The position numbers and the translations under genes are program-made. From Aestuariivivens marinum (lineage in GTDB: Bacteria > Bacteroidota > Bacteroidia > Flavobacteriales > Flavobacteriaceae): a DNA stretch of 64,000 nt. Below are positions 1 through 64,000 of this stretch, piece after piece. The notes under the pieces are model-generated. The model was not told the origin of the DNA, did not search any database, and was given only the letters and a program-made list of their open reading frames with translations. Every line of letters begins with the position of its first letter. Positions within the stretch are counted from its first letter, which is position 1. The stretch lies in contig NZ_JAKMCR010000001.1 of NCBI RefSeq assembly GCF_022662175.1, positions 558,001 to 622,000 of the forward strand, in the 5' to 3' direction.

Positions 1-1034
1 ATTCTTCCTCTAGCATCAGGTCCTATATCCAATAATAAATTCCCACCCGTACTTACAATGTTTACCAATGTTAACACCAACGCTTTAGGAGAATTATAGT
101 CCTGTGCATCTTCGTTGCGATTATACCCAAATGAAAATCCCATACCGCGACATTCTTCCCAAGGCTTATCAAATTCGGGCGTTTCCGCTTCATATTCTGT
201 GGTAAAGTAACCTCCATGATGTTTTCTAATGCCCTTTCCCCATCTGTCATTAATAACAATGCTATCTTTTACATTGGATTCATTGAACAGCCAAGCTAAA
301 AGTTCCTTAGATTTCCATTTATCATCTTCCATATCCCACTCACCATCAGCCCATAATATATCTGGATTGTATTTAGTTACCAGATCTTTTACTTGGGGAA
401 TAAAATGTTCATCCACAAAACGTTCCTTGTCATTTTGCCACCACGGATGGTACCATTCATAAAGTGAATAATATAAGCCCATTTTTACATTGGTTTTCTT
501 AACAGCTGTAGTTAATTCTCCTACTAAATCCCTTTTGGGCCCAACATCCATACTATTCCATGCAAACCCCCTGTCATTAGCCTGTTCGTTGGGCCAAAGA
601 GTGTATCCGTCGTGGTGTTTAGAAGTTAATACAATATATTTTGCTCCCGCCTTTTTAAAAAGTTGCGCCCAATCATCAGGTTTAAACAAATCGGCTTTAA
701 ACATTTTACCAAATTCATAATAACTAAAATGGGGCCCATAGGTTTTTTTGTGATAAGCCGTTACTTCATCTCCATTAAAGTTGCCATTACCAAAAAGGGA
801 TTTGCTTTGCATCCAATACTGATACCACTCTGAGTATGTCCCTTTAGGTGACCACGCTGGTACAGAATAAGGTCCCCAATGGATAAATATCCCAAACTTA
901 GCATTCTCGAACCAACTTGGTATTGGTCTTGAATCTAAAGACTCCCATGTTGGCTCATAAGCTTTATTTTGCGCCCCGCATAAAAAAACACTTATTGATA
1001 GGGCCAGAAAGACAATATATTGATAGTATTTCAT
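1..1034 (-). CDS. alpha-L-fucosidase, GH29 (C-terminus cut by window edge)
   Basis: Reading the minus strand from the ATG at 1034 gives 344 codons with no stop before the left edge. Residues 1 to about 22 form a Sec-type signal peptide, so the enzyme is probably exported. Typical GH29 features follow: a first barrel strand with FGIFIHWGPYSVPAW (about 48-61), the SKHHDGY motif (138-144), and ILWADGEWD, in which Asp230 is the expected catalytic nucleophile. GH29 enzymes release terminal alpha-L-fucose from glycans by a retaining mechanism. The acid/base residue and any C-terminal beta domain cannot be judged because the last part is missing. An algal or host fucan/glycan substrate is inference only. 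Confidence 0.93.
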   Translation of the reverse strand, partial: MKYYQYIVFLALSISVFLCGAQNKAYEPTWESLDSRPIPSWFENAKFGIFIHWGPYSVPAWSPKGTYSEWYQYWMQSKSLFGNGNFNGDEVTAYHKKTYGPHFSYYEFGKMFKADLFKPDDWAQLFKKAGAKYIVLTSKHHDGYTLWPNEQANDRGFAWNSMDVGPKRDLVGELTTAVKKTNVKMGLYYSLYEWYHPWWQNDKERFVDEHFIPQVKDLVTKYNPDILWADGEWDMEDDKWKSKELLAWLFNESNVKDSIVINDRWGKGIRKHHGGYFTTEYEAETPEFDKPWEECRGMGFSFGYNRNEDAQDYNSPKALVLTLVNIVSTGGNLLLDIGPDARGR

Positions 1035-1299
1035 TTAATTATTTATTGTTAACAGATTCTTTTACCATAATTGATTAATAAAACAAAGCATTGACCTTAA
1101 ATTCAAAAATCAGCAAAAAACACTTTAAAGGAATCTTTAAATAAAGTTCCTTTACAAACTTAAGTTTACAATACCTAATTTACTACTATTTATAAAACTA
1201 AAATATATACTTTTTTTGCCTGGTAAGTCCTTTATAAGCTTATTAGAGCAATATTTAATTGTATAACAGATAAAAACCTAAGCTTTAAATACAATTACA
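1035..1299. other. AT-rich intergenic region with one bulged hairpin
   Basis: No gene is seen here. It holds the upstream region of the minus-strand fucosidase gene and of the small plus-strand ORF at 1300. The only clear structure is an imperfect inverted repeat at 1127-1153 (AAAGGAA-t-CTTT, loop AAAT, AAAGTTCCTTT: 11 pairs with a one-base bulge). It lies about 95 bp upstream of the fucosidase start and could be an operator. I see no convincing TAnnTTTG box on either strand. Confidence 0.4.
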
Positions 1300-1422
1300 A
1301 TGAAAAATATTACAAATTTTTTAGTAAGTGCAAAAAAAGTATTAGTTCTAGTCTGTTTATTAGTAGCGACCTATCACTTCTATATATACATTTGTAATGT
1401 AGTTAAGATTATTTTGAGTTAG
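1300..1422 (+). CDS. small single-span membrane protein (40 aa), hypothetical
   Basis: An ATG at 1300 opens a 40-residue frame ending in TAG at 1420-1422. The product has a lysine-containing N-terminus (MKNITNFLVSAKK), one hydrophobic segment of about 20 residues (VLVLVCLLVATYHFYIYI) and a short hydrophobic tail. I recognise no family. Two things favour a real gene: the start lies in an A-rich stretch, as is usual in this phylum, and a clear intrinsic terminator follows at 1463-1501 on the same strand, which would otherwise have nothing to terminate. The small size keeps confidence low. The alternative is a short non-coding RNA ending at the same terminator. Confidence 0.4.
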   Translation: MKNITNFLVSAKKVLVLVCLLVATYHFYIYICNVVKIILS

Positions 1423-1462
1423 TCACATAATTTAGTCGAAAGATGATTATTTATGTAGTTTA

Positions 1463-1501
1463 CTAGGGGCTTAGATTGAATTCTTTGCCCCTAGGTTTTT
1501 T
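1463..1501 (+). terminator. intrinsic terminator after the small ORF
   Basis: The perfect 8-bp stem CTAGGGGC/GCCCCTAG (1463-1470 and 1487-1494) encloses a 16-nt loop and is followed by G and a run of T. It ends transcription coming from the left on the plus strand and insulates yicC. Confidence 0.75.
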
Positions 1502-1688
1502 AGTAGCATTTCATTATTCCAATTTTTCTATCCAAAAGAAAGCAATTTGTCTCTTAAAATACTTTGATACAAAACCCCATTTTTTGATAGTCATTTTATA
1601 ATTGGCTATTTCGTCCCAACACTTACAGTATTGGTCTATATTATTTTTCTATTATGTCTTTGGAAATTTTCAAATGAAAAAATTCATG

Positions 1689-1696
1689 TACTTTTG
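1689..1696 (+). promoter_or_regulatory. -7 promoter box of the yicC operon
   Basis: TACTTTTG matches the Bacteroidota housekeeping -7 consensus TAnnTTTG. It lies 21 nt before the ATG at 1718. A start upstream of this box would place the promoter inside the coding region, which supports the shorter yicC start. No TTTG at the ideal -33 spacing is seen. Confidence 0.6.
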
Positions 1697-1717
1697 CATA
1701 ACTTAAATCATCCGTCT

Positions 1718-2575
1718 ATGATACATTCTATGACAGGTTATGGAAAATCTGTACTGCAATTACCAACTAAAAAGTTAACCATAGAGCTTAAGTCACTTAA
1801 TAGTAAGAACCTTGATATAAACTCACGAATGCCCTCTATCTATAGAGAAAAAGAATTAGCGATTAGAAAATTGCTTGCTAATGAACTGTTACGTGGTAAA
1901 ATAGATTTTTCCATTTATGTTGAAACTACTGCCGAAGACACCTCAACTCAAATAAACACTCCTGTTGTTAAGCAGTACATACAACAACTAAGTCAAGTTG
2001 TTAATGGTGACGATATTGAGCTTCTTAAAATGGCCGTTCGATTTCCAGATGCATTAAATACAGTACGTGAGGAGATTAATGAAAATGAATGGCAACTGAT
2101 TGAAGCTGAAATCAAAAAAGCCATCGATGACTTAAATGACCACCGATTGGATGAAGGTAAGGTTTTGGAGTCCGATTTTAGAAATAGGGTAAATACTATT
2201 GACACCATACTAGAAGAGGTTGTTAAAATGGATCCAGAGCGTGTTCAGGGAGTTAGGGAGCGACTACATAAAAGTGTTGAAGAATTAAAAGACAAGTTTG
2301 ACGAAAACCGCTTTGAGCAGGAACTTATTTTTTATATTGAAAAATTGGACATTACAGAAGAAAAAGTGCGCTTAAAAAACCATTTAAATTATTTTATAGA
2401 GTGCTTAAACTCCAGTGACTCCAACGGTAAAAAGTTAGGGTTTATTAGTCAGGAAATAGGTCGGGAAATTAACACCATTGGCTCTAAAAGCAATTATGCC
2501 CCCATGCAGCAATTGGTGGTTCAAATGAAGGATGAGCTCGAAAAAATAAAGGAACAATTATTGAATGTTCTTTAA
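1718..2575 (+). CDS. yicC: YicC/YloC family endoribonuclease
   Basis: The 285-residue protein opens with MIHSMTGYGK, the hallmark N-terminus of the YicC family. Its C-terminal domain (DUF1732) contains EEKVRLKNHLNYF and GKKLGFISQEIGREINT. The frame stays open further upstream, but the family alignment and the -7 box at 1689 favour the start at 1718. YicC proteins are reported to be endoribonucleases acting in RNA turnover and stress responses. The gene is followed 35 bp later by gmk and then nadD on the same strand, an arrangement seen in other flavobacteria and probably one operon. Length and motifs are normal for the family. Confidence 0.93.
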   Translation: MIHSMTGYGKSVLQLPTKKLTIELKSLNSKNLDINSRMPSIYREKELAIRKLLANELLRGKIDFSIYVETTAEDTSTQINTPVVKQYIQQLSQVVNGDDIELLKMAVRFPDALNTVREEINENEWQLIEAEIKKAIDDLNDHRLDEGKVLESDFRNRVNTIDTILEEVVKMDPERVQGVRERLHKSVEELKDKFDENRFEQELIFYIEKLDITEEKVRLKNHLNYFIECLNSSDSNGKKLGFISQEIGREINTIGSKSNYAPMQQLVVQMKDELEKIKEQLLNVL

Positions 2576-2610
2576 GTAATAACTTCTCAAGTATAAAATT
2601 TAAATCTTTA

Positions 2611-3198
2611 GTGGAAAGCAACAGTTCTAAAAAAGGTAAACTAATTGTGTTTTCAGCTCCTTCTGGTTCTGGAAAAACAACTATTGTAAGGCATTTATTG
2701 GGTATAGACCACTTAAATTTAGAGTTCTCTATATCGGCAACTTCCCGTGCCAAACGAGGTGAGGAAATAGATGGAAAGGATTATTATTTTCTATCTGCTG
2801 AGGAATTTAAAAACAAAATAAAGAAAGAGGATTTTCTAGAATGGGAAGAAGTATATCGTGATAACTTTTACGGTACTTTGAAAACTGAGGTTGAACGTAT
2901 TTGGGCCAAGGGCAAACATGTTATTTTTGATATTGACGTTTCTGGCGGATTACGTATTAAACGTAAATTCCCAGAACAGACCATTGCCGTTTTTGTAAAA
3001 CCCCCAAGCATAGACGAGCTTAAAATACGCTTAAAAAAACGTAAGACCGAGAGTGAAGACAAAATAAACATGCGCGTTGCCAAAGCTTCAGCCGAACTGG
3101 CCACAGCACCTTTATTTGACGTGATTATTGAAAACGACAACCTAGAGAAAGCACTTCAAGAGGCTGAAACACTAATAGGTGATTTTGTAAATTCTTAA
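2611..3198 (+). CDS. gmk: guanylate kinase
   Basis: This 195-residue cytosolic enzyme phosphorylates GMP to GDP with ATP. The P-loop is APSGSGKTT (Ala16-Thr24), followed by the GMP-binding region with SATSRAKRGEEIDGKDYYF and EWEEVYRDNFYGT. The start is a GTG, and no ATG is available before the P-loop. It sits 35 bp after yicC and 10 bp before nadD, so it is probably co-transcribed with both. Length is normal and no active-site residue appears to be missing. Confidence 0.96.
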   Translation: MESNSSKKGKLIVFSAPSGSGKTTIVRHLLGIDHLNLEFSISATSRAKRGEEIDGKDYYFLSAEEFKNKIKKEDFLEWEEVYRDNFYGTLKTEVERIWAKGKHVIFDIDVSGGLRIKRKFPEQTIAVFVKPPSIDELKIRLKKRKTESEDKINMRVAKASAELATAPLFDVIIENDNLEKALQEAETLIGDFVNS

Positions 3199-3208
3199 AT
3201 TTCTGTAA

Positions 3209-3787
3209 ATGAAAGTTGGTTTATTTTTTGGCTCGTTTAACCCCATACATGTGGGCCATTTAGTGATTGCAAACCACATGGTAGAATACAGTGATTTAGA
3301 TCAGGTTTGGTTTGTGGTGACACCGCAAAGTCCCTTTAAAAAGAAAAGCAGTTTGCTAAACAATTACCAACGCTTGGAAATGGTATACCGTGCCACACAA
3401 GATTATACAAAACTTAAACCTAGCGATATTGAATTTAATCTAACCCAACCCAACTACACCATCAATACACTGGTACATTTACAGGAAAAATATCCAGATT
3501 ACACCTTTGCCTTAATTATGGGTGAGGATAATTTAAAGAGTTTCCATAAATGGAAAAACTTTGAGCTTATTTTAGAAGAGTACCATTTATATGTGTACCC
3601 CCGAATTTCTAAAGATACAACTGAAAGCCAATTTCACCAACACGATAAAGTACATTTTATTGATGCCCCCATCATGGAAATCTCCTCTACATTTATACGC
3701 CAATCCATTAAAGCAGGAAAACTTGTTAAACCCATGCTACCAGATCATGTTTGGTCGTATTTGGATGAAATGAATTTTTATAAATAA
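3209..3787 (+). CDS. nadD: nicotinate-nucleotide adenylyltransferase
   Basis: This 192-residue enzyme of NAD synthesis joins nicotinate mononucleotide to AMP. The nucleotidyltransferase signature GSFNPIHVGH is near the N-terminus (His14 and His17 form the HxGH motif), and the C-terminal ISSTFIRQSIK matches the family's second motif. The ATG at 3209 lies 10 bp after gmk, consistent with a yicC-gmk-nadD operon. A bidirectional terminator follows, and the next gene is convergent. Confidence 0.96.
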   Translation: MKVGLFFGSFNPIHVGHLVIANHMVEYSDLDQVWFVVTPQSPFKKKSSLLNNYQRLEMVYRATQDYTKLKPSDIEFNLTQPNYTINTLVHLQEKYPDYTFALIMGEDNLKSFHKWKNFELILEEYHLYVYPRISKDTTESQFHQHDKVHFIDAPIMEISSTFIRQSIKAGKLVKPMLPDHVWSYLDEMNFYK

Positions 3788-3814
3788 GCTTCACCGTTTT
3801 AGCTTTTGATTATA

Positions 3815-3852
3815 TAAAAAACCGCTTAAAGCATGACACTTTAAACGGCTTT
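3815..3852. terminator. bidirectional terminator between nadD and the convergent lipoprotein gene
   Basis: The inverted repeat CCGCTTAAAG (3822-3831) / CTTTAAACGG (3839-3848) has one mismatch and a 7-nt loop. On the minus strand it is followed by six T, making a good terminator for the lipoprotein gene. On the plus strand only a short CTTTT follows, so it is weaker for nadD. Confidence 0.75.
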
Positions 3853-3879
3853 TCAACTAAATAACCAACCAAAATATGT

Positions 3880-4815
3880 TTAACTTCTTGTGTTTTCCCT
3901 TGGATTAGGTACTTTATCTTTTCTGGGCTTACGCATCTTACCTGTTGATCCGGTATTGGTATCGCCTTTTGTTTTAGCAGTTTTTAAATACTGTATATAG
4001 CCTCTACCTGTAAATTCGTATACTGTCTCAGATGCCGGGTGGAACAACTCTATCTTAGCATCATTTATAACGCTTAATTCAAAATATTCATTGTCAAAAT
4101 AATCATAATCTAATGTTAAAGTTTTTAGGTACATATTGTTCGTTACATCACCTACACTATAAATACCCGTATAATCCCATATTAAATTGGCTGGTTCCCT
4201 ACCAAAATCATCTTGCGAACTTCTAAATTCGGAGTCATTACCTCCAGCCAAAAACTGTAAATAGTTTTCATTATCAAACTCATTTAAGACTCCAAACTCA
4301 CTGGTATAAGTCTTTTCCCAAGCTTCGTACTCCTGCAGGAAATAATGAATGTTATCGTAGAATACAAAATCGTAATCGAAGTTACTACGTTGGTAACCCT
4401 CTAAAAAGTAAGAGGTATCATTATTAGGGTTATACAACTCTATGGTATTGTTATCTATTTGATACACATCAAAAGTTTCAAATCCGTCAATATCGTGATG
4501 CACATCTAAAATCATATCATAGGCATTATATTCCCCTACATCAATACCAAAGCCATTTCCGGTATCTCCCAATCCAACTATATTATTATTGGCATATAGT
4601 ATGCCATTTCTAAATGAAATGGTGAACGCCTTTTGTAAGAACGGGGTTTCGCCATAGCCAATTGTTCTACTTATATCGACATACCACAATTCATGTGAAG
4701 TTAGTAATTGATGAATCGAAATTCCTGGATCATCTTCAACAATCACTTCAGTATAACATGAGGTAAACAAGGTTGCTATTAACGATAGGCTTAAGAGTAA
4801 TTTTGCAGTCTTCAT
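3880..4815 (-). CDS. hypothetical lipoprotein next to nadD
   Basis: I chose the ATG at 4815 because it gives a clean lipoprotein signal (MKTAKLLLSLSLIATLFTSC, lipid Cys20). A longer frame begins 17 codons upstream. The mature 290-residue part is rich in Asp, Tyr, Phe and Asn. It has repeated short aromatic stretches, for example LWYVDISRTIGYGE, LIWDYTGIYSVGD and TLTLDYDYFDNEYFELSV, that read like beta strands, and it ends in a basic, Pro- and Lys-rich tail. I recognise no enzymatic motif. Relatives beside nadD in flavobacteria may, from memory, carry an adenylyltransferase name by neighbourhood; nothing here supports that activity. Likely location is the envelope. Confidence 0.8.
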   Translation of the reverse strand: MKTAKLLLSLSLIATLFTSCYTEVIVEDDPGISIHQLLTSHELWYVDISRTIGYGETPFLQKAFTISFRNGILYANNNIVGLGDTGNGFGIDVGEYNAYDMILDVHHDIDGFETFDVYQIDNNTIELYNPNNDTSYFLEGYQRSNFDYDFVFYDNIHYFLQEYEAWEKTYTSEFGVLNEFDNENYLQFLAGGNDSEFRSSQDDFGREPANLIWDYTGIYSVGDVTNNMYLKTLTLDYDYFDNEYFELSVINDAKIELFHPASETVYEFTGRGYIQYLKTAKTKGDTNTGSTGKMRKPRKDKVPNPRENTRS

Positions 4816-4916
4816 AATCAAACATTTTGTGAGTTTCTGTTTAAGCAATTCCAAAACACGTGCCAAAAATTAATTTAAGTATAAATCATAACTTCAACCA
4901 TAAGCATTATTTTGCT

Positions 4917-4924
4917 TATTTTTG
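4917..4924 (+). promoter_or_regulatory. -7 promoter box for the gpsA-like gene
   Basis: TATTTTTG matches TAnnTTTG and lies 22 nt before the ATG at 4947, the same spacing seen at several other genes in this window. A TTG codon at 4938 is in frame, but the ATG is the better start. Confidence 0.6.
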
Positions 4925-4946
4925 AATTTAACAATCCTTGTTTTAT

Positions 4947-5948
4947 ATGGAAAACTCCTTAAAGTATGCTGTTTTCGGGGCAGGTAGTTGGGCTACTGCC
5001 ATAGTAAAAATGTTATGCGAAAATTTAAATGAAGTGGGATGGTACATGCGCAGTGCATATACCAAAGAACATCTATTAAAGGAACAGCATAATCCTAATT
5101 ACTTGAGTTCGGTTGAATTTCATTTGGAACAGCTAAAGCTAAGCAACAACATTAACGAGATAGCCAACTATGCCGATGTATTAATTTTTGTAATTCCTTC
5201 AGCCTTTATTTACAGTGAACTTAAAAAGCTTGATGCAGACATTTCCAACAAAACAATAGTATCGGCAGTTAAAGGAATTGTTCCTGAAAGTGGATTATTG
5301 GTAGGCGAACATTTTAACAAAACCTACAATATCCCATTCGAGAATATTGCCGTGGTAGCTGGACCATGCCATGCCGAAGAAGTTGCTTTAGAACGCTTAT
5401 CGTACCTTACCATTTCCTGTGCTGACGCAAATAAGGCAAAGGCAATAGCTAAAAACTTATCTAGTGATTATATAAAAACTAAAATTAGTGATGACATTAT
5501 AGGTGTGGAATATGCCGTAATGCTCAAAAACATCTATGCCATTGCAGCAGGAATAGCTCATGGGTTAGGTTATGGCGATAATTTCCAGAGTGTGCTAATG
5601 AGTAATTCCATTAGGGAAATGAAACGTTTTATTAAAAAAATGCACAAAATAAAGCGTAACATCAATAACTCGGCCTATTTAGGGGATTTATTGGTTACGG
5701 GTTACTCTACTTTTTCAAGAAACCGTATGTTTGGCAATATGATTGGTAAAGGGTATACCGTAAAAAGCGCCATGATGGAAATGAATATGGTTGCTGAAGG
5801 CTATTATGCTACAAAAAGCGCCCATTTACTTAACCAAAAAAATATTAATAAAACGAAACTCCCTATTATTAATGCCGTTTATGGCATTCTTTATGAAAAC
5901 AAAAACCCTAAAAAAGTATTTAAAAAACTAACTGAAAAATTGGATTAA
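4947..5948 (+). CDS. gpsA: NAD(P)H-dependent glycerol-3-phosphate dehydrogenase
   Basis: The 333-residue protein has an N-terminal Rossmann fold with AVFGAGSWATA (the GxGxxA nucleotide-binding motif), the family segment SAVKGIVPESG, and the catalytic lysine in YAVMLKNIYAIAAG, followed by SRNRMFGNMIGKG. The usual GPS-F-A-E segment appears as AGPCHAEEVA. GpsA reduces dihydroxyacetone phosphate to sn-glycerol 3-phosphate, the backbone for phospholipids. The next gene starts 3 bp after the stop, suggesting co-transcription. Confidence 0.88.
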   Translation: MENSLKYAVFGAGSWATAIVKMLCENLNEVGWYMRSAYTKEHLLKEQHNPNYLSSVEFHLEQLKLSNNINEIANYADVLIFVIPSAFIYSELKKLDADISNKTIVSAVKGIVPESGLLVGEHFNKTYNIPFENIAVVAGPCHAEEVALERLSYLTISCADANKAKAIAKNLSSDYIKTKISDDIIGVEYAVMLKNIYAIAAGIAHGLGYGDNFQSVLMSNSIREMKRFIKKMHKIKRNINNSAYLGDLLVTGYSTFSRNRMFGNMIGKGYTVKSAMMEMNMVAEGYYATKSAHLLNQKNINKTKLPIINAVYGILYENKNPKKVFKKLTEKLD

Positions 5949-5951
5949 CCT

Positions 5952-7172
5952 ATGAGGTTTGGTCTCTTTAGCATTTTTTTACTTATTACACTATTAAGTT
6001 GTAACTCAAAGAAAACTATTGAGCTAAATGTTATAGCAGGGCCAATAGATGCCAAGGTAAATGGTTCTATTTTGGAAGGTGCATCAGTGTTAAATGATTC
6101 AAGTCGATTTGTTTGGGGTGGCAGTGTGGTTAAAGGTGATGACAACAAATACCACATGCTTTACAGTACTTGGGAATGTGGCGATTCGCTTCCTGCTTTT
6201 GGCCAATCTTGGGTACTACATTCCAAAATTGCTTATGCCGTTTCCGATTATCCCGACAGGGATTTTAAATTTCAAAAAATGGTTTTAGAAGGCAAGGCGT
6301 TAACAGGAGATTCTCTAGCTTGGGATGCACAGATGGTACACAATCCGCATATTAAAAAGTTTAACAATACATACTATCTTTACTTCATAGGTTCTCGTGA
6401 TCCGGGAATACAAGCAGAAGGTTCTCCAGGCTATAACCTAAGCAAGCGGGACCGTGTGCAGCAAAATCAGAAAATAGGCGTTATTGCTTTCGACGATTTT
6501 AATCAATTAATCACTGGAAATTTTAAGCGTCCTGAAGCACCTTTGCTATCGCCTCGAACTCGAGTTAAACCTAATAATATTGTAAATCCTTCGCCCGAAG
6601 GCACCATAACCAAACCCGACAATATTATTGTGGTTAATCCTTCAGTTGTTCAACGTCCATCCGATGGCAAATACTTGCTGTATTTTAAAGGTAATATATA
6701 CATCCCCAATTGGCGCGGCGTGCATGGAGTAGCCATATCTGATAGCCCAACAGGCCCGTTTGTTCCATTAGATAATTATGTTTTCGACATAAAGATGGAC
6801 GATGGTTCTATAGCTTCAGCAGAAGATCCCTATGTGTGGTACCACAACTTGCACCAAAAATTCTATGCGGTTTTTAAAGACTTTACAGGGCGCATTACAG
6901 ATGATGAACCTGCGTTGGCGATTTTAGAGTCGGTTGATGGTATCGTTTGGTCTAAACCTGAAAAGCCATTGTTTATGAAAAAGGAAGTAGTGCTTAAATT
7001 AGGCGACACCATAAAGGTTAAGAACTTAGAGCGCCCACAGTTATTATTTGATAATGATGGCTTTCCAACCACCCTATACTGTGCTTCTGCTTTGGTAAAT
7101 GTGGGCAACCTTAAGAATGGTAGTACGTTTAATGTGCAAATACCTCTTAAACCCCAACAAAATAAAAAATAA
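5952..7172 (+). CDS. GH43-like five-bladed beta-propeller lipoprotein
   Basis: The 406-residue protein has a lipoprotein signal (MRFGLFSIFLLITLLSC, lipid Cys17). It then shows the blade-like pattern of glycoside-hydrolase propellers: FVWGGSVVKGDDNKYHMLYS, AQMVHNPHIKKFNNTYYLYF, VNPSVVQRPSDGKYLLYFKG, ASAEDPYVWYHNLHQKFYAV and NLERPQLLFDNDGFPTTLYC. The repeated alternation of acidic residues and N-P/E-D-P motifs resembles families GH43 and GH117. I cannot assign a substrate. It follows gpsA by 3 bp. Surface glycan degradation fits the nearby GH29 gene, but that link is inference. Confidence 0.72.
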   Translation: MRFGLFSIFLLITLLSCNSKKTIELNVIAGPIDAKVNGSILEGASVLNDSSRFVWGGSVVKGDDNKYHMLYSTWECGDSLPAFGQSWVLHSKIAYAVSDYPDRDFKFQKMVLEGKALTGDSLAWDAQMVHNPHIKKFNNTYYLYFIGSRDPGIQAEGSPGYNLSKRDRVQQNQKIGVIAFDDFNQLITGNFKRPEAPLLSPRTRVKPNNIVNPSPEGTITKPDNIIVVNPSVVQRPSDGKYLLYFKGNIYIPNWRGVHGVAISDSPTGPFVPLDNYVFDIKMDDGSIASAEDPYVWYHNLHQKFYAVFKDFTGRITDDEPALAILESVDGIVWSKPEKPLFMKKEVVLKLGDTIKVKNLERPQLLFDNDGFPTTLYCASALVNVGNLKNGSTFNVQIPLKPQQNKK

Positions 7173-7183
7173 TCTCTGATTTA

Positions 7184-7579
7184 CTATTTAACCAAGACTC
7201 CTTTTTCTGTCATTAAGGGTATAGACTGTAACGCTTTGATGTTAATGGTGTTTTTTCTAAACAAGTAAGTTTTGTCGAACATTCGATTACCTTCAAAAAA
7301 AGAAACTTTAAAGGTATTATTAAGTGCAAACAATTCCTCCTGCATGAGTTCAATTTTGGCATAACTCTTTTTGGGCAATACATCGATACGCTTTCTAAAT
7401 ACCGAAGTGGTTTTATCTTGGGAATAGCCACTGGTAACGATAATGACCATCTCTAAATCAACCTCTTTATCATTAATAATATAGGCATTCCAATCATATG
7501 TGTTATAGATGTTGTTAAACTCATTCACTACAGCAACAAAAACGCCTTCAACTTTAGGAATTTCAATATCCTTTTTCAT
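7184..7579 (-). CDS. conserved 131-aa cytoplasmic protein of unknown function
   Basis: This is a soluble, mixed-charge protein with no signal peptide or membrane segment. Recognisable blocks are WNAYIINDKEVDLEMVIIV, LPKKSYAKIELMQEELF, FKVSFFEGNRMFDKTYLF and NINIKALQSIPLMTEKGVL, which look like alternating beta strands. I know similar short proteins from flavobacteria but no function. Some database copies may carry a phenylalanyl-tRNA synthetase label, which the sequence does not support. The gene is divergent from the dehydratase gene at 7669 across an intergenic region with a strong dyad. Confidence 0.75.
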   Translation of the reverse strand: MKKDIEIPKVEGVFVAVVNEFNNIYNTYDWNAYIINDKEVDLEMVIIVTSGYSQDKTTSVFRKRIDVLPKKSYAKIELMQEELFALNNTFKVSFFEGNRMFDKTYLFRKNTINIKALQSIPLMTEKGVLVK

Positions 7580-7615
7580 TAAACATAAATTATAAGCTTC
7601 AAAAATAATTCATTT

Positions 7616-7646
7616 CAATATTATAAAGGTTATCTTTATAATATTG
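7616..7646. promoter_or_regulatory. perfect 13-bp inverted repeat in a divergent intergenic region
   Basis: CAATATTATAAAG (7616-7628) and CTTTATAATATTG (7634-7646) are exact reverse complements separated by GTTAT. The dyad lies 36 bp from the minus-strand start at 7579 and 22 bp before the plus-strand start at 7669, so it could be an operator controlling both genes. There is no T run, so it does not look like a terminator. Confidence 0.5.
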
Positions 7647-7668
7647 ATTATGAAAGCTATATTCTTTT

Positions 7669-8664
7669 ATGGGCAATACTTTAGAACTAAAGGATATTAT
7701 AAATGCTAAATCTCGAATTCTTGGTTTAGTTAATGAAACGCCCATACTCACCTCATCATTATTGAATGCATGGCTAGGACATAGTATTTATTTTAAAGCT
7801 GAAGGCTTTCAAAAGATAGGGGCATTTAAAGCTCGTGGTGCATGTAACACTATAGCTTGGCTAATTGAAAATAATCACAACCCTAAACATATTGTTGCCA
7901 ACAGTTCTGGAAACCATGCTCAGGCAGTAGCTTGGGCGGCGAAGCATTTTGGTGTTCCCGCTACCATATACATGCCAGACTATTCGTCTAAAGTAAAAAT
8001 ACAGGCCACAAAAGTCTATGGTGCCCAAGTTGTTTTATGTAAGACCCGACAAGAAGTAGATAACCTAGCAAAACAAACTTCGGAAGAGATAAATACTTTT
8101 TGGATTCCACCTTATAACCATGAACAAGTTATCTGCGGGCAAGGCACCGCTGCTTTTGAGGCCATGAATAGCCTTGGAAAAGTTGATGCAGTCTTTGCAC
8201 CCTGCGGTGGCGGTGGCCTATTGTCTGGTTCACTAATAGCCACTAGAGGTCTATCTAAAAAAACTAAAGTTATTGGTGCTGAACCTTTGGCTGGAAATGA
8301 TGCTGCTGAATCCTTGCGAAAAAAAAGCATTCAACGGTTAACCTCTGCCCCAAATACTTTAGCCGATGGCGCCATGACCTTAGCTATTGGTGATATTACT
8401 TTTGAATATTTAAAACAGCTCGACGATTTTTATGAAATCACAGAAGAGTCCATCGTTTACTGGACACAATGGCTCACCCATTTACTCAAATTGCGCATTG
8501 AACCCACTAGTGCATTGGGAATGGCAGCGGCTTTTCAATGGTTACAAAAACAAAAGGGTAAAAAAACGATTTTAATTATCCTATCAGGTGCTAATGTAGA
8601 TCAAGCAACGACAAATAAAATATGGCAAAATGATTGTCTAACTAGAGAACCTTTTAAGCTTTAA
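7669..8664 (+). CDS. PLP-dependent serine/threonine dehydratase family protein
   Basis: The 331-residue fold-type II PLP enzyme has the cofactor lysine in KIGAFKARGA, the substrate-binding loop NSSGNHAQAVAW, and the phosphate-binding glycine loop PCGGGGLLSG. It lacks the C-terminal ACT domain of biosynthetic IlvA, so it resembles catabolic threonine/serine dehydratases, serine racemase or threo-3-hydroxyaspartate ammonia-lyase. Motifs alone do not separate these. The gene is convergent with pheS with only 5 bp between the stops. Confidence 0.88.
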   Translation: MGNTLELKDIINAKSRILGLVNETPILTSSLLNAWLGHSIYFKAEGFQKIGAFKARGACNTIAWLIENNHNPKHIVANSSGNHAQAVAWAAKHFGVPATIYMPDYSSKVKIQATKVYGAQVVLCKTRQEVDNLAKQTSEEINTFWIPPYNHEQVICGQGTAAFEAMNSLGKVDAVFAPCGGGGLLSGSLIATRGLSKKTKVIGAEPLAGNDAAESLRKKSIQRLTSAPNTLADGAMTLAIGDITFEYLKQLDDFYEITEESIVYWTQWLTHLLKLRIEPTSALGMAAAFQWLQKQKGKKTILIILSGANVDQATTNKIWQNDCLTREPFKL

Positions 8665-8669
8665 AAAAT

Positions 8670-9689
8670 TTATAGTGCACTCTTGAATTGCTCCAAAAAG
8701 CGGACATCGTTTTCACTTAATAAGCGAATATCACTTATTTGATGAAGTAACAACGCAATTCTGTCGATACCCATACCAAAGGCAAAACCAGAGTATTCTT
8801 TAGAATCGATGCCGCAGTTATCCAAAACATTGGGGTCTACCATACCACAGCCCATAATTTCCAACCAACCTGTTCCTTTGGTCATTTTATAATCGGTTTC
8901 GGTTTCCAATCCCCAATACACATCTACTTCGGCACTAGGCTCTGTAAATGGAAAATAAGATGGGCGTAAGCGTATCTTACTTTTACCAAACATTTCGGTT
9001 GTAAAATGCTGTAAGGTTTGTTTAAGATCGGCAAAACTAACATCCTTGTCAATATAAAGTCCCTCAACTTGATGGAAAAAACAATGCGACCGTGCCGATA
9101 TGGCTTCGTTTCTATAAACCCTCCCCGGAGAAATGGTACGTATAGGTGGTTTATTGTTTTCCATATAACGTACCTGTACCGAACTGGTATGGGTGCGTAA
9201 CAAAATATCTGGGTTGGTTTGAATAAAAAAAGTGTCCTGCATATCCCTTGCAGGGTGGTATTCTGGTAAATTTAATGCAGTAAAGTTATGCCAATCATCC
9301 TCTATTTCAGGACCTTCACTTACATTAAATCCAATACGCGAAAAAATATCAATAATTCGATTCTTTACAATTGAAATAGGATGACGAGCACCCAACGGCA
9401 TTGGCTCGCCAGGGCGCGATAAATCCCCATAAACACCCTTCTCTTCTTCTTTGCTTTCAAATTCTGCCTTTAAGGTATTAACTCTATCTTCAGCTGTGTT
9501 TTTTAGCTGATTAATAATTTGTCCTAATTCCCTTTTTTGATCGTTTGCAACATTTTTTAATTCCCCATAAAACTCCTTTAAAAGTCCTTTAGAACCTAAA
9601 TATTTTATTCTAAAGGCTTCTACTTCTTCTTTAGATTGGGCTTTAAAGACTTCTACTTCGGCAATAAGTTCTTTTATCTTATCTATCAT
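8670..9689 (-). CDS. pheS: phenylalanine--tRNA ligase alpha subunit
   Basis: The 339-residue catalytic subunit has an N-terminal coiled-coil (about 1-90) and a class II synthetase core. Visible motifs include LGARHPISIVKNRIIDIF, RTHTSSVQVRYM, the FHQVEGLYIDKDVSFADLK segment, the phenylalanine pocket MGCGMVDPNVL, and motif 3 GFAFGMGIDRIALL. With PheT, which is not in this window, it charges tRNA-Phe. The length is normal for bacterial PheS. Confidence 0.97.
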   Translation of the reverse strand: MIDKIKELIAEVEVFKAQSKEEVEAFRIKYLGSKGLLKEFYGELKNVANDQKRELGQIINQLKNTAEDRVNTLKAEFESKEEEKGVYGDLSRPGEPMPLGARHPISIVKNRIIDIFSRIGFNVSEGPEIEDDWHNFTALNLPEYHPARDMQDTFFIQTNPDILLRTHTSSVQVRYMENNKPPIRTISPGRVYRNEAISARSHCFFHQVEGLYIDKDVSFADLKQTLQHFTTEMFGKSKIRLRPSYFPFTEPSAEVDVYWGLETETDYKMTKGTGWLEIMGCGMVDPNVLDNCGIDSKEYSGFAFGMGIDRIALLLHQISDIRLLSENDVRFLEQFKSAL

Positions 9690-9738
9690 GACATCTCTCT
9701 TGTACTGATTCTTTCTCCAGTATTCAAAATATTGAGGG

Positions 9739-9746
9739 CAAATTTA
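9739..9746 (-). promoter_or_regulatory. -7 promoter box of pheS
   Basis: On the minus strand this reads TAAATTTG, a match to TAnnTTTG, about 50 nt upstream of the pheS ATG. No clear -33 element is seen. Confidence 0.45.
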
Positions 9747-9805
9747 ATGAAAATATTGGCATAACTGGAAACTATACATAGAAGTGTTCTGAAAGCTTCC
9801 TAATA

Positions 9806-10162
9806 TCAATCTATAAACTCTGTTTCTAAAAAATAGTTAACAATGGCTTCTTTCATTAAAACACTTTGTTCCCCTGCTTTTAAAAAAGGAAGCTCAGCTT
9901 TTGCCCTGTAATGTGGCCAGCCATCATCATCAACGAAATCAAGTTCGTAATAGCCATAAGGGGTTAAAAGTTTACATATAGCTATATGCATGAGATCTAA
10001 CTTTTGGTCTTTTTTAAAGCTTCTATGAAGTTGTCCCAGTTCCTGAACGCCTATTAAATAAATAATGGCATCAATATCTAATAAATCTCCATCAGCAAAT
10101 TGACTAGATAGCTTTTGGACTACCATTTCCCATCGTTCCTTTAATTGTTGATCTCTAGACAT
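9806..10162 (-). CDS. conserved 118-aa protein of unknown function
   Basis: This is a small acidic, soluble, probably mostly helical protein. Conserved-looking blocks are LKERWEMVVQKLSSQF, DLLDIDAIIYLIGVQELGQ, KDQKLDLMHIAICKLLTPYG and FVDDDGWPHYRAKAELPF. No catalytic motif, signal peptide or membrane segment is visible. I recall similar proteins in flavobacteria without a known role. It stands alone on the minus strand, divergent from the cvpA-like gene at 10256. Confidence 0.78.
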   Translation of the reverse strand: MSRDQQLKERWEMVVQKLSSQFADGDLLDIDAIIYLIGVQELGQLHRSFKKDQKLDLMHIAICKLLTPYGYYELDFVDDDGWPHYRAKAELPFLKAGEQSVLMKEAIVNYFLETEFID

Positions 10163-10255
10163 AGCTAATTAAATTTCAAAGTTCAAAGTTAAGAAAGCAA
10201 TTGATCTATTTTTAATATCTGGTATTAAAAAAGAATTTATACATATATTTACATC

Positions 10256-10771
10256 ATGAGTGTTTTAGATATTGTTATAGTTGTTTTAATATTATTTGGC
10301 ATTATTAATGGCTTTATAAAAGGGCTCTTTGTTGAAGTTGCTTCTATAGTTGCGCTAATTGCTGGTGTTTATGGTGCTGTTCATTTTAGCAATTTTGCAG
10401 CCAAATTTTTATCTGAAAGAGTCGAGTGGGATGAAAAAACCATAAACATTACTGCCTTTGCCATCACTTTTATTATTATTGTTTTAGCTATTGCTCTAGC
10501 TGGCAAGGCTTTAACTAAACTTGCTAATTTAGCAGCACTAGGCCTTTTAAACCGTTTATTAGGAGCAGTATTTGGCGGATTGAAATACGCATTAATTTTA
10601 AGTGTACTTCTAATTATTTTTGATAAGGTAAACAATAGCATGTCTTATATGAGTGATGATGATTTAGAGGAATCGGCACTCTACAAACCTGTTAAGTCAT
10701 TAATTCCATTAATCTTGCCTTCTATTATTGAAACTGTTGAAAAAAACCCTTTAGATAGTGAAATTGTCTAA
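10256..10771 (+). CDS. CvpA family membrane protein
   Basis: The 171-residue protein has four predicted membrane segments (about 3-18, 24-44, 62-85 and 100-125) and the family opening VLDIVIVVLILFGIINGFIKGLFVE. CvpA proteins are linked to colicin V export and envelope homeostasis; their biochemical role is unclear. The stop codon overlaps that of the convergent batE gene by a few bases, and no terminator separates them. Confidence 0.85.
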   Translation: MSVLDIVIVVLILFGIINGFIKGLFVEVASIVALIAGVYGAVHFSNFAAKFLSERVEWDEKTINITAFAITFIIIVLAIALAGKALTKLANLAALGLLNRLLGAVFGGLKYALILSVLLIIFDKVNNSMSYMSDDDLEESALYKPVKSLIPLILPSIIETVEKNPLDSEIV

Positions 10772-11517
10772 AGTGCTTTAATATCATCATTAACTACCCA
10801 ACCCGTTTTGCCATCGGTAAGTTTTATTTTTTTCCAATCATTAATGGTATCCAAAATTTGAACTTTTGCACCCTCATGCAGCCTAAATAATTCTTCACTT
10901 CGGGAATTAGGCTCACTTTTCACCTTACTTTCTGACACAAAAACTATAGCCGGTCTGTCTTTTCTGTCCAAATTATATTTATGGAATGCCAAGGCTATTG
11001 AAATAAAGAATAAGAATAAAGACACCATACTGGACATAAAGGCAATACGTTTTTTTAAAGACCCATAAGCAAAATAGTAAACTAAAAACAGGATTACAAA
11101 ACAAAACACAAAAACCACAGTGGTTTTTGCCCAACTATCAAAACTAAAATAATGGGTAATATTATTTAATACTTTGACAAATCCGGTTTCAGGAATAATG
11201 TCTATATCGTCTATTGTCATATTTTTTGCGAATGCCAAATTATTTTTTATGTCTTCATCGTTTGGCGATAATTGTAAGGCTTTTTCATAAAAGTAAATAC
11301 TTGGTGCTATGTTATTCAATTTATAATGAGCATTGCCCAAATTAAAGTATAACTCGGCAGAGTGTTTTCCAGAACCTAAAATGCGATTATAAATATCAAT
11401 AGATTCAGCATATTTCCCATCATTATAAAGGGTATTGGCTTCATTAAATAACACTTCGTTTTGAGCCATTGTATTAATGCTCAACAAAACTGTTATGATG
11501 TATAAAATGTATCGCAT
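10768..11517 (-). CDS. batE: BatE: TPR and SH3-domain membrane protein of the aerotolerance operon
   Basis: The 249-residue protein has an N-terminal signal peptide ending near MAQ, two to three tetratricopeptide repeats (about 20-95, for example AELYFNLGNAHYKLNN), two membrane segments (about 130-175), and a C-terminal bacterial SH3 domain ending KIKLTDGKTGWVVNDDIKAL. It is the last gene of the Bat operon, starting one base after batD. In Bacteroides the bat genes are reported to support oxygen tolerance; the exact role of BatE is unknown. Confidence 0.88.
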   Translation of the reverse strand: MRYILYIITVLLSINTMAQNEVLFNEANTLYNDGKYAESIDIYNRILGSGKHSAELYFNLGNAHYKLNNIAPSIYFYEKALQLSPNDEDIKNNLAFAKNMTIDDIDIIPETGFVKVLNNITHYFSFDSWAKTTVVFVFCFVILFLVYYFAYGSLKKRIAFMSSMVSLFLFFISIALAFHKYNLDRKDRPAIVFVSESKVKSEPNSRSEELFRLHEGAKVQILDTINDWKKIKLTDGKTGWVVNDDIKAL

Positions 11518-11518
11518 G

Positions 11519-13291
11519 TTAACGTGCCTGTTTATCTATTAATGTTATTGTTTTTGCTGCTTTATTATAATCGTCTTGCATGGTTACTGTGGTAATTGGT
11601 GTATAACGTGCCAACTCACAACTCTCTAAAATAGTGTTGAAACCTGTAATTACTTCAGCATCTACTCCCTTATCCTTTAACAAAGCCTTGATTCTATCCT
11701 TACTTAATTCACTTGTTTCAATATGTAATTTAGCCTTAAGGTAATTATGCAAAGCTTTTTCTAGAGCAATGTAAAAGGCTTCTTTTTTTCCAAGTTCTCT
11801 CTTGGCCTTACTCAAATACTTTCTAGCCAACTTATCTGCCTGTCTTATTCTGTTTCCAAACACGTCCGCTGCCATGTCTTTTTTCTTTTTTCTAATTACC
11901 ATAGCCAATGGAATAGCTAAAAAAGGCAAAAGCACTAATAACCAAAATAATTTAGTTTTAAAGAAATGTGCTGTGCTTATTGCAGTAAAACTAGTTTTAG
12001 TTTTTATGAACTTAAACTGATCATTATTTAAAACAATGCGTTGTTTTATATTATTATCTGAGACTACATTGTTGTTCCCATTGCTAGAGTTTATTGGACC
12101 GTCCAATACATCGATAATTATTTCTTCAGAAGAAAGACGTTTATAGCTTTCCGTTTCTAAATCAAAATAAGAAAACGAGATACTTGGTATGGGGTACTTA
12201 CCCTTATATTGCGGTACGATAGTATAGTTATCGCTAATACTGCCTTGCATACCCTCTAAATTGGTCCTGACACTTTCTGAATGTTCTGGTTCATAAACTT
12301 CCAATGAACTAGGTAAAGAAATTTTAGGTAGATTAAACAGTTTTAAGTTTCCTTTACCACTCACCTCAACCTTGGCCTGTAAGGATTCTGTAGCATCCAA
12401 CTCGGTTTTAGAGGTTGTTACTTTAAACGAGAAGTCGCCAACGGCTCCAGTAAAGTCAACAGGTTTACCTGCTTCTGGTAATGCTTTTACATCAATGATT
12501 CTTTTGCTACTAACAGCAGTTGTATTTAAACGGGTCATAATGCGGCTTCCAAAAATATCTCGTCTATTGGTTGGTACAGACACCACTACATTTAAGCTTA
12601 GCGGTTCAATATCCAATTTACCGGTTTTTTGAGGGTATAAAACCAGCTTTTTACATACTATATAATTATAGTCTTCTCCATTATAGGAGCCTCTTTCCAT
12701 TTTTAATTCCTTTAACTTAATTTCTTGATTCCAAAAATCATTAAACTGTGGATTATCCAAGACATTTACGTCATAAGGATTAATACTGGGTGCCAAATAC
12801 AACTTGTAAATTACCGTTATGGCTTCATTTAAATACGGACTGGTTTTAGATATTTCTGCAACTAAATGGATATTTTCTGAAGCAATATAATTAGGGTCAT
12901 TAGGGTCTTTTGGCTTTTCTACAGCAGCCGTAACAGTAATATCTATTGGTATGGTTTTAAAGGTTTCGTCATCAATTGTTATCGATGCCTGGCCTATGGT
13001 AAAATCTCCACGTTTTTTTGGCGCTAAAACATAACTATATATTTTTTTATATGTTCTCTTACCATTGATCCAGGAATTACTAACCGATTGGTTAGGGCCG
13101 CCAACAATAGTAAAGCCAGAAAAACCAGGCGGATTAAAATTATCCCCATCTTGATTCATTTCAAAATCGACACGTAAGCGTTCGTTTATCCCAAGTGTTT
13201 TCTTGCTAACCTTTGCTTCAAAAGTTACTTGAGCCCAAGTTAAGCTTGATACAAACAAGATTATTATAGATATATATTTGGTTAACTTCAT
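11519..13291 (-). CDS. batD: BatD: oxygen tolerance family membrane protein
   Basis: The 590-residue protein has a signal peptide (first ~20 residues, ending TWAQ), a long extracytoplasmic region of repeated Ig-like beta domains, for example VTFEAKVSKKTLGINERL and KISLPSSLEVYEPEHSESV, one membrane segment near residues 448-468 (LFWLLVLLPFLAIPLAMVI), and a cytoplasmic tail rich in Lys and Arg. This is the BatD architecture. The protein presumably acts on the periplasmic face with the VWA proteins BatA and BatB. It is flanked by batC and batE on the same strand. Confidence 0.9.
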   Translation of the reverse strand: MKLTKYISIIILFVSSLTWAQVTFEAKVSKKTLGINERLRVDFEMNQDGDNFNPPGFSGFTIVGGPNQSVSNSWINGKRTYKKIYSYVLAPKKRGDFTIGQASITIDDETFKTIPIDITVTAAVEKPKDPNDPNYIASENIHLVAEISKTSPYLNEAITVIYKLYLAPSINPYDVNVLDNPQFNDFWNQEIKLKELKMERGSYNGEDYNYIVCKKLVLYPQKTGKLDIEPLSLNVVVSVPTNRRDIFGSRIMTRLNTTAVSSKRIIDVKALPEAGKPVDFTGAVGDFSFKVTTSKTELDATESLQAKVEVSGKGNLKLFNLPKISLPSSLEVYEPEHSESVRTNLEGMQGSISDNYTIVPQYKGKYPIPSISFSYFDLETESYKRLSSEEIIIDVLDGPINSSNGNNNVVSDNNIKQRIVLNNDQFKFIKTKTSFTAISTAHFFKTKLFWLLVLLPFLAIPLAMVIRKKKKDMAADVFGNRIRQADKLARKYLSKAKRELGKKEAFYIALEKALHNYLKAKLHIETSELSKDRIKALLKDKGVDAEVITGFNTILESCELARYTPITTVTMQDDYNKAAKTITLIDKQAR

Positions 13292-13318
13292 ACTTCTAAC
13301 TTCAGTCTCCTAAGTTTA

Positions 13319-14164
13319 TTACCAATCTTTTTCGGTTTTAATTTTTATACCTTTTTGTTTTTCGGCATTTATTTTATCCTGTACTTTTTGTTCTTGGTTG
13401 TTCATGGCCTCCAACAAACTTTTTACTTGTTGAGGGGACAGCTGGCCAGGCTGTGGCTTAGGCTGTTGAGGCTGTTCTTTTTTATCCTTTTCTCCTTCCT
13501 TACCTTTATCCTTTTCTTCGTCTTTAGGTTTTCCATCTTCATCTTTTTGGTCTTCACCTTGCTTTTTATCCTCCTCACCTTCTTGGTCCTCGTTGTTTTC
13601 TTCTTTATTATCGCCCTCTTGATCTTTTTTATCCTGTTGATCTTGCTGGTTCTTTTGATCCTGATGATCCTTGTTTTCGTTGTTCTTATTCTGGTCTTGT
13701 TGGTCCTTTTGTTGTTCGGCACAAATCTTGGCCAAGCCGAGGTTATAACGCGTTTCATCATCCATAGGATTATTTCTTAATGCATTTTTATAGGCTTCAA
13801 CTGCTTCCTTACACTTCTTATTTTGCATTAAAATGTTTCCTATGTTATGATAAGCCTTATGCTTTTCTGACTTGGAACTAGTATGTTTAATAGCTTCTTG
13901 ATGGCGAAACAATGCTTCCTCAAAATTCCCATTTTCGTAATACGAATTCCCAAGATTGTAATTCCCCGCAACTGTTGATTGCTGTTCTGAAATAGCTTTT
14001 CTATAAGCCATCTCTGCTTCAACAAAATCTTCAACTATTAGTTTATTTCCTTCATAAACATAGTTGTTGGCTTTCTTTAAGGCCAACTTTTGGGATTTGT
14101 CAAGCTCTTGGGAACTGGAAACCCCAATACTAAATAAAAACACTATATAAATTATCTTCTTCAT
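13319..14164 (-). CDS. batC: BatC: TPR protein with a highly charged low-complexity tail
   Basis: The 281-residue protein has a signal peptide (MKKIIYIVFLFSIGVSSSQ), then tetratricopeptide repeats (about 40-150, including AVAGNY-like and NPMDDETRYNLGLAKI segments). A region of about 90 residues follows that is made almost only of Lys, Asp, Glu, Gln and Asn. It ends with a short conserved segment, LSPQQVKSLLEAMNNQEQKVQDK. The low-complexity part is encoded by a long purine-rich tract on the coding strand. Its place between batB and batD identifies it as BatC. Confidence 0.87.
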   Translation of the reverse strand: MKKIIYIVFLFSIGVSSSQELDKSQKLALKKANNYVYEGNKLIVEDFVEAEMAYRKAISEQQSTVAGNYNLGNSYYENGNFEEALFRHQEAIKHTSSKSEKHKAYHNIGNILMQNKKCKEAVEAYKNALRNNPMDDETRYNLGLAKICAEQQKDQQDQNKNNENKDHQDQKNQQDQQDKKDQEGDNKEENNEDQEGEEDKKQGEDQKDEDGKPKDEEKDKGKEGEKDKKEQPQQPKPQPGQLSPQQVKSLLEAMNNQEQKVQDKINAEKQKGIKIKTEKDW

Positions 14165-14229
14165 CTTTCAAAAACTCTTAAAGCAAGATATAAAACCCTC
14201 TATTTTTGTTAGTTAAAATATTTATAAAA

Positions 14230-15264
14230 TTATAGGTTCTCATTAAACAAGTTTAATCTCTTTAACCACTCTGTTTTTCGTTCCAAAAGGAAGATATCTA
14301 AGACTAAAAAGAAAATAGCAAAGCCTAAAAACCATTGGAACTGTGATTTAAAATCGGAAAATTGCTTGGCTTCAAACTCAGTTTTATCCATATTGTTCAA
14401 TATTTCCCTTATGGTATTTACAACATCGCTAGTGTTTTTACCATTAATGTAAGCTCCATTAGCTTCTTTGGCTATGTTTTGTAATGTTTCTTCATTTAAT
14501 TTGGTAATTACTGTTTCTCCCTCACTATTCTTTTTATAACTAACAACAACACCGTTTTTTTTCTCTGGTATAGGACCTCCTTTAAGATCTCCTACTCCTA
14601 TGGTGAAAATCCTAATCCCGGCTTCTATAGCTTCCTTTGCCTCTACTGCTGCCTCTTCGCTATGATCTTCACCATCTGAAATGATTATTAATACCCTATT
14701 CGTCTGTTCTTTATCATCATAATAGGTTTTAGCTAGATTAATGGCTTCGTTAATGGCTGTCCCTTGTGAGGAAAGCATATCGGTGTTCATATTCTGCAAA
14801 AACATCTTGGCCGCTGCATAATCTGTTGTAATGGGCAACTGTGGAAATGCTTTGCCAGCATAGGCAATAATGCCAATGCGGTCGCTCGCCAAGTTGTTTA
14901 CAATTTGAGTCACTAGTTGTTTTGCCTTTTCCAATCGGTTTGGGGCTATGTCTTCGGCCAACATACTTTTAGATACATCTATAGCAAAAACAATATCGAC
15001 GCCTTCTCGTTTAACAGTTTCTAATTTTGTACCTACTTTTGGATTTACCATTGCAATAGCAATACATGCAAAGACTAAACAAATAAGAGCTATTTTTAAC
15101 ACCGATTTAAATAATGATTTATTAGGGCTTAGTCTTTTTAACAGGGGCTTATCTGCAAATTTCTTTTGGGTATTGTGCTTCCAAAGTTGCAATATTAAAA
15201 AGCATAACACAATTATAGGAATGACTCCTAAAATCCAAAACCATATTTTTTCTTCTAATTGCAT
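14230..15264 (-). CDS. batB: BatB: VWA-domain membrane protein
   Basis: The 344-residue protein has an N-terminal membrane segment (about 10-27), a second near 55-75, a von Willebrand A domain with the metal site DVSKSM, the threonine in AYAGKAFPQLPITTDYA and ISDGEDH, and a C-terminal membrane segment (WFLGFAIFFLVLDIFLL). VWA domains bind a divalent cation and protein partners. It lies between batA and batC and probably forms a membrane complex with them. Confidence 0.9.
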   Translation of the reverse strand: MQLEEKIWFWILGVIPIIVLCFLILQLWKHNTQKKFADKPLLKRLSPNKSLFKSVLKIALICLVFACIAIAMVNPKVGTKLETVKREGVDIVFAIDVSKSMLAEDIAPNRLEKAKQLVTQIVNNLASDRIGIIAYAGKAFPQLPITTDYAAAKMFLQNMNTDMLSSQGTAINEAINLAKTYYDDKEQTNRVLIIISDGEDHSEEAAVEAKEAIEAGIRIFTIGVGDLKGGPIPEKKNGVVVSYKKNSEGETVITKLNEETLQNIAKEANGAYINGKNTSDVVNTIREILNNMDKTEFEAKQFSDFKSQFQWFLGFAIFFLVLDIFLLERKTEWLKRLNLFNENL

Positions 15265-15318
15265 CTTTCTAAAATTCCAATATTAAAACTCCAAATCCCT
15301 AAACTATTTTTTGTTTTA

Positions 15319-16326
15319 TTATATAAAGCTTCTAAAAACAGTAAAGCGAATCATCAGCTCCAATAGCAATAAAAAACCAGCCAAAAGTACTAAGGGTCTG
15401 TACTTTTCTTCATAGTTATAAAACTTAAATTCTTCTATATCTGTTTTTTCAAGTTTGTTGATTTCGTCATAAATATCTTTTAGCTTTTTATTATCGGTTG
15501 CCCTAAAATATTTGCCTCCCGTTGCATCGGCTATTTCCTTTAAAAGAGCTTCATCTATTTCAACCTGAATTCTACGATACTGAAAATCTCCAGTTCTAGG
15601 ATCTCTTGCCACAGGCGATAATGCCATACCGTTAGTACCAATACCAATGGTATATGTTTTTATGCCATATTCCACAGCCAATTCACTGGCTATTTTAGGA
15701 TCTATAAATCCTGAATTATTAACACCATCTGTCAATAAAATAATAACCTTACTCTTGGCTTTGCTATCCTTTAACCTATTTACGGCAGTCGCCAAACCCA
15801 TGCCAATAGCCGTTCCGTCTTCAATAATATTGTTGTATTTTATACTATTTAATGAACGAAGTACAATGGCTTTATCGCTCGTAATAGGTGTTTTGGTATA
15901 ACTTTCACCTGCATATTCCACTAATCCAATTCGGTCATTCGGTCTACCTTTTATAAAATCGGCAGCAACTTTTTTTAAGGCTTCCAGTCTGTTTGGTAAC
16001 AGATCTTTAGCTAACATACTTCCAGAAACATCTATGGCCATAACTATATCTATCCCTTTGGTAGTTTTTGTTTTTGTAGAAACATCAACCGTTTGTGGCC
16101 TAGCCAATGCTGTAATTAATAGGACTAATGACAAAAGCCTTAGAACAAAAAGCGCGTGTTTGAATTTTGGCAACCAAGATGCAGTTGTTTTAAACCCTTT
16201 TAAGCTGGATATTTTAAGCTCAGGGGTTAGTTTATTGCGCTTTACTAAGTGCCATAGAATTACTATTGGTAACACCAACAACAACCAAAAAAACTCTTTA
16301 TTTAAAAATTCAATACCTTCTAACAT
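15319..16326 (-). CDS. batA: BatA: VWA-domain membrane protein
   Basis: The 335-residue protein has the same architecture as batB: two N-terminal membrane segments, a VWA domain with an intact metal site (DVSGSM, TPITSDKA, LTDGVNN), and a C-terminal membrane segment. BatA and BatB look like ancient duplicates. The ATG abuts the stop codon of the upstream gene, indicating translational coupling within the operon. Confidence 0.9.
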   Translation of the reverse strand: MLEGIEFLNKEFFWLLLVLPIVILWHLVKRNKLTPELKISSLKGFKTTASWLPKFKHALFVLRLLSLVLLITALARPQTVDVSTKTKTTKGIDIVMAIDVSGSMLAKDLLPNRLEALKKVAADFIKGRPNDRIGLVEYAGESYTKTPITSDKAIVLRSLNSIKYNNIIEDGTAIGMGLATAVNRLKDSKAKSKVIILLTDGVNNSGFIDPKIASELAVEYGIKTYTIGIGTNGMALSPVARDPRTGDFQYRRIQVEIDEALLKEIADATGGKYFRATDNKKLKDIYDEINKLEKTDIEEFKFYNYEEKYRPLVLLAGFLLLLELMIRFTVFRSFI

Positions 16327-17967
16327 TTATGCTTCTCCAGGTTTTAGTTCTATTGAGTTTAAAATGCGTTCAATAATCTGGTCGGCATATACGTCGTCTA
16401 ACGGATAGGTAATCATAATTTGCTGAATCACGTTTTCTGAAATAAAATGTAACATGACATAATTGGCTTCAACAAAATTACCTGTTTTAAGCACATCGAA
16501 TTTTAAAGTACCATAGGTTTTGACTCCTTCTGCTCCATTAGGTGTCGCAAACTCATTGTTGAATGTTATTATATCTTTTGCTCCTTGAGCTTCTAAACCC
16601 TTTAAGCTCTCTTCTATTGTCTTTTCAATATCTATCCCATCTTTTGGAGGCTGACTTAATAACGTGGTATTAACAACAACACTAAATTCATCTAGTAGTG
16701 TACCATAAGCAAATAAAGTCATACTCATTTGTTGTTTTAACTCGTCTGGTAATGAAACCTCAGTTCTTTTTAAAACCTTAGGAGTAGAAATGGTTACTGG
16801 GGGCACTCCATATTGGCTAGTTATCCAATCGCCTTCTAATAATTCTTTGCTGTCATGCCCAATAATAGTATCCTTTACATAATTAAAACCGTATTTAAGT
16901 GAAAAGCCAATAAAAGACATTATGAGTAATGATATACCAACTACTGTTGTAACCATAATTTTACGGCGCTTTTTCTTTCTCGCAAGCTCTTCTCTGTATT
17001 TCTCATCCAACAACTTTTCTTCTTCTGTTGGTTCTGGCAAGACTTCTTTTACATGGTCAATCTCAGTATCTATCGTATTTCGGTCCAATTCGGCTAAAGC
17101 AATATCTGGAGTAGACTTGGCAAACTTTACCAAATCGGCACGTCGTAATATACTTTCTATATTTTTTATGGTGTCTTGGCTTAGATCTATTTGATTTCCT
17201 TCCCTTAATAACCGTAGTCTGCTTATCAATTCTTCGGTAGTACTTTCCAAGGAATGATCGTATACCTTTTCGTCTAAATATTTTCTGATGATAAGTGTTA
17301 GTTCTGAATAGTATTCTTTCAGTTCAGCCTGTTCTAAATAATGACTTTCATCTAATTTTTTTAGAGCTAGTTTAGCTCTGTCATAAGGCGGTAACAAGGC
17401 TATTTTTTGTTCTTCGGTCAAAGGTTTTTGCCGCCAAATAAACCAATACATTAAAAAGGCAATAACACCAACTATCAGTAGGGTTATCAAAACATACTTC
17501 CACCAATTGCTCCCTTTCTTTTTAACCTCAATTATTGGTTTAATATCATAAAGCCCCTGTTTGGTTGTATCTACAACAACATTGTTAACCTCAACTTTTA
17601 ATGAATCGGTAAAAAAGGTTTTATCTCCTACAAGTATTTTTTGGCTTGGAATAGTATATGCCCCAGAGTCGAATTGAGTTAGGGCATATTTTTTAATCAG
17701 GTTGTATTTATCGCTATTTTTAATAGTGTCAATCCTGTAAGACTCTATCATTTCCAATGGTGAAAAGGTTTGCCCTTCGGGGAAAACTACCATGTTTGTT
17801 GTATCGGTTTCAACTTCAACTTTATAGGTAATCTGTTCTCCTATTGTAATGGAAGTGGAGTCTATTGATGATTTAACTTGACCAAATGAGAATAAAGAAC
17901 AAAGAATACAGAATACAGAAAACACGACCGATGACCGATGACCGATGACCGATGCTTTTATTCTCAT
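16327..17967 (-). CDS. large membrane protein of the Bat operon, function unknown
   Basis: From the ATG at 17967 the protein has 546 residues; a second in-frame ATG lies 7 codons upstream. A signal peptide ends near SFGQ. It is followed by an extracytoplasmic Ig-like domain (SSIDSTSITIGEQITYKVEV), a membrane segment (YVLITLLIVGVIAFLMYWFI), a cytoplasmic region with ALKKLDESHYLEQAELKEYY that resembles a BatD tail, a second membrane segment (VVGISLLIMSFIGFSL), and a C-terminal domain of about 160 residues. It looks like a short BatD-type protein with an added domain. It sits between the DUF58 gene and batA. The signal peptide is encoded by tandem repeats (see the 7-bp repeat entry). Confidence 0.8.
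   Translation of the reverse strand: MRIKASVIGHRSSVVFSVFCILCSLFSFGQVKSSIDSTSITIGEQITYKVEVETDTTNMVVFPEGQTFSPLEMIESYRIDTIKNSDKYNLIKKYALTQFDSGAYTIPSQKILVGDKTFFTDSLKVEVNNVVVDTTKQGLYDIKPIIEVKKKGSNWWKYVLITLLIVGVIAFLMYWFIWRQKPLTEEQKIALLPPYDRAKLALKKLDESHYLEQAELKEYYSELTLIIRKYLDEKVYDHSLESTTEELISRLRLLREGNQIDLSQDTIKNIESILRRADLVKFAKSTPDIALAELDRNTIDTEIDHVKEVLPEPTEEEKLLDEKYREELARKKKRRKIMVTTVVGISLLIMSFIGFSLKYGFNYVKDTIIGHDSKELLEGDWITSQYGVPPVTISTPKVLKRTEVSLPDELKQQMSMTLFAYGTLLDEFSVVVNTTLLSQPPKDGIDIEKTIEESLKGLEAQGAKDIITFNNEFATPNGAEGVKTYGTLKFDVLKTGNFVEANYVMLHFISENVIQQIMITYPLDDVYADQIIERILNSIELKPGEA
17926..17953. repeat. 4 x 7-bp tandem repeat in the signal-peptide coding region
   Basis: The unit GACCGAT occurs four times without interruption at codons 5 to 14 of the minus-strand gene. 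Because 7 is not a multiple of 3, gain or loss of one unit would shift the frame. The neighbouring bases are also repetitive: 17911-17925 carries degenerate GAATACA-type repeats encoding the hydrophobic core, and 17965-18000 carries AATCGT-type repeats before the gene. Confidence 0.85.
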
Positions 17968-18003
17968 AATTCGAAAATCGTAATTCATAAATCGTTAATC
18001 GTT

Positions 18004-18870
18004 TTATCCCCTTTGCTTAAAATATCCCAATAGTTTTTTGACATAACTTTCATCAACCCTACAATCAATGGTTCCTGCTCCTGATCGCGAGAAACTTTCT
18101 TTAAAATAATTAACCTTTTCCCTGTGGAATTTTTCATAATTACGCCTAATCTGCTTTGAAGATGTATTTACCAGCATAAGCTCACCAGTTTCTTCATCCA
18201 GCATTTGCACCATACCCAAATTAGGAATAAACTCTTCGCGCTTATCATAGATCCTAATTCCTGTTACGTCGTGTTTCCTTGAGACAATTTTCATAGTATG
18301 ATCGTAATTCTCCACAATAAAATCGGATAATACAAATACGATGGCTTTTTTCTTCATTACATTGGTTAAGAATTTTAAAGCCTCAGTCAAATTGGTCTTC
18401 TTACTTTCTGGTTCAAATTCTATCAATTCACGAATAATACGTAATACATGTGAGCGCCCCTTTTTAGGTGGAATATAAAGTTCTACCTGATCTGAAAACA
18501 AAATCAATCCTATTTTGTCATTATTCTGTGTTGCTGAAAAGGCTAAAGTCGCTGCTATTTCTGTGACGACTTCATTTTTAAACTGTTCTATAGTTCCGAA
18601 GAGTTTCGATCCTGAAACATCTACCATTAGCATCATAGTGAGTTCACGTTCTTCTTCAAAAACCTTTACAAAAGGTTCGTTATAGCGCGCGGTAACATTC
18701 CAATCAATATTCCTAACATCATCACCAAATTGGTACTGCCTAACCTCACTAAAGGTCATACCACGCCCTTTGAAGGTAGAATGGTATTCACCTCCAAAAA
18801 TATGATCAGACAACCGGCGTGTCTTAATCTCTATCTTACGTACTTTCTTTAGTAATTCTTTAGTATCCAT
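18004..18870 (-). CDS. DUF58 domain protein of the MoxR/Bat operon
   Basis: This 288-residue protein has no membrane segment. It begins with RKIEIKTRRLSDHIFGGEY and the DUF58 signature RGMTFSEVRQYQFGDDVRNIDWN, followed by a VWA-like fold (LMVDVSGSKLFG, LILFSDQVELY). It lies about 75 bp after moxR and just before the large membrane protein. In other bacteria MoxR ATPases act as chaperones with DUF58/VWA partners, and the shared operon suggests the same here. Confidence 0.92.
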   Translation of the reverse strand: MDTKELLKKVRKIEIKTRRLSDHIFGGEYHSTFKGRGMTFSEVRQYQFGDDVRNIDWNVTARYNEPFVKVFEEERELTMMLMVDVSGSKLFGTIEQFKNEVVTEIAATLAFSATQNNDKIGLILFSDQVELYIPPKKGRSHVLRIIRELIEFEPESKKTNLTEALKFLTNVMKKKAIVFVLSDFIVENYDHTMKIVSRKHDVTGIRIYDKREEFIPNLGMVQMLDEETGELMLVNTSSKQIRRNYEKFHREKVNYFKESFSRSGAGTIDCRVDESYVKKLLGYFKQRG

Positions 18871-18947
18871 TTTTTCAGCATGTAGTTGTAGTAACCCATT
18901 TATAGTTGTAAAAATTATTTAACTGTAAACCGAATACTGTCTACTGA

Positions 18948-19952
18948 TTAAGGTACTTCTATTTCATTAACGATTTTGTTGATGATATCTACTGAAGTTA
19001 CATTCTCTGCTTCAGCTTCGTAGGTAATCCCTATTCTGTGTCGCAAAACATCGTGAACCACGGCACGAACATCTTCTGGAATAACATAACCACGTCGCTT
19101 AATAAAGGCATAACATTTAGCAGCTGTAGCAAGGTTAATACTTCCACGGGGTGATGCTCCAAAGGAAATTAAAGGTTTTAAATCGGCAAGTTTATATTTT
19201 TCTGGGTATCGTGTTGCAAAAATGATGTCTAAAATATATTTTTCAATTTTTTCATCCATATACACTTCCCTAACAGCTTTTTGTGCATTTAAAATTTGTT
19301 TTAGAGAAACCACTGGATTAACCTTATCCCAATCTCCTTTTAAATTGGCACGGATGATTAATTGTTCTTCATCCAATTTTGGATAATCGATAACCGTTTT
19401 TAACATAAAACGGTCTACTTGAGCTTCTGGTAGCGGATAGGTTCCTTCCTGCTCTACTGGATTTTGTGTAGCCATTACCAAAAATGGTTTATCTAGGGTA
19501 AAAGTATCATCGCCAATGGTAACTTGTTTTTCCTGCATGGCTTCCAGTAACGCCGATTGTACTTTGGCAGGAGCCCTGTTAATCTCATCTGCTAATACAA
19601 AATTGGCAAAAATAGGCCCTTTCTTTATAGAGAAGTCGTTTGCCTTTATGTTATAGATTAATGTTCCTGTAACATCAGCAGGTAATAAATCGGGAGTGAA
19701 CTGTATACGACTAAAACTACCATCTACTGCTTGTGCCAAAGTATTTATAGCTAAAGTCTTTGCCAAACCTGGCACACCTTCAAGCAATATATGACCTTGG
19801 CCTAAGAGACCTATAAGCAGGCGTTCTACCATATACTTTTGCCCTACAATAACCTTATTCATTTCTAACGTCAATAAATCAACAAAAGCACTTTCTTTTT
19901 CAATTTTCTCGTTAATCGTCTTAATGTCAATTGTACTTGTATCTTCCATCAT
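18948..19952 (-). CDS. MoxR family AAA+ ATPase
   Basis: The 334-residue cytoplasmic ATPase has Walker A GVPGLAKT (residues 59-66), Walker B with FVLADEINRAPAKVQSALLEAM, sensor 1 in LVMATQNPVEQEGTYPLPEAQ and the sensor 2 region FGASPRGSINL. MoxR proteins are thought to remodel or activate VWA-domain partners. It is the first gene of the moxR-DUF58-bat operon. Confidence 0.95.
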   Translation of the reverse strand: MMEDTSTIDIKTINEKIEKESAFVDLLTLEMNKVIVGQKYMVERLLIGLLGQGHILLEGVPGLAKTLAINTLAQAVDGSFSRIQFTPDLLPADVTGTLIYNIKANDFSIKKGPIFANFVLADEINRAPAKVQSALLEAMQEKQVTIGDDTFTLDKPFLVMATQNPVEQEGTYPLPEAQVDRFMLKTVIDYPKLDEEQLIIRANLKGDWDKVNPVVSLKQILNAQKAVREVYMDEKIEKYILDIIFATRYPEKYKLADLKPLISFGASPRGSINLATAAKCYAFIKRRGYVIPEDVRAVVHDVLRHRIGITYEAEAENVTSVDIINKIVNEIEVP

Positions 19953-19972
19953 TTGTTAAATTTTAAAAAGCC

Positions 19973-20004
19973 CGAATATAACATGCTTATTTGAGCATTG
20001 CAAA
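19973..20004 (-). promoter_or_regulatory. probable promoter of the moxR-bat operon
   Basis: On the minus strand TTTG (20004-20001) is followed after 20 nt by TATATTCG (19980-19973), one mismatch from TAnnTTTG. The spacing is that of Bacteroidota housekeeping promoters. The start codon of moxR lies about 20 nt downstream. Confidence 0.5.
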
Positions 20005-20075
20005 TTGTTAAAATAATTTGGGACATGATGTTAATGATTGGTTAAAATATTGATGCTACAAGCATTAATGATGCT

Positions 20076-20117
20076 TAAAAAACACAAGAGCAACACTTAA
20101 AAGTGTTGCTCTTGTGT
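20076..20117 (-). terminator. strong terminator of the DUF4382 lipoprotein gene
   Basis: A perfect 17-bp inverted repeat (20082-20098 and 20101-20117, loop AA) begins just downstream of the minus-strand gene. On the minus strand it is followed by six T. It separates that gene from the moxR operon. Confidence 0.9.
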
Positions 20118-20136
20118 ATATATTATATTTTGTAGT

Positions 20137-21216
20137 TTATGAAGATGCTACTAATTCTGCATCAACTATTTCATCTTCATCCGGATCTATAGTAACATCA
20201 AATTCCTGAGTTACATAACCCTCAGCAGAAATAGTTACTTTATAGTTTCCAGGAGCAACATTTCCAATAAGGTAATTGCCTTCATCGTCAGCTTCAACAC
20301 TTGTAGTATCAGCATCATCAATAGCTATGGTAATGACCACACCTTCATCAACTCCTGTAACTGTACCACTAATAGACCCATTTAACATTAATACAATTGG
20401 ATCGGCAATGGTTGTAATTTCTCCGTTAACGACTACTACATCAATTGCACTTCCAGAAGCATAATCGGCATTAGAAGATATCACCGAAACATTATAAGTC
20501 CCTGCAGGTACACCCCATAAAGCGAAAGCGCCTTCGCTATCGGTTTCGGCGTTAATCTCAAATTCATCTGCAGTGCCTTCATTGGCTATAACAGATACCG
20601 AAGCAGGCAAGGCTTCAGTTGGACCAACAGTGCCTTCAATAATTCCTGAACTAACCTCTGCGCTTGCATACAATACAGGCTTTAAGATAATATTACTTGA
20701 ATTACCAGCATGCACGATAGATTTTTCAACATCAAAATCCAGTACATAATCGTAGGTGAAGCCTTCTTCAATTAAGGCATCGATTTTAACCTTTAAACCC
20801 GATTGCTGGGCACTGGGTGTTTTAAGGTTATATTCCTTGTTCATATCACCCTCCTTAATTACAACCGTATTACCATCTCCAAGTACTAAACGCATCTGGC
20901 TTAATGTTCCTGCTGGGATTGGAAATCTATCAACTAATACCTTACTAATGCCTCCTGTAAAATCTAACAAATTAACTGTGCCGGCATTAGCGTCAAGAGA
21001 CATCCAGCCTGATTCATCATCACTATCATCATTCATCTTAATCATCACATCAACAATTTCTACATTAACCGCCTCATAATCACCAGGAGCATCCACTAAC
21101 CTCACTGAAATTGTAGGAGCTGCTTTTACTCCATCTGAATTGGAATCGTTACAAGAAAAGAAAAGTGTTGAAATGAATAATGGAAAGATAAACTTTAAAA
21201 TTTTTAAATTTTTCAT
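20137..21216 (-). CDS. DUF4382 lipoprotein with two carboxypeptidase-regulatory-like domains
   Basis: The 359-residue lipoprotein has a signal ending LFFSC (lipid Cys22). An N-terminal DUF4382 domain follows (TISVRLVDAPGDYEAVNVEI, WMSLDANAGTVNLLDFTGG, LGDGNTVVI). Then come two beta-sandwich repeats of the carboxypeptidase-regulatory-like type, marked by GTVGPTEALPASVSVIA and GSISGTVTGVDEGVVITIA, each with a DSEG/DDEGNY turn and a PGNY/PAGTY motif. It is very acidic and probably displayed on the cell surface. Function unknown. Confidence 0.88.
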   Translation of the reverse strand: MKNLKILKFIFPLFISTLFFSCNDSNSDGVKAAPTISVRLVDAPGDYEAVNVEIVDVMIKMNDDSDDESGWMSLDANAGTVNLLDFTGGISKVLVDRFPIPAGTLSQMRLVLGDGNTVVIKEGDMNKEYNLKTPSAQQSGLKVKIDALIEEGFTYDYVLDFDVEKSIVHAGNSSNIILKPVLYASAEVSSGIIEGTVGPTEALPASVSVIANEGTADEFEINAETDSEGAFALWGVPAGTYNVSVISSNADYASGSAIDVVVVNGEITTIADPIVLMLNGSISGTVTGVDEGVVITIAIDDADTTSVEADDEGNYLIGNVAPGNYKVTISAEGYVTQEFDVTIDPDEDEIVDAELVASS

Positions 21217-21462
21217 ATACGAATGTTTTTTAGTTCATGTATTTTTATCTACGAATAAAAAAGCGTCTTGGATTTTACACCCAATTTTTTAAAACAATAT
21301 TACAATAATAAAACCTCTTTCTAGAGTTTAATACATTAAATGCATAAAAACTATGTAAAGTGTTGACTGCTTAGATAAACCACACTATTTTTCCGTTGAA
21401 TATTTAGTGTATAAACAACTTAAAAAATTAACTTTATATAAAAAAAGACCCGTTACTTTTTT

Positions 21463-22596
21463 ATGATTAATAAACGCTTACTTATAAAACATCTTTTGGC
21501 TCATAATGATGAAAATAGTTTTTATGACAAAAAGAGAAAGGTTGATATTAGCTATAAAGAAGGTAAGGCTAAATTTTTAAAGCATATTTGTGCACTATCC
21601 AATAGCAACCCTAAAAACAATTCATATATCGTTATTGGAGTAGAAGATGAAGACAATCATATTGTAGGTGTAGATTTTTTTGATGACAGTAAAATTCAAA
21701 ACCTCATTAATGCGTATTTAAGCAATCCTCCTATAGTTCAATATGAAAACATTCCCTTTCCCCATTTAACAGGTAACAAAGTTGTTGGTTTGGTAACCAT
21801 AAGGCCGAACGATAAAATTACTTCACTTAGAAAAAACATATGGAAATATTATGGAGGTTCCGTCTTTTTTAGGGAAGGCAGTATGAGTATGCCTAAAGTT
21901 TTTGATATTGAAGTAAAAGATATTAATTCCCAAATTGTTTCCGCTATAGAAAACAATGCCCAAAATAATATTGAACATACTCTAGATGGTGTTATTGATT
22001 TTATGAATAAGCGCGTTGACTATAACCCTAAATACAAGGTTTTTAAGGAATACTTTGTGGTTTGTTGGGCGGGACAAAAAAAGGTGGTTAAAGAAGAAAC
22101 GTTTTATTCAAGAGTAGATATAGAATTAATTAACGAACAAGTAAAACTCTTCTTTTCTGCATTAGATGAAGTGTCAATTGAAATAAACGACGATAGTTTT
22201 AAGATTGTTGAATATGTTAATCTTGGGCTTCAAAACACAAATAAATATTATAAGCTTGAAGAGACCCTAATTTACTTCTCAGACAACGCCAATTATAATA
22301 TAGAAACCAAGTTGTTATTTGAACCACCACAATTTGACAAAAAAATACTCTTTCATCTTTACAATAACAATAATAGTATTTTGAATAAACTTAAGAAAGG
22401 AATTAAATTAACAGAACATGAAGTAAATGATTTAAAAAACTTACCTATTACGTATTTAATTTGTCATTTTAATGCATTTCCAGAAGCAATAAACAAGCTT
22501 AACGAGTCCAAAGCTTATTTAAAATCCTATGATAGCAACCTTTATTTCCTTTACAAAGAGTCTTTACGTGTGCTAAGAAAAGTACAATATAGCTAA
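21463..22596 (+). CDS. AlbA_2 (Schlafen-like) domain protein
   Basis: The 377-residue soluble protein has an N-terminal AlbA_2-type domain: YKEGKAKFLKHICALSNSNP, then YIVIGVEDEDNHIVGVDFFD and VGLVTIRPNDK, ending with the FFREGSMSMP segment. The C-terminal part (about 150-377) has no motif I know. AlbA_2 proteins bind nucleic acid or nucleotides, and some act as regulators. It stands alone, with a terminator 80 bp downstream. Base use is slightly more AT-rich than its neighbours. Confidence 0.78.
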   Translation: MINKRLLIKHLLAHNDENSFYDKKRKVDISYKEGKAKFLKHICALSNSNPKNNSYIVIGVEDEDNHIVGVDFFDDSKIQNLINAYLSNPPIVQYENIPFPHLTGNKVVGLVTIRPNDKITSLRKNIWKYYGGSVFFREGSMSMPKVFDIEVKDINSQIVSAIENNAQNNIEHTLDGVIDFMNKRVDYNPKYKVFKEYFVVCWAGQKKVVKEETFYSRVDIELINEQVKLFFSALDEVSIEINDDSFKIVEYVNLGLQNTNKYYKLEETLIYFSDNANYNIETKLLFEPPQFDKKILFHLYNNNNSILNKLKKGIKLTEHEVNDLKNLPITYLICHFNAFPEAINKLNESKAYLKSYDSNLYFLYKESLRVLRKVQYS

Positions 22597-22616
22597 GGTG
22601 AAAAAGTTTTACATTA

Positions 22617-22651
22617 AATTAACATATGTTAATTAAAATTTCTTACATTTG
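22617..22651 (+). promoter_or_regulatory. 18-bp perfect palindrome followed by a -7 box
   Basis: AATTAACATATGTTAATT (22617-22634) is its own reverse complement. Ten bases later comes TACATTTG (22644-22651), an exact TAnnTTTG match on the plus strand. The palindrome occupies the -33 to -17 region, where a repressor or activator would bind. The only thing downstream before the terminator at 22720 is about 60 nt without an ORF. Confidence 0.5.
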
Positions 22652-22657
22652 TAATGC

Positions 22658-22720
22658 TATTAATCTTTTATGATATAAACCTTGTCCTGCCGATAACCTC
22701 GGATTTGTGACAAGGTTTTT
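22658..22720 (+). ncRNA. candidate ~60-nt small RNA ending in a compound hairpin
   Basis: If the -7 box at 22644 is used, transcription would begin near 22658 and end at the terminator AACCTTGTC (22678-22686) / GACAAGGTT (22709-22717), followed by T. Inside that stem a second hairpin, CCGA-TAACC-TCGG, can form. No start codon with a useful frame exists. The simpler reading is that the hairpin only terminates the AlbA_2 gene, 80 bp upstream. The T run is on the plus strand, so it fits either view. Confidence 0.35.
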
Positions 22721-22726
22721 AATTAA

Positions 22727-24289
22727 CTATAAATCAAACTTAATGCCTTGAGCCAAGGGTAAATTGGTTGTGTAGTTAATGGTGTTGGTTTGACGGCGCA
22801 TATAGATTTTCCAAGCATCCGAACCCGATTCGCGTCCGCCACCTGTTTCTTTTTCACCTCCAAAAGCACCTCCTATTTCCGCTCCCGAAGTTCCTATATT
22901 TACGTTAGCAATACCACAATCAGATCCCGCATGTGATAAGAAAATCTCAGCTTCACGTAAATTGTTGGTCATAATGGCTGAAGACAAACCTTGTACAACT
23001 TCATTTTGAATAGCTATAGCATTTTCTACATCCCCTGAATATTTCAATAAATACAATACTGGAGCAAAGGTTTCGTGTTGAACAATCTTAAAGTGTGGCT
23101 CGGCCTCTGCAATTGCAGGTTTTACATAACAACCGCTTTCATAGCCTTCTCCAGAAAGTACACCCCCTTCAACCACTAAATTACCGCCTTCTTCAACGAT
23201 TTTATTCAATGCTTTTTGGTATATATTTACGGCATCGGTATCAATTAACGGACCAACATGATTGTTTTCATCTAACGGATTCCCTATTCGCAATTGCTTA
23301 TAGGCTTCTGTAATAGCATTTTTAACTGTATCGTAAATCGATTCATGTATAATCAAACGGCGTGTGCTGGTACAACGTTGACCAGCAGTACCAACGGCAC
23401 CAAAAACAGCTCCAATAACCGTCATTTTTATATCGGCATCTGGGGTAACGATAATCGCATTGTTACCACCAAGCTCCAATAAACTCTTACCTAAGCGACC
23501 AGCGACTTCCTGGGCCACAATTTTACCCATTCTGGTAGACCCTGTTGCAGAAATTAAAGGTATTCTCGAATCTTTGGTCATAAATTCGCCTACATTATAA
23601 TCTCCGTTTATCAAACAGGAGATGCCCTCGGGTAAATTATTCTCAGCAAACACTTCGGCTGCAATATTTTGACAGGCTACACCACATAATGGTGTTTTTT
23701 CACTAGGTTTCCAAACACAAACATCACCACAAATCCAAGCTAATGCTGTGTTCCAAGACCAAACCGCTACCGGAAAGTTAAAGGCTGAAATTATTCCAAC
23801 CACACCAAGTGGGTGATATTGTTCGTACATGCGGTGTCCCGGACGTTCACTATGCATGGTCAAGCCATGTAACTGACGGGAAAGCCCCACTGCAAAGTCA
23901 CAAATATCAATCATCTCTTGCACTTCACCCAAACCTTCTTGATAGCTTTTACCCATTTCGTAAGACACCAACTTACCCAAAGCTTCTTTCTTTTCTCGTA
24001 ACTTTTCTCCAAACTGACGCACAATTTCGCCACGTTGGGGTGCAGGTATAGACCTCCATGTTTTAAAGGCTGATGTTGCAGCGTCCATCACCTTTACATA
24101 ATCTTCATTTGTAGTTGCCTTTACTTTACCTATCAATTGACCATCAACTGGTGAAAAACTTTCAATTAGCTCTCCACTTGAAAAATTATCTGAACCCGTT
24201 GAAGTTCCTTCATTTATAGCCCCAACACCTAATTCCTTCAAAACCTTATTTATTCCGAAATCCGCAGTAACAGCCTTAGTTTTCGTCAT
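22727..24289 (-). CDS. amaB: aldehyde dehydrogenase, ALDH7 (antiquitin) type
   Basis: The 520-residue NAD-dependent enzyme has the catalytic cysteine in AGQRCTSTR (Cys306), the general base Glu272 in LELGGNN, and the NAD-binding segments FNFPVAVWSWN and ATGSTRMG. The C-terminal IGGAFGGEKETGGGRESGSD is characteristic of the ALDH7 group. Relatives oxidise alpha-aminoadipic semialdehyde (piperideine-6-carboxylate) in lysine breakdown, so the amaB name is likely, though the substrate is inferred. The gene stands alone on the minus strand. Confidence 0.9.
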   Translation of the reverse strand: MTKTKAVTADFGINKVLKELGVGAINEGTSTGSDNFSSGELIESFSPVDGQLIGKVKATTNEDYVKVMDAATSAFKTWRSIPAPQRGEIVRQFGEKLREKKEALGKLVSYEMGKSYQEGLGEVQEMIDICDFAVGLSRQLHGLTMHSERPGHRMYEQYHPLGVVGIISAFNFPVAVWSWNTALAWICGDVCVWKPSEKTPLCGVACQNIAAEVFAENNLPEGISCLINGDYNVGEFMTKDSRIPLISATGSTRMGKIVAQEVAGRLGKSLLELGGNNAIIVTPDADIKMTVIGAVFGAVGTAGQRCTSTRRLIIHESIYDTVKNAITEAYKQLRIGNPLDENNHVGPLIDTDAVNIYQKALNKIVEEGGNLVVEGGVLSGEGYESGCYVKPAIAEAEPHFKIVQHETFAPVLYLLKYSGDVENAIAIQNEVVQGLSSAIMTNNLREAEIFLSHAGSDCGIANVNIGTSGAEIGGAFGGEKETGGGRESGSDAWKIYMRRQTNTINYTTNLPLAQGIKFDL

Positions 24290-24402
24290 TATTTTACGAT
24301 TTATTTAATTTTAAGCTAAGATACTAATAATTATTCTTTCGAGATCCATCTTAAAGTTTTAAAAAACACTACCTTTAATAGGTTAAATTAATCAGTCAAA
24401 CA

Positions 24403-25482
24403 ATGAAAAAAAGACTTTGTTTATTAATTATTTTATCAATTATCTGTAATTGTAAAGAAAATCAAAAACTAGATGGTTCAAATTCCGAAGATAAATTAAA
24501 TGAAAACACTATTAAACCAAAGGAAAAAAAAGAGTTTGCTATAGTCATTCACGGTGGTGCCGGTACCATATTAAAGAAGAATATGACTTCTGAAATGGAA
24601 GAGGAATACCTCAAAAAACTAGAAGAAGCCATTCGTACGGGATACAAGATATTGAAAGATGGCGGAACAAGTTTGGATGCCGTTGAAAAAACCATAAATG
24701 TATTGGAAGATTCTCCACTATTTAATGCAGGAAAAGGAGCCGTTTTTACCCATGAAGGTATAAACGAACACGATGCTTCCATTATGAATGGAAAAACCTT
24801 AAATGCTGGAGCTTCTGCAGGAACAACAACAGTTAAAAATCCAATTAGTCTTGCAAGGGCCATTATGGAAAATTCACCTCATGTTATGCTTTCGGGAAAT
24901 GGTGCAGAGGTCTTTGCCAAAGAGCATGGGTTGACTATCGTAGATCCTAGTTACTTTTATACTAAAAAACGTTTTAAATCACTTCAAAAGATAAAGAATA
25001 AAGAGAATACCGAACTGGATCATGATACCAAAATATCCTTTTATGATGAAGACATTAAAGACTCTAAATATGGAACCGTAGGTTGCGTTGCCTTGGACAA
25101 ACACGGGAATTTAGCCTCAGGTACCTCCACGGGCGGTATGACGAACAAGCGTTGGGGACGCATTGGCGATTCACCTATAATTGGAGCGGGCACTTATGCC
25201 AATAACAACACTTGTGCGGTATCAAGTACAGGATGGGGCGAATTTTTTATTCGTGGTATGGTCGCCTATGATGTTTCAGCACTTATGGAATACAAAGGAC
25301 TTACCTTGGAAGAGGCTTCAAAAGAAGTGATTCAAAATAAACTTACCCAAATGGGCGGTACTGGTGGTATTATTGCTTTAGATAAAAATGGAAATATTAG
25401 CATGGAGTTTAATACCGAAGGTATGTATAGGGCTTCTATGAATGACAAAGGAGAACTTTACATTGGTATTTATGGTGATTAA
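24403..25482 (+). CDS. isoaspartyl peptidase / plant-type L-asparaginase
   Basis: The 359-residue N-terminal-nucleophile hydrolase begins with a signal peptide, possibly a lipoprotein signal with a cysteine near 15-17. The enzyme core starts with AIVIHGGAGTI. Autocleavage is expected between Gly224 and Thr225 in SKYGTVGCVAL, which exposes the nucleophile Thr. The substrate loop STGGMTNKRWGRIGDSPI and SSTGWGEFFIRG are intact. The enzyme hydrolyses isoaspartyl dipeptides and asparagine, probably in the periplasm. Confidence 0.93.
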   Translation: MKKRLCLLIILSIICNCKENQKLDGSNSEDKLNENTIKPKEKKEFAIVIHGGAGTILKKNMTSEMEEEYLKKLEEAIRTGYKILKDGGTSLDAVEKTINVLEDSPLFNAGKGAVFTHEGINEHDASIMNGKTLNAGASAGTTTVKNPISLARAIMENSPHVMLSGNGAEVFAKEHGLTIVDPSYFYTKKRFKSLQKIKNKENTELDHDTKISFYDEDIKDSKYGTVGCVALDKHGNLASGTSTGGMTNKRWGRIGDSPIIGAGTYANNNTCAVSSTGWGEFFIRGMVAYDVSALMEYKGLTLEEASKEVIQNKLTQMGGTGGIIALDKNGNISMEFNTEGMYRASMNDKGELYIGIYGD

Positions 25483-25611
25483 ACCCTTATTAAACTTTAA
25501 GAGTAATTTAACAAAAACCCTAAATCTAAAATTTAAAAATTAACCGTAGCTTTATTAAGGAATCCACTTACGCTTCTTTTCTAATTTATATTTACTTAAA
25601 AACCTCATGTT

Positions 25612-28600
25612 ATGGCATCAAAAAAGTTTTCTCTGTTAGTTGGTCTAATCTTCCTATTTGTTTGCTGTAAAAAGAAGGATGTAAAAACCGATAACCTTTT
25701 TAAGTTTAGGGATTATATTAGTTACACCACCTCTGGAATGGTGTCGGCAGCTGGCTCAATACAAATTAATTTGGTCAACGATGTGGAAGATTGGGAAGCA
25801 GGACAAGAAATAAGTGATAAATTAATTACCATTTCACCTTATGTTGAAGGTAAACTTACTGTTGTCAATAATCATGAGCTTGTGTTTACCCCAGACGAAC
25901 ATTTGGAACCCAATACCGAATACACCGTTACGGTTAAGCTCAATAACATTTATAAAGATATTCCAAAAGGTTATGAAAACTACATCTTTCAATTCAAGAC
26001 CATAACACCCAATTTTAATATCGTAACCCAAAGTTTACAATCGTACAGTAAGGATTGGCAGTATATGGAGGGCGTTATTAAATCGGCTGATGTGATTTCT
26101 ATTAACGATGCCAAAAATTTGGTAGAAGCTACACAAAATGCCAAAAAACTCATTATTGTTTTTAATGAATCGAATGAAACCTCCAAAAACTTTGAATTTA
26201 AAATAGACAGTATTAAACGCACAGTAGAAGACGGTGAAATCTTAGTAAAATGGAATGGAAAAGCCATAAATGCTTCAAACAAAGGCGAAAATACCATTGT
26301 TATTCCCGGCAAGAACAATTTTACCATTACGAAGGTTAATGTTATACAAACCCCAGAACAATACTTGGCCATTAATTTTTCAGATCCTTTAAAAAGACAA
26401 CAGAATTTTGACGGCTTGGTGACCATTCAAAATGTGCAGAACCCAAAATATATTGTTGATGGTAATTTGCTAAAAGTATATCCCGATTCTAAATTGGCTG
26501 GCAATATACAGGTCGATGTGTTTCAGGGAATAAAAAATACTGAAGGCTATAAACTTAAAAACCCGTTTTCTGAAACCATCATATTTGAAGATTTAAAGCC
26601 ACAAGTCCGATTAATTAATAGTGGTACCCTTTTACCGAATTCCGAAGAACTCAAATTTAATTTTGAAGCGGTTAATTTAAGTGCCGTCGATGTACGCATC
26701 ATTAAAATCTTTGAAGACAATATCCTTCAGTTTTTGCAGGACAATAACCTTAACAGCACGAATAGCTACGATATTAAAAAAGTAGGGCGTCGTATAGCCA
26801 AGCAAACCATTCAATTACAAACCCCAGCTGAAAATTTAGGCACATGGAGGGCTTACAGTATCGATCTTTCAAAATTCTTTAAAGCCGATGCAGGAGCTAT
26901 ATACCGCGTTGAACTAAGTTTTGATAAAAGTTATTCCCTGTACAATTGTGAAGGCAGGGAAACCTCTGAAAGCGATGATTACGAAAATTATTATGAAGAA
27001 GAATTTGAAGAGGATTTTGGTGATATCGAATATACTGAAGATGAAGAATTACGTGAAGAAGCCTATTGGGACAACCGCCTTTACCGCTATAAAAATTACG
27101 TCTATAATTGGCGTGAAGAAAACAACCCCTGTCATGATGCCTATTACAACGAAAATAGGATTGTATCCCAAAACCTATTAGCTTCAAACCTAGGGGTAAT
27201 TGCTAAACAGGGTACCAACAACTCCTACTATTTTGCCGTTACCAATGTTTTAAACACTAATCCAGAAGCTAATGCTAAAGTTTCGCTCTATAACTACCAG
27301 CAACAGGAATTAGCCAGCAGTATAACCAACGAGCAAGGTTTGACCATTATCGATTCCGATAAACATGCTGCTTTTGCCATCGTTTCAAAAGGGAATAATA
27401 CCACTTATATAAGACTCCAAGATGGCAACTCCTTATCCTTGAGCAAATTTGATGTTTCTGGCAATAAACTACAACGCGGACTCAAGGGCTACATTTATGG
27501 TGAACGTGGGGTATGGCGACCAGGCGATACACTTCATCTTACTTTTATGCTAAACGATAAGGCGAATAAACTTCCCAAAGGGCATCCCGTAAAGTTGGAA
27601 ATAACAAACCCCAACGGGAAATTGGTCTATAAAAACATTACCAGCGATAACCTGAACAACTTTTACAAGTTTACTGTACCAACGTCAAACGAGGATAAAA
27701 CAGGAAATTACAATGCCAAAGTATCGGTTGGTGGAGCCTCCTTTAGCAAAGCCCTTAAAATGGAAACTGTTAAGCCCAATCGGTTAAAAATTAAAATCGA
27801 TTTTGAAAATGATGTGCTAACCAATAACGAGCCGCTAAAAGGCAAACTGGATGTAAAATGGTTGCACGGTGCAGTTGCTAAAAACTTAAAAGCTGAAGTC
27901 AAAGCGAAATTTAGCACCTCGTATTCAGGATTTAAAAATTATAAGGATTATGTGTTTAACGACCCTACTCGCAATTTTCAAACGGAAGAGATTAATGTGT
28001 TTGAAGGCAAAGTCAACGAAGAAGGTTTGGCTAACATTGATAGTAAATTAACGGTAGGCAAAAATGCACCTGGTATGCTAAACGTTCAGTTTTTGGTTCG
28101 AGCGTTTGAAAATGGCGGTGACTTTTCAATCGATGCTTTTAACAAGCCTTATGCGCCTTATGATGCTTTTGTCGGTTTACGTTCACCCAAAGGCAATGCC
28201 TACGGTTCTTACTTTACGGATGAAAACCAAAGCTTTGATGTAGTTGTGGTCGATGCCCATGGAAAGCCTATAAAACGTGACAATCTTGAAGTTAAAATCT
28301 ATAAGATAGAATGGCGCTGGTGGTGGAATTCCTCTTACGACGATTTATCAAGTTATGTTTCCAGTAATTACCACAGAACATATTTAAGTCGAAAAATCAG
28401 CACCAATGCCCAAGGCGAAGCCACACTAAACCTTAACATTCCCAACGAAGATCGTGGTCGCTACCTTATTAGAATCATTGATCCTGTGGGTGGCCATGCT
28501 ACCGGTCGAACAGCTTATTTTTATAAAAACTGGTGGCAAAATGCATCATCTTCCAATAAGGATGCTGCTAAAATGCTCATGTTTTCAGCTGATAAAGAAC

Positions 28601-31173
28601 AATACCAAGTTGGGGAAACGGCTAAAATCACCTTTCAATCGGGCAACGAAGGCAGGGCATTGGTAAGCATTGAAAATGGCACTGAAGTATTGGATTTTAA
28701 GTGGGTAAAAGCACAACGAGGAGAAACCACGGTAGACATTCCTGTAACTTCGGAAATGGCACCCAACGTGTTTATTAATATTTCCCTATTGCAACCCCAT
28801 GCCATTACAGCCAACGATTTACCCATACGCTTGTTTGGTGTGATTCCTATGCTGGTTGAAGATCCCAACACCAAATTGGAACCTCAGCTTAATATGCCCG
28901 ATGTATTACGCCCCAAAGAATCTTTCAAGATTACGATTTCAGAAAAAAACAACAAACCCATGACCTACTCCATTGCGATGGTTGAAGAAGGCTTATTGGA
29001 TTTAACCCGTTTTAAAACACCTAATGCCTGGGATGCGTTTTATGCTCGTGAAGCCTTAGGGGTAAAAACTTGGGATATCTTCGATGATGTAGTTGGAGCT
29101 TATTCCGGAAGTATCGATCAAGTCTTTGCTATTGGTGGTGATGGCAATGCTACGGCCGGCAAAAATAAAAAGGCTAACCGTTTTAAGCCTGTAGTCACCT
29201 ATTTAGGTCCATTTGAATTAAAAGCAGGCGAGCCAGCTTCGCATACCCTAAAACTACCCAATTATATTGGCGCTGTTAGGACTATGGTGGTTGCTGGAAA
29301 CCCTAAAAATGAAGCCTACGGTAGCACGGATAAATCGGTTGAAGTAAAAAAACCGTTAATGGTCTTGGCTTCCCTACCAAGAAAATTAAGTCCTGGTGAA
29401 AAAGTGACCCTGCCAGTAACGGTTTTTGCTATGGAAAACAAGGTAAAAGACGTTTCAGTGTCGTTAAAGCTTAGTTCTGGTATTACGGTCGTTGGTAATG
29501 CCAATAAGGCATTACACTTTGCCAAACCTGATGAGCAAATGGCCTATTTTGAACTGGATGTGAGTAAGGCCAAGGGCATTAATACCGTAGAAGTAATTGC
29601 TTCTGGAAACGGGGAACAATCCAGTTATAAAGTAGAATTGGATGTTGAAAACACAAATCCCATAAGTTCAAGAAAAATCACCAAAACCTTAGCAGCGAAG
29701 GCTTCGGAAACCTTAAGTTTTTCAACCTTTGGAGTTGCGGAAACCAATAGTGCTTTAGTGGAGTTTTCCACTTTACCGCCAATGGATTTTTCAAGACGGT
29801 TACAATACCTTATTCGCTATCCTCATGGTTGTGTGGAGCAAACCACATCGAGCGTGTTTCCGCAGTTATTTTTAAACGATATCTTCGATTTAACCCAAGA
29901 CAAAAAGCAACAGATACAAACCAATATAGAAAACGGCATTAAACGATTGGCACATTTTCAAAAGCCCGATGGTGGATTGAGTTATTGGATGGATGAACGT
30001 TCAGTTAATCATTGGGGTACCAGTTATGCTGGCCATTTTATGATTGAGGCTGAAAAGAAGGGCTTTGTGTTGCCATTAACCTTTAAGAGCAATTGGTTAC
30101 GCTATCAAAAGGAAGCCGCTCGGCAATGGCGCCCAAGTTACAGAACTTATAATTCCGATTTGGCCCAAGCTTATAGGCTGTTCACCTTGGCATTGGCTGG
30201 GAGTCCCGATTTGGCCGCAATGAACCGTTTAAGGGAATTCAGTGAAATTTCCAATGAAGCCAAATGGCGATTGGCTGCGGCTTATGCATTAGCGGGACAA
30301 AAAGAAGCCAGTGAGTCGATTTCAAAATCGGCTAATATTAGTTTTGAACCTGTTAAGAACGATTATTATACCTACGGGTCTGTAGACCGTAACCGTGCCA
30401 TGGCTCTGGAAACCATGGTACTTACCAAAAACCCAAAAACTAGGGAATTGGCCGAATACATAGCCAAAGATTTATCCAGTAACCGATGGATGAGTACACA
30501 AACCACGGCTTATAGCCTATTGGCCATGGCTAAAATGGTCGGTGCTAATGGGGGCAAAGCCCTAAACGTCAGCTATACCATTAATGGCAAAATGGAAACC
30601 ATAAACACCAAACAAGCCATAGCTCAACGCTCATTAAACAGTGTTGATGGCAACAATACCTTGTCCTTTACCAACAATGGTGAAAATATTATTTATGTAC
30701 ATGTTTTAAATTTAGGGAAACTCCCTTTGGGCGAAGAGCTGGTTGAGCAGCGCGGATTAAGTGTATCGGTGAGTTATTCTAATTTAAATGGTAATATACT
30801 TGATGTTTCCAAATTAATGCAAGGACAGGATTTTGTGGCTACTGTAACAGTAAGTAATTTAAAGGATGAAGCTATCAATGACGTGGCTCTAACACAAATT
30901 TTTCCATCAGGTTGGGAAATTGTGAATACCCGTTTTACCGATTTTGGAAGTACTGTAACAAGTCCAGCAAGACATACGGATATTAGGGACGATCGTGTGA
31001 ACTTCTATTTCGATTTGGACAAAAAGGGAAAAACAAGCACCAAAACCTTTAAGGTAATGCTTAATACGTCCTACCTTGGCACATATTATTTGCTGGGCAT
31101 TCAAGCAGAAGCCATGTATGACAATGATTATTTTGTGAGAACTAAAGGCAAATGGATTGAAGTTGTGAAATAA
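25612..31173 (+). CDS. bacterial alpha-2-macroglobulin family lipoprotein with thioester
   Basis: The 1853-residue protein has a lipoprotein signal (SLLVGLIFLFVCC). An N-terminal Ig-like domain and macroglobulin-like MG domains follow, with an acidic insert near residues 450-490 (EDDYENYYEEEFEED-like), a GYIYGERGVWRPGDTLHLTF block and an AMVEEGLLDLT block. The thioester motif is HGCVEQTTS with Cys1407, followed by the alpha/alpha toroid domain. Such proteins are thought to trap foreign proteases through the thioester and to guard the periplasm. Downstream lies pbpC, the usual partner in proteobacteria, with one small gene between them. Confidence 0.95.
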   Translation: MASKKFSLLVGLIFLFVCCKKKDVKTDNLFKFRDYISYTTSGMVSAAGSIQINLVNDVEDWEAGQEISDKLITISPYVEGKLTVVNNHELVFTPDEHLEPNTEYTVTVKLNNIYKDIPKGYENYIFQFKTITPNFNIVTQSLQSYSKDWQYMEGVIKSADVISINDAKNLVEATQNAKKLIIVFNESNETSKNFEFKIDSIKRTVEDGEILVKWNGKAINASNKGENTIVIPGKNNFTITKVNVIQTPEQYLAINFSDPLKRQQNFDGLVTIQNVQNPKYIVDGNLLKVYPDSKLAGNIQVDVFQGIKNTEGYKLKNPFSETIIFEDLKPQVRLINSGTLLPNSEELKFNFEAVNLSAVDVRIIKIFEDNILQFLQDNNLNSTNSYDIKKVGRRIAKQTIQLQTPAENLGTWRAYSIDLSKFFKADAGAIYRVELSFDKSYSLYNCEGRETSESDDYENYYEEEFEEDFGDIEYTEDEELREEAYWDNRLYRYKNYVYNWREENNPCHDAYYNENRIVSQNLLASNLGVIAKQGTNNSYYFAVTNVLNTNPEANAKVSLYNYQQQELASSITNEQGLTIIDSDKHAAFAIVSKGNNTTYIRLQDGNSLSLSKFDVSGNKLQRGLKGYIYGERGVWRPGDTLHLTFMLNDKANKLPKGHPVKLEITNPNGKLVYKNITSDNLNNFYKFTVPTSNEDKTGNYNAKVSVGGASFSKALKMETVKPNRLKIKIDFENDVLTNNEPLKGKLDVKWLHGAVAKNLKAEVKAKFSTSYSGFKNYKDYVFNDPTRNFQTEEINVFEGKVNEEGLANIDSKLTVGKNAPGMLNVQFLVRAFENGGDFSIDAFNKPYAPYDAFVGLRSPKGNAYGSYFTDENQSFDVVVVDAHGKPIKRDNLEVKIYKIEWRWWWNSSYDDLSSYVSSNYHRTYLSRKISTNAQGEATLNLNIPNEDRGRYLIRIIDPVGGHATGRTAYFYKNWWQNASSSNKDAAKMLMFSADKEQYQVGETAKITFQSGNEGRALVSIENGTEVLDFKWVKAQRGETTVDIPVTSEMAPNVFINISLLQPHAITANDLPIRLFGVIPMLVEDPNTKLEPQLNMPDVLRPKESFKITISEKNNKPMTYSIAMVEEGLLDLTRFKTPNAWDAFYAREALGVKTWDIFDDVVGAYSGSIDQVFAIGGDGNATAGKNKKANRFKPVVTYLGPFELKAGEPASHTLKLPNYIGAVRTMVVAGNPKNEAYGSTDKSVEVKKPLMVLASLPRKLSPGEKVTLPVTVFAMENKVKDVSVSLKLSSGITVVGNANKALHFAKPDEQMAYFELDVSKAKGINTVEVIASGNGEQSSYKVELDVENTNPISSRKITKTLAAKASETLSFSTFGVAETNSALVEFSTLPPMDFSRRLQYLIRYPHGCVEQTTSSVFPQLFLNDIFDLTQDKKQQIQTNIENGIKRLAHFQKPDGGLSYWMDERSVNHWGTSYAGHFMIEAEKKGFVLPLTFKSNWLRYQKEAARQWRPSYRTYNSDLAQAYRLFTLALAGSPDLAAMNRLREFSEISNEAKWRLAAAYALAGQKEASESISKSANISFEPVKNDYYTYGSVDRNRAMALETMVLTKNPKTRELAEYIAKDLSSNRWMSTQTTAYSLLAMAKMVGANGGKALNVSYTINGKMETINTKQAIAQRSLNSVDGNNTLSFTNNGENIIYVHVLNLGKLPLGEELVEQRGLSVSVSYSNLNGNILDVSKLMQGQDFVATVTVSNLKDEAINDVALTQIFPSGWEIVNTRFTDFGSTVTSPARHTDIRDDRVNFYFDLDKKGKTSTKTFKVMLNTSYLGTYYLLGIQAEAMYDNDYFVRTKGKWIEVVK

Positions 31174-31310
31174 CACAAACACCTAGATTTCCTTAAAAAG
31201 GATGAGAATTATAATGAAATTACCAAAACCAATTCCTTCCTTAGCCTAGGGAAGGTAAATTTAATTTCTGATGGCTGAAGAAATCAAAGTCGGAAAGGTT
31301 GAATAATCGT

Positions 31311-31318
31311 TACATTTG
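31311..31318 (+). promoter_or_regulatory. -7 promoter box of the ABM gene
   Basis: TACATTTG matches TAnnTTTG and lies 28 nt before the ATG at 31347. It suggests that the ABM gene and perhaps pbpC are transcribed separately from the alpha-2-macroglobulin gene. Confidence 0.5.
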
Positions 31319-31346
31319 AGACATTGATATTATAATAAACAAGCAC

Positions 31347-31658
31347 ATGGAAAACTTCAAGCCTTACTTCGCTGTTATTTTTACCTCAACCCAAAAGGAT
31401 ACTATTGAAGGTTATGCAGAAATGTCTGAAAAGATGGCTGCATTGGCCAAGCAACAACCAGGGTATTTAGGTATGGACAGTGCTAGAAATGAGGTAGGCA
31501 TAACGGTGAGCTATTGGGAGAGTTTGAAGGCTATAAAACAATGGAAACAACAGACCGATCATCTTGCCGCCCAACTAAAAGGAAGACAGTATTGGTACAC
31601 TTGGTACAATGTGAAAGTTTGTAAGGTTGAGCGTGAATATGAATTTGTTAATCCTTAA
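31347..31658 (+). CDS. antibiotic biosynthesis monooxygenase (ABM) domain protein
   Basis: This 103-residue protein has the fold of ABM/EthD-type dimeric alpha-beta barrels: FAVIFTSTQKDTIEGYAEMS, then the QPGYLGMDSARN segment and the VSYWESLKAIKQWKQQTDH helix. Small stand-alone ABM proteins act on quinones, haem or unknown substrates, so no specific reaction can be given. It is in the same direction as its neighbours. Confidence 0.85.
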   Translation: MENFKPYFAVIFTSTQKDTIEGYAEMSEKMAALAKQQPGYLGMDSARNEVGITVSYWESLKAIKQWKQQTDHLAAQLKGRQYWYTWYNVKVCKVEREYEFVNP

Positions 31659-31718
31659 TATTGTTATAAAATTCTCTTAAATCACGTCTAAAACAGATGG
31701 TTTAGAGTATATATTTAA

Positions 31719-34070
31719 GTGACAAGAATATTACGCTACATAATGCACCATAAAATAAAGTCGACAGTCATTGCTGTATTTCTAATCACATATTATTTCT
31801 GCTTACCTACACAGCTTTTTAATGATCCTACAGCAACTATAATTACAAGCAAAAACAATGAACTACTCGGTGCTCAAATTGCGAAAGACGGTCAGTGGCG
31901 ATTTCCATATAATGACAGTATCCCAGAAAAGTTTAAAACCTGTATCCTTCAATTTGAAGATGAATATTTTTATAGGCATCCTGGCTTTAATCCTGTTTCC
32001 ATTTTTAAAGCATTAAGAGAGAATTTAAAATCGGGGAGCGTAAAACGGGGAGGAAGTACTATTACACAACAGGTAATCCGTTTATCTCGAAAAGGACAAG
32101 AACGTACTTATTTTGAAAAGTTTATTGAACTTATTTTAGCGACACGTTTAGAACTAAAAACTTCAAAAGACAATATTTTAAACTTCTACGCTAGCAACGC
32201 CCCTTTTGGTGGCAATGTTGTAGGGTTGGATGCCGCCTCATGGCGCTATTTCAATAGAGACCCTTACTACTTATCTTGGGCGGAAAGTGCTACATTGGCC
32301 GTATTACCTAATGCGCCTAGTTTGATATTCCCTGGTAAAAATCAAGAGCGATTGTTGCAAAAACGCAACGCTTTACTTAAAAAACTTCTGGATCATAAAA
32401 TTTTAGATACTTTAACTTATGAATTAGCCATTACGGAAACTTTACCTCAAAAACCATTTCCGTTGCCCCAAATAGCGCCTCACTTATTGCAGAAAATCGC
32501 TAAGACACGTTCGGGTAAACGGGTGCAAACCACATTGGATCTACAACTTCAGAGACAAGTAAACCAAATTGTAAAAAACCATTATAACCAACTTAAGCAA
32601 AATGAAATCCATAATGCTGCCATACTGGTTTTAGATGTGCGCACGCGACAAGTCTTAGCCTATGTAGGGAATGCACCTACAGATAAATCCCGTCAAAAGG
32701 ATGTCGATATAATGGACAAACCAAGAAGTACAGGGAGCATTTTAAAACCCTTATTATATGCTGCCCTATTGGATGCGGGAGATATTCTACCTAACACTTT
32801 AGTGGCCGATACGCCTTCGCAGTTTGGAAATTACCATCCAGAAAACTATAACAATACCTACGATGGTGCTGTAACAGCCAGCAGGGCTTTGTCGCGCTCC
32901 TTAAATGTCCCAGCTGTAAAAATGCTACAGCAATTTGGACTGGATAGGTTTTACCACTATTTAAAACAATTACACCTAAAGGATTTAACTTATCATGCCA
33001 ATCATTATGGCTTGTCACTTATTCTTGGTGGGGCCGAGAGCAATCTGTGGGATTTATGTAAAAGTTATGCAGCACTTTCTTCTACCTTAAACCATTATTC
33101 TGAAACGTCGAGCGAGTATTTTGAAAATGAGTTTTGTGAACCCATAGTTTTAGCTTCAGAAACCATTGACTTTGGAAACAAATCCCAGGAAAAAATACTT
33201 TATGATGCGGCTTCCATTTATTTGACCTACGAAAGTTTAAAAGAGGTTAACAGACCTGAAGGCGATGACCATTGGGAGTTTTTTGATAGCTCTAAACAAA
33301 TCGCTTGGAAAACTGGAACCAGTTTTGGATTTCGTGATGCCTGGGCCATTGGCACTACAAAAGACTATGTAGTAGGCGTTTGGACAGGTAATGCCGATGG
33401 CGAAGGTCGTCCAGGATTGGTGGGTATAGAAGCAGCAGCCCCCCTGCTTTTTGATGTATTTGATATACTCCCAAATAGTGAATGGTTCGCCAAACCTTTT
33501 GATGCGATGCAGCAAGTAACCATTTGCAAACAAAGCGGCCATCGGGCTTCTGCGCATTGTCATGACACTGAGGAAAGGTTTATTCAAAACAGTGGTTTAA
33601 AAACAAAACCGTGTCCGTATCATATTTTGGTTCATTTAGATAAAACTGAACAATATCGGGTTAATACGTCTTGTGAAAGTTTATCAAACATCACCCATAA
33701 ACCCTGGTTTGTATTACCGCCATTGATGGCCCACTATTACAAAAGTAAAAATCCGTTTTACAAACCGTTACCCAAGTTTAGGAATGATTGCTTAGGAGAT
33801 AACGACATTGCAATTGCATTCATTTATCCCAAGGAAGACAACACCATTTTTTTACCAAAGGATTTTGGTGGTAACACCAATGACCTTATTATAAAAATAG
33901 CCCATTCAAAACCTGAAAGCACGGTATTTTGGTATTTGGATGAAAGGTATATGGGCAGCACTAAAGACATCCATGAGCTGGCCATAAAACCAAGTCATGG
34001 AGAACATAGTATTACGGTGGTTGATGCTTTTGGGAATGAGGCTAAACGGAAAATCACTATTTCAAAATAA
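31719..34070 (+). CDS. pbpC: penicillin-binding protein 1C
   Basis: The 783-residue bifunctional peptidoglycan synthase has an N-terminal membrane anchor (about 14-30) and a GT51 transglycosylase domain with catalytic Glu80 in FEDEYFYRHPG and the RGGSTITQQVIR block. Its transpeptidase domain has SILK (Ser340, Lys343), SRSLN and KTGTSFGFRDAW. A C-terminal domain typical of PBP1C runs from about 690. The start is GTG at 31719; an ATG at 31743 is an alternative. Proximity to the alpha-2-macroglobulin gene fits the known pairing of the two families. Confidence 0.94.
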   Translation: MTRILRYIMHHKIKSTVIAVFLITYYFCLPTQLFNDPTATIITSKNNELLGAQIAKDGQWRFPYNDSIPEKFKTCILQFEDEYFYRHPGFNPVSIFKALRENLKSGSVKRGGSTITQQVIRLSRKGQERTYFEKFIELILATRLELKTSKDNILNFYASNAPFGGNVVGLDAASWRYFNRDPYYLSWAESATLAVLPNAPSLIFPGKNQERLLQKRNALLKKLLDHKILDTLTYELAITETLPQKPFPLPQIAPHLLQKIAKTRSGKRVQTTLDLQLQRQVNQIVKNHYNQLKQNEIHNAAILVLDVRTRQVLAYVGNAPTDKSRQKDVDIMDKPRSTGSILKPLLYAALLDAGDILPNTLVADTPSQFGNYHPENYNNTYDGAVTASRALSRSLNVPAVKMLQQFGLDRFYHYLKQLHLKDLTYHANHYGLSLILGGAESNLWDLCKSYAALSSTLNHYSETSSEYFENEFCEPIVLASETIDFGNKSQEKILYDAASIYLTYESLKEVNRPEGDDHWEFFDSSKQIAWKTGTSFGFRDAWAIGTTKDYVVGVWTGNADGEGRPGLVGIEAAAPLLFDVFDILPNSEWFAKPFDAMQQVTICKQSGHRASAHCHDTEERFIQNSGLKTKPCPYHILVHLDKTEQYRVNTSCESLSNITHKPWFVLPPLMAHYYKSKNPFYKPLPKFRNDCLGDNDIAIAFIYPKEDNTIFLPKDFGGNTNDLIIKIAHSKPESTVFWYLDERYMGSTKDIHELAIKPSHGEHSITVVDAFGNEAKRKITISK

Positions 34071-34071
34071 C

Positions 34072-34635
34072 CTATCGCAACGGAAATCCCTTTGCAGCCC
34101 ACCACGGATGAATTTCAATTTCTAATCTACCTGCCTTTACCATAGGATCTGCATTGGCTAAGCTGTCTGCCATTTTTAAGCTAGGCACATTATAAATGGT
34201 AATACCTCGTATATCACCATCGTCTCCAAAAGGCCCTGAAATATCGGCATAACCTAACTCATACATTTTACCTAAATGTGCTAAATGTTCTTTCTGTAAT
34301 TCAGCGGTTTCCTCTTCGTTCTGTCCGCGAATAGGGCCACGTTTTAAAAAGGCAATAAAATATTGCTGCATTAAAATGGTGTCCTGTGTTTTTTCGTCAA
34401 AATAGTCGAACGTTTTAAATCCTTTTGCTGTTAATTCTGCTTTAATTTCTTTTGTTGATTTTTGTATAGGTTCCTCATTCACTTCAATGATAGAATCTAC
34501 CTTTGCGTCAACTATGGTATCTGTAATAATTTCTGTTGTTTTGGGTTCAGTTTTACAAGCTGAAATAAGCAATCCGATAAAAACATAAATTAATTCTCTT
34601 TTCACATGTCTAAAATTTATTAATGTTCTTTTCAT
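34072..34635 (-). CDS. YciI-like domain lipoprotein
   Basis: The 187-residue protein has a lipoprotein signal (IYVFIGLLISAC) preceded by a long basic n-region, a Glu/Thr-rich linker, and a C-terminal YciI-like domain: YFIAFLKRGPIRGQNEEETA, LQKEHLAHLGKMYELGYADI, GPFGDDGDIRGITIYNV and ADPMVKAGRLEIEIHPWW. The His and Asp residues typical of the YCII fold are present. Substrate unknown. Its end is one base from the end of convergent pbpC. Confidence 0.85.
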   Translation of the reverse strand: MKRTLINFRHVKRELIYVFIGLLISACKTEPKTTEIITDTIVDAKVDSIIEVNEEPIQKSTKEIKAELTAKGFKTFDYFDEKTQDTILMQQYFIAFLKRGPIRGQNEEETAELQKEHLAHLGKMYELGYADISGPFGDDGDIRGITIYNVPSLKMADSLANADPMVKAGRLEIEIHPWWAAKGFPLR

Positions 34636-34703
34636 ATCGTTTACTTTTATATTTATTCAACCCTTACTATAGCAGAGGTTCTTTAAGTCACAAAAAATCA
34701 AGA

Positions 34704-35174
34704 CTACCACATTTTAAATGGCTTGATACTTAATTGTGAGTTATAATATTTCACATTTCCCGTAACTTCTTGACCCAACCAATGTGGTTTTTCAAAAACC
34801 TCATCTTCATTTTTTAACTCAACTTCTGCAATCACCAAGCCCTCATTATCAGCTAAAAACTCATCTATCTCAAATATATGGTTTCCAACTTTAACTTCAT
34901 AACGTATTTTATCAATAATGATTGGTTCACAAAGGTTTAAAAGTAATTTGGCCTCCTGTTCTGTAATGGTCTTTTCCCATTCAAAACGAGACAGACCATC
35001 TTGTGAAGATATCCCCTTTACTGTAATTAAACCTTCGTCATCCTTAACCCTAATACGCACTGTACGCTCTTTATGGGTGCTTAAAAACCCTTGCAGGATT
35101 CGTGTTTTTTTGAAGGCTTTTTTTTTGTAGTCCTCTGAAGTCACTAAAAATTTTCGTTCTATTTCTATTGCCAT
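34704..35174 (-). CDS. CYTH domain protein (triphosphate tunnel metalloenzyme)
   Basis: The 156-residue protein opens with MAIEIERKFLV, the ExExK signature of the CYTH superfamily. Charged tunnel residues continue in RTVRIRVKDDEG, LITVKGISS and IDKIRYEV, and EIDEFLADNEGLVIAEVEL follows. Bacterial members hydrolyse inorganic triphosphate or related phosphate compounds using Mg or Mn. It is divergent from dinB across 61 bp. Confidence 0.93.
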   Translation of the reverse strand: MAIEIERKFLVTSEDYKKKAFKKTRILQGFLSTHKERTVRIRVKDDEGLITVKGISSQDGLSRFEWEKTITEQEAKLLLNLCEPIIIDKIRYEVKVGNHIFEIDEFLADNEGLVIAEVELKNEDEVFEKPHWLGQEVTGNVKYYNSQLSIKPFKMW

Positions 35175-35220
35175 AACCCAAAGATTGAAAATTTGAATGA
35201 CTTAGTGAAACTTTAAATTG

Positions 35221-35228
35221 TAAATTTG
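35221..35228 (+). promoter_or_regulatory. -7 promoter box of dinB, almost touching the start codon
   Basis: TAAATTTG matches TAnnTTTG, but only 7 nt separate it from the ATG at 35236. With a usual start about 7 nt downstream of the box, the transcript would begin at or next to the AUG, giving a leaderless message. Confidence 0.45.
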
Positions 35229-35235
35229 GTTGACC

Positions 35236-36360
35236 ATGACTCACCATTTTCCCATACGAAAGATAATTCATGTAGATATGGATGCCTTTTATGCTTCTGT
35301 AGCGCAAATGGACGATCCAAACCTTAGAGGAAAACCTATTGCCGTTGGTGGTGGTGGAAAACGTGGTGTGGTAAGTGCGGCAAGCTATGAGGCTAGAAAA
35401 TTTGGTGTTAAAAGTGCCATGGCAGGGAATTTAGCAACTAAACTGTGCCCAGAACTTATTTTTGTACGCCCCAATTTTGAACGGTATTCTGAAATCTCAA
35501 AAAAAATCAGAAGCATTTTTTACGACTATACCGATTTGGTTGAACCTCTTTCACTGGATGAAGCTTATCTGGATGTTACTAAAAACAAAAAAGGAAATCC
35601 CAGTGCTTCATTAATTGCCAAAGAGATTCGAGAACGGATTCTAAATGAAGTGGGGCTGACAGCATCGGCAGGTATTTCCATTAATAAGTTTATCGCTAAA
35701 GTGGCGAGCGATTACAATAAGCCCAACGGACAAAAAACAGTAAATCCAGAAGAGGTTCTTGCATTTTTAGAAGAATTGGATGTTAGGAAATTTTATGGTG
35801 TTGGTAAAGTAACTTCAGAAAAAATGTACCAATTGGGCATCTTTACTGGACTGGATTTAAAACAAAAATCCTTGGAATACTTAGACAAGCATTTTGGGAA
35901 ATCTGGTAGGTATTACTACTATGTGGTTCGAGGCATTCATAATAGTGAAGTAAAACCCAATCGCACCCGAAAGAGTTTGGCTGCCGAACGTACCTTTAGT
36001 GAAAACCTTTCCAGTGAAGTATTTATGCTGGAAAAATTAGAACATATAGCTAATGAGGTTTCACGACGATTGACGAAAAGTAAGGTTGCTGGGAAAACCA
36101 TAACCTTAAAAATAAAATACAGTGACTTTACCCTTCAAACCCGAAGTAAAACCTTGACTTATTACATTAGTGATAAGAGCATTATTTTAGATACAGCGAA
36201 AGATTTGCTATATCAAGAAAAACTAAGCAACTCTGTTAGGTTATTGGGCATTTCGCTATCCAATTTAAATACCGAATCCAAAAAAATGAAAGATGTAAGC
36301 AGGAGCCAAAATAAAGTTGAACAACGAAGTATAAGTGTACAGTTAAAATTTGAATTTTAA
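35236..36360 (+). CDS. dinB: DNA polymerase IV (Y family)
   Basis: The 374-residue translesion polymerase has the palm-domain catalytic residues in HVDMDAFYASV (Asp14) and SLDEAYLD (Asp108, Glu109), the helix-hairpin-helix region FYGVGKVTSEKMYQLGIFTG, and the little-finger domain. The TTG 6 bp upstream is in frame, but the ATG at 35236 fits the family. It copies across damaged bases with low fidelity. The C-terminus lacks an obvious clamp-binding motif. Confidence 0.95.
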   Translation: MTHHFPIRKIIHVDMDAFYASVAQMDDPNLRGKPIAVGGGGKRGVVSAASYEARKFGVKSAMAGNLATKLCPELIFVRPNFERYSEISKKIRSIFYDYTDLVEPLSLDEAYLDVTKNKKGNPSASLIAKEIRERILNEVGLTASAGISINKFIAKVASDYNKPNGQKTVNPEEVLAFLEELDVRKFYGVGKVTSEKMYQLGIFTGLDLKQKSLEYLDKHFGKSGRYYYYVVRGIHNSEVKPNRTRKSLAAERTFSENLSSEVFMLEKLEHIANEVSRRLTKSKVAGKTITLKIKYSDFTLQTRSKTLTYYISDKSIILDTAKDLLYQEKLSNSVRLLGISLSNLNTESKKMKDVSRSQNKVEQRSISVQLKFEF

Positions 36361-36362
36361 TT

Positions 36363-36402
36363 TTATATAACACCCGTCTAAATTTAGACGGGTATTATAT
36401 AA
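36363..36402. terminator. bidirectional hairpin between dinB and pyk
   Basis: A perfect 22-bp palindrome, ACCCGTCTAAA/TTTAGACGGGT (36372-36393), is extended on both sides by TTATATAA with one mismatch, giving a stem of about 20 pairs. It lies between two convergent genes. The AT-rich outer arms serve in place of a pure T run. Confidence 0.75.
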
Positions 36403-36435
36403 AGTATAGTTTATTTTATGACTATCCCAATACCG

Positions 36436-37878
36436 CTAAAAATTACACGTCTTGATTTCGGTAACCCTTAACGTGTTTACCATACCTTTTTCTTGTATTG
36501 GCATAGCTGCAAGACTAATTAACATATCGCCTACCCCTAAATAGCCTTTTTTACAGGCAATAGCATTAACATCTTCAATAGTTTCATCAGTACTTACAAA
36601 CTTATCGTAATAAAAGGCACGTACGCCCCATAACAAACTCAATCTGGTAAGTATGCGCTTATTAGAGGTAAACACTAAAATATGGCAAGACGGTCTCCAT
36701 GCCGATATTTGAAACGCTGTATAGCCACTATTGGTTAAAGTAGAAATGGCTTTGGCATCAATTTCATTGGCCATTATTGCCGCATGGTAACAAATAGATT
36801 TGGTAATGTAACGATTAGTTCTAATATGCGGCGGTAATTGAGGCACCTGAATTAAATCGGAATCCTCAACACTTTTAAGAATGTTAGCCATTTGCTTTAT
36901 AACCTGTATTGGATAGCTTCCAACTGAAGTTTCACCAGAAAGCATCACGGCATCTGCGCCATCCATAACTGAGTTGGCAACATCGTTTACTTCGGCTCGA
37001 GTTGGTGTTAAACTGGAAATCATAGTTTCCATCATTTGGGTTGCTATAATTACTGGTATTCTTGCTTTTTTAGCACGAAGTACCAACTGTTTTTGTATTA
37101 AGGGGACTTCCTGTGCTGGTATCTCAACACCTAAATCGCCTCTAGCAACCATTAAACCATCACAATGTGATACAATTTTATCAATATTTTCAATAGCTTC
37201 AGGCTTTTCAATCTTTGCAATAATCGGAATTTTATAGTCACTATGTTCTGCTATTAAATCACGAAGCTGCATTAAGTCTTCGGCATGACGTACAAAAGAT
37301 AGCGCAATCCAATCGACATCCTGACCAATTGCAAAAATGGCATCCTCTATATCTTTTTCGGTAAGTGCCGGTTGCGAGATATTGGTGTTTGGTAGATTTA
37401 CGCCTTTTTTGGATTTTAAAGGTCCTCCTTGTATCACTTTTGCCTTTACTTCGGTATGATTATCGGTAGAGACAACTTCAAAAATTAACTTTCCATCGTC
37501 CAATAAAATACGTTCACCAGGTTTTGCGTCTTGAGGAAATCGTTCGTAGGTCATATAAACGCGCTCTTTGGTGCCTTCAAAAGACATCCCTGTAGCAAAA
37601 ATGATTTCATCACCTGGACTTACAACTACTTCTTCCTTCATGACACCAACCCTTAGCTTAGGTCCTTGTAAGTCAGCTAATATGGCTGCGTTATATCCAA
37701 ATTCTTTATTTAACTCACGTATAATATTTATACGTGCTTTGACATCTTCATAATCGGCATGAGAAAAATTAATCCTAAATACATCAACCCCTTCATCCAG
37801 CATTCCTTTTAATACTTCTCTTGTACTTGAAGCGGGTCCTATTGTTGCTACTATTTTTGTTTTTTTTCTTGTTGGCAT
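36436..37878 (-). CDS. pyk: pyruvate kinase
   Basis: The 480-residue glycolytic enzyme makes pyruvate and ATP from phosphoenolpyruvate and ADP. Visible motifs are KTKIVATIGPAS, RINFSHADYE, ILADLQGPKLRVG, the active-site lysine block IPIIAKIEKPEAIENI, MVARGDLGVEIP and the GADAVMLSGETSVGSYP loop. The start codon overlaps the stop of the upstream IPExxxVDY gene (TAATG), so the two are translationally coupled, a pairing I recall from other flavobacteria. Confidence 0.97.
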   Translation of the reverse strand: MPTRKKTKIVATIGPASSTREVLKGMLDEGVDVFRINFSHADYEDVKARINIIRELNKEFGYNAAILADLQGPKLRVGVMKEEVVVSPGDEIIFATGMSFEGTKERVYMTYERFPQDAKPGERILLDDGKLIFEVVSTDNHTEVKAKVIQGGPLKSKKGVNLPNTNISQPALTEKDIEDAIFAIGQDVDWIALSFVRHAEDLMQLRDLIAEHSDYKIPIIAKIEKPEAIENIDKIVSHCDGLMVARGDLGVEIPAQEVPLIQKQLVLRAKKARIPVIIATQMMETMISSLTPTRAEVNDVANSVMDGADAVMLSGETSVGSYPIQVIKQMANILKSVEDSDLIQVPQLPPHIRTNRYITKSICYHAAIMANEIDAKAISTLTNSGYTAFQISAWRPSCHILVFTSNKRILTRLSLLWGVRAFYYDKFVSTDETIEDVNAIACKKGYLGVGDMLISLAAMPIQEKGMVNTLRVTEIKTCNF

Positions 37879-38363
37879 TAACTAAAAATTAAATTAGCTT
37901 TAGATTTTAATTGACTTGTGTCAATGCTATAAGCTGTTACAATTTGAGGAATACTTAGAATTTGTTTTACAATATACTTTTCCTTAGAATCATTATACTC
38001 GTTTTCAATTTTTAAAAAAAAGTTAACCTGCTTGTATTCGGGTATTAAGTTGTAGGTTTTTATAATAGGTTCTTGAGTTTCAAACAATGACACATATGTT
38101 GTTTTATTTTGCTCTTCCCTTTTACAAATATTAGAAACCAAACTCCAGGTTTTTAGGTGTTTGGAATCTTCCCATTCAAAAATTGAATATACAGACTTTC
38201 CTTTGTCAAAATCTAAGTCTTCTGGTTTTCTCAATAAATTAATCTCTAAATATTTATTGAGTAGATAAGCTAGGCGATAGTCTTCTAAAGTACAATGAAT
38301 ACCTATTAAAGTATATTGCTCCTCATCAAAAAAATCATCGAGAACAAGCTTACGAACAGCCAT
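37878..38363 (-). CDS. IPExxxVDY family protein
   Basis: The 161-residue protein begins MAVRKLVLDDFFDEEQYTLI and ends with SIPQIVTAYSIDTS, a variant of the IPExxxVDY signature that names this Bacteroidota family. It is predicted to be soluble and mixed alpha/beta. No biochemical role is known to me. Its tight coupling to pyk suggests a link to glycolysis or to regulation of pyk, which is inference. Confidence 0.85.
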   Translation of the reverse strand: MAVRKLVLDDFFDEEQYTLIGIHCTLEDYRLAYLLNKYLEINLLRKPEDLDFDKGKSVYSIFEWEDSKHLKTWSLVSNICKREEQNKTTYVSLFETQEPIIKTYNLIPEYKQVNFFLKIENEYNDSKEKYIVKQILSIPQIVTAYSIDTSQLKSKANLIFS

Positions 38364-38484
38364 AACCTTACATTAATAGGCTGTAAATATAGCATTTAAT
38401 ACGTTAATGGTATTTAAGTTTAGCTTAATGTTAATAATTAAATATACTAAAACGTTATAGTTAATTTTTTAAGCCAACTACTTT

Positions 38485-39225
38485 TTAAATCATTTTTGAG
38501 ATACTCTTCTGAAATGCAAAAAAAGCACGTTTCGAAGCTTTTTCTTCTGCTTTTTTCTTTGACGTAGCCCTAGCTTTAGCCACAACCTTATTGTCTATGG
38601 ATAGCTTTACGGAAAAATGCCTGACATCATCATTCCCTGTATCTTCATAAACATGGTAACCAAAAGTTTTCTTTTCCTTTTGACACCATTCAATTAATAG
38701 GCTTTTATAGCTTATAACTTTTCCTTCTAACTTTTCTATATCCACATAAGGGGTAATAATACGTTTATATATAAAGTTTTCACAGTGCTTGTAACCTTTA
38801 TCCAAAAATATGGCTCCTACCAAGGCTTCAAATAAATTACCATGAATATTATCTCCAAATTGTCCTGCAGGAATTTTACTTTCGACTAAATCAATTAAAT
38901 TAAATTCCTTTCCTAATTCATTTAAATGCTCTCTACTAACTACTTTAGAACGCATTTTAGTAAGATAACCTTCGTCACCACTTGGAACTTCATTATATAG
39001 ATGCGATGCTATAACCGCTCCTAGCATAGCATCGCCCAAAAACTCCAATCGCTCATAATTAATGGCATTTCCTTTTGTATCCCTAATATTCATGGACCGA
39101 TGGGTAAAAGCAGTACGATAGTATTTGATATGCTTAGGTTTAAACCCAAGGATTTTAGTTAATACCATAAAAAAATTCCCGTTACCTTTATAACGGGAAT
39201 TTAATATGTTACGAATGATGCTCAT
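38485..39225 (-). CDS. rnc: ribonuclease III
   Basis: The 246-residue double-strand-specific endonuclease has the signature NYERLEFLGDAMLGAVIA, the second catalytic acidic cluster in LFEALVGAIFLDKGY, and a C-terminal dsRNA-binding domain (about 165-240) ending KARATSKKKAEEKASKRAF. It processes rRNA precursors and other structured RNA. It follows fabF by about 100 bp on the same strand, the acpP-fabF-rnc order seen in many Bacteroidota. Confidence 0.96.
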   Translation of the reverse strand: MSIIRNILNSRYKGNGNFFMVLTKILGFKPKHIKYYRTAFTHRSMNIRDTKGNAINYERLEFLGDAMLGAVIASHLYNEVPSGDEGYLTKMRSKVVSREHLNELGKEFNLIDLVESKIPAGQFGDNIHGNLFEALVGAIFLDKGYKHCENFIYKRIITPYVDIEKLEGKVISYKSLLIEWCQKEKKTFGYHVYEDTGNDDVRHFSVKLSIDNKVVAKARATSKKKAEEKASKRAFFAFQKSISKMI

Positions 39226-39322
39226 CTGATAATTACTATCTTATTTTAATGTCAGATGTAATAAACCGTTTTTCATTTAAACTTTATATCAAATAAATTC
39301 AGGGATTTATTTCATTCGAGGT

Positions 39323-40573
39323 TTAATCTATTTTCTTAAACAGAACACAAGCATTGTGCCCACCAAATCCAAAAGTGTTACTCATAGCCACTTTAACATC
39401 TCTTTTTTGAGCTTTGTTGAGCGTCAAATTTAATTCAGGATCAATGTTTTCGTCTACAGTACCATGGTTTATTGTAGGAGGCACAATACCATGCTCTATT
39501 GCCAAAATGCTAGCAATAGCCTCAATGGCTCCTGCTGCACCCAATAAATGACCCGTCATTGATTTTGTTGAATTAATATTAATGTTTTTGGCGTGGTTTC
39601 CAAATACACTCGAAATCGCTTTAAGCTCGGCCACATCACCAAGAGGAGTCGATGTACCATGGGTATTAATATGGTCTACATCTTCTGGACTTAAACCAGC
39701 ATTTTCCAAGCAGTTTTTCATAACCTCAATAACACCAATGCCTTCAGGATGAGGCGCAGTCATATGATAGGCATCAGATGATAATCCTCCCCCTGCAATT
39801 TCTGCATAGATTTTAGCACCTCTAGCTTTAGCGTGCTCAAATTCTTCTAAAACCAAAGCACCAGCACCTTCTCCCAACACAAACCCATCCCTAGTAGCAT
39901 CAAATGGTCTTGATGCAGTTTCAGGACTATCGTTACGTGTAGAAAGCGCATGCATAGCATTAAAACCACCCATGCCTGCTATAGTTACCGCTGCTTCACT
40001 TCCACCAGTAACTACAACATCACAATGCCCCAGCCGAATGGAATTGAGAGCATCGAATATAGCGTTGGCTGAAGATGCACATGCTGAGACCGTAGTATAG
40101 TTAGGTCCCATAAAACCATGCTTAATTGAAATATTTGCAGGAGCTATGTCTGCAATCATTTTAGGAATAAAAAACGGGTTAAACCTTGGCGAACCATCAC
40201 CTTCGGCATAGTTTAAAACTTCTTGCTGAAAAGTTTCCAGTCCACCAATTCCTGCCCCCCAAATAACACCAACACGCAACTTATTAACTTTATCTAAATC
40301 TAACTTGGCATCTCCAATGGCCTCATCTGCAGCAACCATAGCGTATTGTGCAAACTTATCCATTCGTCTAGCTTCCCTTCGATCAATAAAATCGGTCGCG
40401 TTAAAGTTTTTAACCTCACAAGCAAACTTGGTTTTAAACTTTTCGGTATCGTAATATGTTATAGGCGCAGCACCGCTTTTCCCACTAACTAGACCTTCCC
40501 AATACTCATCTTTGGTATTGCCTATTGGTGTTAAAGCCCCTAATCCTGTGACTACAACTCGCTTTAATTCCAT
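39323..40573 (-). CDS. fabF: beta-ketoacyl-ACP synthase II
   Basis: The 416-residue condensing enzyme of fatty acid elongation has the catalytic triad Cys165 (VSACASSAN), His in HINTHGTSTPLGD and His in KSMTGHLLGAAGA. The C-terminal NTFGFGGHNACVLF loop is intact. It starts 12 bp after acpP, whose product carries its substrate. Confidence 0.97.
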   Translation of the reverse strand: MELKRVVVTGLGALTPIGNTKDEYWEGLVSGKSGAAPITYYDTEKFKTKFACEVKNFNATDFIDRREARRMDKFAQYAMVAADEAIGDAKLDLDKVNKLRVGVIWGAGIGGLETFQQEVLNYAEGDGSPRFNPFFIPKMIADIAPANISIKHGFMGPNYTTVSACASSANAIFDALNSIRLGHCDVVVTGGSEAAVTIAGMGGFNAMHALSTRNDSPETASRPFDATRDGFVLGEGAGALVLEEFEHAKARGAKIYAEIAGGGLSSDAYHMTAPHPEGIGVIEVMKNCLENAGLSPEDVDHINTHGTSTPLGDVAELKAISSVFGNHAKNININSTKSMTGHLLGAAGAIEAIASILAIEHGIVPPTINHGTVDENIDPELNLTLNKAQKRDVKVAMSNTFGFGGHNACVLFKKID

Positions 40574-40585
40574 AAAGTGTTTTGC

Positions 40586-40819
40586 TTATTTTGCTTCTTC
40601 TATATAAGAGATAGCTTGACCAACTGTAGCGATATTTTCAGCTTGGTCGTCTGGTATTTGAATATCAAATTCTTTTTCGAATTCCATGATTAACTCTACA
40701 GTATCCAATGAGTCTGCTCCTAAATCGTTAGTGAAGCTAGCTTCTGTTACTACTTCGTTCTCATCAACACCTAATTTGTCAACGATAATCGCTTTTACTC
40801 TTGATGCAATGTCTGACAT
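40586..40819 (-). CDS. acpP: acyl carrier protein
   Basis: The 77-residue acidic carrier protein has the phosphopantetheine attachment site Ser37 in [13 protein letters not shown]. It carries growing acyl chains in fatty acid synthesis and is the first gene of the acpP-fabF-rnc cluster. Length and motif are standard. Confidence 0.97.
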
Positions 40820-40850
40820 AATCTTTTAATTTTAAGTTTTAATTAGTTGG

Positions 40851-40858
40851 CAAAAATA
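40851..40858 (-). promoter_or_regulatory. -7 promoter box of acpP-fabF
   Basis: On the minus strand this reads TATTTTTG, an exact TAnnTTTG match 31 nt upstream of the acpP ATG. Confidence 0.55.
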
Positions 40859-41004
40859 AAAAACTTTATTTTTAAAACACGTCTTTAAATTAAAAATGTG
40901 TCTGTAATTTACTAAAATTACATTTAAGTATTTACTTTTTCCTTTCTAATTGTTAATTATTATTCTTTTTTTTGTTCGAAGAATCCTAATCTATATATGC
41001 TTTT

Positions 41005-41598
41005 ATGAAACGTATTGTCATTTTTGCCTCTGGAAGTGGCACCAATGCCGAAAATTTAATTCGTTTTTTTCAAAAGAACGATAAGGCATCTGTTGTTCAA
41101 GTGCTTTGCAACAATCCGCAGGCTAAAGTATTGGATCGCGCTAAACAGCTTAACGTTAGCTCATTATGCTTTAATAGAATAGCATTTTTTAATACCAATG
41201 ATGTCCTTAATATATTAAAAACCACTAATCCCGATTTGATTGTTTTGGCTGGTTTTTTATGGAAAATGCCCGAATTTATTATAAACGCCTTCCCTAATAA
41301 AATTATTAATGTGCATCCTGCCTTATTGCCAAAATATGGGGGCAAAGGTATGTATGGTATGTACGTACATGAGGCTGTAGTTGCAAATAAAGAAACCAAA
41401 AGCGGCATAACGATACACTATGTAAACGAAAATTATGATGAGGGCGCCATTATTTTTCAAGCTAAATGTGACGTTTTACCAAATGACACCTCGGAAGATG
41501 TTGCTGCCAAAATCCATGAGCTGGAAATGGAACATTTTCCAAAGGTGGTTGAGGGGTTGCTGGGCAGTGATACACTCGAAGAGCTTTTAAAGAACTAG
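41005..41598 (+). CDS. purN: phosphoribosylglycinamide formyltransferase
   Basis: The 197-residue enzyme transfers a formyl group from 10-formyl-tetrahydrofolate to GAR in purine synthesis. It shows IVIFASGSGTNAENLI at the N-terminus, the active-site Asn-His pair in IINVHPALLPKYGGKGMYG, and the conserved Asp in HYVNENYDEGAIIFQ. It is divergent from acpP. Confidence 0.96.
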   Translation: MKRIVIFASGSGTNAENLIRFFQKNDKASVVQVLCNNPQAKVLDRAKQLNVSSLCFNRIAFFNTNDVLNILKTTNPDLIVLAGFLWKMPEFIINAFPNKIINVHPALLPKYGGKGMYGMYVHEAVVANKETKSGITIHYVNENYDEGAIIFQAKCDVLPNDTSEDVAAKIHELEMEHFPKVVEGLLGSDTLEELLKN

Positions 41599-41618
41599 AT
41601 TGTCACGGTGACTTTGAG

Positions 41619-41640
41619 AACCTTAGTTACCAAGGTTTTT
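41619..41640 (+). terminator. short terminator of purN
   Basis: The 6-bp stem AACCTT/AAGGTT (41619-41624 and 41632-41637) has a 7-nt loop and runs into five T. The stem is short, so strength is uncertain. Confidence 0.45.
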
Positions 41641-41685
41641 AAATTCCAAAAACACAGAAAGCATTAGTGCTAATTAGTAAAATTC

Positions 41686-42327
41686 ATGTCCAAAAAAAAG
41701 AAGAAATACTATACCGTATGGAAAGGCCACAAAACAGGGGTTTTTGAAACTTGGGACGACTGTAAAGCCCAAATCAAGGATTACCAAGGAGCTGTATACA
41801 AATCTTTTGAATCGTTTGATATGGCCAAAAGAGCTCTAAAAGGTGATTTTAAAGATTATGTTGGCAAAAAAGCAGCTTTTAAAAGTGACCTTTCTGAAAC
41901 CGAGCTAAAAAAAATTGGGCAACCTAATTACAATTCCATTGCTGTTGATGCTGCCTCAAGTGGTAACCCAGGTAAAATGGAATACCGTGGTGTAGACACT
42001 AAAACTAAAAAGCAAATTTTTCATCAGGGCCCTTTCGAAGAGGGCACTAATAATATTGGCGAATTTTTAGCTATAGTCCACGGTTTAGCTTTGTTGAAAA
42101 AGAACAATAGTGAACGAATTATTTACACCGACTCTAAAACCGCTATAAGTTGGGTAAAAAAGAAAAACTGTAATACCAAATTGGAGCGTACCTATAAAAA
42201 CAAATCACTTTTTGAGTTGGTAGACAGAGCTGTCGACTGGTTAAAAAATAACACCTATACTACCGTTATTGTAAAATGGGAAACCAAAGCCTGGGGGGAA
42301 ATTCCAGCCGATTTTGATAGAAAATAA
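41686..42327 (+). CDS. ribonuclease H1 with N-terminal hybrid-binding domain
   Basis: The 213-residue protein has an N-terminal viroplasmin-like domain (YYTVWKGHKTGVFETWDDCK, about 7-55) that binds RNA/DNA hybrids, a Lys-rich linker, and an RNase H domain. Its acidic residues are in AVDAASSGNPG, NIGEFLAIVHGL and IYTDSKTAISW, with a final Asp in IPADFDRK. It removes RNA from hybrids. The two-domain form resembles eukaryotic RNase H1. Confidence 0.92.
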   Translation: MSKKKKKYYTVWKGHKTGVFETWDDCKAQIKDYQGAVYKSFESFDMAKRALKGDFKDYVGKKAAFKSDLSETELKKIGQPNYNSIAVDAASSGNPGKMEYRGVDTKTKKQIFHQGPFEEGTNNIGEFLAIVHGLALLKKNNSERIIYTDSKTAISWVKKKNCNTKLERTYKNKSLFELVDRAVDWLKNNTYTTVIVKWETKAWGEIPADFDRK

Positions 42328-42378
42328 GCTGTTGACTTGTTTAAAAAAACACAAAATTTATTTTACTTTAGGAGCCAT

Positions 42379-42400
42379 CCTTCAACTCACTCAGGACATC
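42379..42400. repeat. degenerate copy of a CCTTCrrCTC...CTCAGGACA repeat
   Basis: CCTTCAACTCACTCAGGACA resembles the sequence at 55442-55463 and, in its first half, that at 46152-46168. Such short dispersed repeats are common between genes in flavobacteria. Confidence 0.5.
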
Positions 42401-42464
42401 GCTTTGTTCGAATATTTATTTTTTCATTGAGTTTTCGCTAGTTTTTAAATGAAAAAAAATAATG

Positions 42465-42472
42465 TACTTTTG
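42465..42472 (+). promoter_or_regulatory. -7 promoter box of the PfkB kinase gene
   Basis: TACTTTTG matches TAnnTTTG and lies 23 nt before the ATG at 42496. Confidence 0.6.
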
Positions 42473-42495
42473 CAAAAAATTAGCGTTCCTCATTT

Positions 42496-43437
42496 ATGGG
42501 TAAATTAGTAATTGTTGGCACCATGGCTTTTGATGCTATTGAAACGCCTTTCGGAAAAACCGATAAAATTCTTGGTGGTGCCGCAACTTTTATTGGTCTT
42601 GCGGCTTCCCATTTTAATGTTGATACCGCAGCAGTATCTGTTGTTGGAGGTGATTTTCCTCAAAAATACCTAGATTTATTGTCAGATAAAAACATTGACC
42701 TTTCTGGTGTTGAAATCGTCAAGGATGGCAAAACCTTTTTTTGGAGCGGTCGTTACCATAATGACATGAATTCTAGGGATACGTTGGCAACCGAATTGAA
42801 CACACTAGCTGATTTTGACCCAAAAGTACCTGACGCTTACAAGGACGCCGAAATAGTTATGTTGGGAAATTTACACCCATTAATACAATCTAGCGTATTG
42901 AATCAAATGACACAAAAACCTAAATTGGCCATTTTGGACACCATGAATTTTTGGATGGATAGTACTCTAGAGGATTTATTAAACGTTATTAAGCGTGTAG
43001 ATGTTATTACCATAAATGATGAAGAAGCGAGACAACTAACCGGGGAATATTCTTTAGTGTTAGCGGCAAGAAAGATTCATGCTATGGGCCCTAAATATGT
43101 TGTCCTAAAAAAAGGAGAACATGGTGCCCTACTATTTCATGATGAGCATGTGTTTTATGCCCCCGCGCTTCCGTTAGAAGAGGTTTTCGATCCCACAGGA
43201 GCAGGTGACACTTTTGCTGGTGGCTTTGCTGGCTATTTGGCCAAAACAGGTGATCTTTCGTTTGAAAACATGAAGAATGCCATAATATATGGTTCCACTC
43301 TAGCTTCTTTTTGTGTGGAAAAGTTTGGAACAGAGCGTATGGTTAATTTATCGAGCATCGAAGTTCACCAACGATTAATGCAATTTAAACAATTAACAAA
43401 ATTTGATATAGAATTAACAGAATCCCAACGCGCTTAA
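42496..43437 (+). CDS. PfkB family sugar/nucleoside kinase
   Basis: The 313-residue kinase of the ribokinase fold has the N-terminal substrate lid with GGAATFIGLAASHF and the C-terminal signature FDPTGAGDTFAGGFAGYL, whose Asp is the catalytic base. NDEEARQLTGE is also typical. The exact substrate (ribose, adenosine or fructose derivative) cannot be read from the sequence. It precedes purF but is separated by a terminator, so co-regulation is uncertain. Confidence 0.92.
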   Translation: MGKLVIVGTMAFDAIETPFGKTDKILGGAATFIGLAASHFNVDTAAVSVVGGDFPQKYLDLLSDKNIDLSGVEIVKDGKTFFWSGRYHNDMNSRDTLATELNTLADFDPKVPDAYKDAEIVMLGNLHPLIQSSVLNQMTQKPKLAILDTMNFWMDSTLEDLLNVIKRVDVITINDEEARQLTGEYSLVLAARKIHAMGPKYVVLKKGEHGALLFHDEHVFYAPALPLEEVFDPTGAGDTFAGGFAGYLAKTGDLSFENMKNAIIYGSTLASFCVEKFGTERMVNLSSIEVHQRLMQFKQLTKFDIELTESQRA

Positions 43438-43453
43438 AAGAAGCGCGTTTTTT
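43427..43453 (+). terminator. terminator overlapping the 3' end of the PfkB kinase gene
   Basis: AACGCGCTT (43427-43435) pairs with AAGCGCGTT (43441-43449) around a 5-nt loop and is followed by T. The left arm includes the last codons and the first base of the stop codon. Confidence 0.85.
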
Positions 43454-43501
43454 AATTAATATTTACTTTTACGTTTAGACAGAATAAATTAAAAACAAAA
43501 A

Positions 43502-45400
43502 ATGAGTGATGCTTTAAAACACGAATGTGGAATAGCCGTAATTAGACTATTAAAACCACTGGAATACTATAAAGAAAAATATGGCTCAGCCTTTTATGGG
43601 GTAAACAAAATGTACCTTATGATGGAAAAGCAGCACAACAGAGGCCAAGATGGTGCTGGTTTTGCAAGCATAAAATTAAACATGAGCCCTGGCGATAGGT
43701 ACATTAGCAGGGTTCGTTCTGTACAGCAGCAACCCATTCAAGATATATTTGCTCAAATTAACGAGCGTGTTAATAATGAATTTAGAGCCCATCCCGAATA
43801 TAGTGATGACGTCGCATTGCAAAAAAAACATATTCCTTATATTGGAGAGTTATTACTAGGGCACGTGCGTTATGGTACCTTTGGTAAAAACAGCGTAGAA
43901 AGTGTGCATCCCTTTTTAAGGCAAAATAATTGGATGCACAGAAACTTAATCATGGCCGGAAACTTTAACATGACCAATGTTAAAGAACTTTTCAATAACC
44001 TTATAGAACTAGGACAACACCCTAAAGAATATACCGACACCATAACCATTATGGAAAAGATTGGTCATTTTTTAGATGATGCTGTTAGCAAAATATATAA
44101 AGACCTTAAAAAAGAAGGTTATAACAAAAGAGAGGCTTCACCGCTTATTGCCGAACGTTTAAAAGTCTCTAAAATATTAAAGCGAGCAGCTAAAAATTGG
44201 GATGGTGGCTATGCCATGGCCGGGCTTATTGGTCATGGTGATTCATTTGTGTTAAGAGATCCCGCAGGCATTAGACCTACCTATCATTACCAAGATGATG
44301 AAGTTGTTGTTGTAGCATCAGAACGGCCAGTAATACAAACCGTTTTTAATGTTCCGTTTGAAGAGGTTAAAGAATTAGATCCTGGACATGCCATTATCAT
44401 CAAAAAGTCAGGAAAAGTATCGATTAAAAAAATACTCGAACCACTAGAAAGAAAATCATGTTCTTTCGAGCGTATTTATTTTTCCCGTGGAAGTGATGCT
44501 GAAATTTACCAAGAACGAAAAATGCTGGGTAAATTATTAATGCCCAAAGTTTTGGAAGCTATTGATGAAGATACAAAAAATACTGTATTTTCATATATTC
44601 CCAACACAGCTGAGACCTCCTTTTTTGGAATGATTGAAACTGCTGAGGCCTTTATAAACAAGAAGAAAACAGCAGCTATTTTAAGTGGGCAACGTTCTTT
44701 ATCAGCGCAAAAGGTTACTGAAATACTATCAGAAAGAACGAGAGTTGAGAAAATAGCCATAAAAGACGTTAAATTAAGAACCTTTATCACTGAAGACAGT
44801 AGTAGGGATGATTTGGTAGCTCACGTTTATGATGTTACCTATGGGGTTATTAAACCCAATGATAATTTGGTCATTATCGACGATAGCATTGTTCGCGGTA
44901 CAACTTTAAAAAAAAGTATCATTAAAATGCTAGATAGGTTAAACCCTAAAAAAATTGTAATTGTTTCATCGGCTCCTCAAATACGTTATCCCGATTGTTA
45001 TGGTATTGATATGGCCAATCTAGAAACCTTAATAGCCTTTAGGGCCGCATTGGCACTTTTAAAAGACAGGAACAAATACCACGTTGTAGAAGAAGTTTAT
45101 CAAAAGTGTTTAGAGCAAACTGATTTGGCAGATAAAAATGTAAAGAATTTTGTAAAAGAAATTTACGATCCGTTTACTGATCAAGAAATATCTGATAAAG
45201 CAGCTGAACTTTTAAGCGATAAAAGCGTAAAAGCAGAGATAAAAATAATATTCCAACCTGTTGAAAATCTACATAAAGCCTGTCCAAACCACTTAGGTGA
45301 TTGGTATTTTACAGGTAACTACCCGACCGTTGGTGGAAATAGGGTTGTGAATCGCGCTTTTATCAACTTTTATGAAGGCAATAAAGAACGTGCTTATTAA
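43502..45400 (+). CDS. purF: amidophosphoribosyltransferase, long form
   Basis: The 632-residue enzyme catalyses the first step of purine synthesis. The glutaminase domain follows a short propeptide, with Cys9 in KHECGIAVIRL as the expected N-terminal nucleophile after cleavage, and QHNRGQDGAGFASI and GHVRYGTFG follow. The phosphoribosyltransferase domain has LVIIDDSIVRGTTLKKS. The protein is over 100 residues longer than the usual 470-510, with a C-terminal segment ending PNHLGDWYFTGNYPTVGGN. I believe long forms occur in other Bacteroidota. Confidence 0.92.
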   Translation: MSDALKHECGIAVIRLLKPLEYYKEKYGSAFYGVNKMYLMMEKQHNRGQDGAGFASIKLNMSPGDRYISRVRSVQQQPIQDIFAQINERVNNEFRAHPEYSDDVALQKKHIPYIGELLLGHVRYGTFGKNSVESVHPFLRQNNWMHRNLIMAGNFNMTNVKELFNNLIELGQHPKEYTDTITIMEKIGHFLDDAVSKIYKDLKKEGYNKREASPLIAERLKVSKILKRAAKNWDGGYAMAGLIGHGDSFVLRDPAGIRPTYHYQDDEVVVVASERPVIQTVFNVPFEEVKELDPGHAIIIKKSGKVSIKKILEPLERKSCSFERIYFSRGSDAEIYQERKMLGKLLMPKVLEAIDEDTKNTVFSYIPNTAETSFFGMIETAEAFINKKKTAAILSGQRSLSAQKVTEILSERTRVEKIAIKDVKLRTFITEDSSRDDLVAHVYDVTYGVIKPNDNLVIIDDSIVRGTTLKKSIIKMLDRLNPKKIVIVSSAPQIRYPDCYGIDMANLETLIAFRAALALLKDRNKYHVVEEVYQKCLEQTDLADKNVKNFVKEIYDPFTDQEISDKAAELLSDKSVKAEIKIIFQPVENLHKACPNHLGDWYFTGNYPTVGGNRVVNRAFINFYEGNKERAY

Positions 45401-45503
45401 TTTAATGATTTTTTCTAAGTTGGCATTTAATCCATAAAAAACAACATTTAAACTAAAAAAAATGCCGTTCATCTAGAAAATGAGCAATTTCTATTTTTTA
45501 GAT

Positions 45504-45511
45504 TTACTTTG
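45504..45511 (+). promoter_or_regulatory. -7-like box of small RNA copy 1
   Basis: TTACTTTG differs from TAnnTTTG at one base. It lies 5 nt before the conserved ACCATAA start of copy 1, the same distance as the exact match in copy 3. Confidence 0.5.
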
Positions 45512-45516
45512 GTATC

Positions 45517-45589
45517 ACCATAACATAAGTAGGTTAAGTTCATGGTAGATTTGGGGCAAAAAAAGGTGAACACTCGTTCGCCTTTTTTT
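45517..45589 (+). ncRNA. candidate small RNA, tandem copy 1 of 3
   Basis: This 73-nt element begins ACCATAACATAAGTAGG and continues through TTAAGTTCATGGTAGAT and TTGGGGCA. It ends in a terminator hairpin, GGTGAAC (45565-45571), loop ACTC, GTTCGCC (45576-45582), plus seven T. Two further copies follow at 206- and 420-bp offsets. The 5' part can fold by ACCAT/ATGGT pairing. A C at 45541 replaces the T of the other copies and removes one pair. No ORF of useful length runs through it. I recognise no known RNA family. Confidence 0.72.
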
Positions 45590-45653
45590 ATGCGTTTTTC
45601 CTAAAATATTTTATTCAATTCTTCCTAATCAACTTCTTTTAGCCCATATTCTT

Positions 45654-45672
45654 TTAAGCCGATATATTTGTA
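45654..45672 (+). promoter_or_regulatory. conserved upstream box of small RNA copy 2
   Basis: TTAAGCCGATATATTTGTA differs at two positions from the box at 45867-45885. Both lie 51-52 nt before the RNA core, so this may be a regulator site or simply part of the duplicated unit. Confidence 0.45.
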
Positions 45673-45690
45673 TTTCAACTAAAATATTTC

Positions 45691-45718
45691 TTGGTAGCAA
45701 AAGACTCCTATATATTCG
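45691..45718 (+). promoter_or_regulatory. promoter-like elements of small RNA copy 2
   Basis: TTG (45691-45693) is followed after 17 nt by TATATTCG (45711-45718), one base from TAnnTTTG. The same TATATTCG variant appears at the likely moxR promoter. Confidence 0.5.
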
Positions 45719-45722
45719 ATTC

Positions 45723-45795
45723 ACCATAACATAAGTAGGTTAAGTTTATGGTAGATTTGGGGCTAAAAAGGTGAACTTTCGTTCGCCTTTTTTTT
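45723..45795 (+). ncRNA. candidate small RNA, tandem copy 2 of 3
   Basis: The core is the same as in copy 1 (ACCATAACATAAGTAGG, then TTAAGTTTATGGTAGAT and TTGGGGC). Here the 5' stem is a full ACCATAA/TTATGGT of 7 pairs. The terminator is GGTGAAC (45770-45776), loop TTTC, GTTCGCC (45781-45787), with eight T. The start is set by the position of the -7-like box and by alignment with copy 3. Confidence 0.72.
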
Positions 45796-45866
45796 GTGCT
45801 TAATTTATTCATAAGTACATTTATTTAAATTAATCTGTTGTAAGGTGTTTAAAACCCTAAACCCCA

Positions 45867-45885
45867 TTAAGCCAATATATTAGTA
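45867..45885 (+). promoter_or_regulatory. conserved upstream box of small RNA copy 3
   Basis: TTAAGCCAATATATTAGTA is the partner of the box at 45654-45672. It lies 52 nt before the core of copy 3. Confidence 0.45.
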
Positions 45886-45923
45886 GTTTGCCTAAATTAT
45901 TTTATTAAACTGTCGTTATGATG

Positions 45924-45931
45924 TAATTTTG
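45924..45931 (+). promoter_or_regulatory. -7 box of small RNA copy 3
   Basis: TAATTTTG is an exact TAnnTTTG match, with the core starting 6 nt after its last base. Confidence 0.6.
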
Positions 45932-45936
45932 TCGGT

Positions 45937-46005
45937 ACCATAACATAAGTAGGTTAAGTTTATGGTAGATTTGGGGCAAAAAGGTGGACTCTCGTTCACC
46001 TTTTT
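45937..46005 (+). ncRNA. candidate small RNA, tandem copy 3 of 3
   Basis: The 69-nt copy has the same core as copy 2. Its terminator is GGTGGAC (45983-45989), loop TCTC, GTTCACC (45994-46000), with five T. Compared with copies 1 and 2, two stem positions changed (U-G to U-A, and A-U to G-U), and both still pair. Copies differ mainly in the length of the A run before the terminator. Confidence 0.72.
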
Positions 46006-46041
46006 CATTTTAATCCCCCGGAAGAAAGCCAAAAAATAGGC

Positions 46042-46071
46042 CCTGAAAAGTTTTTTCAGGTTCTTAAGAAC
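46042..46071. repeat. hairpin plus 12-bp palindrome between the RNA array and sodA
   Basis: CCTGAAAA/TTTTCAGG (46042-46049 and 46053-46060) is followed directly by the palindrome GTTCTTAAGAAC (46060-46071). A TAGATTTG box (46074-46081) comes next on the plus strand. Role unknown. Confidence 0.5.
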
Positions 46072-46110
46072 TATAGATTTGAAAAAAATATGATACCTTA
46101 ATAAAAAGGA

Positions 46111-46144
46111 AGCTGTCTTAATAGTTAAGACAGCCTCTTTTTTT
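46111..46144. terminator. bidirectional terminator before the sodA 3' end
   Basis: GCTGTCTTAA/TTAAGACAGC (46112-46121 and 46125-46134) is a perfect 10-bp stem with loop TAG. Runs of T follow on both strands. It ends sodA on the minus strand and any transcript from the small RNA region on the plus strand. Confidence 0.85.
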
Positions 46145-46151
46145 GTTTAGA

Positions 46152-46168
46152 CCCTTCGGCTCCGCTCG
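46152..46168. repeat. CCCTTCGGCTCCGCTCG repeat
   Basis: This sequence shares its first 11 bases and its overall pattern with the repeat at 55442-55463 (CCCTTCGGCTCTGCTCAGG). Confidence 0.5.
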
Positions 46169-46216
46169 AAATAAGCGGCTCACACAATTTCACCATTGGA
46201 AAAATTGGTTCGCTGA

Positions 46217-46825
46217 TTACTTTGCTTCAGCATAGCGTCTTTCCACTTCATTCCAATTAATCACATTAAAAAACGCTTTAATATAATCTGGACGACGGTT
46301 TTGGTAGTTTAAATAATAAGCATGTTCCCATACGTCTATACCTAAAATAGGTGTTCCACCACAACCAACACCTGGCATAAGTGGGTTATCTTGGTTTGGT
46401 GAAGAGCACACATCTACCTTACCTCCTTTATGCACACACAACCATGCCCAACCTGAACCAAAACGCGTTGCTGCAGCCTTGGAAAAGACATCCATGAAAC
46501 CTTCTTTGGACCCAAAAGCTGCTTCAATAGCATCTTTTAACTCTCCCGAAAGATAGCCCTTACCTTCGGGGTTCATTACTGTCCAAAATAAAGAATGGTT
46601 GTAAAATCCACCTCCATTATTTCTTACTGCAGCATTACCCATATCTAAATTAGCAAGTATATCTTCAATAGATTTTCCTTCTAAGTCTGTTCCTGCAATA
46701 GCATTGTTCAAGTTGTTGGTATATCCCGCATGATGCTTTGAGTGGTGTATTTCCATTGTGCGGGCATCTATATGTGGTTCTAAAGCATCATATGCATATC
46801 CTAATTCCGGTAATTCAAAAGCCAT
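46217..46825 (-). CDS. sodA: superoxide dismutase, probably manganese-type
   Basis: The 202-residue enzyme converts superoxide to oxygen and hydrogen peroxide. Metal ligands are His27 (MEIHHSKHH), His77 ([11 protein letters not shown]), Asp164 and His168 ([10 protein letters not shown]). The Gly-Gly-Gly before the second ligand and the Gln in [10 protein letters not shown] are the pattern of Mn or cambialistic enzymes rather than strict iron forms. No signal peptide is present, so it is cytosolic. Confidence 0.95.
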
Positions 46826-46863
46826 AATTTTTTTGTTTTAAAATATTAGTATTTAATTTATTT

Positions 46864-46871
46864 CAAAATTA
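46864..46871 (-). promoter_or_regulatory. -7 promoter box of sodA
   Basis: On the minus strand this reads TAATTTTG, an exact TAnnTTTG match about 38 nt upstream of the sodA ATG. Confidence 0.55.
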
Positions 46872-46949
46872 CACATAAAACAGGTCAATTAAAAATAATA
46901 AATTGTTATCCAACCATTAATAGTTTTTATCTTTAATTAAATTTAATGA

Positions 46950-49900
46950 ATGCAAAAAAACACCTCTTTTAAAGTTTATAATGCCTCTGCCGGTAGTGGC
47001 AAAACTTTTACACTTGTAAAAGAATATTTAAAAATACTATTTGGCTCCAAGGATTTATTTCTTTTTAAAAACATACTGGCCATAACCTTTACCAATAAGG
47101 CCGTAGCTGAAATGAAAGAGCGTATTATAGATACACTCAAACAATTTTCCAATAAGAGCATTATTAAAAGTCCCAATGACATGTTTCATGCGGTTTGCTG
47201 TGAATTGGGATTAGATCCGGAACAACTTCATATAAAATCACAAAAATTATTAAACACTATTGTACACAATTATGCTGCTTTTAACATTTCAACTATTGAT
47301 GGTTTTACGCATAGATTAATACGGACCTTTGCATATGACTTAAAATTGCCTTTAAATTTTGAAGTGGAACTGGATCAAGAGTCTCTTTTAAATGAAGCTG
47401 TAAACAGTTTAATTAATAGTGCAGGAAACGATAAAGATCTTACAAAGGTATTGGTAGATTTTGCCATTGAAAAGGCTGATGACGATAAAAGCTGGGATAT
47501 TACTTACGATTTTAATAAAATTGGAAAGCTTTTATTTAACGAAAATGATGCAATGTTAGTTAAAAACTTATCTAATAAAAGCTTGTCCGACTTTAAAGTT
47601 CTTAAGAAACATTTAATTAATTCAATAAAAGGCTTAGAGGAGCAAATTGTACAAAAATCAAATGCAACCTTAACCCTAATCACTGAAGCAGGTTTAGAAT
47701 ACAATGATTTTTCTTCAAGTTATCTTCCCAAACATTTTAATAATCTTAAAAATAAAAATTTCGATATTAATTTTAATGCTAAATGGCAAGAAGACCTAGA
47801 TAGTAAGACCTTATACCCAAAACGTGTTATCAATGCTGTTGCTGTTATTATAGACGATATTCAATCTCAATTGGCAAATGCATTTTACGACACCAAACGA
47901 GATGTCTTTCAACTTAAATTTCTAATAGCTTTTTATAAAAACATAACACCTTTATCGGTGTTAAACGTTATCAACAAAGAATTAGAAAAACTTAAAGCGG
48001 AACAGAATAAGTTATTGATTTCTGAATTTAATAGTGTGGTAAGCAACCAGATTAAAGACCAGCCCACCCCTTTTATTTATGAACGATTAGGTGAGAAGTT
48101 AAAGTATTATTTTATTGATGAATTTCAAGATACCTCAATAATGCAATGGGAAAATTTAATTCCTCTTTTGGACAATTCATTATCCTCTGAAAATGGAAGC
48201 GCCATGATTGTTGGTGACGCCAAACAAGCTATTTATAGATGGCGTGGTGGGAAGGCAGAACAATTCATAGACTTATTTACTGTAAATTCTCAGCCTTTTC
48301 AGATAAAACAAGACGTTAATAATCTTGAATCTAATTATCGTAGCTCAAAAGAAATAATTGTTTTTAACAATGGATTTTTCAAGTTTTTATCAAACTCCGT
48401 TTTTAGCAACAATAATTATAAAAACCTATATGTAAACTCTCACCAAAACCCTACTAAAAAAGACATAGGGTATGTGGAATTATCATTTTTAAACATTGAA
48501 AAAGAAGATGATAAAAACGAATTATATGCTAATAAGACTTTACAAACCATTAGGCACTGTTTACAAAATGGGTATCAACTTAAAGATATTTGCATTTTAA
48601 CACGCTTCAAAAAGGACGAAAAGAACTTGGCGTTATTTTTATCGGTTCAGGATGATATAGATGTCATTTCTGAAGATGGATTAATGCTTTCCAGTTCGGC
48701 TGAAGTTATTTTTATAAATAATGTGTTGGCACTTTTAACACAACCTCAAGACTACATAGTAAAAGTTGCCGTTTTAAATCATTTGGCCTGTTTATTTAAT
48801 GAAGATGACAAACATGCCTTTTTTACAAAACATATAAACCTTTCACTTTCAAAATTCTTTAAAAGTATAGAAGTTTACGGTGTATCTATAAATTTTAATG
48901 AATTATTACAGCTTCCGCTATATGATTTGGTTGAAGCTATTGTTAGGGAATTTAAATTAATAACACATTCCAATGCCTATATACAATTTTATCTCGATTT
49001 GGTTTTGGAGTTTTCTCAAAAATATGGCTCCGATTTACAGTTATTTTTAGATTACTTCAATAAAAAGAAGGAAACCCTTTCCGTGGTCTCTCCTAAAGAA
49101 ACTAATGCCATACAGATAATGACCATTCATAAATCTAAAGGCTTAGAGTTTCCCGTAGTAATTTTTCCTTATGCCGATTTAAACCTTTATTTGGAACGAG
49201 ACCCACAAGAATGGTTTCCCTTAAATCCAGAAAAATACTTTGGCTTTACCCACGCCCTACTTAATTTTAATAAGGATTTTGAGCAATATGGCAGCACTGG
49301 TAAGGCCATATACAATAAACACAAAGCAGAGCAGGAGTTAGACAATATAAACCTTTTGTATGTGGCTTTAACACGTGCTAAAGAACAGCTCTATATCATT
49401 TCCAAAAATGATAGTGCTTTAAATGAAGAAAGTAAGAATAAAAAATACTCAGGTATGTTTATCCATTATTTACAGCACCTTAATGTATGGAAAAACTCCC
49501 AATTAACATATAGCTTTGGAAATCCTGTAAGAGAACACAAAAAGAGCATATTACCAAAACGACCCAAAGCTGCTTTAGAATTTATTTCAACAAACAAAAA
49601 AGACCATAACATAAAAATTGTTACAAAATCAGGTCTTTTATGGGATACACATCAAGAAAAAGCAATAGAAAAAGGAAATTTAATACACGAAATAATGTCC
49701 CAAATATATACAAAAGATGATACTGATATTATAATTGAAAACTATATCAGTCAAGGAATTATAAACAACCAACAAGCTAAATCCTTAAAAACAAACGTTT
49801 TAAATATAGTACAACATCCCATATTAAGCACCTATTACGGTGAGAATCAAACCATTTATAATGAACAAGATATTATTACCAATCAAAATATTGTTCTTAG

Positions 49901-50087
49901 GCCAGATCGTGTCGTAATAAACTCTAACAACGAAGCTGTAATTATTGATTATAAGACTGGGGCATCGGACAAATTGCACAAGCAGCAATTACAACTTTAT
50001 CAAGATCTGTTAGAAAACATGGGGTATAGCGTTATGGGTAAGTTTTTGGTTTATATAAATAAAAACATTTCTATTGAAAAGGTATAA
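46950..50087 (+). CDS. AddA-like UvrD-family helicase-nuclease
   Basis: The 1045-residue protein has Walker A NASAGSGKTFTLV (residues 11-23), motif II IDEFQDTSIMQWE, motif III VGDAKQAIYRWRGG, motif V IMTIHKSKGLEFPVV and motif VI LLYVALTRAKEQLYI. A C-terminal PD-(D/E)XK nuclease has EAVIIDYKTGA. It matches the AddA/RecB type that resects double-strand breaks for recombination. The AddB-like partner lies downstream at 51780, with the ompA gene between them, so the pair is split. Confidence 0.92.
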   Translation: MQKNTSFKVYNASAGSGKTFTLVKEYLKILFGSKDLFLFKNILAITFTNKAVAEMKERIIDTLKQFSNKSIIKSPNDMFHAVCCELGLDPEQLHIKSQKLLNTIVHNYAAFNISTIDGFTHRLIRTFAYDLKLPLNFEVELDQESLLNEAVNSLINSAGNDKDLTKVLVDFAIEKADDDKSWDITYDFNKIGKLLFNENDAMLVKNLSNKSLSDFKVLKKHLINSIKGLEEQIVQKSNATLTLITEAGLEYNDFSSSYLPKHFNNLKNKNFDINFNAKWQEDLDSKTLYPKRVINAVAVIIDDIQSQLANAFYDTKRDVFQLKFLIAFYKNITPLSVLNVINKELEKLKAEQNKLLISEFNSVVSNQIKDQPTPFIYERLGEKLKYYFIDEFQDTSIMQWENLIPLLDNSLSSENGSAMIVGDAKQAIYRWRGGKAEQFIDLFTVNSQPFQIKQDVNNLESNYRSSKEIIVFNNGFFKFLSNSVFSNNNYKNLYVNSHQNPTKKDIGYVELSFLNIEKEDDKNELYANKTLQTIRHCLQNGYQLKDICILTRFKKDEKNLALFLSVQDDIDVISEDGLMLSSSAEVIFINNVLALLTQPQDYIVKVAVLNHLACLFNEDDKHAFFTKHINLSLSKFFKSIEVYGVSINFNELLQLPLYDLVEAIVREFKLITHSNAYIQFYLDLVLEFSQKYGSDLQLFLDYFNKKKETLSVVSPKETNAIQIMTIHKSKGLEFPVVIFPYADLNLYLERDPQEWFPLNPEKYFGFTHALLNFNKDFEQYGSTGKAIYNKHKAEQELDNINLLYVALTRAKEQLYIISKNDSALNEESKNKKYSGMFIHYLQHLNVWKNSQLTYSFGNPVREHKKSILPKRPKAALEFISTNKKDHNIKIVTKSGLLWDTHQEKAIEKGNLIHEIMSQIYTKDDTDIIIENYISQGIINNQQAKSLKTNVLNIVQHPILSTYYGENQTIYNEQDIITNQNIVLRPDRVVINSNNEAVIIDYKTGASDKLHKQQLQLYQDLLENMGYSVMGKFLVYINKNISIEKV

Positions 50088-50264
50088 AATACAACAACCA
50101 TTATATTGCATAACTTTATTGAAAGCTTTTTTATACAAAAAAAACTTTATTTTTTTACAATTACAACGTCCAATCCATGTATTTAATCGTATTTTAGTAG
50201 TATATAAGTTAAATTTATAATCATTATGGATTAATCGAATCTTTAATATTTTTATATATTTGTC

Positions 50265-50295
50265 TTTGTTAATAAATATTAACAACTTACTTTTG
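50265..50295 (+). promoter_or_regulatory. complete flavobacterial promoter of the ompA gene
   Basis: TTTG (50265-50268), a 19-nt spacer and TACTTTTG (50288-50295) match both Bacteroidota elements at ideal spacing. An A-rich leader of about 28-35 nt runs to the ATG at 50331. This is the best promoter in the window and fits an abundant outer-membrane protein. Confidence 0.75.
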
Positions 50296-50330
50296 TTTAC
50301 GATTAACACTTAAAAATTAAACTTTTGAAT

Positions 50331-51707
50331 ATGAAAAATCTTAGCAGATTGTTATTCGCAATGTTGCTTGTACTTGGGTATAGCAACGTAAATGCGCAAG
50401 ACAAAAACAACCCATGGCAAATTAATATTGGTGCAAACGCAGTAGACGCTTACCCATCTGGAGATGGCGCCCCTTTTAGTGAGACTATTTTTAGTAAGTA
50501 CTTTGATGTAGACAACTACAACATCTTACCGTCCCTATCTACAGTTTCTGTTTCTAAATATTTATCAGACGGCTTTTCTTTTGGAGTTGCTGGTTCAATA
50601 AATAAAATTGAAAATTGGGGAGAAGATGCTAACGGAGACGCTATGTCTGTAGATGATTTATCTTACTATGCCGTTGACGGAACTATTAAATATAGTCTAG
50701 GTCAAGCCTTTGATTGGAACACTTTTGAGCCTTATATAGGTGTAGGTGGTGGTTACACTTGGGTTGACGAAATTGGTGCTGGTACTTTAAACGGTACTTT
50801 AGGTTTCAATCTATGGTTTAGTGAAAATGTTGGTTTAACTATCCAGTCTGCATATAAACATGCTTTTGAAGACTATTTACAAACCCATTTCCAACATACT
50901 GCTGGTATCGCTATTAAATTTGGAGGAACAGACACAGACGGTGATGGCATCTACGATAAGGATGATGCTTGTCCAGATGTTGCTGGTCTAGAAGCTTTCA
51001 ATGGTTGTCCAGATTCTGACGGTGATGGTATTGAAGATTCTAAAGACGATTGTCCTAACGAAGCTGGTGCTGCTGAATTTAATGGTTGCCCAGATTCTGA
51101 TGGCGATGGTGTTGCTGACAAAGATGACAATTGTCCTTCTGTTGCTGGTTTAAAAGCTTTAGCTGGATGTCCAGATGCTGATGGTGACGGTGTAACTGAT
51201 GGTGACGATGCTTGTCCTAACACTGCTGGCCCTGCTGCTAACAAAGGTTGCCCATGGCCAGATACCGATGGTGATGGTGTATTAGACAAAGACGATAAGT
51301 GTCCAGACGTAAAAGGTACTGTAGCTAATAATGGTTGTCCTGAAGTTACTGCTGAAATTCAAAAAACATTGAATGAGTACGCTAAAACCATTTTATTCGA
51401 CCTTGGTAAATCTTCTATCAAATCACAATCTGAAACTGTATTAAAAGACATTATCGGTATCCTTAATGAATACCCAACAGCTAAATTTACAGTTGAAGGC
51501 CATACAGATAGTACTGGTAGCGAGAAACTTAACCAGTCTTTATCTGAAGCCAGAGCCCTTTCTGTAAAAGATTACTTAGTTAAAAATGGTATAGATGAAT
51601 TTAGATTATCTGCACTTGGTTACGGAGAGTCTAAACCAATCGATACAAACAAAACTAGAGCTGGTAGAGCCAATAACAGACGTGTTGAAATTAATTTAGC
51701 TAAATAA
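50331..51707 (+). CDS. OmpA family outer-membrane protein with TSP type 3 repeats
   Basis: The 458-residue protein has a signal peptide ending SNVNAQ and an N-terminal eight-strand-type barrel (about 23-200). Five calcium-binding thrombospondin type 3 repeats follow ([19 protein letters not shown] pattern). The C-terminal OmpA peptidoglycan-binding domain has [20 protein letters not shown] and [11 protein letters not shown]. It links the outer membrane to the cell wall. The ATG at 50331 is preferred over an in-frame TTG two codons upstream. It has its own promoter and terminator. Confidence 0.95.
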
Positions 51708-51740
51708 TTAATAGCTAAATCAACATAAAATAAGTAGAAA

Positions 51741-51768
51741 AACGCTTCGGATTTCCGAAGCGTTTTTT
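51741..51768 (+). terminator. strong terminator of the ompA gene
   Basis: AACGCTTCGGA/TCCGAAGCGTT (51741-51751 and 51754-51764) is a perfect 11-bp stem with loop TT, followed by a T run. It ends only 12 bp before the addB start, so addB needs read-through or a promoter hidden in this region. Confidence 0.92.
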
Positions 51769-51779
51769 ATTTTTATATA

Positions 51780-54545
51780 ATGAGGACATTTATTTTTGAT
51801 GTTTTAACAGACTTAAAAGAAAAACAAACAAATCTCACCGAAACCACTTTTATCTTACCAAGTAAAAGAGCAGGGCTTTTTTTAAAACATCAACTCCACA
51901 AATTTATTAATCGACCTATATTTTCTCCAAAAATATTGAGTATAGAAGAATTTGTAGAAGACTTATCAGCATTAAAAAAAATCCCAAACACAGAACTTCT
52001 TTTTCTGTTTTATAATAGCTATAAACAATTAACGCCAAAAGAAGACTTAGAGTCGTTTGAATCTTTCACTAAATGGGGACAGCTTTTATTACAGGATTTT
52101 AACGAAATTGATCGTTATTTAATTCTGCAGGAAAAAATATTCAACTACTTAAGTGCTATTAAAGAAGTTGAGCATCAACATTGGTCTTTAGAAACACCTC
52201 AAACCGATTTCATCAAAAAATACCTGTCTTTTTGGAATAAACTCAATAGTTATTACAACGATTTTACTCAATCTATGTTAGATGAAAATTCAGGATATCA
52301 AGGATTAATGTATCGCAAAGCTGTTGAAAATCTAAATGCATACATTCAAAATAATGGAAACAAAAGCCATGTGTTTTTAGGATTTAATGCACTTAACACA
52401 GCAGAAAAAAAAATAATTGAAGAATTACTGGAACATAATTTAGCTCAAATCTATTGGGACATAGACGCCACTTTTATTGAAAACAGGATACACGATGCAG
52501 GATTTTTTACAAGGCAACATAAAACGAAATGGAATTACTTTTCACATCACCCCTTTAACTGGATAACCAGCCATTATAGTAAACCAAAGAACATATCCAT
52601 ATATGGCATTCCAAAACAAGTTGGCCAGGCCAAATATATTGGCAACATTCTTAAGGATCTCCAAGAAGAAAATCCTTCTTTTCAAAATACAGCCATTGTT
52701 TTAGGAGATGAAAACCTATTAATTCCAGTGTTAAATTCTTTACCTAAAAATATTGGTGCATTAAACATTACTATGGGATTGCCATTAAAGTCCGTTCCTT
52801 TAGCCTCTTTATTTCAAACCTTATTAGAAATCCATAAAAAGGATTCCAAAACATTTTATTTTAAGGATCTTATTAAAATACTATCCCACCAATTTATTAG
52901 GCCTTTGTTTATAGTTGAAGGTGTAGATCATGCCTTGAGCATCATTAATACCATTAACAATACTAATTTGGTATATGTTACTCTTACAAAATTAAAGGAG
53001 ATGGTTACAGAGTGTCATGAGTTATTGGATATTCTTTTCTTGGATTGGGACACATCCATTGAACAAGTAATTGAAAACTGCACCGCTTTAATTCTATTAT
53101 TAAAAACACACCTAGACAAAAACAAATCATCAAACCTCCTTGCTTTAGAATATCTATTCCGTTTTAACACCCTATTTAATGAACTTTCTAGGCTTAATAC
53201 AACATATCACCACATTAAAGATGTTTCAGCCTTATATGGGGTCTATAAAGAAATTTTAGCTTCTGAAACTTTAGATTTTCAAGGAGAACCATTACAGGGC
53301 TTGCAAATTATGGGTATGCTGGAATCACGGGTATTGGATTTTGAAACGGTTATTATTTCATCTGTAAATGAAGGCCTATTACCAGCAGGTAAATCCAACA
53401 ACTCATTTATTCCCTTCGATGTTAAATTGGAAAACAATCTACCCACCTTTAAAGAGAAGGATGCCGTTTACACCTATCACTTTTATAGACTGTTACAGCG
53501 TGCAAAGAATGTTTACATCTTGTACAACACCGAAGCTGATGTGCTGGTCGGCGGCGAAAAAAGTCGTTTTATTACCCAATTGGAAATAGAAAACATTCAC
53601 AACATCAATCATAATATTATTGCTCCAGAGGTACCAATAATTAAATCTTTGCCGAATAGCATACAAAAAACCAGCGATGTTATAACTACTTTAAAATCTA
53701 TTGCAGAAAAAGGGTTTTCACCATCATCGCTAACAAATTACATAAGAAATCCAATAGACTTCTATTATGAAAAAGTACTTGGTATAAAAGAGCTCGAAGA
53801 CGTTGAAGAAACCGTTGCAGCAAACACTTTGGGAACGGTAGTACACAATACTTTGGAAGCGTTTTATAAGCCATTAGAGGGACAATTTCTAACACCTGAA
53901 ATCATCAAAGCTCATAAATCCAATATTTCCAAAACAGTTACACTTCATTTTAAGAAGGAATATAAAGCTGGTGATATTACAAAGGGCAAAAACTTAATCA
54001 TCTTTGAAATTGCCAAACGTTATGTTGCGAATTTTTTAGACTTGGAATTAAAACAACTGGAAGCTGGAAACACCATAAAGATTTTAGCTATCGAAGTCAA
54101 TAATGTAGTCCCCATTAATATTCCAGAGTTAGGATTTCCTATTAACTTAACTGGCAAAGTTGATCGAGTAGATGAATACAATGGTATGGTAAGGCTTATA
54201 GATTATAAAACGGGAAACGTTCAGCAAAATAAGGTAGAAATTGTCGATTGGGAAGATCTTACTACAGACTATACTAAATACAGTAAGAGCTTCCAAGTAC
54301 TTACCTATTCTTATATGATGTCACAATCTAACCATATAAAATTACCAATAGAAGCTGGAATTATATCGTTTAAGAACTTAAATTCAGGATTTATTAAGTT
54401 TACAAAAAAAGATAAAGCAGGTTATGGAGCTAGAAAAGAGGCTTTAATTACTCAAGAAACCCTCTCCCATTTTGAAACTGAACTTAAAAAACTGATTGTT
54501 GAAATCTGTAACCCCACTATTGATTTTGTTGAAAAAGAAGTTTAA
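51780..54545 (+). CDS. AddB-like PD-(D/E)XK nuclease
   Basis: The 921-residue protein has an N-terminal UvrD-like fold without a working Walker A motif (TTFILPSKRAGLFLKHQLH), the family block MGMLESRVLDFETVIISS with NEGLLP, and a C-terminal nuclease with LTNYIRNPIDFYYEKVLGI, a GTVVHNTLE helix and MVRLIDYKTGNVQ. The cysteines that hold the Fe-S cluster of Bacillus AddB are not seen: the position normally CP-F is NP-F. It is the likely partner of the AddA-like protein. Confidence 0.88.
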   Translation: MRTFIFDVLTDLKEKQTNLTETTFILPSKRAGLFLKHQLHKFINRPIFSPKILSIEEFVEDLSALKKIPNTELLFLFYNSYKQLTPKEDLESFESFTKWGQLLLQDFNEIDRYLILQEKIFNYLSAIKEVEHQHWSLETPQTDFIKKYLSFWNKLNSYYNDFTQSMLDENSGYQGLMYRKAVENLNAYIQNNGNKSHVFLGFNALNTAEKKIIEELLEHNLAQIYWDIDATFIENRIHDAGFFTRQHKTKWNYFSHHPFNWITSHYSKPKNISIYGIPKQVGQAKYIGNILKDLQEENPSFQNTAIVLGDENLLIPVLNSLPKNIGALNITMGLPLKSVPLASLFQTLLEIHKKDSKTFYFKDLIKILSHQFIRPLFIVEGVDHALSIINTINNTNLVYVTLTKLKEMVTECHELLDILFLDWDTSIEQVIENCTALILLLKTHLDKNKSSNLLALEYLFRFNTLFNELSRLNTTYHHIKDVSALYGVYKEILASETLDFQGEPLQGLQIMGMLESRVLDFETVIISSVNEGLLPAGKSNNSFIPFDVKLENNLPTFKEKDAVYTYHFYRLLQRAKNVYILYNTEADVLVGGEKSRFITQLEIENIHNINHNIIAPEVPIIKSLPNSIQKTSDVITTLKSIAEKGFSPSSLTNYIRNPIDFYYEKVLGIKELEDVEETVAANTLGTVVHNTLEAFYKPLEGQFLTPEIIKAHKSNISKTVTLHFKKEYKAGDITKGKNLIIFEIAKRYVANFLDLELKQLEAGNTIKILAIEVNNVVPINIPELGFPINLTGKVDRVDEYNGMVRLIDYKTGNVQQNKVEIVDWEDLTTDYTKYSKSFQVLTYSYMMSQSNHIKLPIEAGIISFKNLNSGFIKFTKKDKAGYGARKEALITQETLSHFETELKKLIVEICNPTIDFVEKEV

Positions 54546-55387
54546 TGATGACCATCCAAAAAAACATAATTATTGAAGGCAAACACAACAAACCCATATT
54601 GGTCGATGTTTTTTATACTGAAGACAACTCACCAAAACCTATAGTCATATTTTGTCATGGCTATAAAGGGTTTAAGGATTGGGGTGCTTGGAATTTAATG
54701 GCCAATGCATTTGCCAAAGCGGGTTTTTGTTTTATAAAATTCAATTTCTCACACAATGGCGGCACAGTAGAACAACCTATAGATTTCCCCGATTTGGATG
54801 CTTTCGGCAAAAATAATTATACTAAAGAACTGGACGACCTAGAAACCGTAATTGATTGGTGTTTTAATAGTGACCCTATAAAAACCGAAGGCGACTTAAA
54901 AAACATTAGCTTAATTGGGCACAGTCGGGGCGGGGGCATTGTGACCATAAAAGCTCAGGAAGATCCACGCATAAAAAAAGTGATAAGCCTGGCAGGAGTT
55001 TGTGATTTTGGAAAACGAACAGCCACAACAGGTGATGTACAACAGTGGAAAAAAGATGGGGTTAAATATGTTTTAAACGGACGCACGAAACAACAAATGC
55101 CCCATTACTATCAGTTTTATGAAGATTTTATTGCCAACGAAGAGCGATTGACCATTAAACGTGCCGTTTCACAATTTAAGGTACCATATTTAATTATTCA
55201 TGGAGACGCAGATATCAGTGTGCTTATTGATGAAGCTTACCAGCTCCATAAATGGAACAACAATAGTGAATTACATATTGTTGAGGGAGCCAATCATGTT
55301 TTTGGGGCTCATCATCCATGGTTGGAAAAGAAAATGCCCACTTTGTTGCAAACTGCAACCTATAAAATCATTAACTTTTTAAAATAA
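54545..55387 (+). CDS. alpha/beta hydrolase
   Basis: The 280-residue serine hydrolase has the oxyanion loop IVIFCHGYKGFKDWGAWN, the nucleophile elbow LIGHSRGGGIV, the acid region YLIIHGDADISVLIDEA and the catalytic His in GANHVFGAHHPW. It resembles dienelactone hydrolase or peptidase-like members, substrate unknown. Its ATG overlaps the addB stop (TAATG), so translation is coupled to addB. Confidence 0.9.
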   Translation: MMTIQKNIIIEGKHNKPILVDVFYTEDNSPKPIVIFCHGYKGFKDWGAWNLMANAFAKAGFCFIKFNFSHNGGTVEQPIDFPDLDAFGKNNYTKELDDLETVIDWCFNSDPIKTEGDLKNISLIGHSRGGGIVTIKAQEDPRIKKVISLAGVCDFGKRTATTGDVQQWKKDGVKYVLNGRTKQQMPHYYQFYEDFIANEERLTIKRAVSQFKVPYLIIHGDADISVLIDEAYQLHKWNNNSELHIVEGANHVFGAHHPWLEKKMPTLLQTATYKIINFLK

Positions 55388-55423
55388 AAAAGACCTCCAA
55401 TTCCTCGAAAGCTTTTCTATTGC

Positions 55424-55435
55424 TGTGGAGAAGAT
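55424..55435. repeat. fragment matching the 3' end of tRNA-Ala
   Basis: TGTGGAGAAGAT here is identical to 55514-55525, which covers the 3' end of the tRNA gene. The copies are 90 bp apart in direct orientation, like the att duplications left by integrated elements. Confidence 0.5.
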
Positions 55436-55441
55436 TGAGCT

Positions 55442-55463
55442 CCCTTCGGCTCTGCTCAGGACA
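55442..55463. repeat. CCCTTCGGCTCTGCTCAGGACA repeat
   Basis: This is the best of three related copies (others at 42379 and 46152). It lies between the tRNA terminator and the tRNA 3'-end fragment. Confidence 0.5.
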
Positions 55464-55485
55464 GGCTTCTCGCCCGAAACAAAAC

Positions 55486-55511
55486 AAAAATCCACCGCAG
55501 ATGCGGTGGAT
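55486..55511 (-). terminator. terminator of tRNA-Ala
   Basis: ATCCACCGCA/TGCGGTGGAT (55490-55499 and 55502-55511) is a perfect 10-bp stem. On the minus strand it begins 4 nt after the tRNA and is followed by a T run. Confidence 0.9.
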
Positions 55512-55515
55512 TATG

Positions 55516-55589
55516 TGGAGAAGATCGGGCTCGAACCGACGACCTCTTGACTGCCAGTCAAGCGCTCTAGCCAACTGAGCTACATCCCC
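55516..55589 (-). tRNA. tRNA-Ala (anticodon GGC)
   Basis: The minus strand folds as a full 74-nt cloverleaf: acceptor GGGGATG/CTTCTCC, D arm GCTC...GAGC, anticodon stem CTTGA/TCAAG with loop CTGGCAG (anticodon GGC, reading GCC and GCU), and T arm GTCGG-TTCGAGC-CCGAT. The alanine identity pair G3-U70 is present and the discriminator is A. CCA is not encoded. The acceptor has a U6-U67 mismatch. Confidence 0.96.
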
Positions 55590-55652
55590 AATTATAGTAT
55601 TTATAGTGTTTACAAGGCTTTTGCCGATTTTAAGCAAACTTGCATTTCACAG

Positions 55653-55686
55653 CAAAAGTATGCAAATGTATACATTTTAATGCAAA
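55653..55686 (-). promoter_or_regulatory. promoter of tRNA-Ala
   Basis: On the minus strand TTTG (55686-55683) is followed after 22 nt by TACTTTTG (55660-55653). Transcription would start near 55646, about 57 nt before the mature tRNA. Confidence 0.6.
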
Positions 55687-55710
55687 AACCCACCACCAAA
55701 ACCCACCACC
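55685..55710. repeat. 2 x 13-bp tandem repeat AAAACCCACCACC
   Basis: Two exact copies of AAAACCCACCACC are followed by AATTTAATTTTT. A related sequence (ACCACCACCATAGCCCACC, then AAATTAAATTTTT) lies at about 56546-56580. The pair brackets the small membrane-protein gene. Confidence 0.7.
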
Positions 55711-55935
55711 AATTTAATTTTTTTTTTGCCGAATAAGAAAGGTAGATTTTGAAGGTACTATTTTATTCATGTAAAGCTAATTGTACCAATTGTCAACCGA
55801 GTATTTCACAGTTTCTACAAACAGGCATTTCCAAACGTTGAACCAAAAAAGTTCAAGGTCTTAAGGAAAGCCTATTTATCCTATTTGAAAAAATCACATC
55901 TGTGATTGTAATATATGTGTGGGTAACTAAAATAG

Positions 55936-56205
55936 CTATTTAAAAACCCTTTTTATTATGGCAATGAGTGCGGCTATGGCTATAGCCAAAAGAGCTACTC
56001 CAACAATACAATAGGAAATAACAGTTAGCCAACCTTGGATGGCAACTAATGTTGGATGGTTTGGAGTTGTTCCTTCAATAATTTGCGTGATTCCTTCAAC
56101 TAAGTGTGCAAAACCAAAAATTAGGGGAATCTGACAAGCAACAACTGAAATGATTATAATAACAACATTCCACAGAATAGGCACTTTTAAGAATGGATTT
56201 TTCAT
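55936..56205 (-). CDS. small two-span membrane protein, hypothetical
   Basis: From the ATG at 56205 the protein has 89 residues; an in-frame ATG lies two codons earlier. It shows two hydrophobic segments, VPILWNVVIIIISVVACQIP and a longer C-terminal one (about 60-86) ending in the basic KRVFK. The loop between them holds EGITQIIEGTTPNHPT. I recognise no family. It is bracketed by the direct repeats at 55896 and 56481, which suggests it belongs to an inserted or rearranged segment. Confidence 0.55.
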   Translation of the reverse strand: MKNPFLKVPILWNVVIIIISVVACQIPLIFGFAHLVEGITQIIEGTTPNHPTLVAIQGWLTVISYCIVGVALLAIAIAALIAIIKRVFK

Positions 56206-56211
56206 TACCAT

Positions 56212-56744
56212 TTAATTTTATATTTAGCATCTTTTTATACATAATTTAATCATTAAACCTTATATCGCTCTACTTTTATTGTAACTTCCATTTTTACCAT
56301 GATTGTTATATTTATAATCATCATTGCTTTTGGAACATGTAAACATGGTCACTGTCAGTATCGACATAAAAACCATTTATAGTTTAATGTTAAAAGATAT
56401 TATTTGAGAAATTATCAGGAAATGATATTGGTCAGTACAGGAGTTAATTTAGTTTGGAATTATTTATGCATCATATAATTACATCTGTGATTGTGTGATG
56501 TGGAGAATCTATTGTTAGTTAGTAACTACTTTTATTAAAAAAAACCACCACCATAGCCCACCTCAAATTAAATTTTTATATGGTCCACAGCTAAATTTAT
56601 TATGATAATTAGTCTGTAGGACTTATCTTTAAAGTTCTATAGATAAACACCTATTTTGGTGTATGTATAATAAACATAAACACAATGTGTTTATACAGTT
56701 GTTGGGCATAACAGAGTATGAATTACAAAACAAATATTTAAAAT
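56212..56744. other. 533-bp gap with repeats and no convincing gene
   Basis: The region is very AT-rich. It contains ACATCTGTGATTGT (56481-56494), a 10-nt match to the tRNA 3' end (ATGTGGAGAA, 56498-56507), the CCACC-rich repeat (56546-56580), and the dyad ATAAACACA-A-TGTGTTTAT (56676-56694) followed by CAGTTGTTGGGCATAAC. A 27-codon frame at 56299-56382 starts with a hydrophobic run but is too short to call. Confidence 0.5.
56676..56711. repeat. cassette-boundary-like element A
   Basis: A perfect 9-bp dyad (ATAAACACA/TGTGTTTAT, 1-nt centre) is followed by CAGTTGTTGGGCATAAC. GTTGGGC fits the GTTRRRY core of integron attC sites. The partner core is not clear, so the assignment is tentative. 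Confidence 0.3.
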
Positions 56745-57221
56745 ATGAACACTAAAAATTTACCATTTATTGCTTTATCAATTTTGTTTCTTTTGTTTTC
56801 ATGTACTACTAAAGTTGACTCGGATAATGAAAAAACAGATGTAATAGAAGCCATTAATCAATTATATCGGTCCTTTGAAAATAAGGATATTGACCTTATG
56901 TCAGAAATTATGGCTCATGACGAAAGTATGCTTAGTTTTGGTACTGGTATTTCCGACCTTCACAATAGTTGGTCTGAATGGAGAAAAAATCACATAGCTC
57001 AATTTGAAGGATTTGATAAGGCCGAAATCTATTCCAAAAAAATGAATATCTATCTGAGTCAGAATTGTGATGTTGCTTGGTTTGCAGATGTCAATGATTG
57101 GATATTAGTTATTGATAATGAAAATATACAATTGAGTGATATTAGAATTACAGGTGTACTTGAAAAAAGAAATAATTCTTGGAAAATTGTTCAAATCCAT
57201 GCTTCAGTTCCTCAGAACTAA
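56745..57221 (+). CDS. SnoaL/NTF2-like domain lipoprotein
   Basis: The 158-residue protein has a lipoprotein signal (FIALSILFLLFSC, lipid Cys20). An NTF2-like cone-fold domain follows: VIEAINQLYRSFENKDIDLM, SMLSFGTGISDLHNSWSEW, AWFADVNDWILVID and ITGVLEKRNNSWKIVQIHAS. Such SnoaL_3-type proteins bind small ligands or act as immunity or sensing domains; no function can be assigned. It sits in the accessory stretch downstream of tRNA-Ala, flanked by boundary-like repeats. Confidence 0.82.
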   Translation: MNTKNLPFIALSILFLLFSCTTKVDSDNEKTDVIEAINQLYRSFENKDIDLMSEIMAHDESMLSFGTGISDLHNSWSEWRKNHIAQFEGFDKAEIYSKKMNIYLSQNCDVAWFADVNDWILVIDNENIQLSDIRITGVLEKRNNSWKIVQIHASVPQN

Positions 57222-57237
57222 TCTGAATAAAAACGAC

Positions 57238-57320
57238 TATGTCCATTACTGTGTAAAACGTCCATCCGCCCTTTGAGAGTATACGGCGTTTACCCTTGAC
57301 CGTTGTGCTTCATTAAAACC
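57238..57320. repeat. cassette-boundary-like element B
   Basis: The region can fold by CGCC/GGCG (57268-57271 and 57289-57292) inside an outer imperfect GTAAAACG/CGTTTAC stem. It ends in CCGTTGTGCTTCATT, which resembles CCGTTCTACTTCAATT at the end of element C. Confidence 0.35.
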
Positions 57321-57332
57321 ATTCAATGACCA

Positions 57333-58085
57333 ATGATAAAATTCTTTAGAAAAATTAGACAAAAACTACTCTCCAAAAATAAATTCAGCAAATACCTTGT
57401 TTATGCCATTGGAGAAATTATACTCGTTGTAATAGGAATTTTGATTGCCCTTCAAATCAATAATTGGAATGAAAACAGAAAAAAAAATAAAGAGGAACAA
57501 CATTATTTAAATGATCTTAAAACAGAATTCTCAAGAAACCTAATGACATTAGAGCATTTAATAAAGAATAGTGATTTTTATTTCGAAAATGCCTTAAAGC
57601 TTGCCAATTACACATTAACAGATTCACTAAACCTTTCTGAACCTGAATTAAACTACCTGCTGTTTAATAGCATAATTCCTGAAGTTCAATACAGACCTGC
57701 CCCTGGCACACTAAACGAAATTCTGAACTCGGGAAAATTGGAGATAATTACCAATAGCGAATTAAGGTCTAAATTATCTTCTTGGAATGGAATTCTATTA
57801 AAAGTCCGTTTTCAAGAAGAAGAGCATGCCTATACCAGATTAAAAATTTTGGATATGATTTACACCCAAGGAGAATTTCGAAATGGCTATATAGATACTA
57901 ATTTCAAGAAATTTGGTTTAATGCCTAGAAACACAGAATCTTCAAACATACAATTACTGAATAAGCAGGAATTTGATAATTTAATTTCTGTCTTTTATTT
58001 GACTGGAAAATATCTAAATGAAAATTATTATGGTGAGCTCAAACTTAATATTGCAGAGATAATAGATTTGATTGATAAAGGATAA
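57333..58085 (+). CDS. DUF6090 family membrane protein
   Basis: The 250-residue protein carries the family signature YAIGEIILVVIGILIALQIN followed by NWNENRKK, a single membrane segment (about 25-45) after a basic N-terminus. The remaining 200 residues are extracytoplasmic, helical and rich in Glu, Asn and Leu. DUF6090 proteins are numerous in flavobacterial genomes and have no known function. It precedes the phospholipase-D gene by 74 bp on the same strand. Confidence 0.9.
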   Translation: MIKFFRKIRQKLLSKNKFSKYLVYAIGEIILVVIGILIALQINNWNENRKKNKEEQHYLNDLKTEFSRNLMTLEHLIKNSDFYFENALKLANYTLTDSLNLSEPELNYLLFNSIIPEVQYRPAPGTLNEILNSGKLEIITNSELRSKLSSWNGILLKVRFQEEEHAYTRLKILDMIYTQGEFRNGYIDTNFKKFGLMPRNTESSNIQLLNKQEFDNLISVFYLTGKYLNENYYGELKLNIAEIIDLIDKG

Positions 58086-58159
58086 AAACATGTATAATTA
58101 TTTTGGTTGAATTTTAATTATTAACTTTAGCAATATTGTCAGGACAATACATATTAAAT

Positions 58160-59710
58160 ATGAAAAATTGCATTGAATCAATCATGAAATTGAGCACTTA
58201 CTATATGATTGGTTTGATTACATTGGCTTCTTGTATTTCAAAGAATAACGAATATCAAGAAACAGACTTTTGTACTAGTATTCACCGAAATGACACGTTA
58301 TCACTTTCCAATGAACTTGAAGATATAAAGGGACAAATGGATACCCTTACGGGCGTTTACGTCCTAGAAGATGGTAGTGGCTCTATGGTGGCCAGGGCAT
58401 GGTTAAGTGAATATGCCGAAAAGACCATAGATGTTCAATATTTTATTTTTTCAATGGACAATGTTGGACTTATTGCTTGTGACTATTTGATAAGAGCGGC
58501 TGATCGAGGGGTTCAAGTTAGAATTCTTGTTGATGATATAATGGTTGATGCTGACATTCAAGATATATTAATGTTTAATTCTCACGAAAATATTACAGTC
58601 AAAATTTATAATCCAGGGGTCAATTTGGGCAAGAACATTTTTAGTAAGATCAAGAAATTTACATCAGATTTTCGATCTGCCAATCAACGGATGCATAACA
58701 AAACCTTTATTGTAGATGGTAAAATAGTAATAACTGGTGGTCGGAATATTGCTGATGAATATTTTGACTATGATCACGAATATAATTTTCGGGATAGGGA
58801 TATTCTATTGTTTGGTAAGGTATCAAAAGAAGTGAATACATCCTTCGATGAATTTTGGAGTAGCTCATTAAGTATAAATGTAAAAGATATTATAAACGAA
58901 GATCCGGGTATAGTCTATCCCAAAAATAGATTTGATAAGCTTCATGAATATGCCTGTAATCCAGATAACTTTTGGCCACAAGTGAGAGAACGTATAGCGA
59001 ATTTACCAGCTGCATTCAATAAAATAAAGAACTCTGGCGAGCTGGTTTGGCTGGATGATGTCGAGTTTATTTCAGACATACCAGGTAAAAACGATGGCAC
59101 TTATGGTCTAGGAGGAGGTGGAGTTTCAACTAATGCCTTAATTGATCTTATTAAAAATGCCAAATCATCTATTGATATTCAGACACCTTATCTAATTACA
59201 ACTGAGCTAAGTCGAAATTTATTCAAAGAAGCAGTAGAACGTGGAGTGAAAATTAGAATACTCACTAACAGTCTTGCTTCAACAGATAATGTTGAGGCTT
59301 TCGGTGGCTATCAAAGTGACAGAGAAAAATTACTGAGGACAGGTGTTCGCATATATGAATATCGTCCTGATGCTTTAGAACGAACTAGAATAATGACCAG
59401 TGAGCTACAAGAAACGTTGCACTATAAACCAATATTTGGACTTCATGCAAAATCAATGGTTATTGATAAAAAAACAACTGTTATAGGAACATTTAATCTG
59501 GATCCTAGAAGTGCCAATTTGAACACGGAGTGCATTGTTATTATTAAATCAGATAAAATTTCAAAAGGAGTATTAGTTGGAATGGAAGAAGAATTCCAAC
59601 CTGAAAACTCTTGGGAAACAACATTAGACTACAATCCTGATTTCGAAGTCAATAAGATTAAACGGTTAAAAACTTGGACCAGAAAAATTATTCCTAAAGA
59701 CATTTTGTAA
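58160..59710 (+). CDS. phospholipase D / cardiolipin synthase-like lipoprotein
   Basis: The 516-residue protein (start at ATG 58160; ATG 58184 and an upstream TTG are alternatives) has a lipoprotein-like signal ending GLITLASC. It has two HKD motifs, HNKTFIVDGKIVITGGRNIA and HAKSMVIDKKTTVIGTFNLD, each with the downstream GG/GT-N element. This two-HKD architecture transfers or hydrolyses phosphatidyl groups. A lipoprotein version suggests an envelope location. The role could be lipid remodelling or an effector; no context decides. Confidence 0.88.
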   Translation: MKNCIESIMKLSTYYMIGLITLASCISKNNEYQETDFCTSIHRNDTLSLSNELEDIKGQMDTLTGVYVLEDGSGSMVARAWLSEYAEKTIDVQYFIFSMDNVGLIACDYLIRAADRGVQVRILVDDIMVDADIQDILMFNSHENITVKIYNPGVNLGKNIFSKIKKFTSDFRSANQRMHNKTFIVDGKIVITGGRNIADEYFDYDHEYNFRDRDILLFGKVSKEVNTSFDEFWSSSLSINVKDIINEDPGIVYPKNRFDKLHEYACNPDNFWPQVRERIANLPAAFNKIKNSGELVWLDDVEFISDIPGKNDGTYGLGGGGVSTNALIDLIKNAKSSIDIQTPYLITTELSRNLFKEAVERGVKIRILTNSLASTDNVEAFGGYQSDREKLLRTGVRIYEYRPDALERTRIMTSELQETLHYKPIFGLHAKSMVIDKKTTVIGTFNLDPRSANLNTECIVIIKSDKISKGVLVGMEEEFQPENSWETTLDYNPDFEVNKIKRLKTWTRKIIPKDIL

Positions 59711-59715
59711 GTAAA

Positions 59716-59776
59716 TGACACGGTTGCTAACACAACCTAAACTACTTTAAAACGTAGTTTAGCCTAACCGTTCTAC
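59716..59776. repeat. cassette-boundary-like element C / hairpin after the PLD gene
   Basis: CTAAACTAC/GTAGTTTAG (59737-59745 and 59754-59762) is a perfect 9-bp stem with an 8-nt loop. It is enclosed by an outer CGGTT/AACCG pairing and followed by CCGTTCTACTTCAATT. There is no T run, so it is a poor terminator. GCCTAAC inside fits an attC RYYYAAC core. Confidence 0.4.
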
Positions 59777-59992
59777 TTCAATTATGATTCGTCCTGAATA
59801 AAGTCTACATAATTTTAACATTATACGCAAAAATGACAAAGTGATTAGATGTTAAATCGAATCGTTTAAATTGAAGATTTTAGACAAACTTACAACCGAA
59901 AAACTTAACAAAAGAAAAAAATTACGCATATCGCACAGCTACAAAAAGAGGTTTAAAAGTTTAAAAACTAAAGAACCCTCCCCTAGAAGAAA

Positions 59993-60787
59993 TTATTTCA
60001 TCCCACTTAACACCAAAACAGGGATGGTACTGTGAAAGGCTTTCTTAAGAATGGTATTCTTTTCCCATTTTTTTGTAAAAAATCCGCGTTTTCTTCTTAC
60101 CACGCATAACATATCGGGGTTGTGTGATTCGTAATGACGTAATACCCCATGAAATGTGGTCGCATTTTCAGTTTTAGTAATATTGTTCACTAGCGATTTT
60201 AAATCATTATTTACGTTAAAATCTCCTTCCTTATAATATGGTGTTTTTACCAATAGTAAATCTACTACTGCATTAAAACGTGTTTTAATATCCTTTAAAG
60301 GATTAAGCACACCTTTTTTTTTAATAATAGCCGATTTTATAGCCATTAAAATGTTGGTAGGTTGTGAAAAGCTATAGCCCTCTGGAACAATAAGTGCCGG
60401 AACTTGCATTTGCTTTATAATCTTTCCCGAAGTTTTGCCTAAAAACACTTCATCTCTAATAGAATTAGTCCTGGGTTCAATTAAAACTAAATCAACTTCT
60501 GCAGCCTTACAGGCCAACTCCAAAGTATCGATTAATTTTCCTTTTAAGGTTTTAACAATAACCTCAACACCTTTAGTCTCAATTTTCGATACCAAATTAT
60601 TTAAAAACTCTAAACTTTCACGTTCTATAATATGATCCACCTTAATCATTGTACCCGCTTTGGTATATACATTATATACTTGTACCACAAAAAGTTTTGC
60701 GCCAAAAAACTTGGCAAAATCTACAGCATATTGTAAATGGCTTAATGCATTTTTAGAAGAGCCAACAGGAACTAAAATGTTTTTCAT
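59993..60787 (-). CDS. universal stress protein family, two-domain form
   Basis: The 264-residue cytoplasmic protein has an N-terminal Usp domain opening MKNILVPVGSSKNALSHLQY and a C-terminal half that ends HNPDMLCVVRRKRGFF and STIPVLVLSG, the degenerate second domain typical of flavobacterial tandem Usp proteins. The ATP-binding G-2x-G-9x-G pattern is not clear. It is probably involved in stress survival. Confidence 0.85.
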   Translation of the reverse strand: MKNILVPVGSSKNALSHLQYAVDFAKFFGAKLFVVQVYNVYTKAGTMIKVDHIIERESLEFLNNLVSKIETKGVEVIVKTLKGKLIDTLELACKAAEVDLVLIEPRTNSIRDEVFLGKTSGKIIKQMQVPALIVPEGYSFSQPTNILMAIKSAIIKKKGVLNPLKDIKTRFNAVVDLLLVKTPYYKEGDFNVNNDLKSLVNNITKTENATTFHGVLRHYESHNPDMLCVVRRKRGFFTKKWEKNTILKKAFHSTIPVLVLSGMK

Positions 60788-60814
60788 TTAGGTTTATTTA
60801 GTGTTTTTAAATTA

Positions 60815-60868
60815 TTCACCAAAAATTATTTAAAAAAGCCTAATTTGGTGAACTATAATGCAAAAGTA
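60815..60868. promoter_or_regulatory. divergent regulatory region: 9-bp dyad and a minus-strand -7 box
   Basis: TTCACCAAA (60815-60823) and TTTGGTGAA (60844-60852) are exact reverse complements 20 nt apart. CAAAAGTA at 60861-60868 reads TACTTTTG on the minus strand, a -7 box for the universal stress protein gene. The dyad would then lie in its leader, upstream of the GNAT gene on the other strand. Confidence 0.5.
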
Positions 60869-60877
60869 TAAATTAAA

Positions 60878-61378
60878 ATGATTCGCAAGGGGACCATTAA
60901 AGATATAGATAATATCTTATTGATAACAAAAGCCTGTGCATTAAACATGATTGCCAAACGTATATTTCAATGGAATGATACCTACCCCAATAAAGCTGCT
61001 TTTGTTAAAGATGTTCAACGGGGTGAATTATATATACTGGAAATAGAAAATACCTCTGTTGGATGCATTAGCGTTTCAACGTTTATGGACAAAGAATACA
61101 TTTCTGTTCCATGGTTAACAGAACATAAAAACAACATCTATATTCACCGCTTGGCGGTTCATCCCAACCATCAGGGCAAAGGTTATGCTCAACAACTTAT
61201 GGCGTATGCAGAAGCTTATGCCATAAAAAATAACTATACGTCCATAAGATTAGACACGTTTTCACAAAACCCCAGAAACTTAAAATTTTACGAACTTCGC
61301 GGCTATAAAAAAATAGGGGACATTTACTTTCCGAAACAAAGTGAATTTCCATTCTATTGTTACGAATTGGTCTTGTGA
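60878..61378 (+). CDS. GNAT family N-acetyltransferase
   Basis: The 166-residue enzyme has the acetyl-CoA-binding motif A in YIHRLAVHPNHQGKGYAQQL (HQGKGYA is the Q-x-x-G-x-A loop) and motif B in IRLDTFSQNPRNLKFYELRG. The acceptor is unknown. The following MATE gene starts with a GTG that overlaps this stop codon (GTGA), indicating translational coupling. Confidence 0.93.
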   Translation: MIRKGTIKDIDNILLITKACALNMIAKRIFQWNDTYPNKAAFVKDVQRGELYILEIENTSVGCISVSTFMDKEYISVPWLTEHKNNIYIHRLAVHPNHQGKGYAQQLMAYAEAYAIKNNYTSIRLDTFSQNPRNLKFYELRGYKKIGDIYFPKQSEFPFYCYELVL

Positions 61379-62709
61379 ATACACACATAAACTTTAAATA
61401 CATTAATAAACTGGCCATTCCAGCTTTAATATCTGGTGTGTCCGAACCCATTTTATCACTTACCGATGCCGCTATTGTTGGTAACATAGGTGTTAATGCC
61501 ACAGAGTCCCTCGCTGCTGTCGGCATTGTAACCACCTTTATTTCCATGCTTATTTGGGTCTTGGGGCAAACACGAAGTGCTATATCTTCTATTGTGTCCC
61601 AATATGTTGGCGCTAACAAATTAGAGCAGATTAAAAACCTCCCTGCGCAAGCCATTTTTATTGTTACTTCTTTAAGTTTGATTATAATTGCTACAACTTA
61701 CCCTTTAGCAAGAGAAATTTTTAAACTCTACAATGCATCTCATTTAATTTTGGATTATTCGGTGACATATTATAAAATACGTGTGCTCGGGTTTCCGTTT
61801 ACCTTGTTTACCTTTGCTATTTTTGGTGCGTTCCGTGGCTTACAAAACACCTATTACCCCATGGTTATTGCGCTTATTGGAACAATTACCAATATTGTAT
61901 TGGATGTTATTTTGGTGTATGGCATAGATGGTTATATCCCCGCCATGAACATTAAAGGTGCTGCCTATGCCAGTGTAATAGCCCAACTGGTTATGGCAGT
62001 AGTTGCCACTTACTACTTGTTGAAAAAAACCCATATTCCCTTAATACCAAGGTTTCCTTTTCATCATGAAATAAAGCGGTTTGTTTTAATGATTCTTAAT
62101 CTGTTTGTTAGGACCATAGCCCTAAACGTTACCCTTTATTATGCCAGTGCCTTTGCCACCAGTTACGGTGCAGAATATATTGCTGCCTATACCATTGCTA
62201 TAAACCTATGGTTTTTGGGGGCGTTTATTATAGATGGGTATGCTAGTGCTGGTAATATTCTATCGGGAAAATTATTTGGTGCAAAAGCATATAAAATGCT
62301 TATAGCACTAAGCAACAAGCTTATTAAATATGGTGTTATTGTTGGCATTGGTTTAGGGTGTATTGGAGCTTTAATTTATTATCCTATCGGGAAAATTTTC
62401 ACCAAAGACCCTGCTGTTTTAACGGCATTTTACAATATTTTTTGGTTGGTACTACTCATGCAACCCTTCTGTACATTGGCTTTTATTTTTGATGGCATCT
62501 TTAAAGGACTTGGTAAAATGAAATATTTACGAAATGTATTGTTGTTTTCTACCTTTATAATATTTCTACCCGTATTGTTCTTTCTTCATAATTTAGATTA
62601 TAAACTCTATGCTATTTTCGTTGCCATTATGCTATGGATTATTGCGCGAGGAGTCCCTCTAATCATAAAATTCAGAAAAACGTTTATACCACTTTCACAA
62701 AACCCTTAA
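61375..62709 (+). CDS. MATE family efflux transporter
   Basis: The 444-residue inner-membrane protein has 12 predicted membrane segments. The family opening is LAIPALISGVSEPILSLTDAAIVGNI, and the GQTRSAISSIVSQYVGA and FDGIFKGLGKMKYLR blocks follow. MATE pumps export cationic drugs or metabolites using Na+ or H+ gradients. I chose the GTG at 61375, overlapping the GNAT stop by four bases. A longer frame from a TTG at 61357 is less likely. Confidence 0.93.
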   Translation: MNTHINFKYINKLAIPALISGVSEPILSLTDAAIVGNIGVNATESLAAVGIVTTFISMLIWVLGQTRSAISSIVSQYVGANKLEQIKNLPAQAIFIVTSLSLIIIATTYPLAREIFKLYNASHLILDYSVTYYKIRVLGFPFTLFTFAIFGAFRGLQNTYYPMVIALIGTITNIVLDVILVYGIDGYIPAMNIKGAAYASVIAQLVMAVVATYYLLKKTHIPLIPRFPFHHEIKRFVLMILNLFVRTIALNVTLYYASAFATSYGAEYIAAYTIAINLWFLGAFIIDGYASAGNILSGKLFGAKAYKMLIALSNKLIKYGVIVGIGLGCIGALIYYPIGKIFTKDPAVLTAFYNIFWLVLLMQPFCTLAFIFDGIFKGLGKMKYLRNVLLFSTFIIFLPVLFFLHNLDYKLYAIFVAIMLWIIARGVPLIIKFRKTFIPLSQNP

Positions 62710-62714
62710 CTTTG
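62707..62714 (+). promoter_or_regulatory. -7 box before the two small membrane-protein genes
   Basis: TAACTTTG is an exact TAnnTTTG match, 19 nt before the ATG at 62734. It overlaps the stop codon of the MATE gene. Confidence 0.55.
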
Positions 62715-62733
62715 TAACATAAATAATAAGGTT

Positions 62734-62910
62734 ATGTCAATACTATTAACCCTAATTCAGCAGGTAAATATTGAAGAGAAAATTAAAAATGCACCAGACA
62801 AAAATTATGAAATAGGGGTGTTTATTGGCTCTATGTTGCCTTTTGTGGTATTGGTCATATTTGCCTATGCATTATACAGATATAACAAAAAGCGAATTAA
62901 CAAAGAATAA
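62734..62910 (+). CDS. small membrane protein (58 aa), hypothetical
   Basis: The ATG at 62734 opens a 58-residue frame: an amphipathic N-terminus (VNIEEKIKNAPDKNYEIG), one strong membrane segment (VFIGSMLPFVVLVIFAYALY) and a basic tail ending NKKRINKE. This charge pattern is typical of a single-span protein with the tail in the cytoplasm. It has a promoter box at good distance and is followed 3 bp later by a second small membrane-protein gene. No family is recognised. Confidence 0.68.
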   Translation: MSILLTLIQQVNIEEKIKNAPDKNYEIGVFIGSMLPFVVLVIFAYALYRYNKKRINKE

Positions 62911-62913
62911 TTT

Positions 62914-63012
62914 ATGGATATCATGTCCTTTTTAAGCGGAAACGGTTTATTTCTTTTACTGGCTTTGGTTTTAATTATTGTTTACGTCGTAAACCGAAGA
63001 AAACGAAAGTAG
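62914..63012 (+). CDS. small membrane protein (32 aa), hypothetical
   Basis: The ATG at 62914, 3 bp after the previous stop, opens a 32-residue frame. It has a polar N-terminus (MDIMSFLSGNG), one membrane segment (LFLLLALVLIIVYVV) and a strongly basic tail (NRRKRK). The clean positive-inside pattern and the tight spacing to its neighbour support a real two-gene unit. An internal ATG four codons in is an alternative start. Confidence 0.58.
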   Translation: MDIMSFLSGNGLFLLLALVLIIVYVVNRRKRK

Positions 63013-63039
63013 GTTTTTTGTTTTCAAAAAATAAAACCT
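63011..63039 (+). terminator. weak hairpin after the small membrane-protein genes
   Basis: AGGTTTT/AAAACCT (63011-63017 and 63033-63039) can pair around an AT-rich loop. The left arm overlaps the stop codon of the 32-aa gene. There is no strong T run. Confidence 0.35.
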
Positions 63040-63128
63040 TACTACGCTTTACCTTTGGTTTGATTTATATTGAATGAATCCAAGGGCTTATGATTAAGCA
63101 ATAGAAATGAACATTTACCATTTTATAT

Positions 63129-63758
63129 TTATCTCGTTTTCAACCATCCCGTAATACTCAACCGTTCAGTATTTACGAGCTTAACTTCATGCTCAATGAT
63201 TTGACTTTCAAAAATAACTACCCTCCCAGGTAATGGAAAAATCGCTTTTTCTACTTCATTTAAATACAAGACCAGCTCGCCTCCATTTTCCTTTTGCCAG
63301 CCATCTTCATTTAAATAACATACAAATGATAGTTTACGGCGATCGTCATTTTGAAAAGTATCGATATGTTTTTTATAAAATGTCCCTTTAGGATAAACGG
63401 CATAGTGAAATTCCTTTTGTAAAATTCCTAAAAAACAAGTCTTATTTAAATAGCCTATCAAGTTGTTTATCTTATTAAAAAACAATGACTCACTAGCATT
63501 AGTCTTGGTTTCGTCTATCCAAAAAATTAAATCGCCTCTAATAGATTGTTCTATAGTTTCATTTAACCGGTTTCCTATAGCAGCCTTCTTAAAAGCATCT
63601 TCTTCATAAGCTTTTAAAAGTGCTTTCCTTAATAGATGTACTTCTCCATCTGTAAAAAATCCATCAACAATGCTATATTGCTGTTGGGATAAATCCGAAA
63701 TAATACGTTCAAATAATGGATTCTCTACAAAGTCCAAGGACTCAAATAAAAGACTCAT
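63129..63758 (-). CDS. 2OG-Fe(II) oxygenase
   Basis: From the ATG at 63758 the protein has 209 residues. A longer frame starts at 63896 but would run over the queD promoter, and its extra 46 residues look non-conserved. The double-stranded beta-helix core shows the iron ligands H-x-D in FYKKHIDTFQNDDRR and the distal His in ESQIIEHEVKLV, with the 2-oxoglutarate-binding Arg in ERLSITGW. It resembles prolyl-4-hydroxylase/PiuC-type enzymes. Substrate unknown. Confidence 0.88.
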   Translation of the reverse strand: MSLLFESLDFVENPLFERIISDLSQQQYSIVDGFFTDGEVHLLRKALLKAYEEDAFKKAAIGNRLNETIEQSIRGDLIFWIDETKTNASESLFFNKINNLIGYLNKTCFLGILQKEFHYAVYPKGTFYKKHIDTFQNDDRRKLSFVCYLNEDGWQKENGGELVLYLNEVEKAIFPLPGRVVIFESQIIEHEVKLVNTERLSITGWLKTR

Positions 63759-63867
63759 AAAAATACCCCATAGATCCTTTATGGGTAAAAGTGCGCAAAT
63801 GTAATCTAAAAATGCATCCGTTATACAAAATGACTGTTTTTCCTCTGCAATAACATAAAAATTCATG

Positions 63868-63875
63868 TACTTTTG
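63868..63875 (+). promoter_or_regulatory. -7 promoter box of queD
   Basis: TACTTTTG matches TAnnTTTG and lies 20 nt before the ATG at 63896. The predicted leader is only about 14 nt, too short to hold a preQ1 riboswitch. Confidence 0.6.
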
Positions 63876-63895
63876 TGTTACTAATCTATCAACCA

Positions 63896-64000
63896 ATGAG
63901 TGCTATTCGCATAACCAAGCAATTTTCTTTCGAAACCGGGCATGCCCTTTATGGCTATGATGGCAAGTGCAAAAATGTTCACGGACACAGTTATAAACTT
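63896..64000 (+). CDS. queD: 6-carboxytetrahydropterin synthase (N-terminal part, cut by window edge)
   Basis: The first 35 residues are present. They show the zinc site of the family, with His16 in FSFETGHALYG and His29/His31 in CKNVHGHSYKL, and the catalytic Cys25. QueD converts dihydroneopterin triphosphate to carboxytetrahydropterin for queuosine synthesis. A pyruvoyltetrahydropterin synthase role in folate metabolism cannot be excluded without the rest of the gene. Confidence 0.9.
   Translation, partial: MSAIRITKQFSFETGHALYGYDGKCKNVHGHSYKL

Follow-up and report, generated by a model that had tools for sequence, protein, structure and literature searches.

A tandem array of candidate small RNA genes beside a PurF-like gene in Aestuariivivens marinum and its occurrence in the Flavobacteriaceae

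On balance, we favor the reading that the DNA between a PurF-like gene and sodA in Aestuariivivens marinum carries a multicopy, independently transcribed small RNA (sRNA), found so far only in the Flavobacteriaceae, which would act by base pairing in trans and have gldL as a partner in the clade of the window (by which we mean the whole stretch of 64,000 nucleotides analyzed). On sequence evidence, the element is a real RNA family, and its gene anatomy, conservation, covariation, and family-wide spread can be read directly from the alignments and searches described below. To our knowledge, few sRNAs of the Flavobacteriaceae have been studied. The family accounts for a large share of the communities in soil, the sea, and fresh water and includes fish pathogens, according to the accessible part of PMC9723704.

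Anatomy, structure, and surroundings of the array

As listed in Table 1, the window contains three elements of 71-73 nt arranged in tandem, all on the plus strand. The first-pass annotation of this DNA had described three plus-strand copies of about 70 nt at 45517, 45723, and 45937, each with a near-identical core and its own hairpin and T run and with diverged DNA between the copies, and the coordinates and alignments bear out each of these points. The spacing from copy to copy is 206 and 214. The 41-nt core is identical at 40/41, 40/41, and 41/41 positions in the three pairwise comparisons, and the similarity of the spacers, 133 and 142 nt long, does not exceed that of shuffled DNA (90 matches, compared with a shuffled mean of 86.3 and a maximum of 93). 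Every copy ends in a separate terminator composed of a 7-bp stem, a 4-nt loop, and a T run. The -7-like box that had been noted before the core is present in all three copies, but the gap between box and core is 4, 4, and 5 nt and not, as had been stated, 5-6 nt.

Table 1. Features of the array and its flanking genes (positions in the window)
Feature	Position	Strand	Details
PurF-like amidotransferase gene	43502-45400	+	632 aa; upstream of the array
Conserved upstream element TTCATCTAGAAAATGAG	45468-45484	+	copy 1
-7 box TACTTTGG	45505-45512	+	copy 1; column pattern TAnnTTtG in 148 distinct upstream sequences
Candidate sRNA gene copy 1	45517-45589	+	core 45517-45557; terminator stem 45565-45571/45576-45582; T run 45583-45589
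Apical stem-loop TAAGTAGGTTAA	45526-45537	+	copy 1; proposed seed, from folding, invariance, and partner site
Unpaired conserved stretch AGATTTGGGGC	45547-45557	+	copy 1; second possible seed or protein site
Conserved upstream element TTCAACTAAAATATTTC	45674-45690	+	copy 2
-7 box TATATTCG	45711-45718	+	copy 2; same 148-sequence pattern
Candidate sRNA gene copy 2	45723-45794	+	core 45723-45763; terminator stem 45770-45776/45781-45787 and T run
Apical stem-loop, equivalent place	45732-45743	+	copy 2
Conserved upstream element TTTGCCTAAATTATTTT	45887-45903	+	copy 3
-7 box TAATTTTG	45924-45931	+	copy 3; same 148-sequence pattern
Candidate sRNA gene copy 3	45937-46007	+	core 45937-45977; terminator stem 45983-45989/45994-46000 and T run
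Apical stem-loop, equivalent place	45946-45957	+	copy 3
Fe/Mn superoxide dismutase gene (sodA)	46217-46825	-	downstream of the array

The predicted fold of each copy consists of a 5' hairpin, an unpaired AGAUUUGGGGC stretch, and the terminator hairpin with its T run. Whole elements gave folding z-scores of -4.27, -3.25, and -3.10 (copies 1, 2, and 3, respectively), and the 5' part by itself, folded for copies 1 and 2 only, was not unusual (z of -0.57 and -0.10), indicating that the terminator contributes most of the folding signal. Under this fold, a transcript of ~72 nt (70-75 nt) would start near the ACCATAAC/GCCATAGC position and would comprise a weak 5' hairpin with the loop GUAGG, the 11 unpaired nucleotides, and the terminator.

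In 148 distinct upstream sequences, the box spans positions -12 to -5, with T in 100% at -8 and G in 72% at -5; the strict form TAnnTTTG occurs in 69 of the 148 and TAnnTTWR in 134. A second block lies at approximately -49 to -34 (T in 87% at -49, C in 65% at -44, then A-rich), and a fitted two-block model placed the start of this block 36-38 bases ahead of that of the first block in 132 of the 144 sequences. We propose that each gene would have a promoter of the Bacteroidota type (-7 TAnnTTTG) and an intrinsic terminator of its own at which transcription ends, and that the shared upstream element probably binds an activator. When 0.86 Mb of the genome was scanned with a matrix of the upstream element, 50 sites exceeded 14 bits compared with 25-66 for 20 column-permuted matrices. 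Because this is not above the permuted controls, no regulator or regulon can be named.

A search of the genome with the array revealed a complete fourth copy at C5:1176610, between histidine kinase and methyltransferase genes, with a promoter-like box of its own and paired changes in its terminator stem. Overall, the genome gave six matches with covariance model R2 at E ≤ 0.01 and four with model R3 at E ≤ 1e-4. A degenerate copy of the core without a recognizable terminator, scoring 25.4 bits, lies at C5:825727 on the minus strand. Antisense strands of true copies score up to 33 and 40 bits with the models; the degenerate copy falls inside this range, and we therefore did not count it as a gene. 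Its neighbors, named by eye, are acyl-CoA ligase-like and ABC transporter genes.

Alignment A4, which was fitted to the structure, holds 150 of the 152 matches in 127 distinct rows, and in the distinct rows 98.0% of pair cells are standard pairs. In the terminator, changes on both sides were seen in 11 of 12 pairs, with 99.7% of cells paired, and 0 of 500 shuffles scored as high on any of five measures. The 5' hairpin (helix 1) is paired in 97.8% of cells and is mostly invariant in the 127 rows of this alignment; its support is thus conservation more than covariation. The hairpin was predicted in the four full-length copies that were folded, the 5' part alone being no better than shuffles. GTAGG is found in all 150 rows and GATTTGGG in 149 of the 150 aligned copies, with TAAGTAGGTTAA in 109 rows and TTAGTAGGTTAA in 34.

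A one-base insertion immediately after ATGGTA yields ATGGTAAGATTTGGG in 62 of the 150 rows, compared with 84 that have the form of our array, ATGGTAGATTTGGGG, and such a frame-shifting change within the core argues against a conserved reading frame. This bears on the possibility that the element is only a DNA repeat (mobile or REP-like) or encodes a short peptide (MVDLG...), with no RNA involved, a reading to which the copy elsewhere in the genome and the short ATG frame in some copies lend some color. We find it hardly credible in view of the terminator covariation, the -7 box at nearly every copy, the conserved locus, and the insertion just described. Further, paralogues retain position-specific variants, with 1-5 copies per locus; variant GATTTGGGAC, present in 16 copies, is the last of its array in 16/16 loci. 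The invariant core, diverged flanks, -7 boxes, covarying terminators, and varying copy number form the layout of independently transcribed sRNA paralogues, as originally suggested, and we are highly confident that the elements are independently transcribed sRNA genes, with transcription inferred in the absence of RNA data.

The Qrr and OmrA/B RNAs, which are Hfq-dependent proteobacterial RNAs, likewise form tandem or multicopy sets of near-identical sRNAs, each with a promoter and a terminator of its own. The likeness to them drawn in the first-pass annotation stands for the layout; it does not extend to Hfq (Pfam PF17209), for which our genome has no match and 5 of 14 control genomes do, and the array is without an Rfam match at threshold.

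The PurF-like protein encoded upstream of the array scores 123 bits, well below the 350 bits that NCBIfam sets as its cut-off for purF, and may represent a separate amidophosphoribosyltransferase paralogue. A strong inverted repeat (46103-46143), flanked on either side by runs of A and T, lies between the array and sodA and is probably a bidirectional terminator. Elsewhere, a tRNA gene at 55516-55589 on the minus strand is the sole Rfam gathering-level match in the 64-kb window.

Spread in the Flavobacteriaceae and comparison with described RNAs

At E ≤ 0.01, covariance model R2 gave a match in 340 of the 397 genomes sampled from the Flavobacteriaceae. By hand count, 311 of the 397 genomes matched at E ≤ 1e-8, and the weak matches in the remaining 29 may be due to chance. 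Model R3, built from 150 copies, matched 33 genomes in a phylum sample of 395 at E ≤ 1e-4. Since all 33 are Flavobacteriaceae, the RNA is restricted to this family at the sensitivity used, which was limited by the stricter filters of the R2 and R3 searches, at the cost of weak matches; eight Flavobacteriaceae genomes within the 395-genome sample gave no R3 match. With copies in about four-fifths of the sampled genomes of the family and with dosage arrays at a single conserved locus, such an RNA would qualify as a core regulator of the group.

The locus was examined in 80 named PurF-like loci (the best 80 of 593), for which 3 kb was fetched; the nearest among these best 80 were those of Algibacter luteus (90% identity) and Tamlana. 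At E ≤ 1e-8, at least one copy lay downstream of the PurF-like gene in 63 of the 80 loci and at least two in 45, with a maximum of five, so that the conserved arrays beside a PurF-like gene or sodA that the first-pass annotation had suggested looking for in flavobacterial genomes do exist. Of the 63 copy-bearing loci, 58 also have a sodA match inside the 3 kb retrieved. Four weak plus-strand matches of 26.7-35.9 bits (L096, L097, L113, and L115) were excluded from these counts. No copy was found there in 17 of the 80 loci, including those of Polaribacter, Lutibacter, Myroides, Psychroflexus, and Aequorivita, and a few of the contigs end shortly after the gene. In Allomuricauda zhangzhouensis (L096:5004-7837), the array is split by ~2.5 kb in which there are frames of 523 aa and 155 aa that look lipoprotein-like by eye.

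No described family had been recognized in the array at first, and our search of Rfam 15 (including Flavo-1) likewise gave none at the gathering threshold in the array. A literature search by sequence strings and flavobacterial sRNA terms found no description, with supplements and non-open papers outside its reach. As far as these searches go, the family appears to be absent from Rfam 15 at threshold and without a published description. Candidate sRNAs of F. columnare without Rfam matches are given in the accessible part of PMC5395568, and earlier RNA-seq studies of flavobacteria may include the family among their unnamed candidate transcripts.

The accessible part of PMC9723704 describes Rfp11, Rfp13, Rfp15, and Rfp18 of Flavobacterium psychrophilum as structured and conserved in other species; Rfp18 affects metalloprotease mRNAs, pairs through its third stem-loop, and has a predicted pairing in the intergenic region of the fpp2-fpp1 operon that is said to uncouple the two genes. 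We judge it quite unlikely, without a sequence comparison, that the array RNA is a homologue of Rfp18 (or of Rfp11, Rfp13, or Rfp15). Such a relationship would agree with the structure and conservation reported for the Rfp RNAs and with Flavobacterium-named records that carry the array RNA beside the PurF-like gene, and, like Rfp18, the array RNA is a conserved flavobacterial sRNA whose proposed site, before gldL, likewise lies between two genes. However, it has two stem-loops per copy and Rfp18, which on the portion of the report available to us uses its third for pairing, has at least three; a transcript reading through two copies would contain more than two.

We also considered whether the array RNA is a distant member of the FopS/GibS sRNA family of Bacteroides. 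FopS denotes paralogous Bacteroides sRNAs (with GibS) that pair to start regions and whose consensus has a single-stranded 5' end, as given in the part of PMC11697453 that could be consulted. Within the limits of that source, both RNAs are short, multicopy Bacteroidota sRNAs of similar size (~65 and 70 nt) with sigma-ABfr-like promoters, terminators of their own, and a conserved 5' region, and a TTCATGG..TAGATTT string is common to both. The FopS features of several copies, a length of ~65-70 nt, and a canonical sigma-ABfr promoter are matched here by four genome copies, 71-75 nt, and a TA..TTtG box; no clear -33 TTTG is seen in the alignment of 148 upstream sequences. Unlike FopS, the array RNA has a 5' hairpin with a GUAGG loop, forms a tandem array at one conserved locus, and occurs only in Flavobacteriaceae in the samples searched, and its genome has no match to RRM_1 (PF00076), which a Bacteroides control genome does match; FopS is associated with the RRM protein RbpB. 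The FopS model RF04319 scored 19.8 bits at copy 1 compared with a gathering score of 56, exceeded its cut-off in 0 of 60 Flavobacteriaceae genomes, and has two matches in our genome that lie elsewhere than the array copies. The common string is no better than expected by shuffling, as 249 of 2000 shuffled cores of our genome scored as well (84 of 2000, which is marginal, for the Maribacter type). On these grounds, together with the absence of an RRM_1 match and the different 5' end, we reject FopS membership, and even a distant kinship, already mostly refuted, is very improbable.

Proposed base pairing and gldL as a target lead

We think it probable that the array RNA acts by base pairing, most likely in trans. 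The best mechanism that we can offer, which is predicted and not shown, is that of an independently transcribed base-pairing sRNA with the apical loop UAAGUAGGUUAA as its seed. The loop GUAGG would nucleate the contact and the 3-bp UAA/UUA stem would then open to give a duplex of ~12 bp. The first-pass annotation had placed the seed in the unpaired UUUGGGG. This segment may still be a seed, but its complements, like seed complements as a whole, were not enriched in a k-mer scan of the leaders of 720 genes (~27% of the genome), and it is the apical loop that has the better-supported partner.

Of the perfect complements of the two conserved segments, CCCCAAATC occurs at 34 sites in the genome compared with 15 for the reversed control, and TTAACCTAC is rarer than its reversed control (27 compared with 88); four sites of each are antisense to sRNA copies. 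Among the 30 CCCCAAATC sites read, 18 have their largest overlapping frame on the opposite strand. For the loop, the 12-mer TTAACCTACTTA is found four times outside sRNA-like copies: in two sense leaders, one in the gap before gldL and one ahead of a gene for a 465-aa protein that looks FG-GAP-like by eye, and twice antisense to long frames. When up to three mismatches are allowed, the full 18-nt antisense has six sites in the genome compared with 3 for the reversed control: each of the four sRNA copies, an unclassified place on C7, and a 3'UTR. Targeting of start codons by this antisense was rejected as a general mode. The 10th and 36th best duplex energies of the core beat 20 of 20 shuffles over the leaders of the same 720 genes, an excess that is, in our opinion, partly caused by -7 boxes such as TAAATTTGCC in short leaders and of which we made no use. 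The leader of a 249-aa protein was unsupported as a target: the CCCCAAATC site is present in our genome and, at a different place, in the nearest orthologue, which makes 2 of the 29 leaders read (22 of 80 genomes have a homologue of the protein), and a conservation test like that applied to gldL failed.

The best-supported partner in the window's clade would be UUAACCUACUUA, 43-51 nt upstream of gldL, in the gap between this gene and the one before it, which, from gene order and by eye, we take to be gldK. GldL itself was confirmed by TIGR03513 (228.5 bits; cut-off 68.3). A 12-nt complement lies 44 nt upstream of the gldL start, with the site at -43 to -51, and the predicted pairing has a net gain of -17.0 kcal/mol in our genome with the terminator intact. 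In a ranking of 719 leaders (~27% of the genome), gldL was 3rd for structure-corrected pairing and 10th for shuffle-corrected duplex energy. We note that gldL was picked after the match in our genome had been seen.

The gldL leaders of 41 genomes were read (30 and then eleven more). UUAACCUACUUA, whole or in at least 10 nt, is present in 10 of the 41, and four further leaders (L307, L312, L319, and L331) keep the pairing through G-U; none of the eleven leaders read later has the site. Taken together, 14 of the 31 genomes whose sRNA match reaches E ≤ 1e-8 have the site, compared with 0 of the 10 genomes that lack so strong a match, of which four have weak matches (one-sided probability of 0.0075, not corrected for kinship). 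The best ungapped helix averaged -16.8 kcal/mol over 13 near gldL orthologues compared with -10.5 for shuffles (0/60) and -12.8 compared with -10.8 (1/60) over 17 far orthologues; among the latter are L322, whose leader has the site exactly, and L326, whose genome lacks the sRNA. The same ungapped test gave 12/60 for the 249-aa protein, 7/60 for purF, 39/60 for sodA, 58/60 for pfkB, 6/60 for a helicase, and 19/60 for 100 random leaders. With gapped duplexes, gldL differed from shuffles by -7.9 to -8.7 kcal/mol compared with -0.7 to -2.9 kcal/mol for all controls and -0.9 to -2.9 kcal/mol for the four control genes among them, the duplexes having long internal loops and leaning on the ATGGC start. 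The real core also beat shuffles on 120 random leaders (0/60) and gave 1/60 for coding-sequence pieces and for the leaders of the 249-aa protein, purF, and pfkB. As the gapped test is thus also positive on control sets and discriminates poorly, we relied on the ungapped test.

Overall, gldL is our best target lead, standing above shuffled and gene controls but limited to one clade and chosen post hoc, and that it is a genuine target in the window's clade is possible but somewhat doubtful. Transcription, the base-pairing mode, gldL as the target, and the direction of any effect are all inferences made without RNA data. Pairing at the leader would be expected to change the translation or stability of gldL relative to the preceding gene and, if true, would link the sRNA to the type IX secretion and gliding machinery. 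Several gldL leaders (e.g. L302, L303, L306, L310, and L313) carry a short hairpin, TTAAGTn..nACTTAA, whose loop-side letters appear by eye to vary in concert and which, on the same visual impression, is a leader RNA element in its own right; with this hairpin beside it, the conservation of the gldL site may have another cause.

The site is missing from 17 of the 31 sRNA-bearing genomes. Pairing at gldL is therefore not the family-wide function of the RNA and cannot explain the invariance of the core. CsrB-type RNAs titrate a protein by dosage, and the near-invariant core of the array RNA (the GUAGG loop and AGAUUUGGGG) could similarly be the site for an RNA-binding protein that the copies titrate. 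The presence of GTAGG in every aligned copy and of GATTTGGG in nearly every one and the amplification to five copies fit a dosage-dependent role, and the genomes without the gldL site call for another, universal function. We nevertheless regard protein titration as unlikely: the GATTTGGGAC variant is kept by array position and the leader partner site is retained through G-U changes, both of which point to base pairing, and no candidate protein is known.

The most far-reaching form of the base-pairing proposal is a family-wide sRNA system without an Hfq or RRM chaperone, in which the GUAGG loops of the tandem paralogues control the type IX secretion and gliding motor at the gldL leader and a second seed reads further, paralogue-specific targets; as a whole, we hold this to be speculative and rather unlikely. 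Bacteroidetes mRNAs lack Shine-Dalgarno sequences, as stated in the accessible part of PMC7366714. The array RNA would make sRNA action without Hfq, an RRM protein, or a Shine-Dalgarno sequence testable.

Two further places in the genome are recorded here as observations. The strongest predicted pairing of the 719 leaders (-20.8 kcal/mol net) is that of an 88-aa cysteine-containing protein at C5:1003124 (minus strand), and a match to the FopS model, C5:1003114 (plus strand), lies at the same place on the opposite strand. At C5:1657044 (minus strand; L043/L241), TACCCCAAATCTACCATTAAC, a near-perfect complement of the unpaired stretch, lies just before the terminator in the 3'UTR of a 429-aa protein that, by eye, ends like a type IX secretion sorting domain, and this 3'UTR site is a possible sponge or target.
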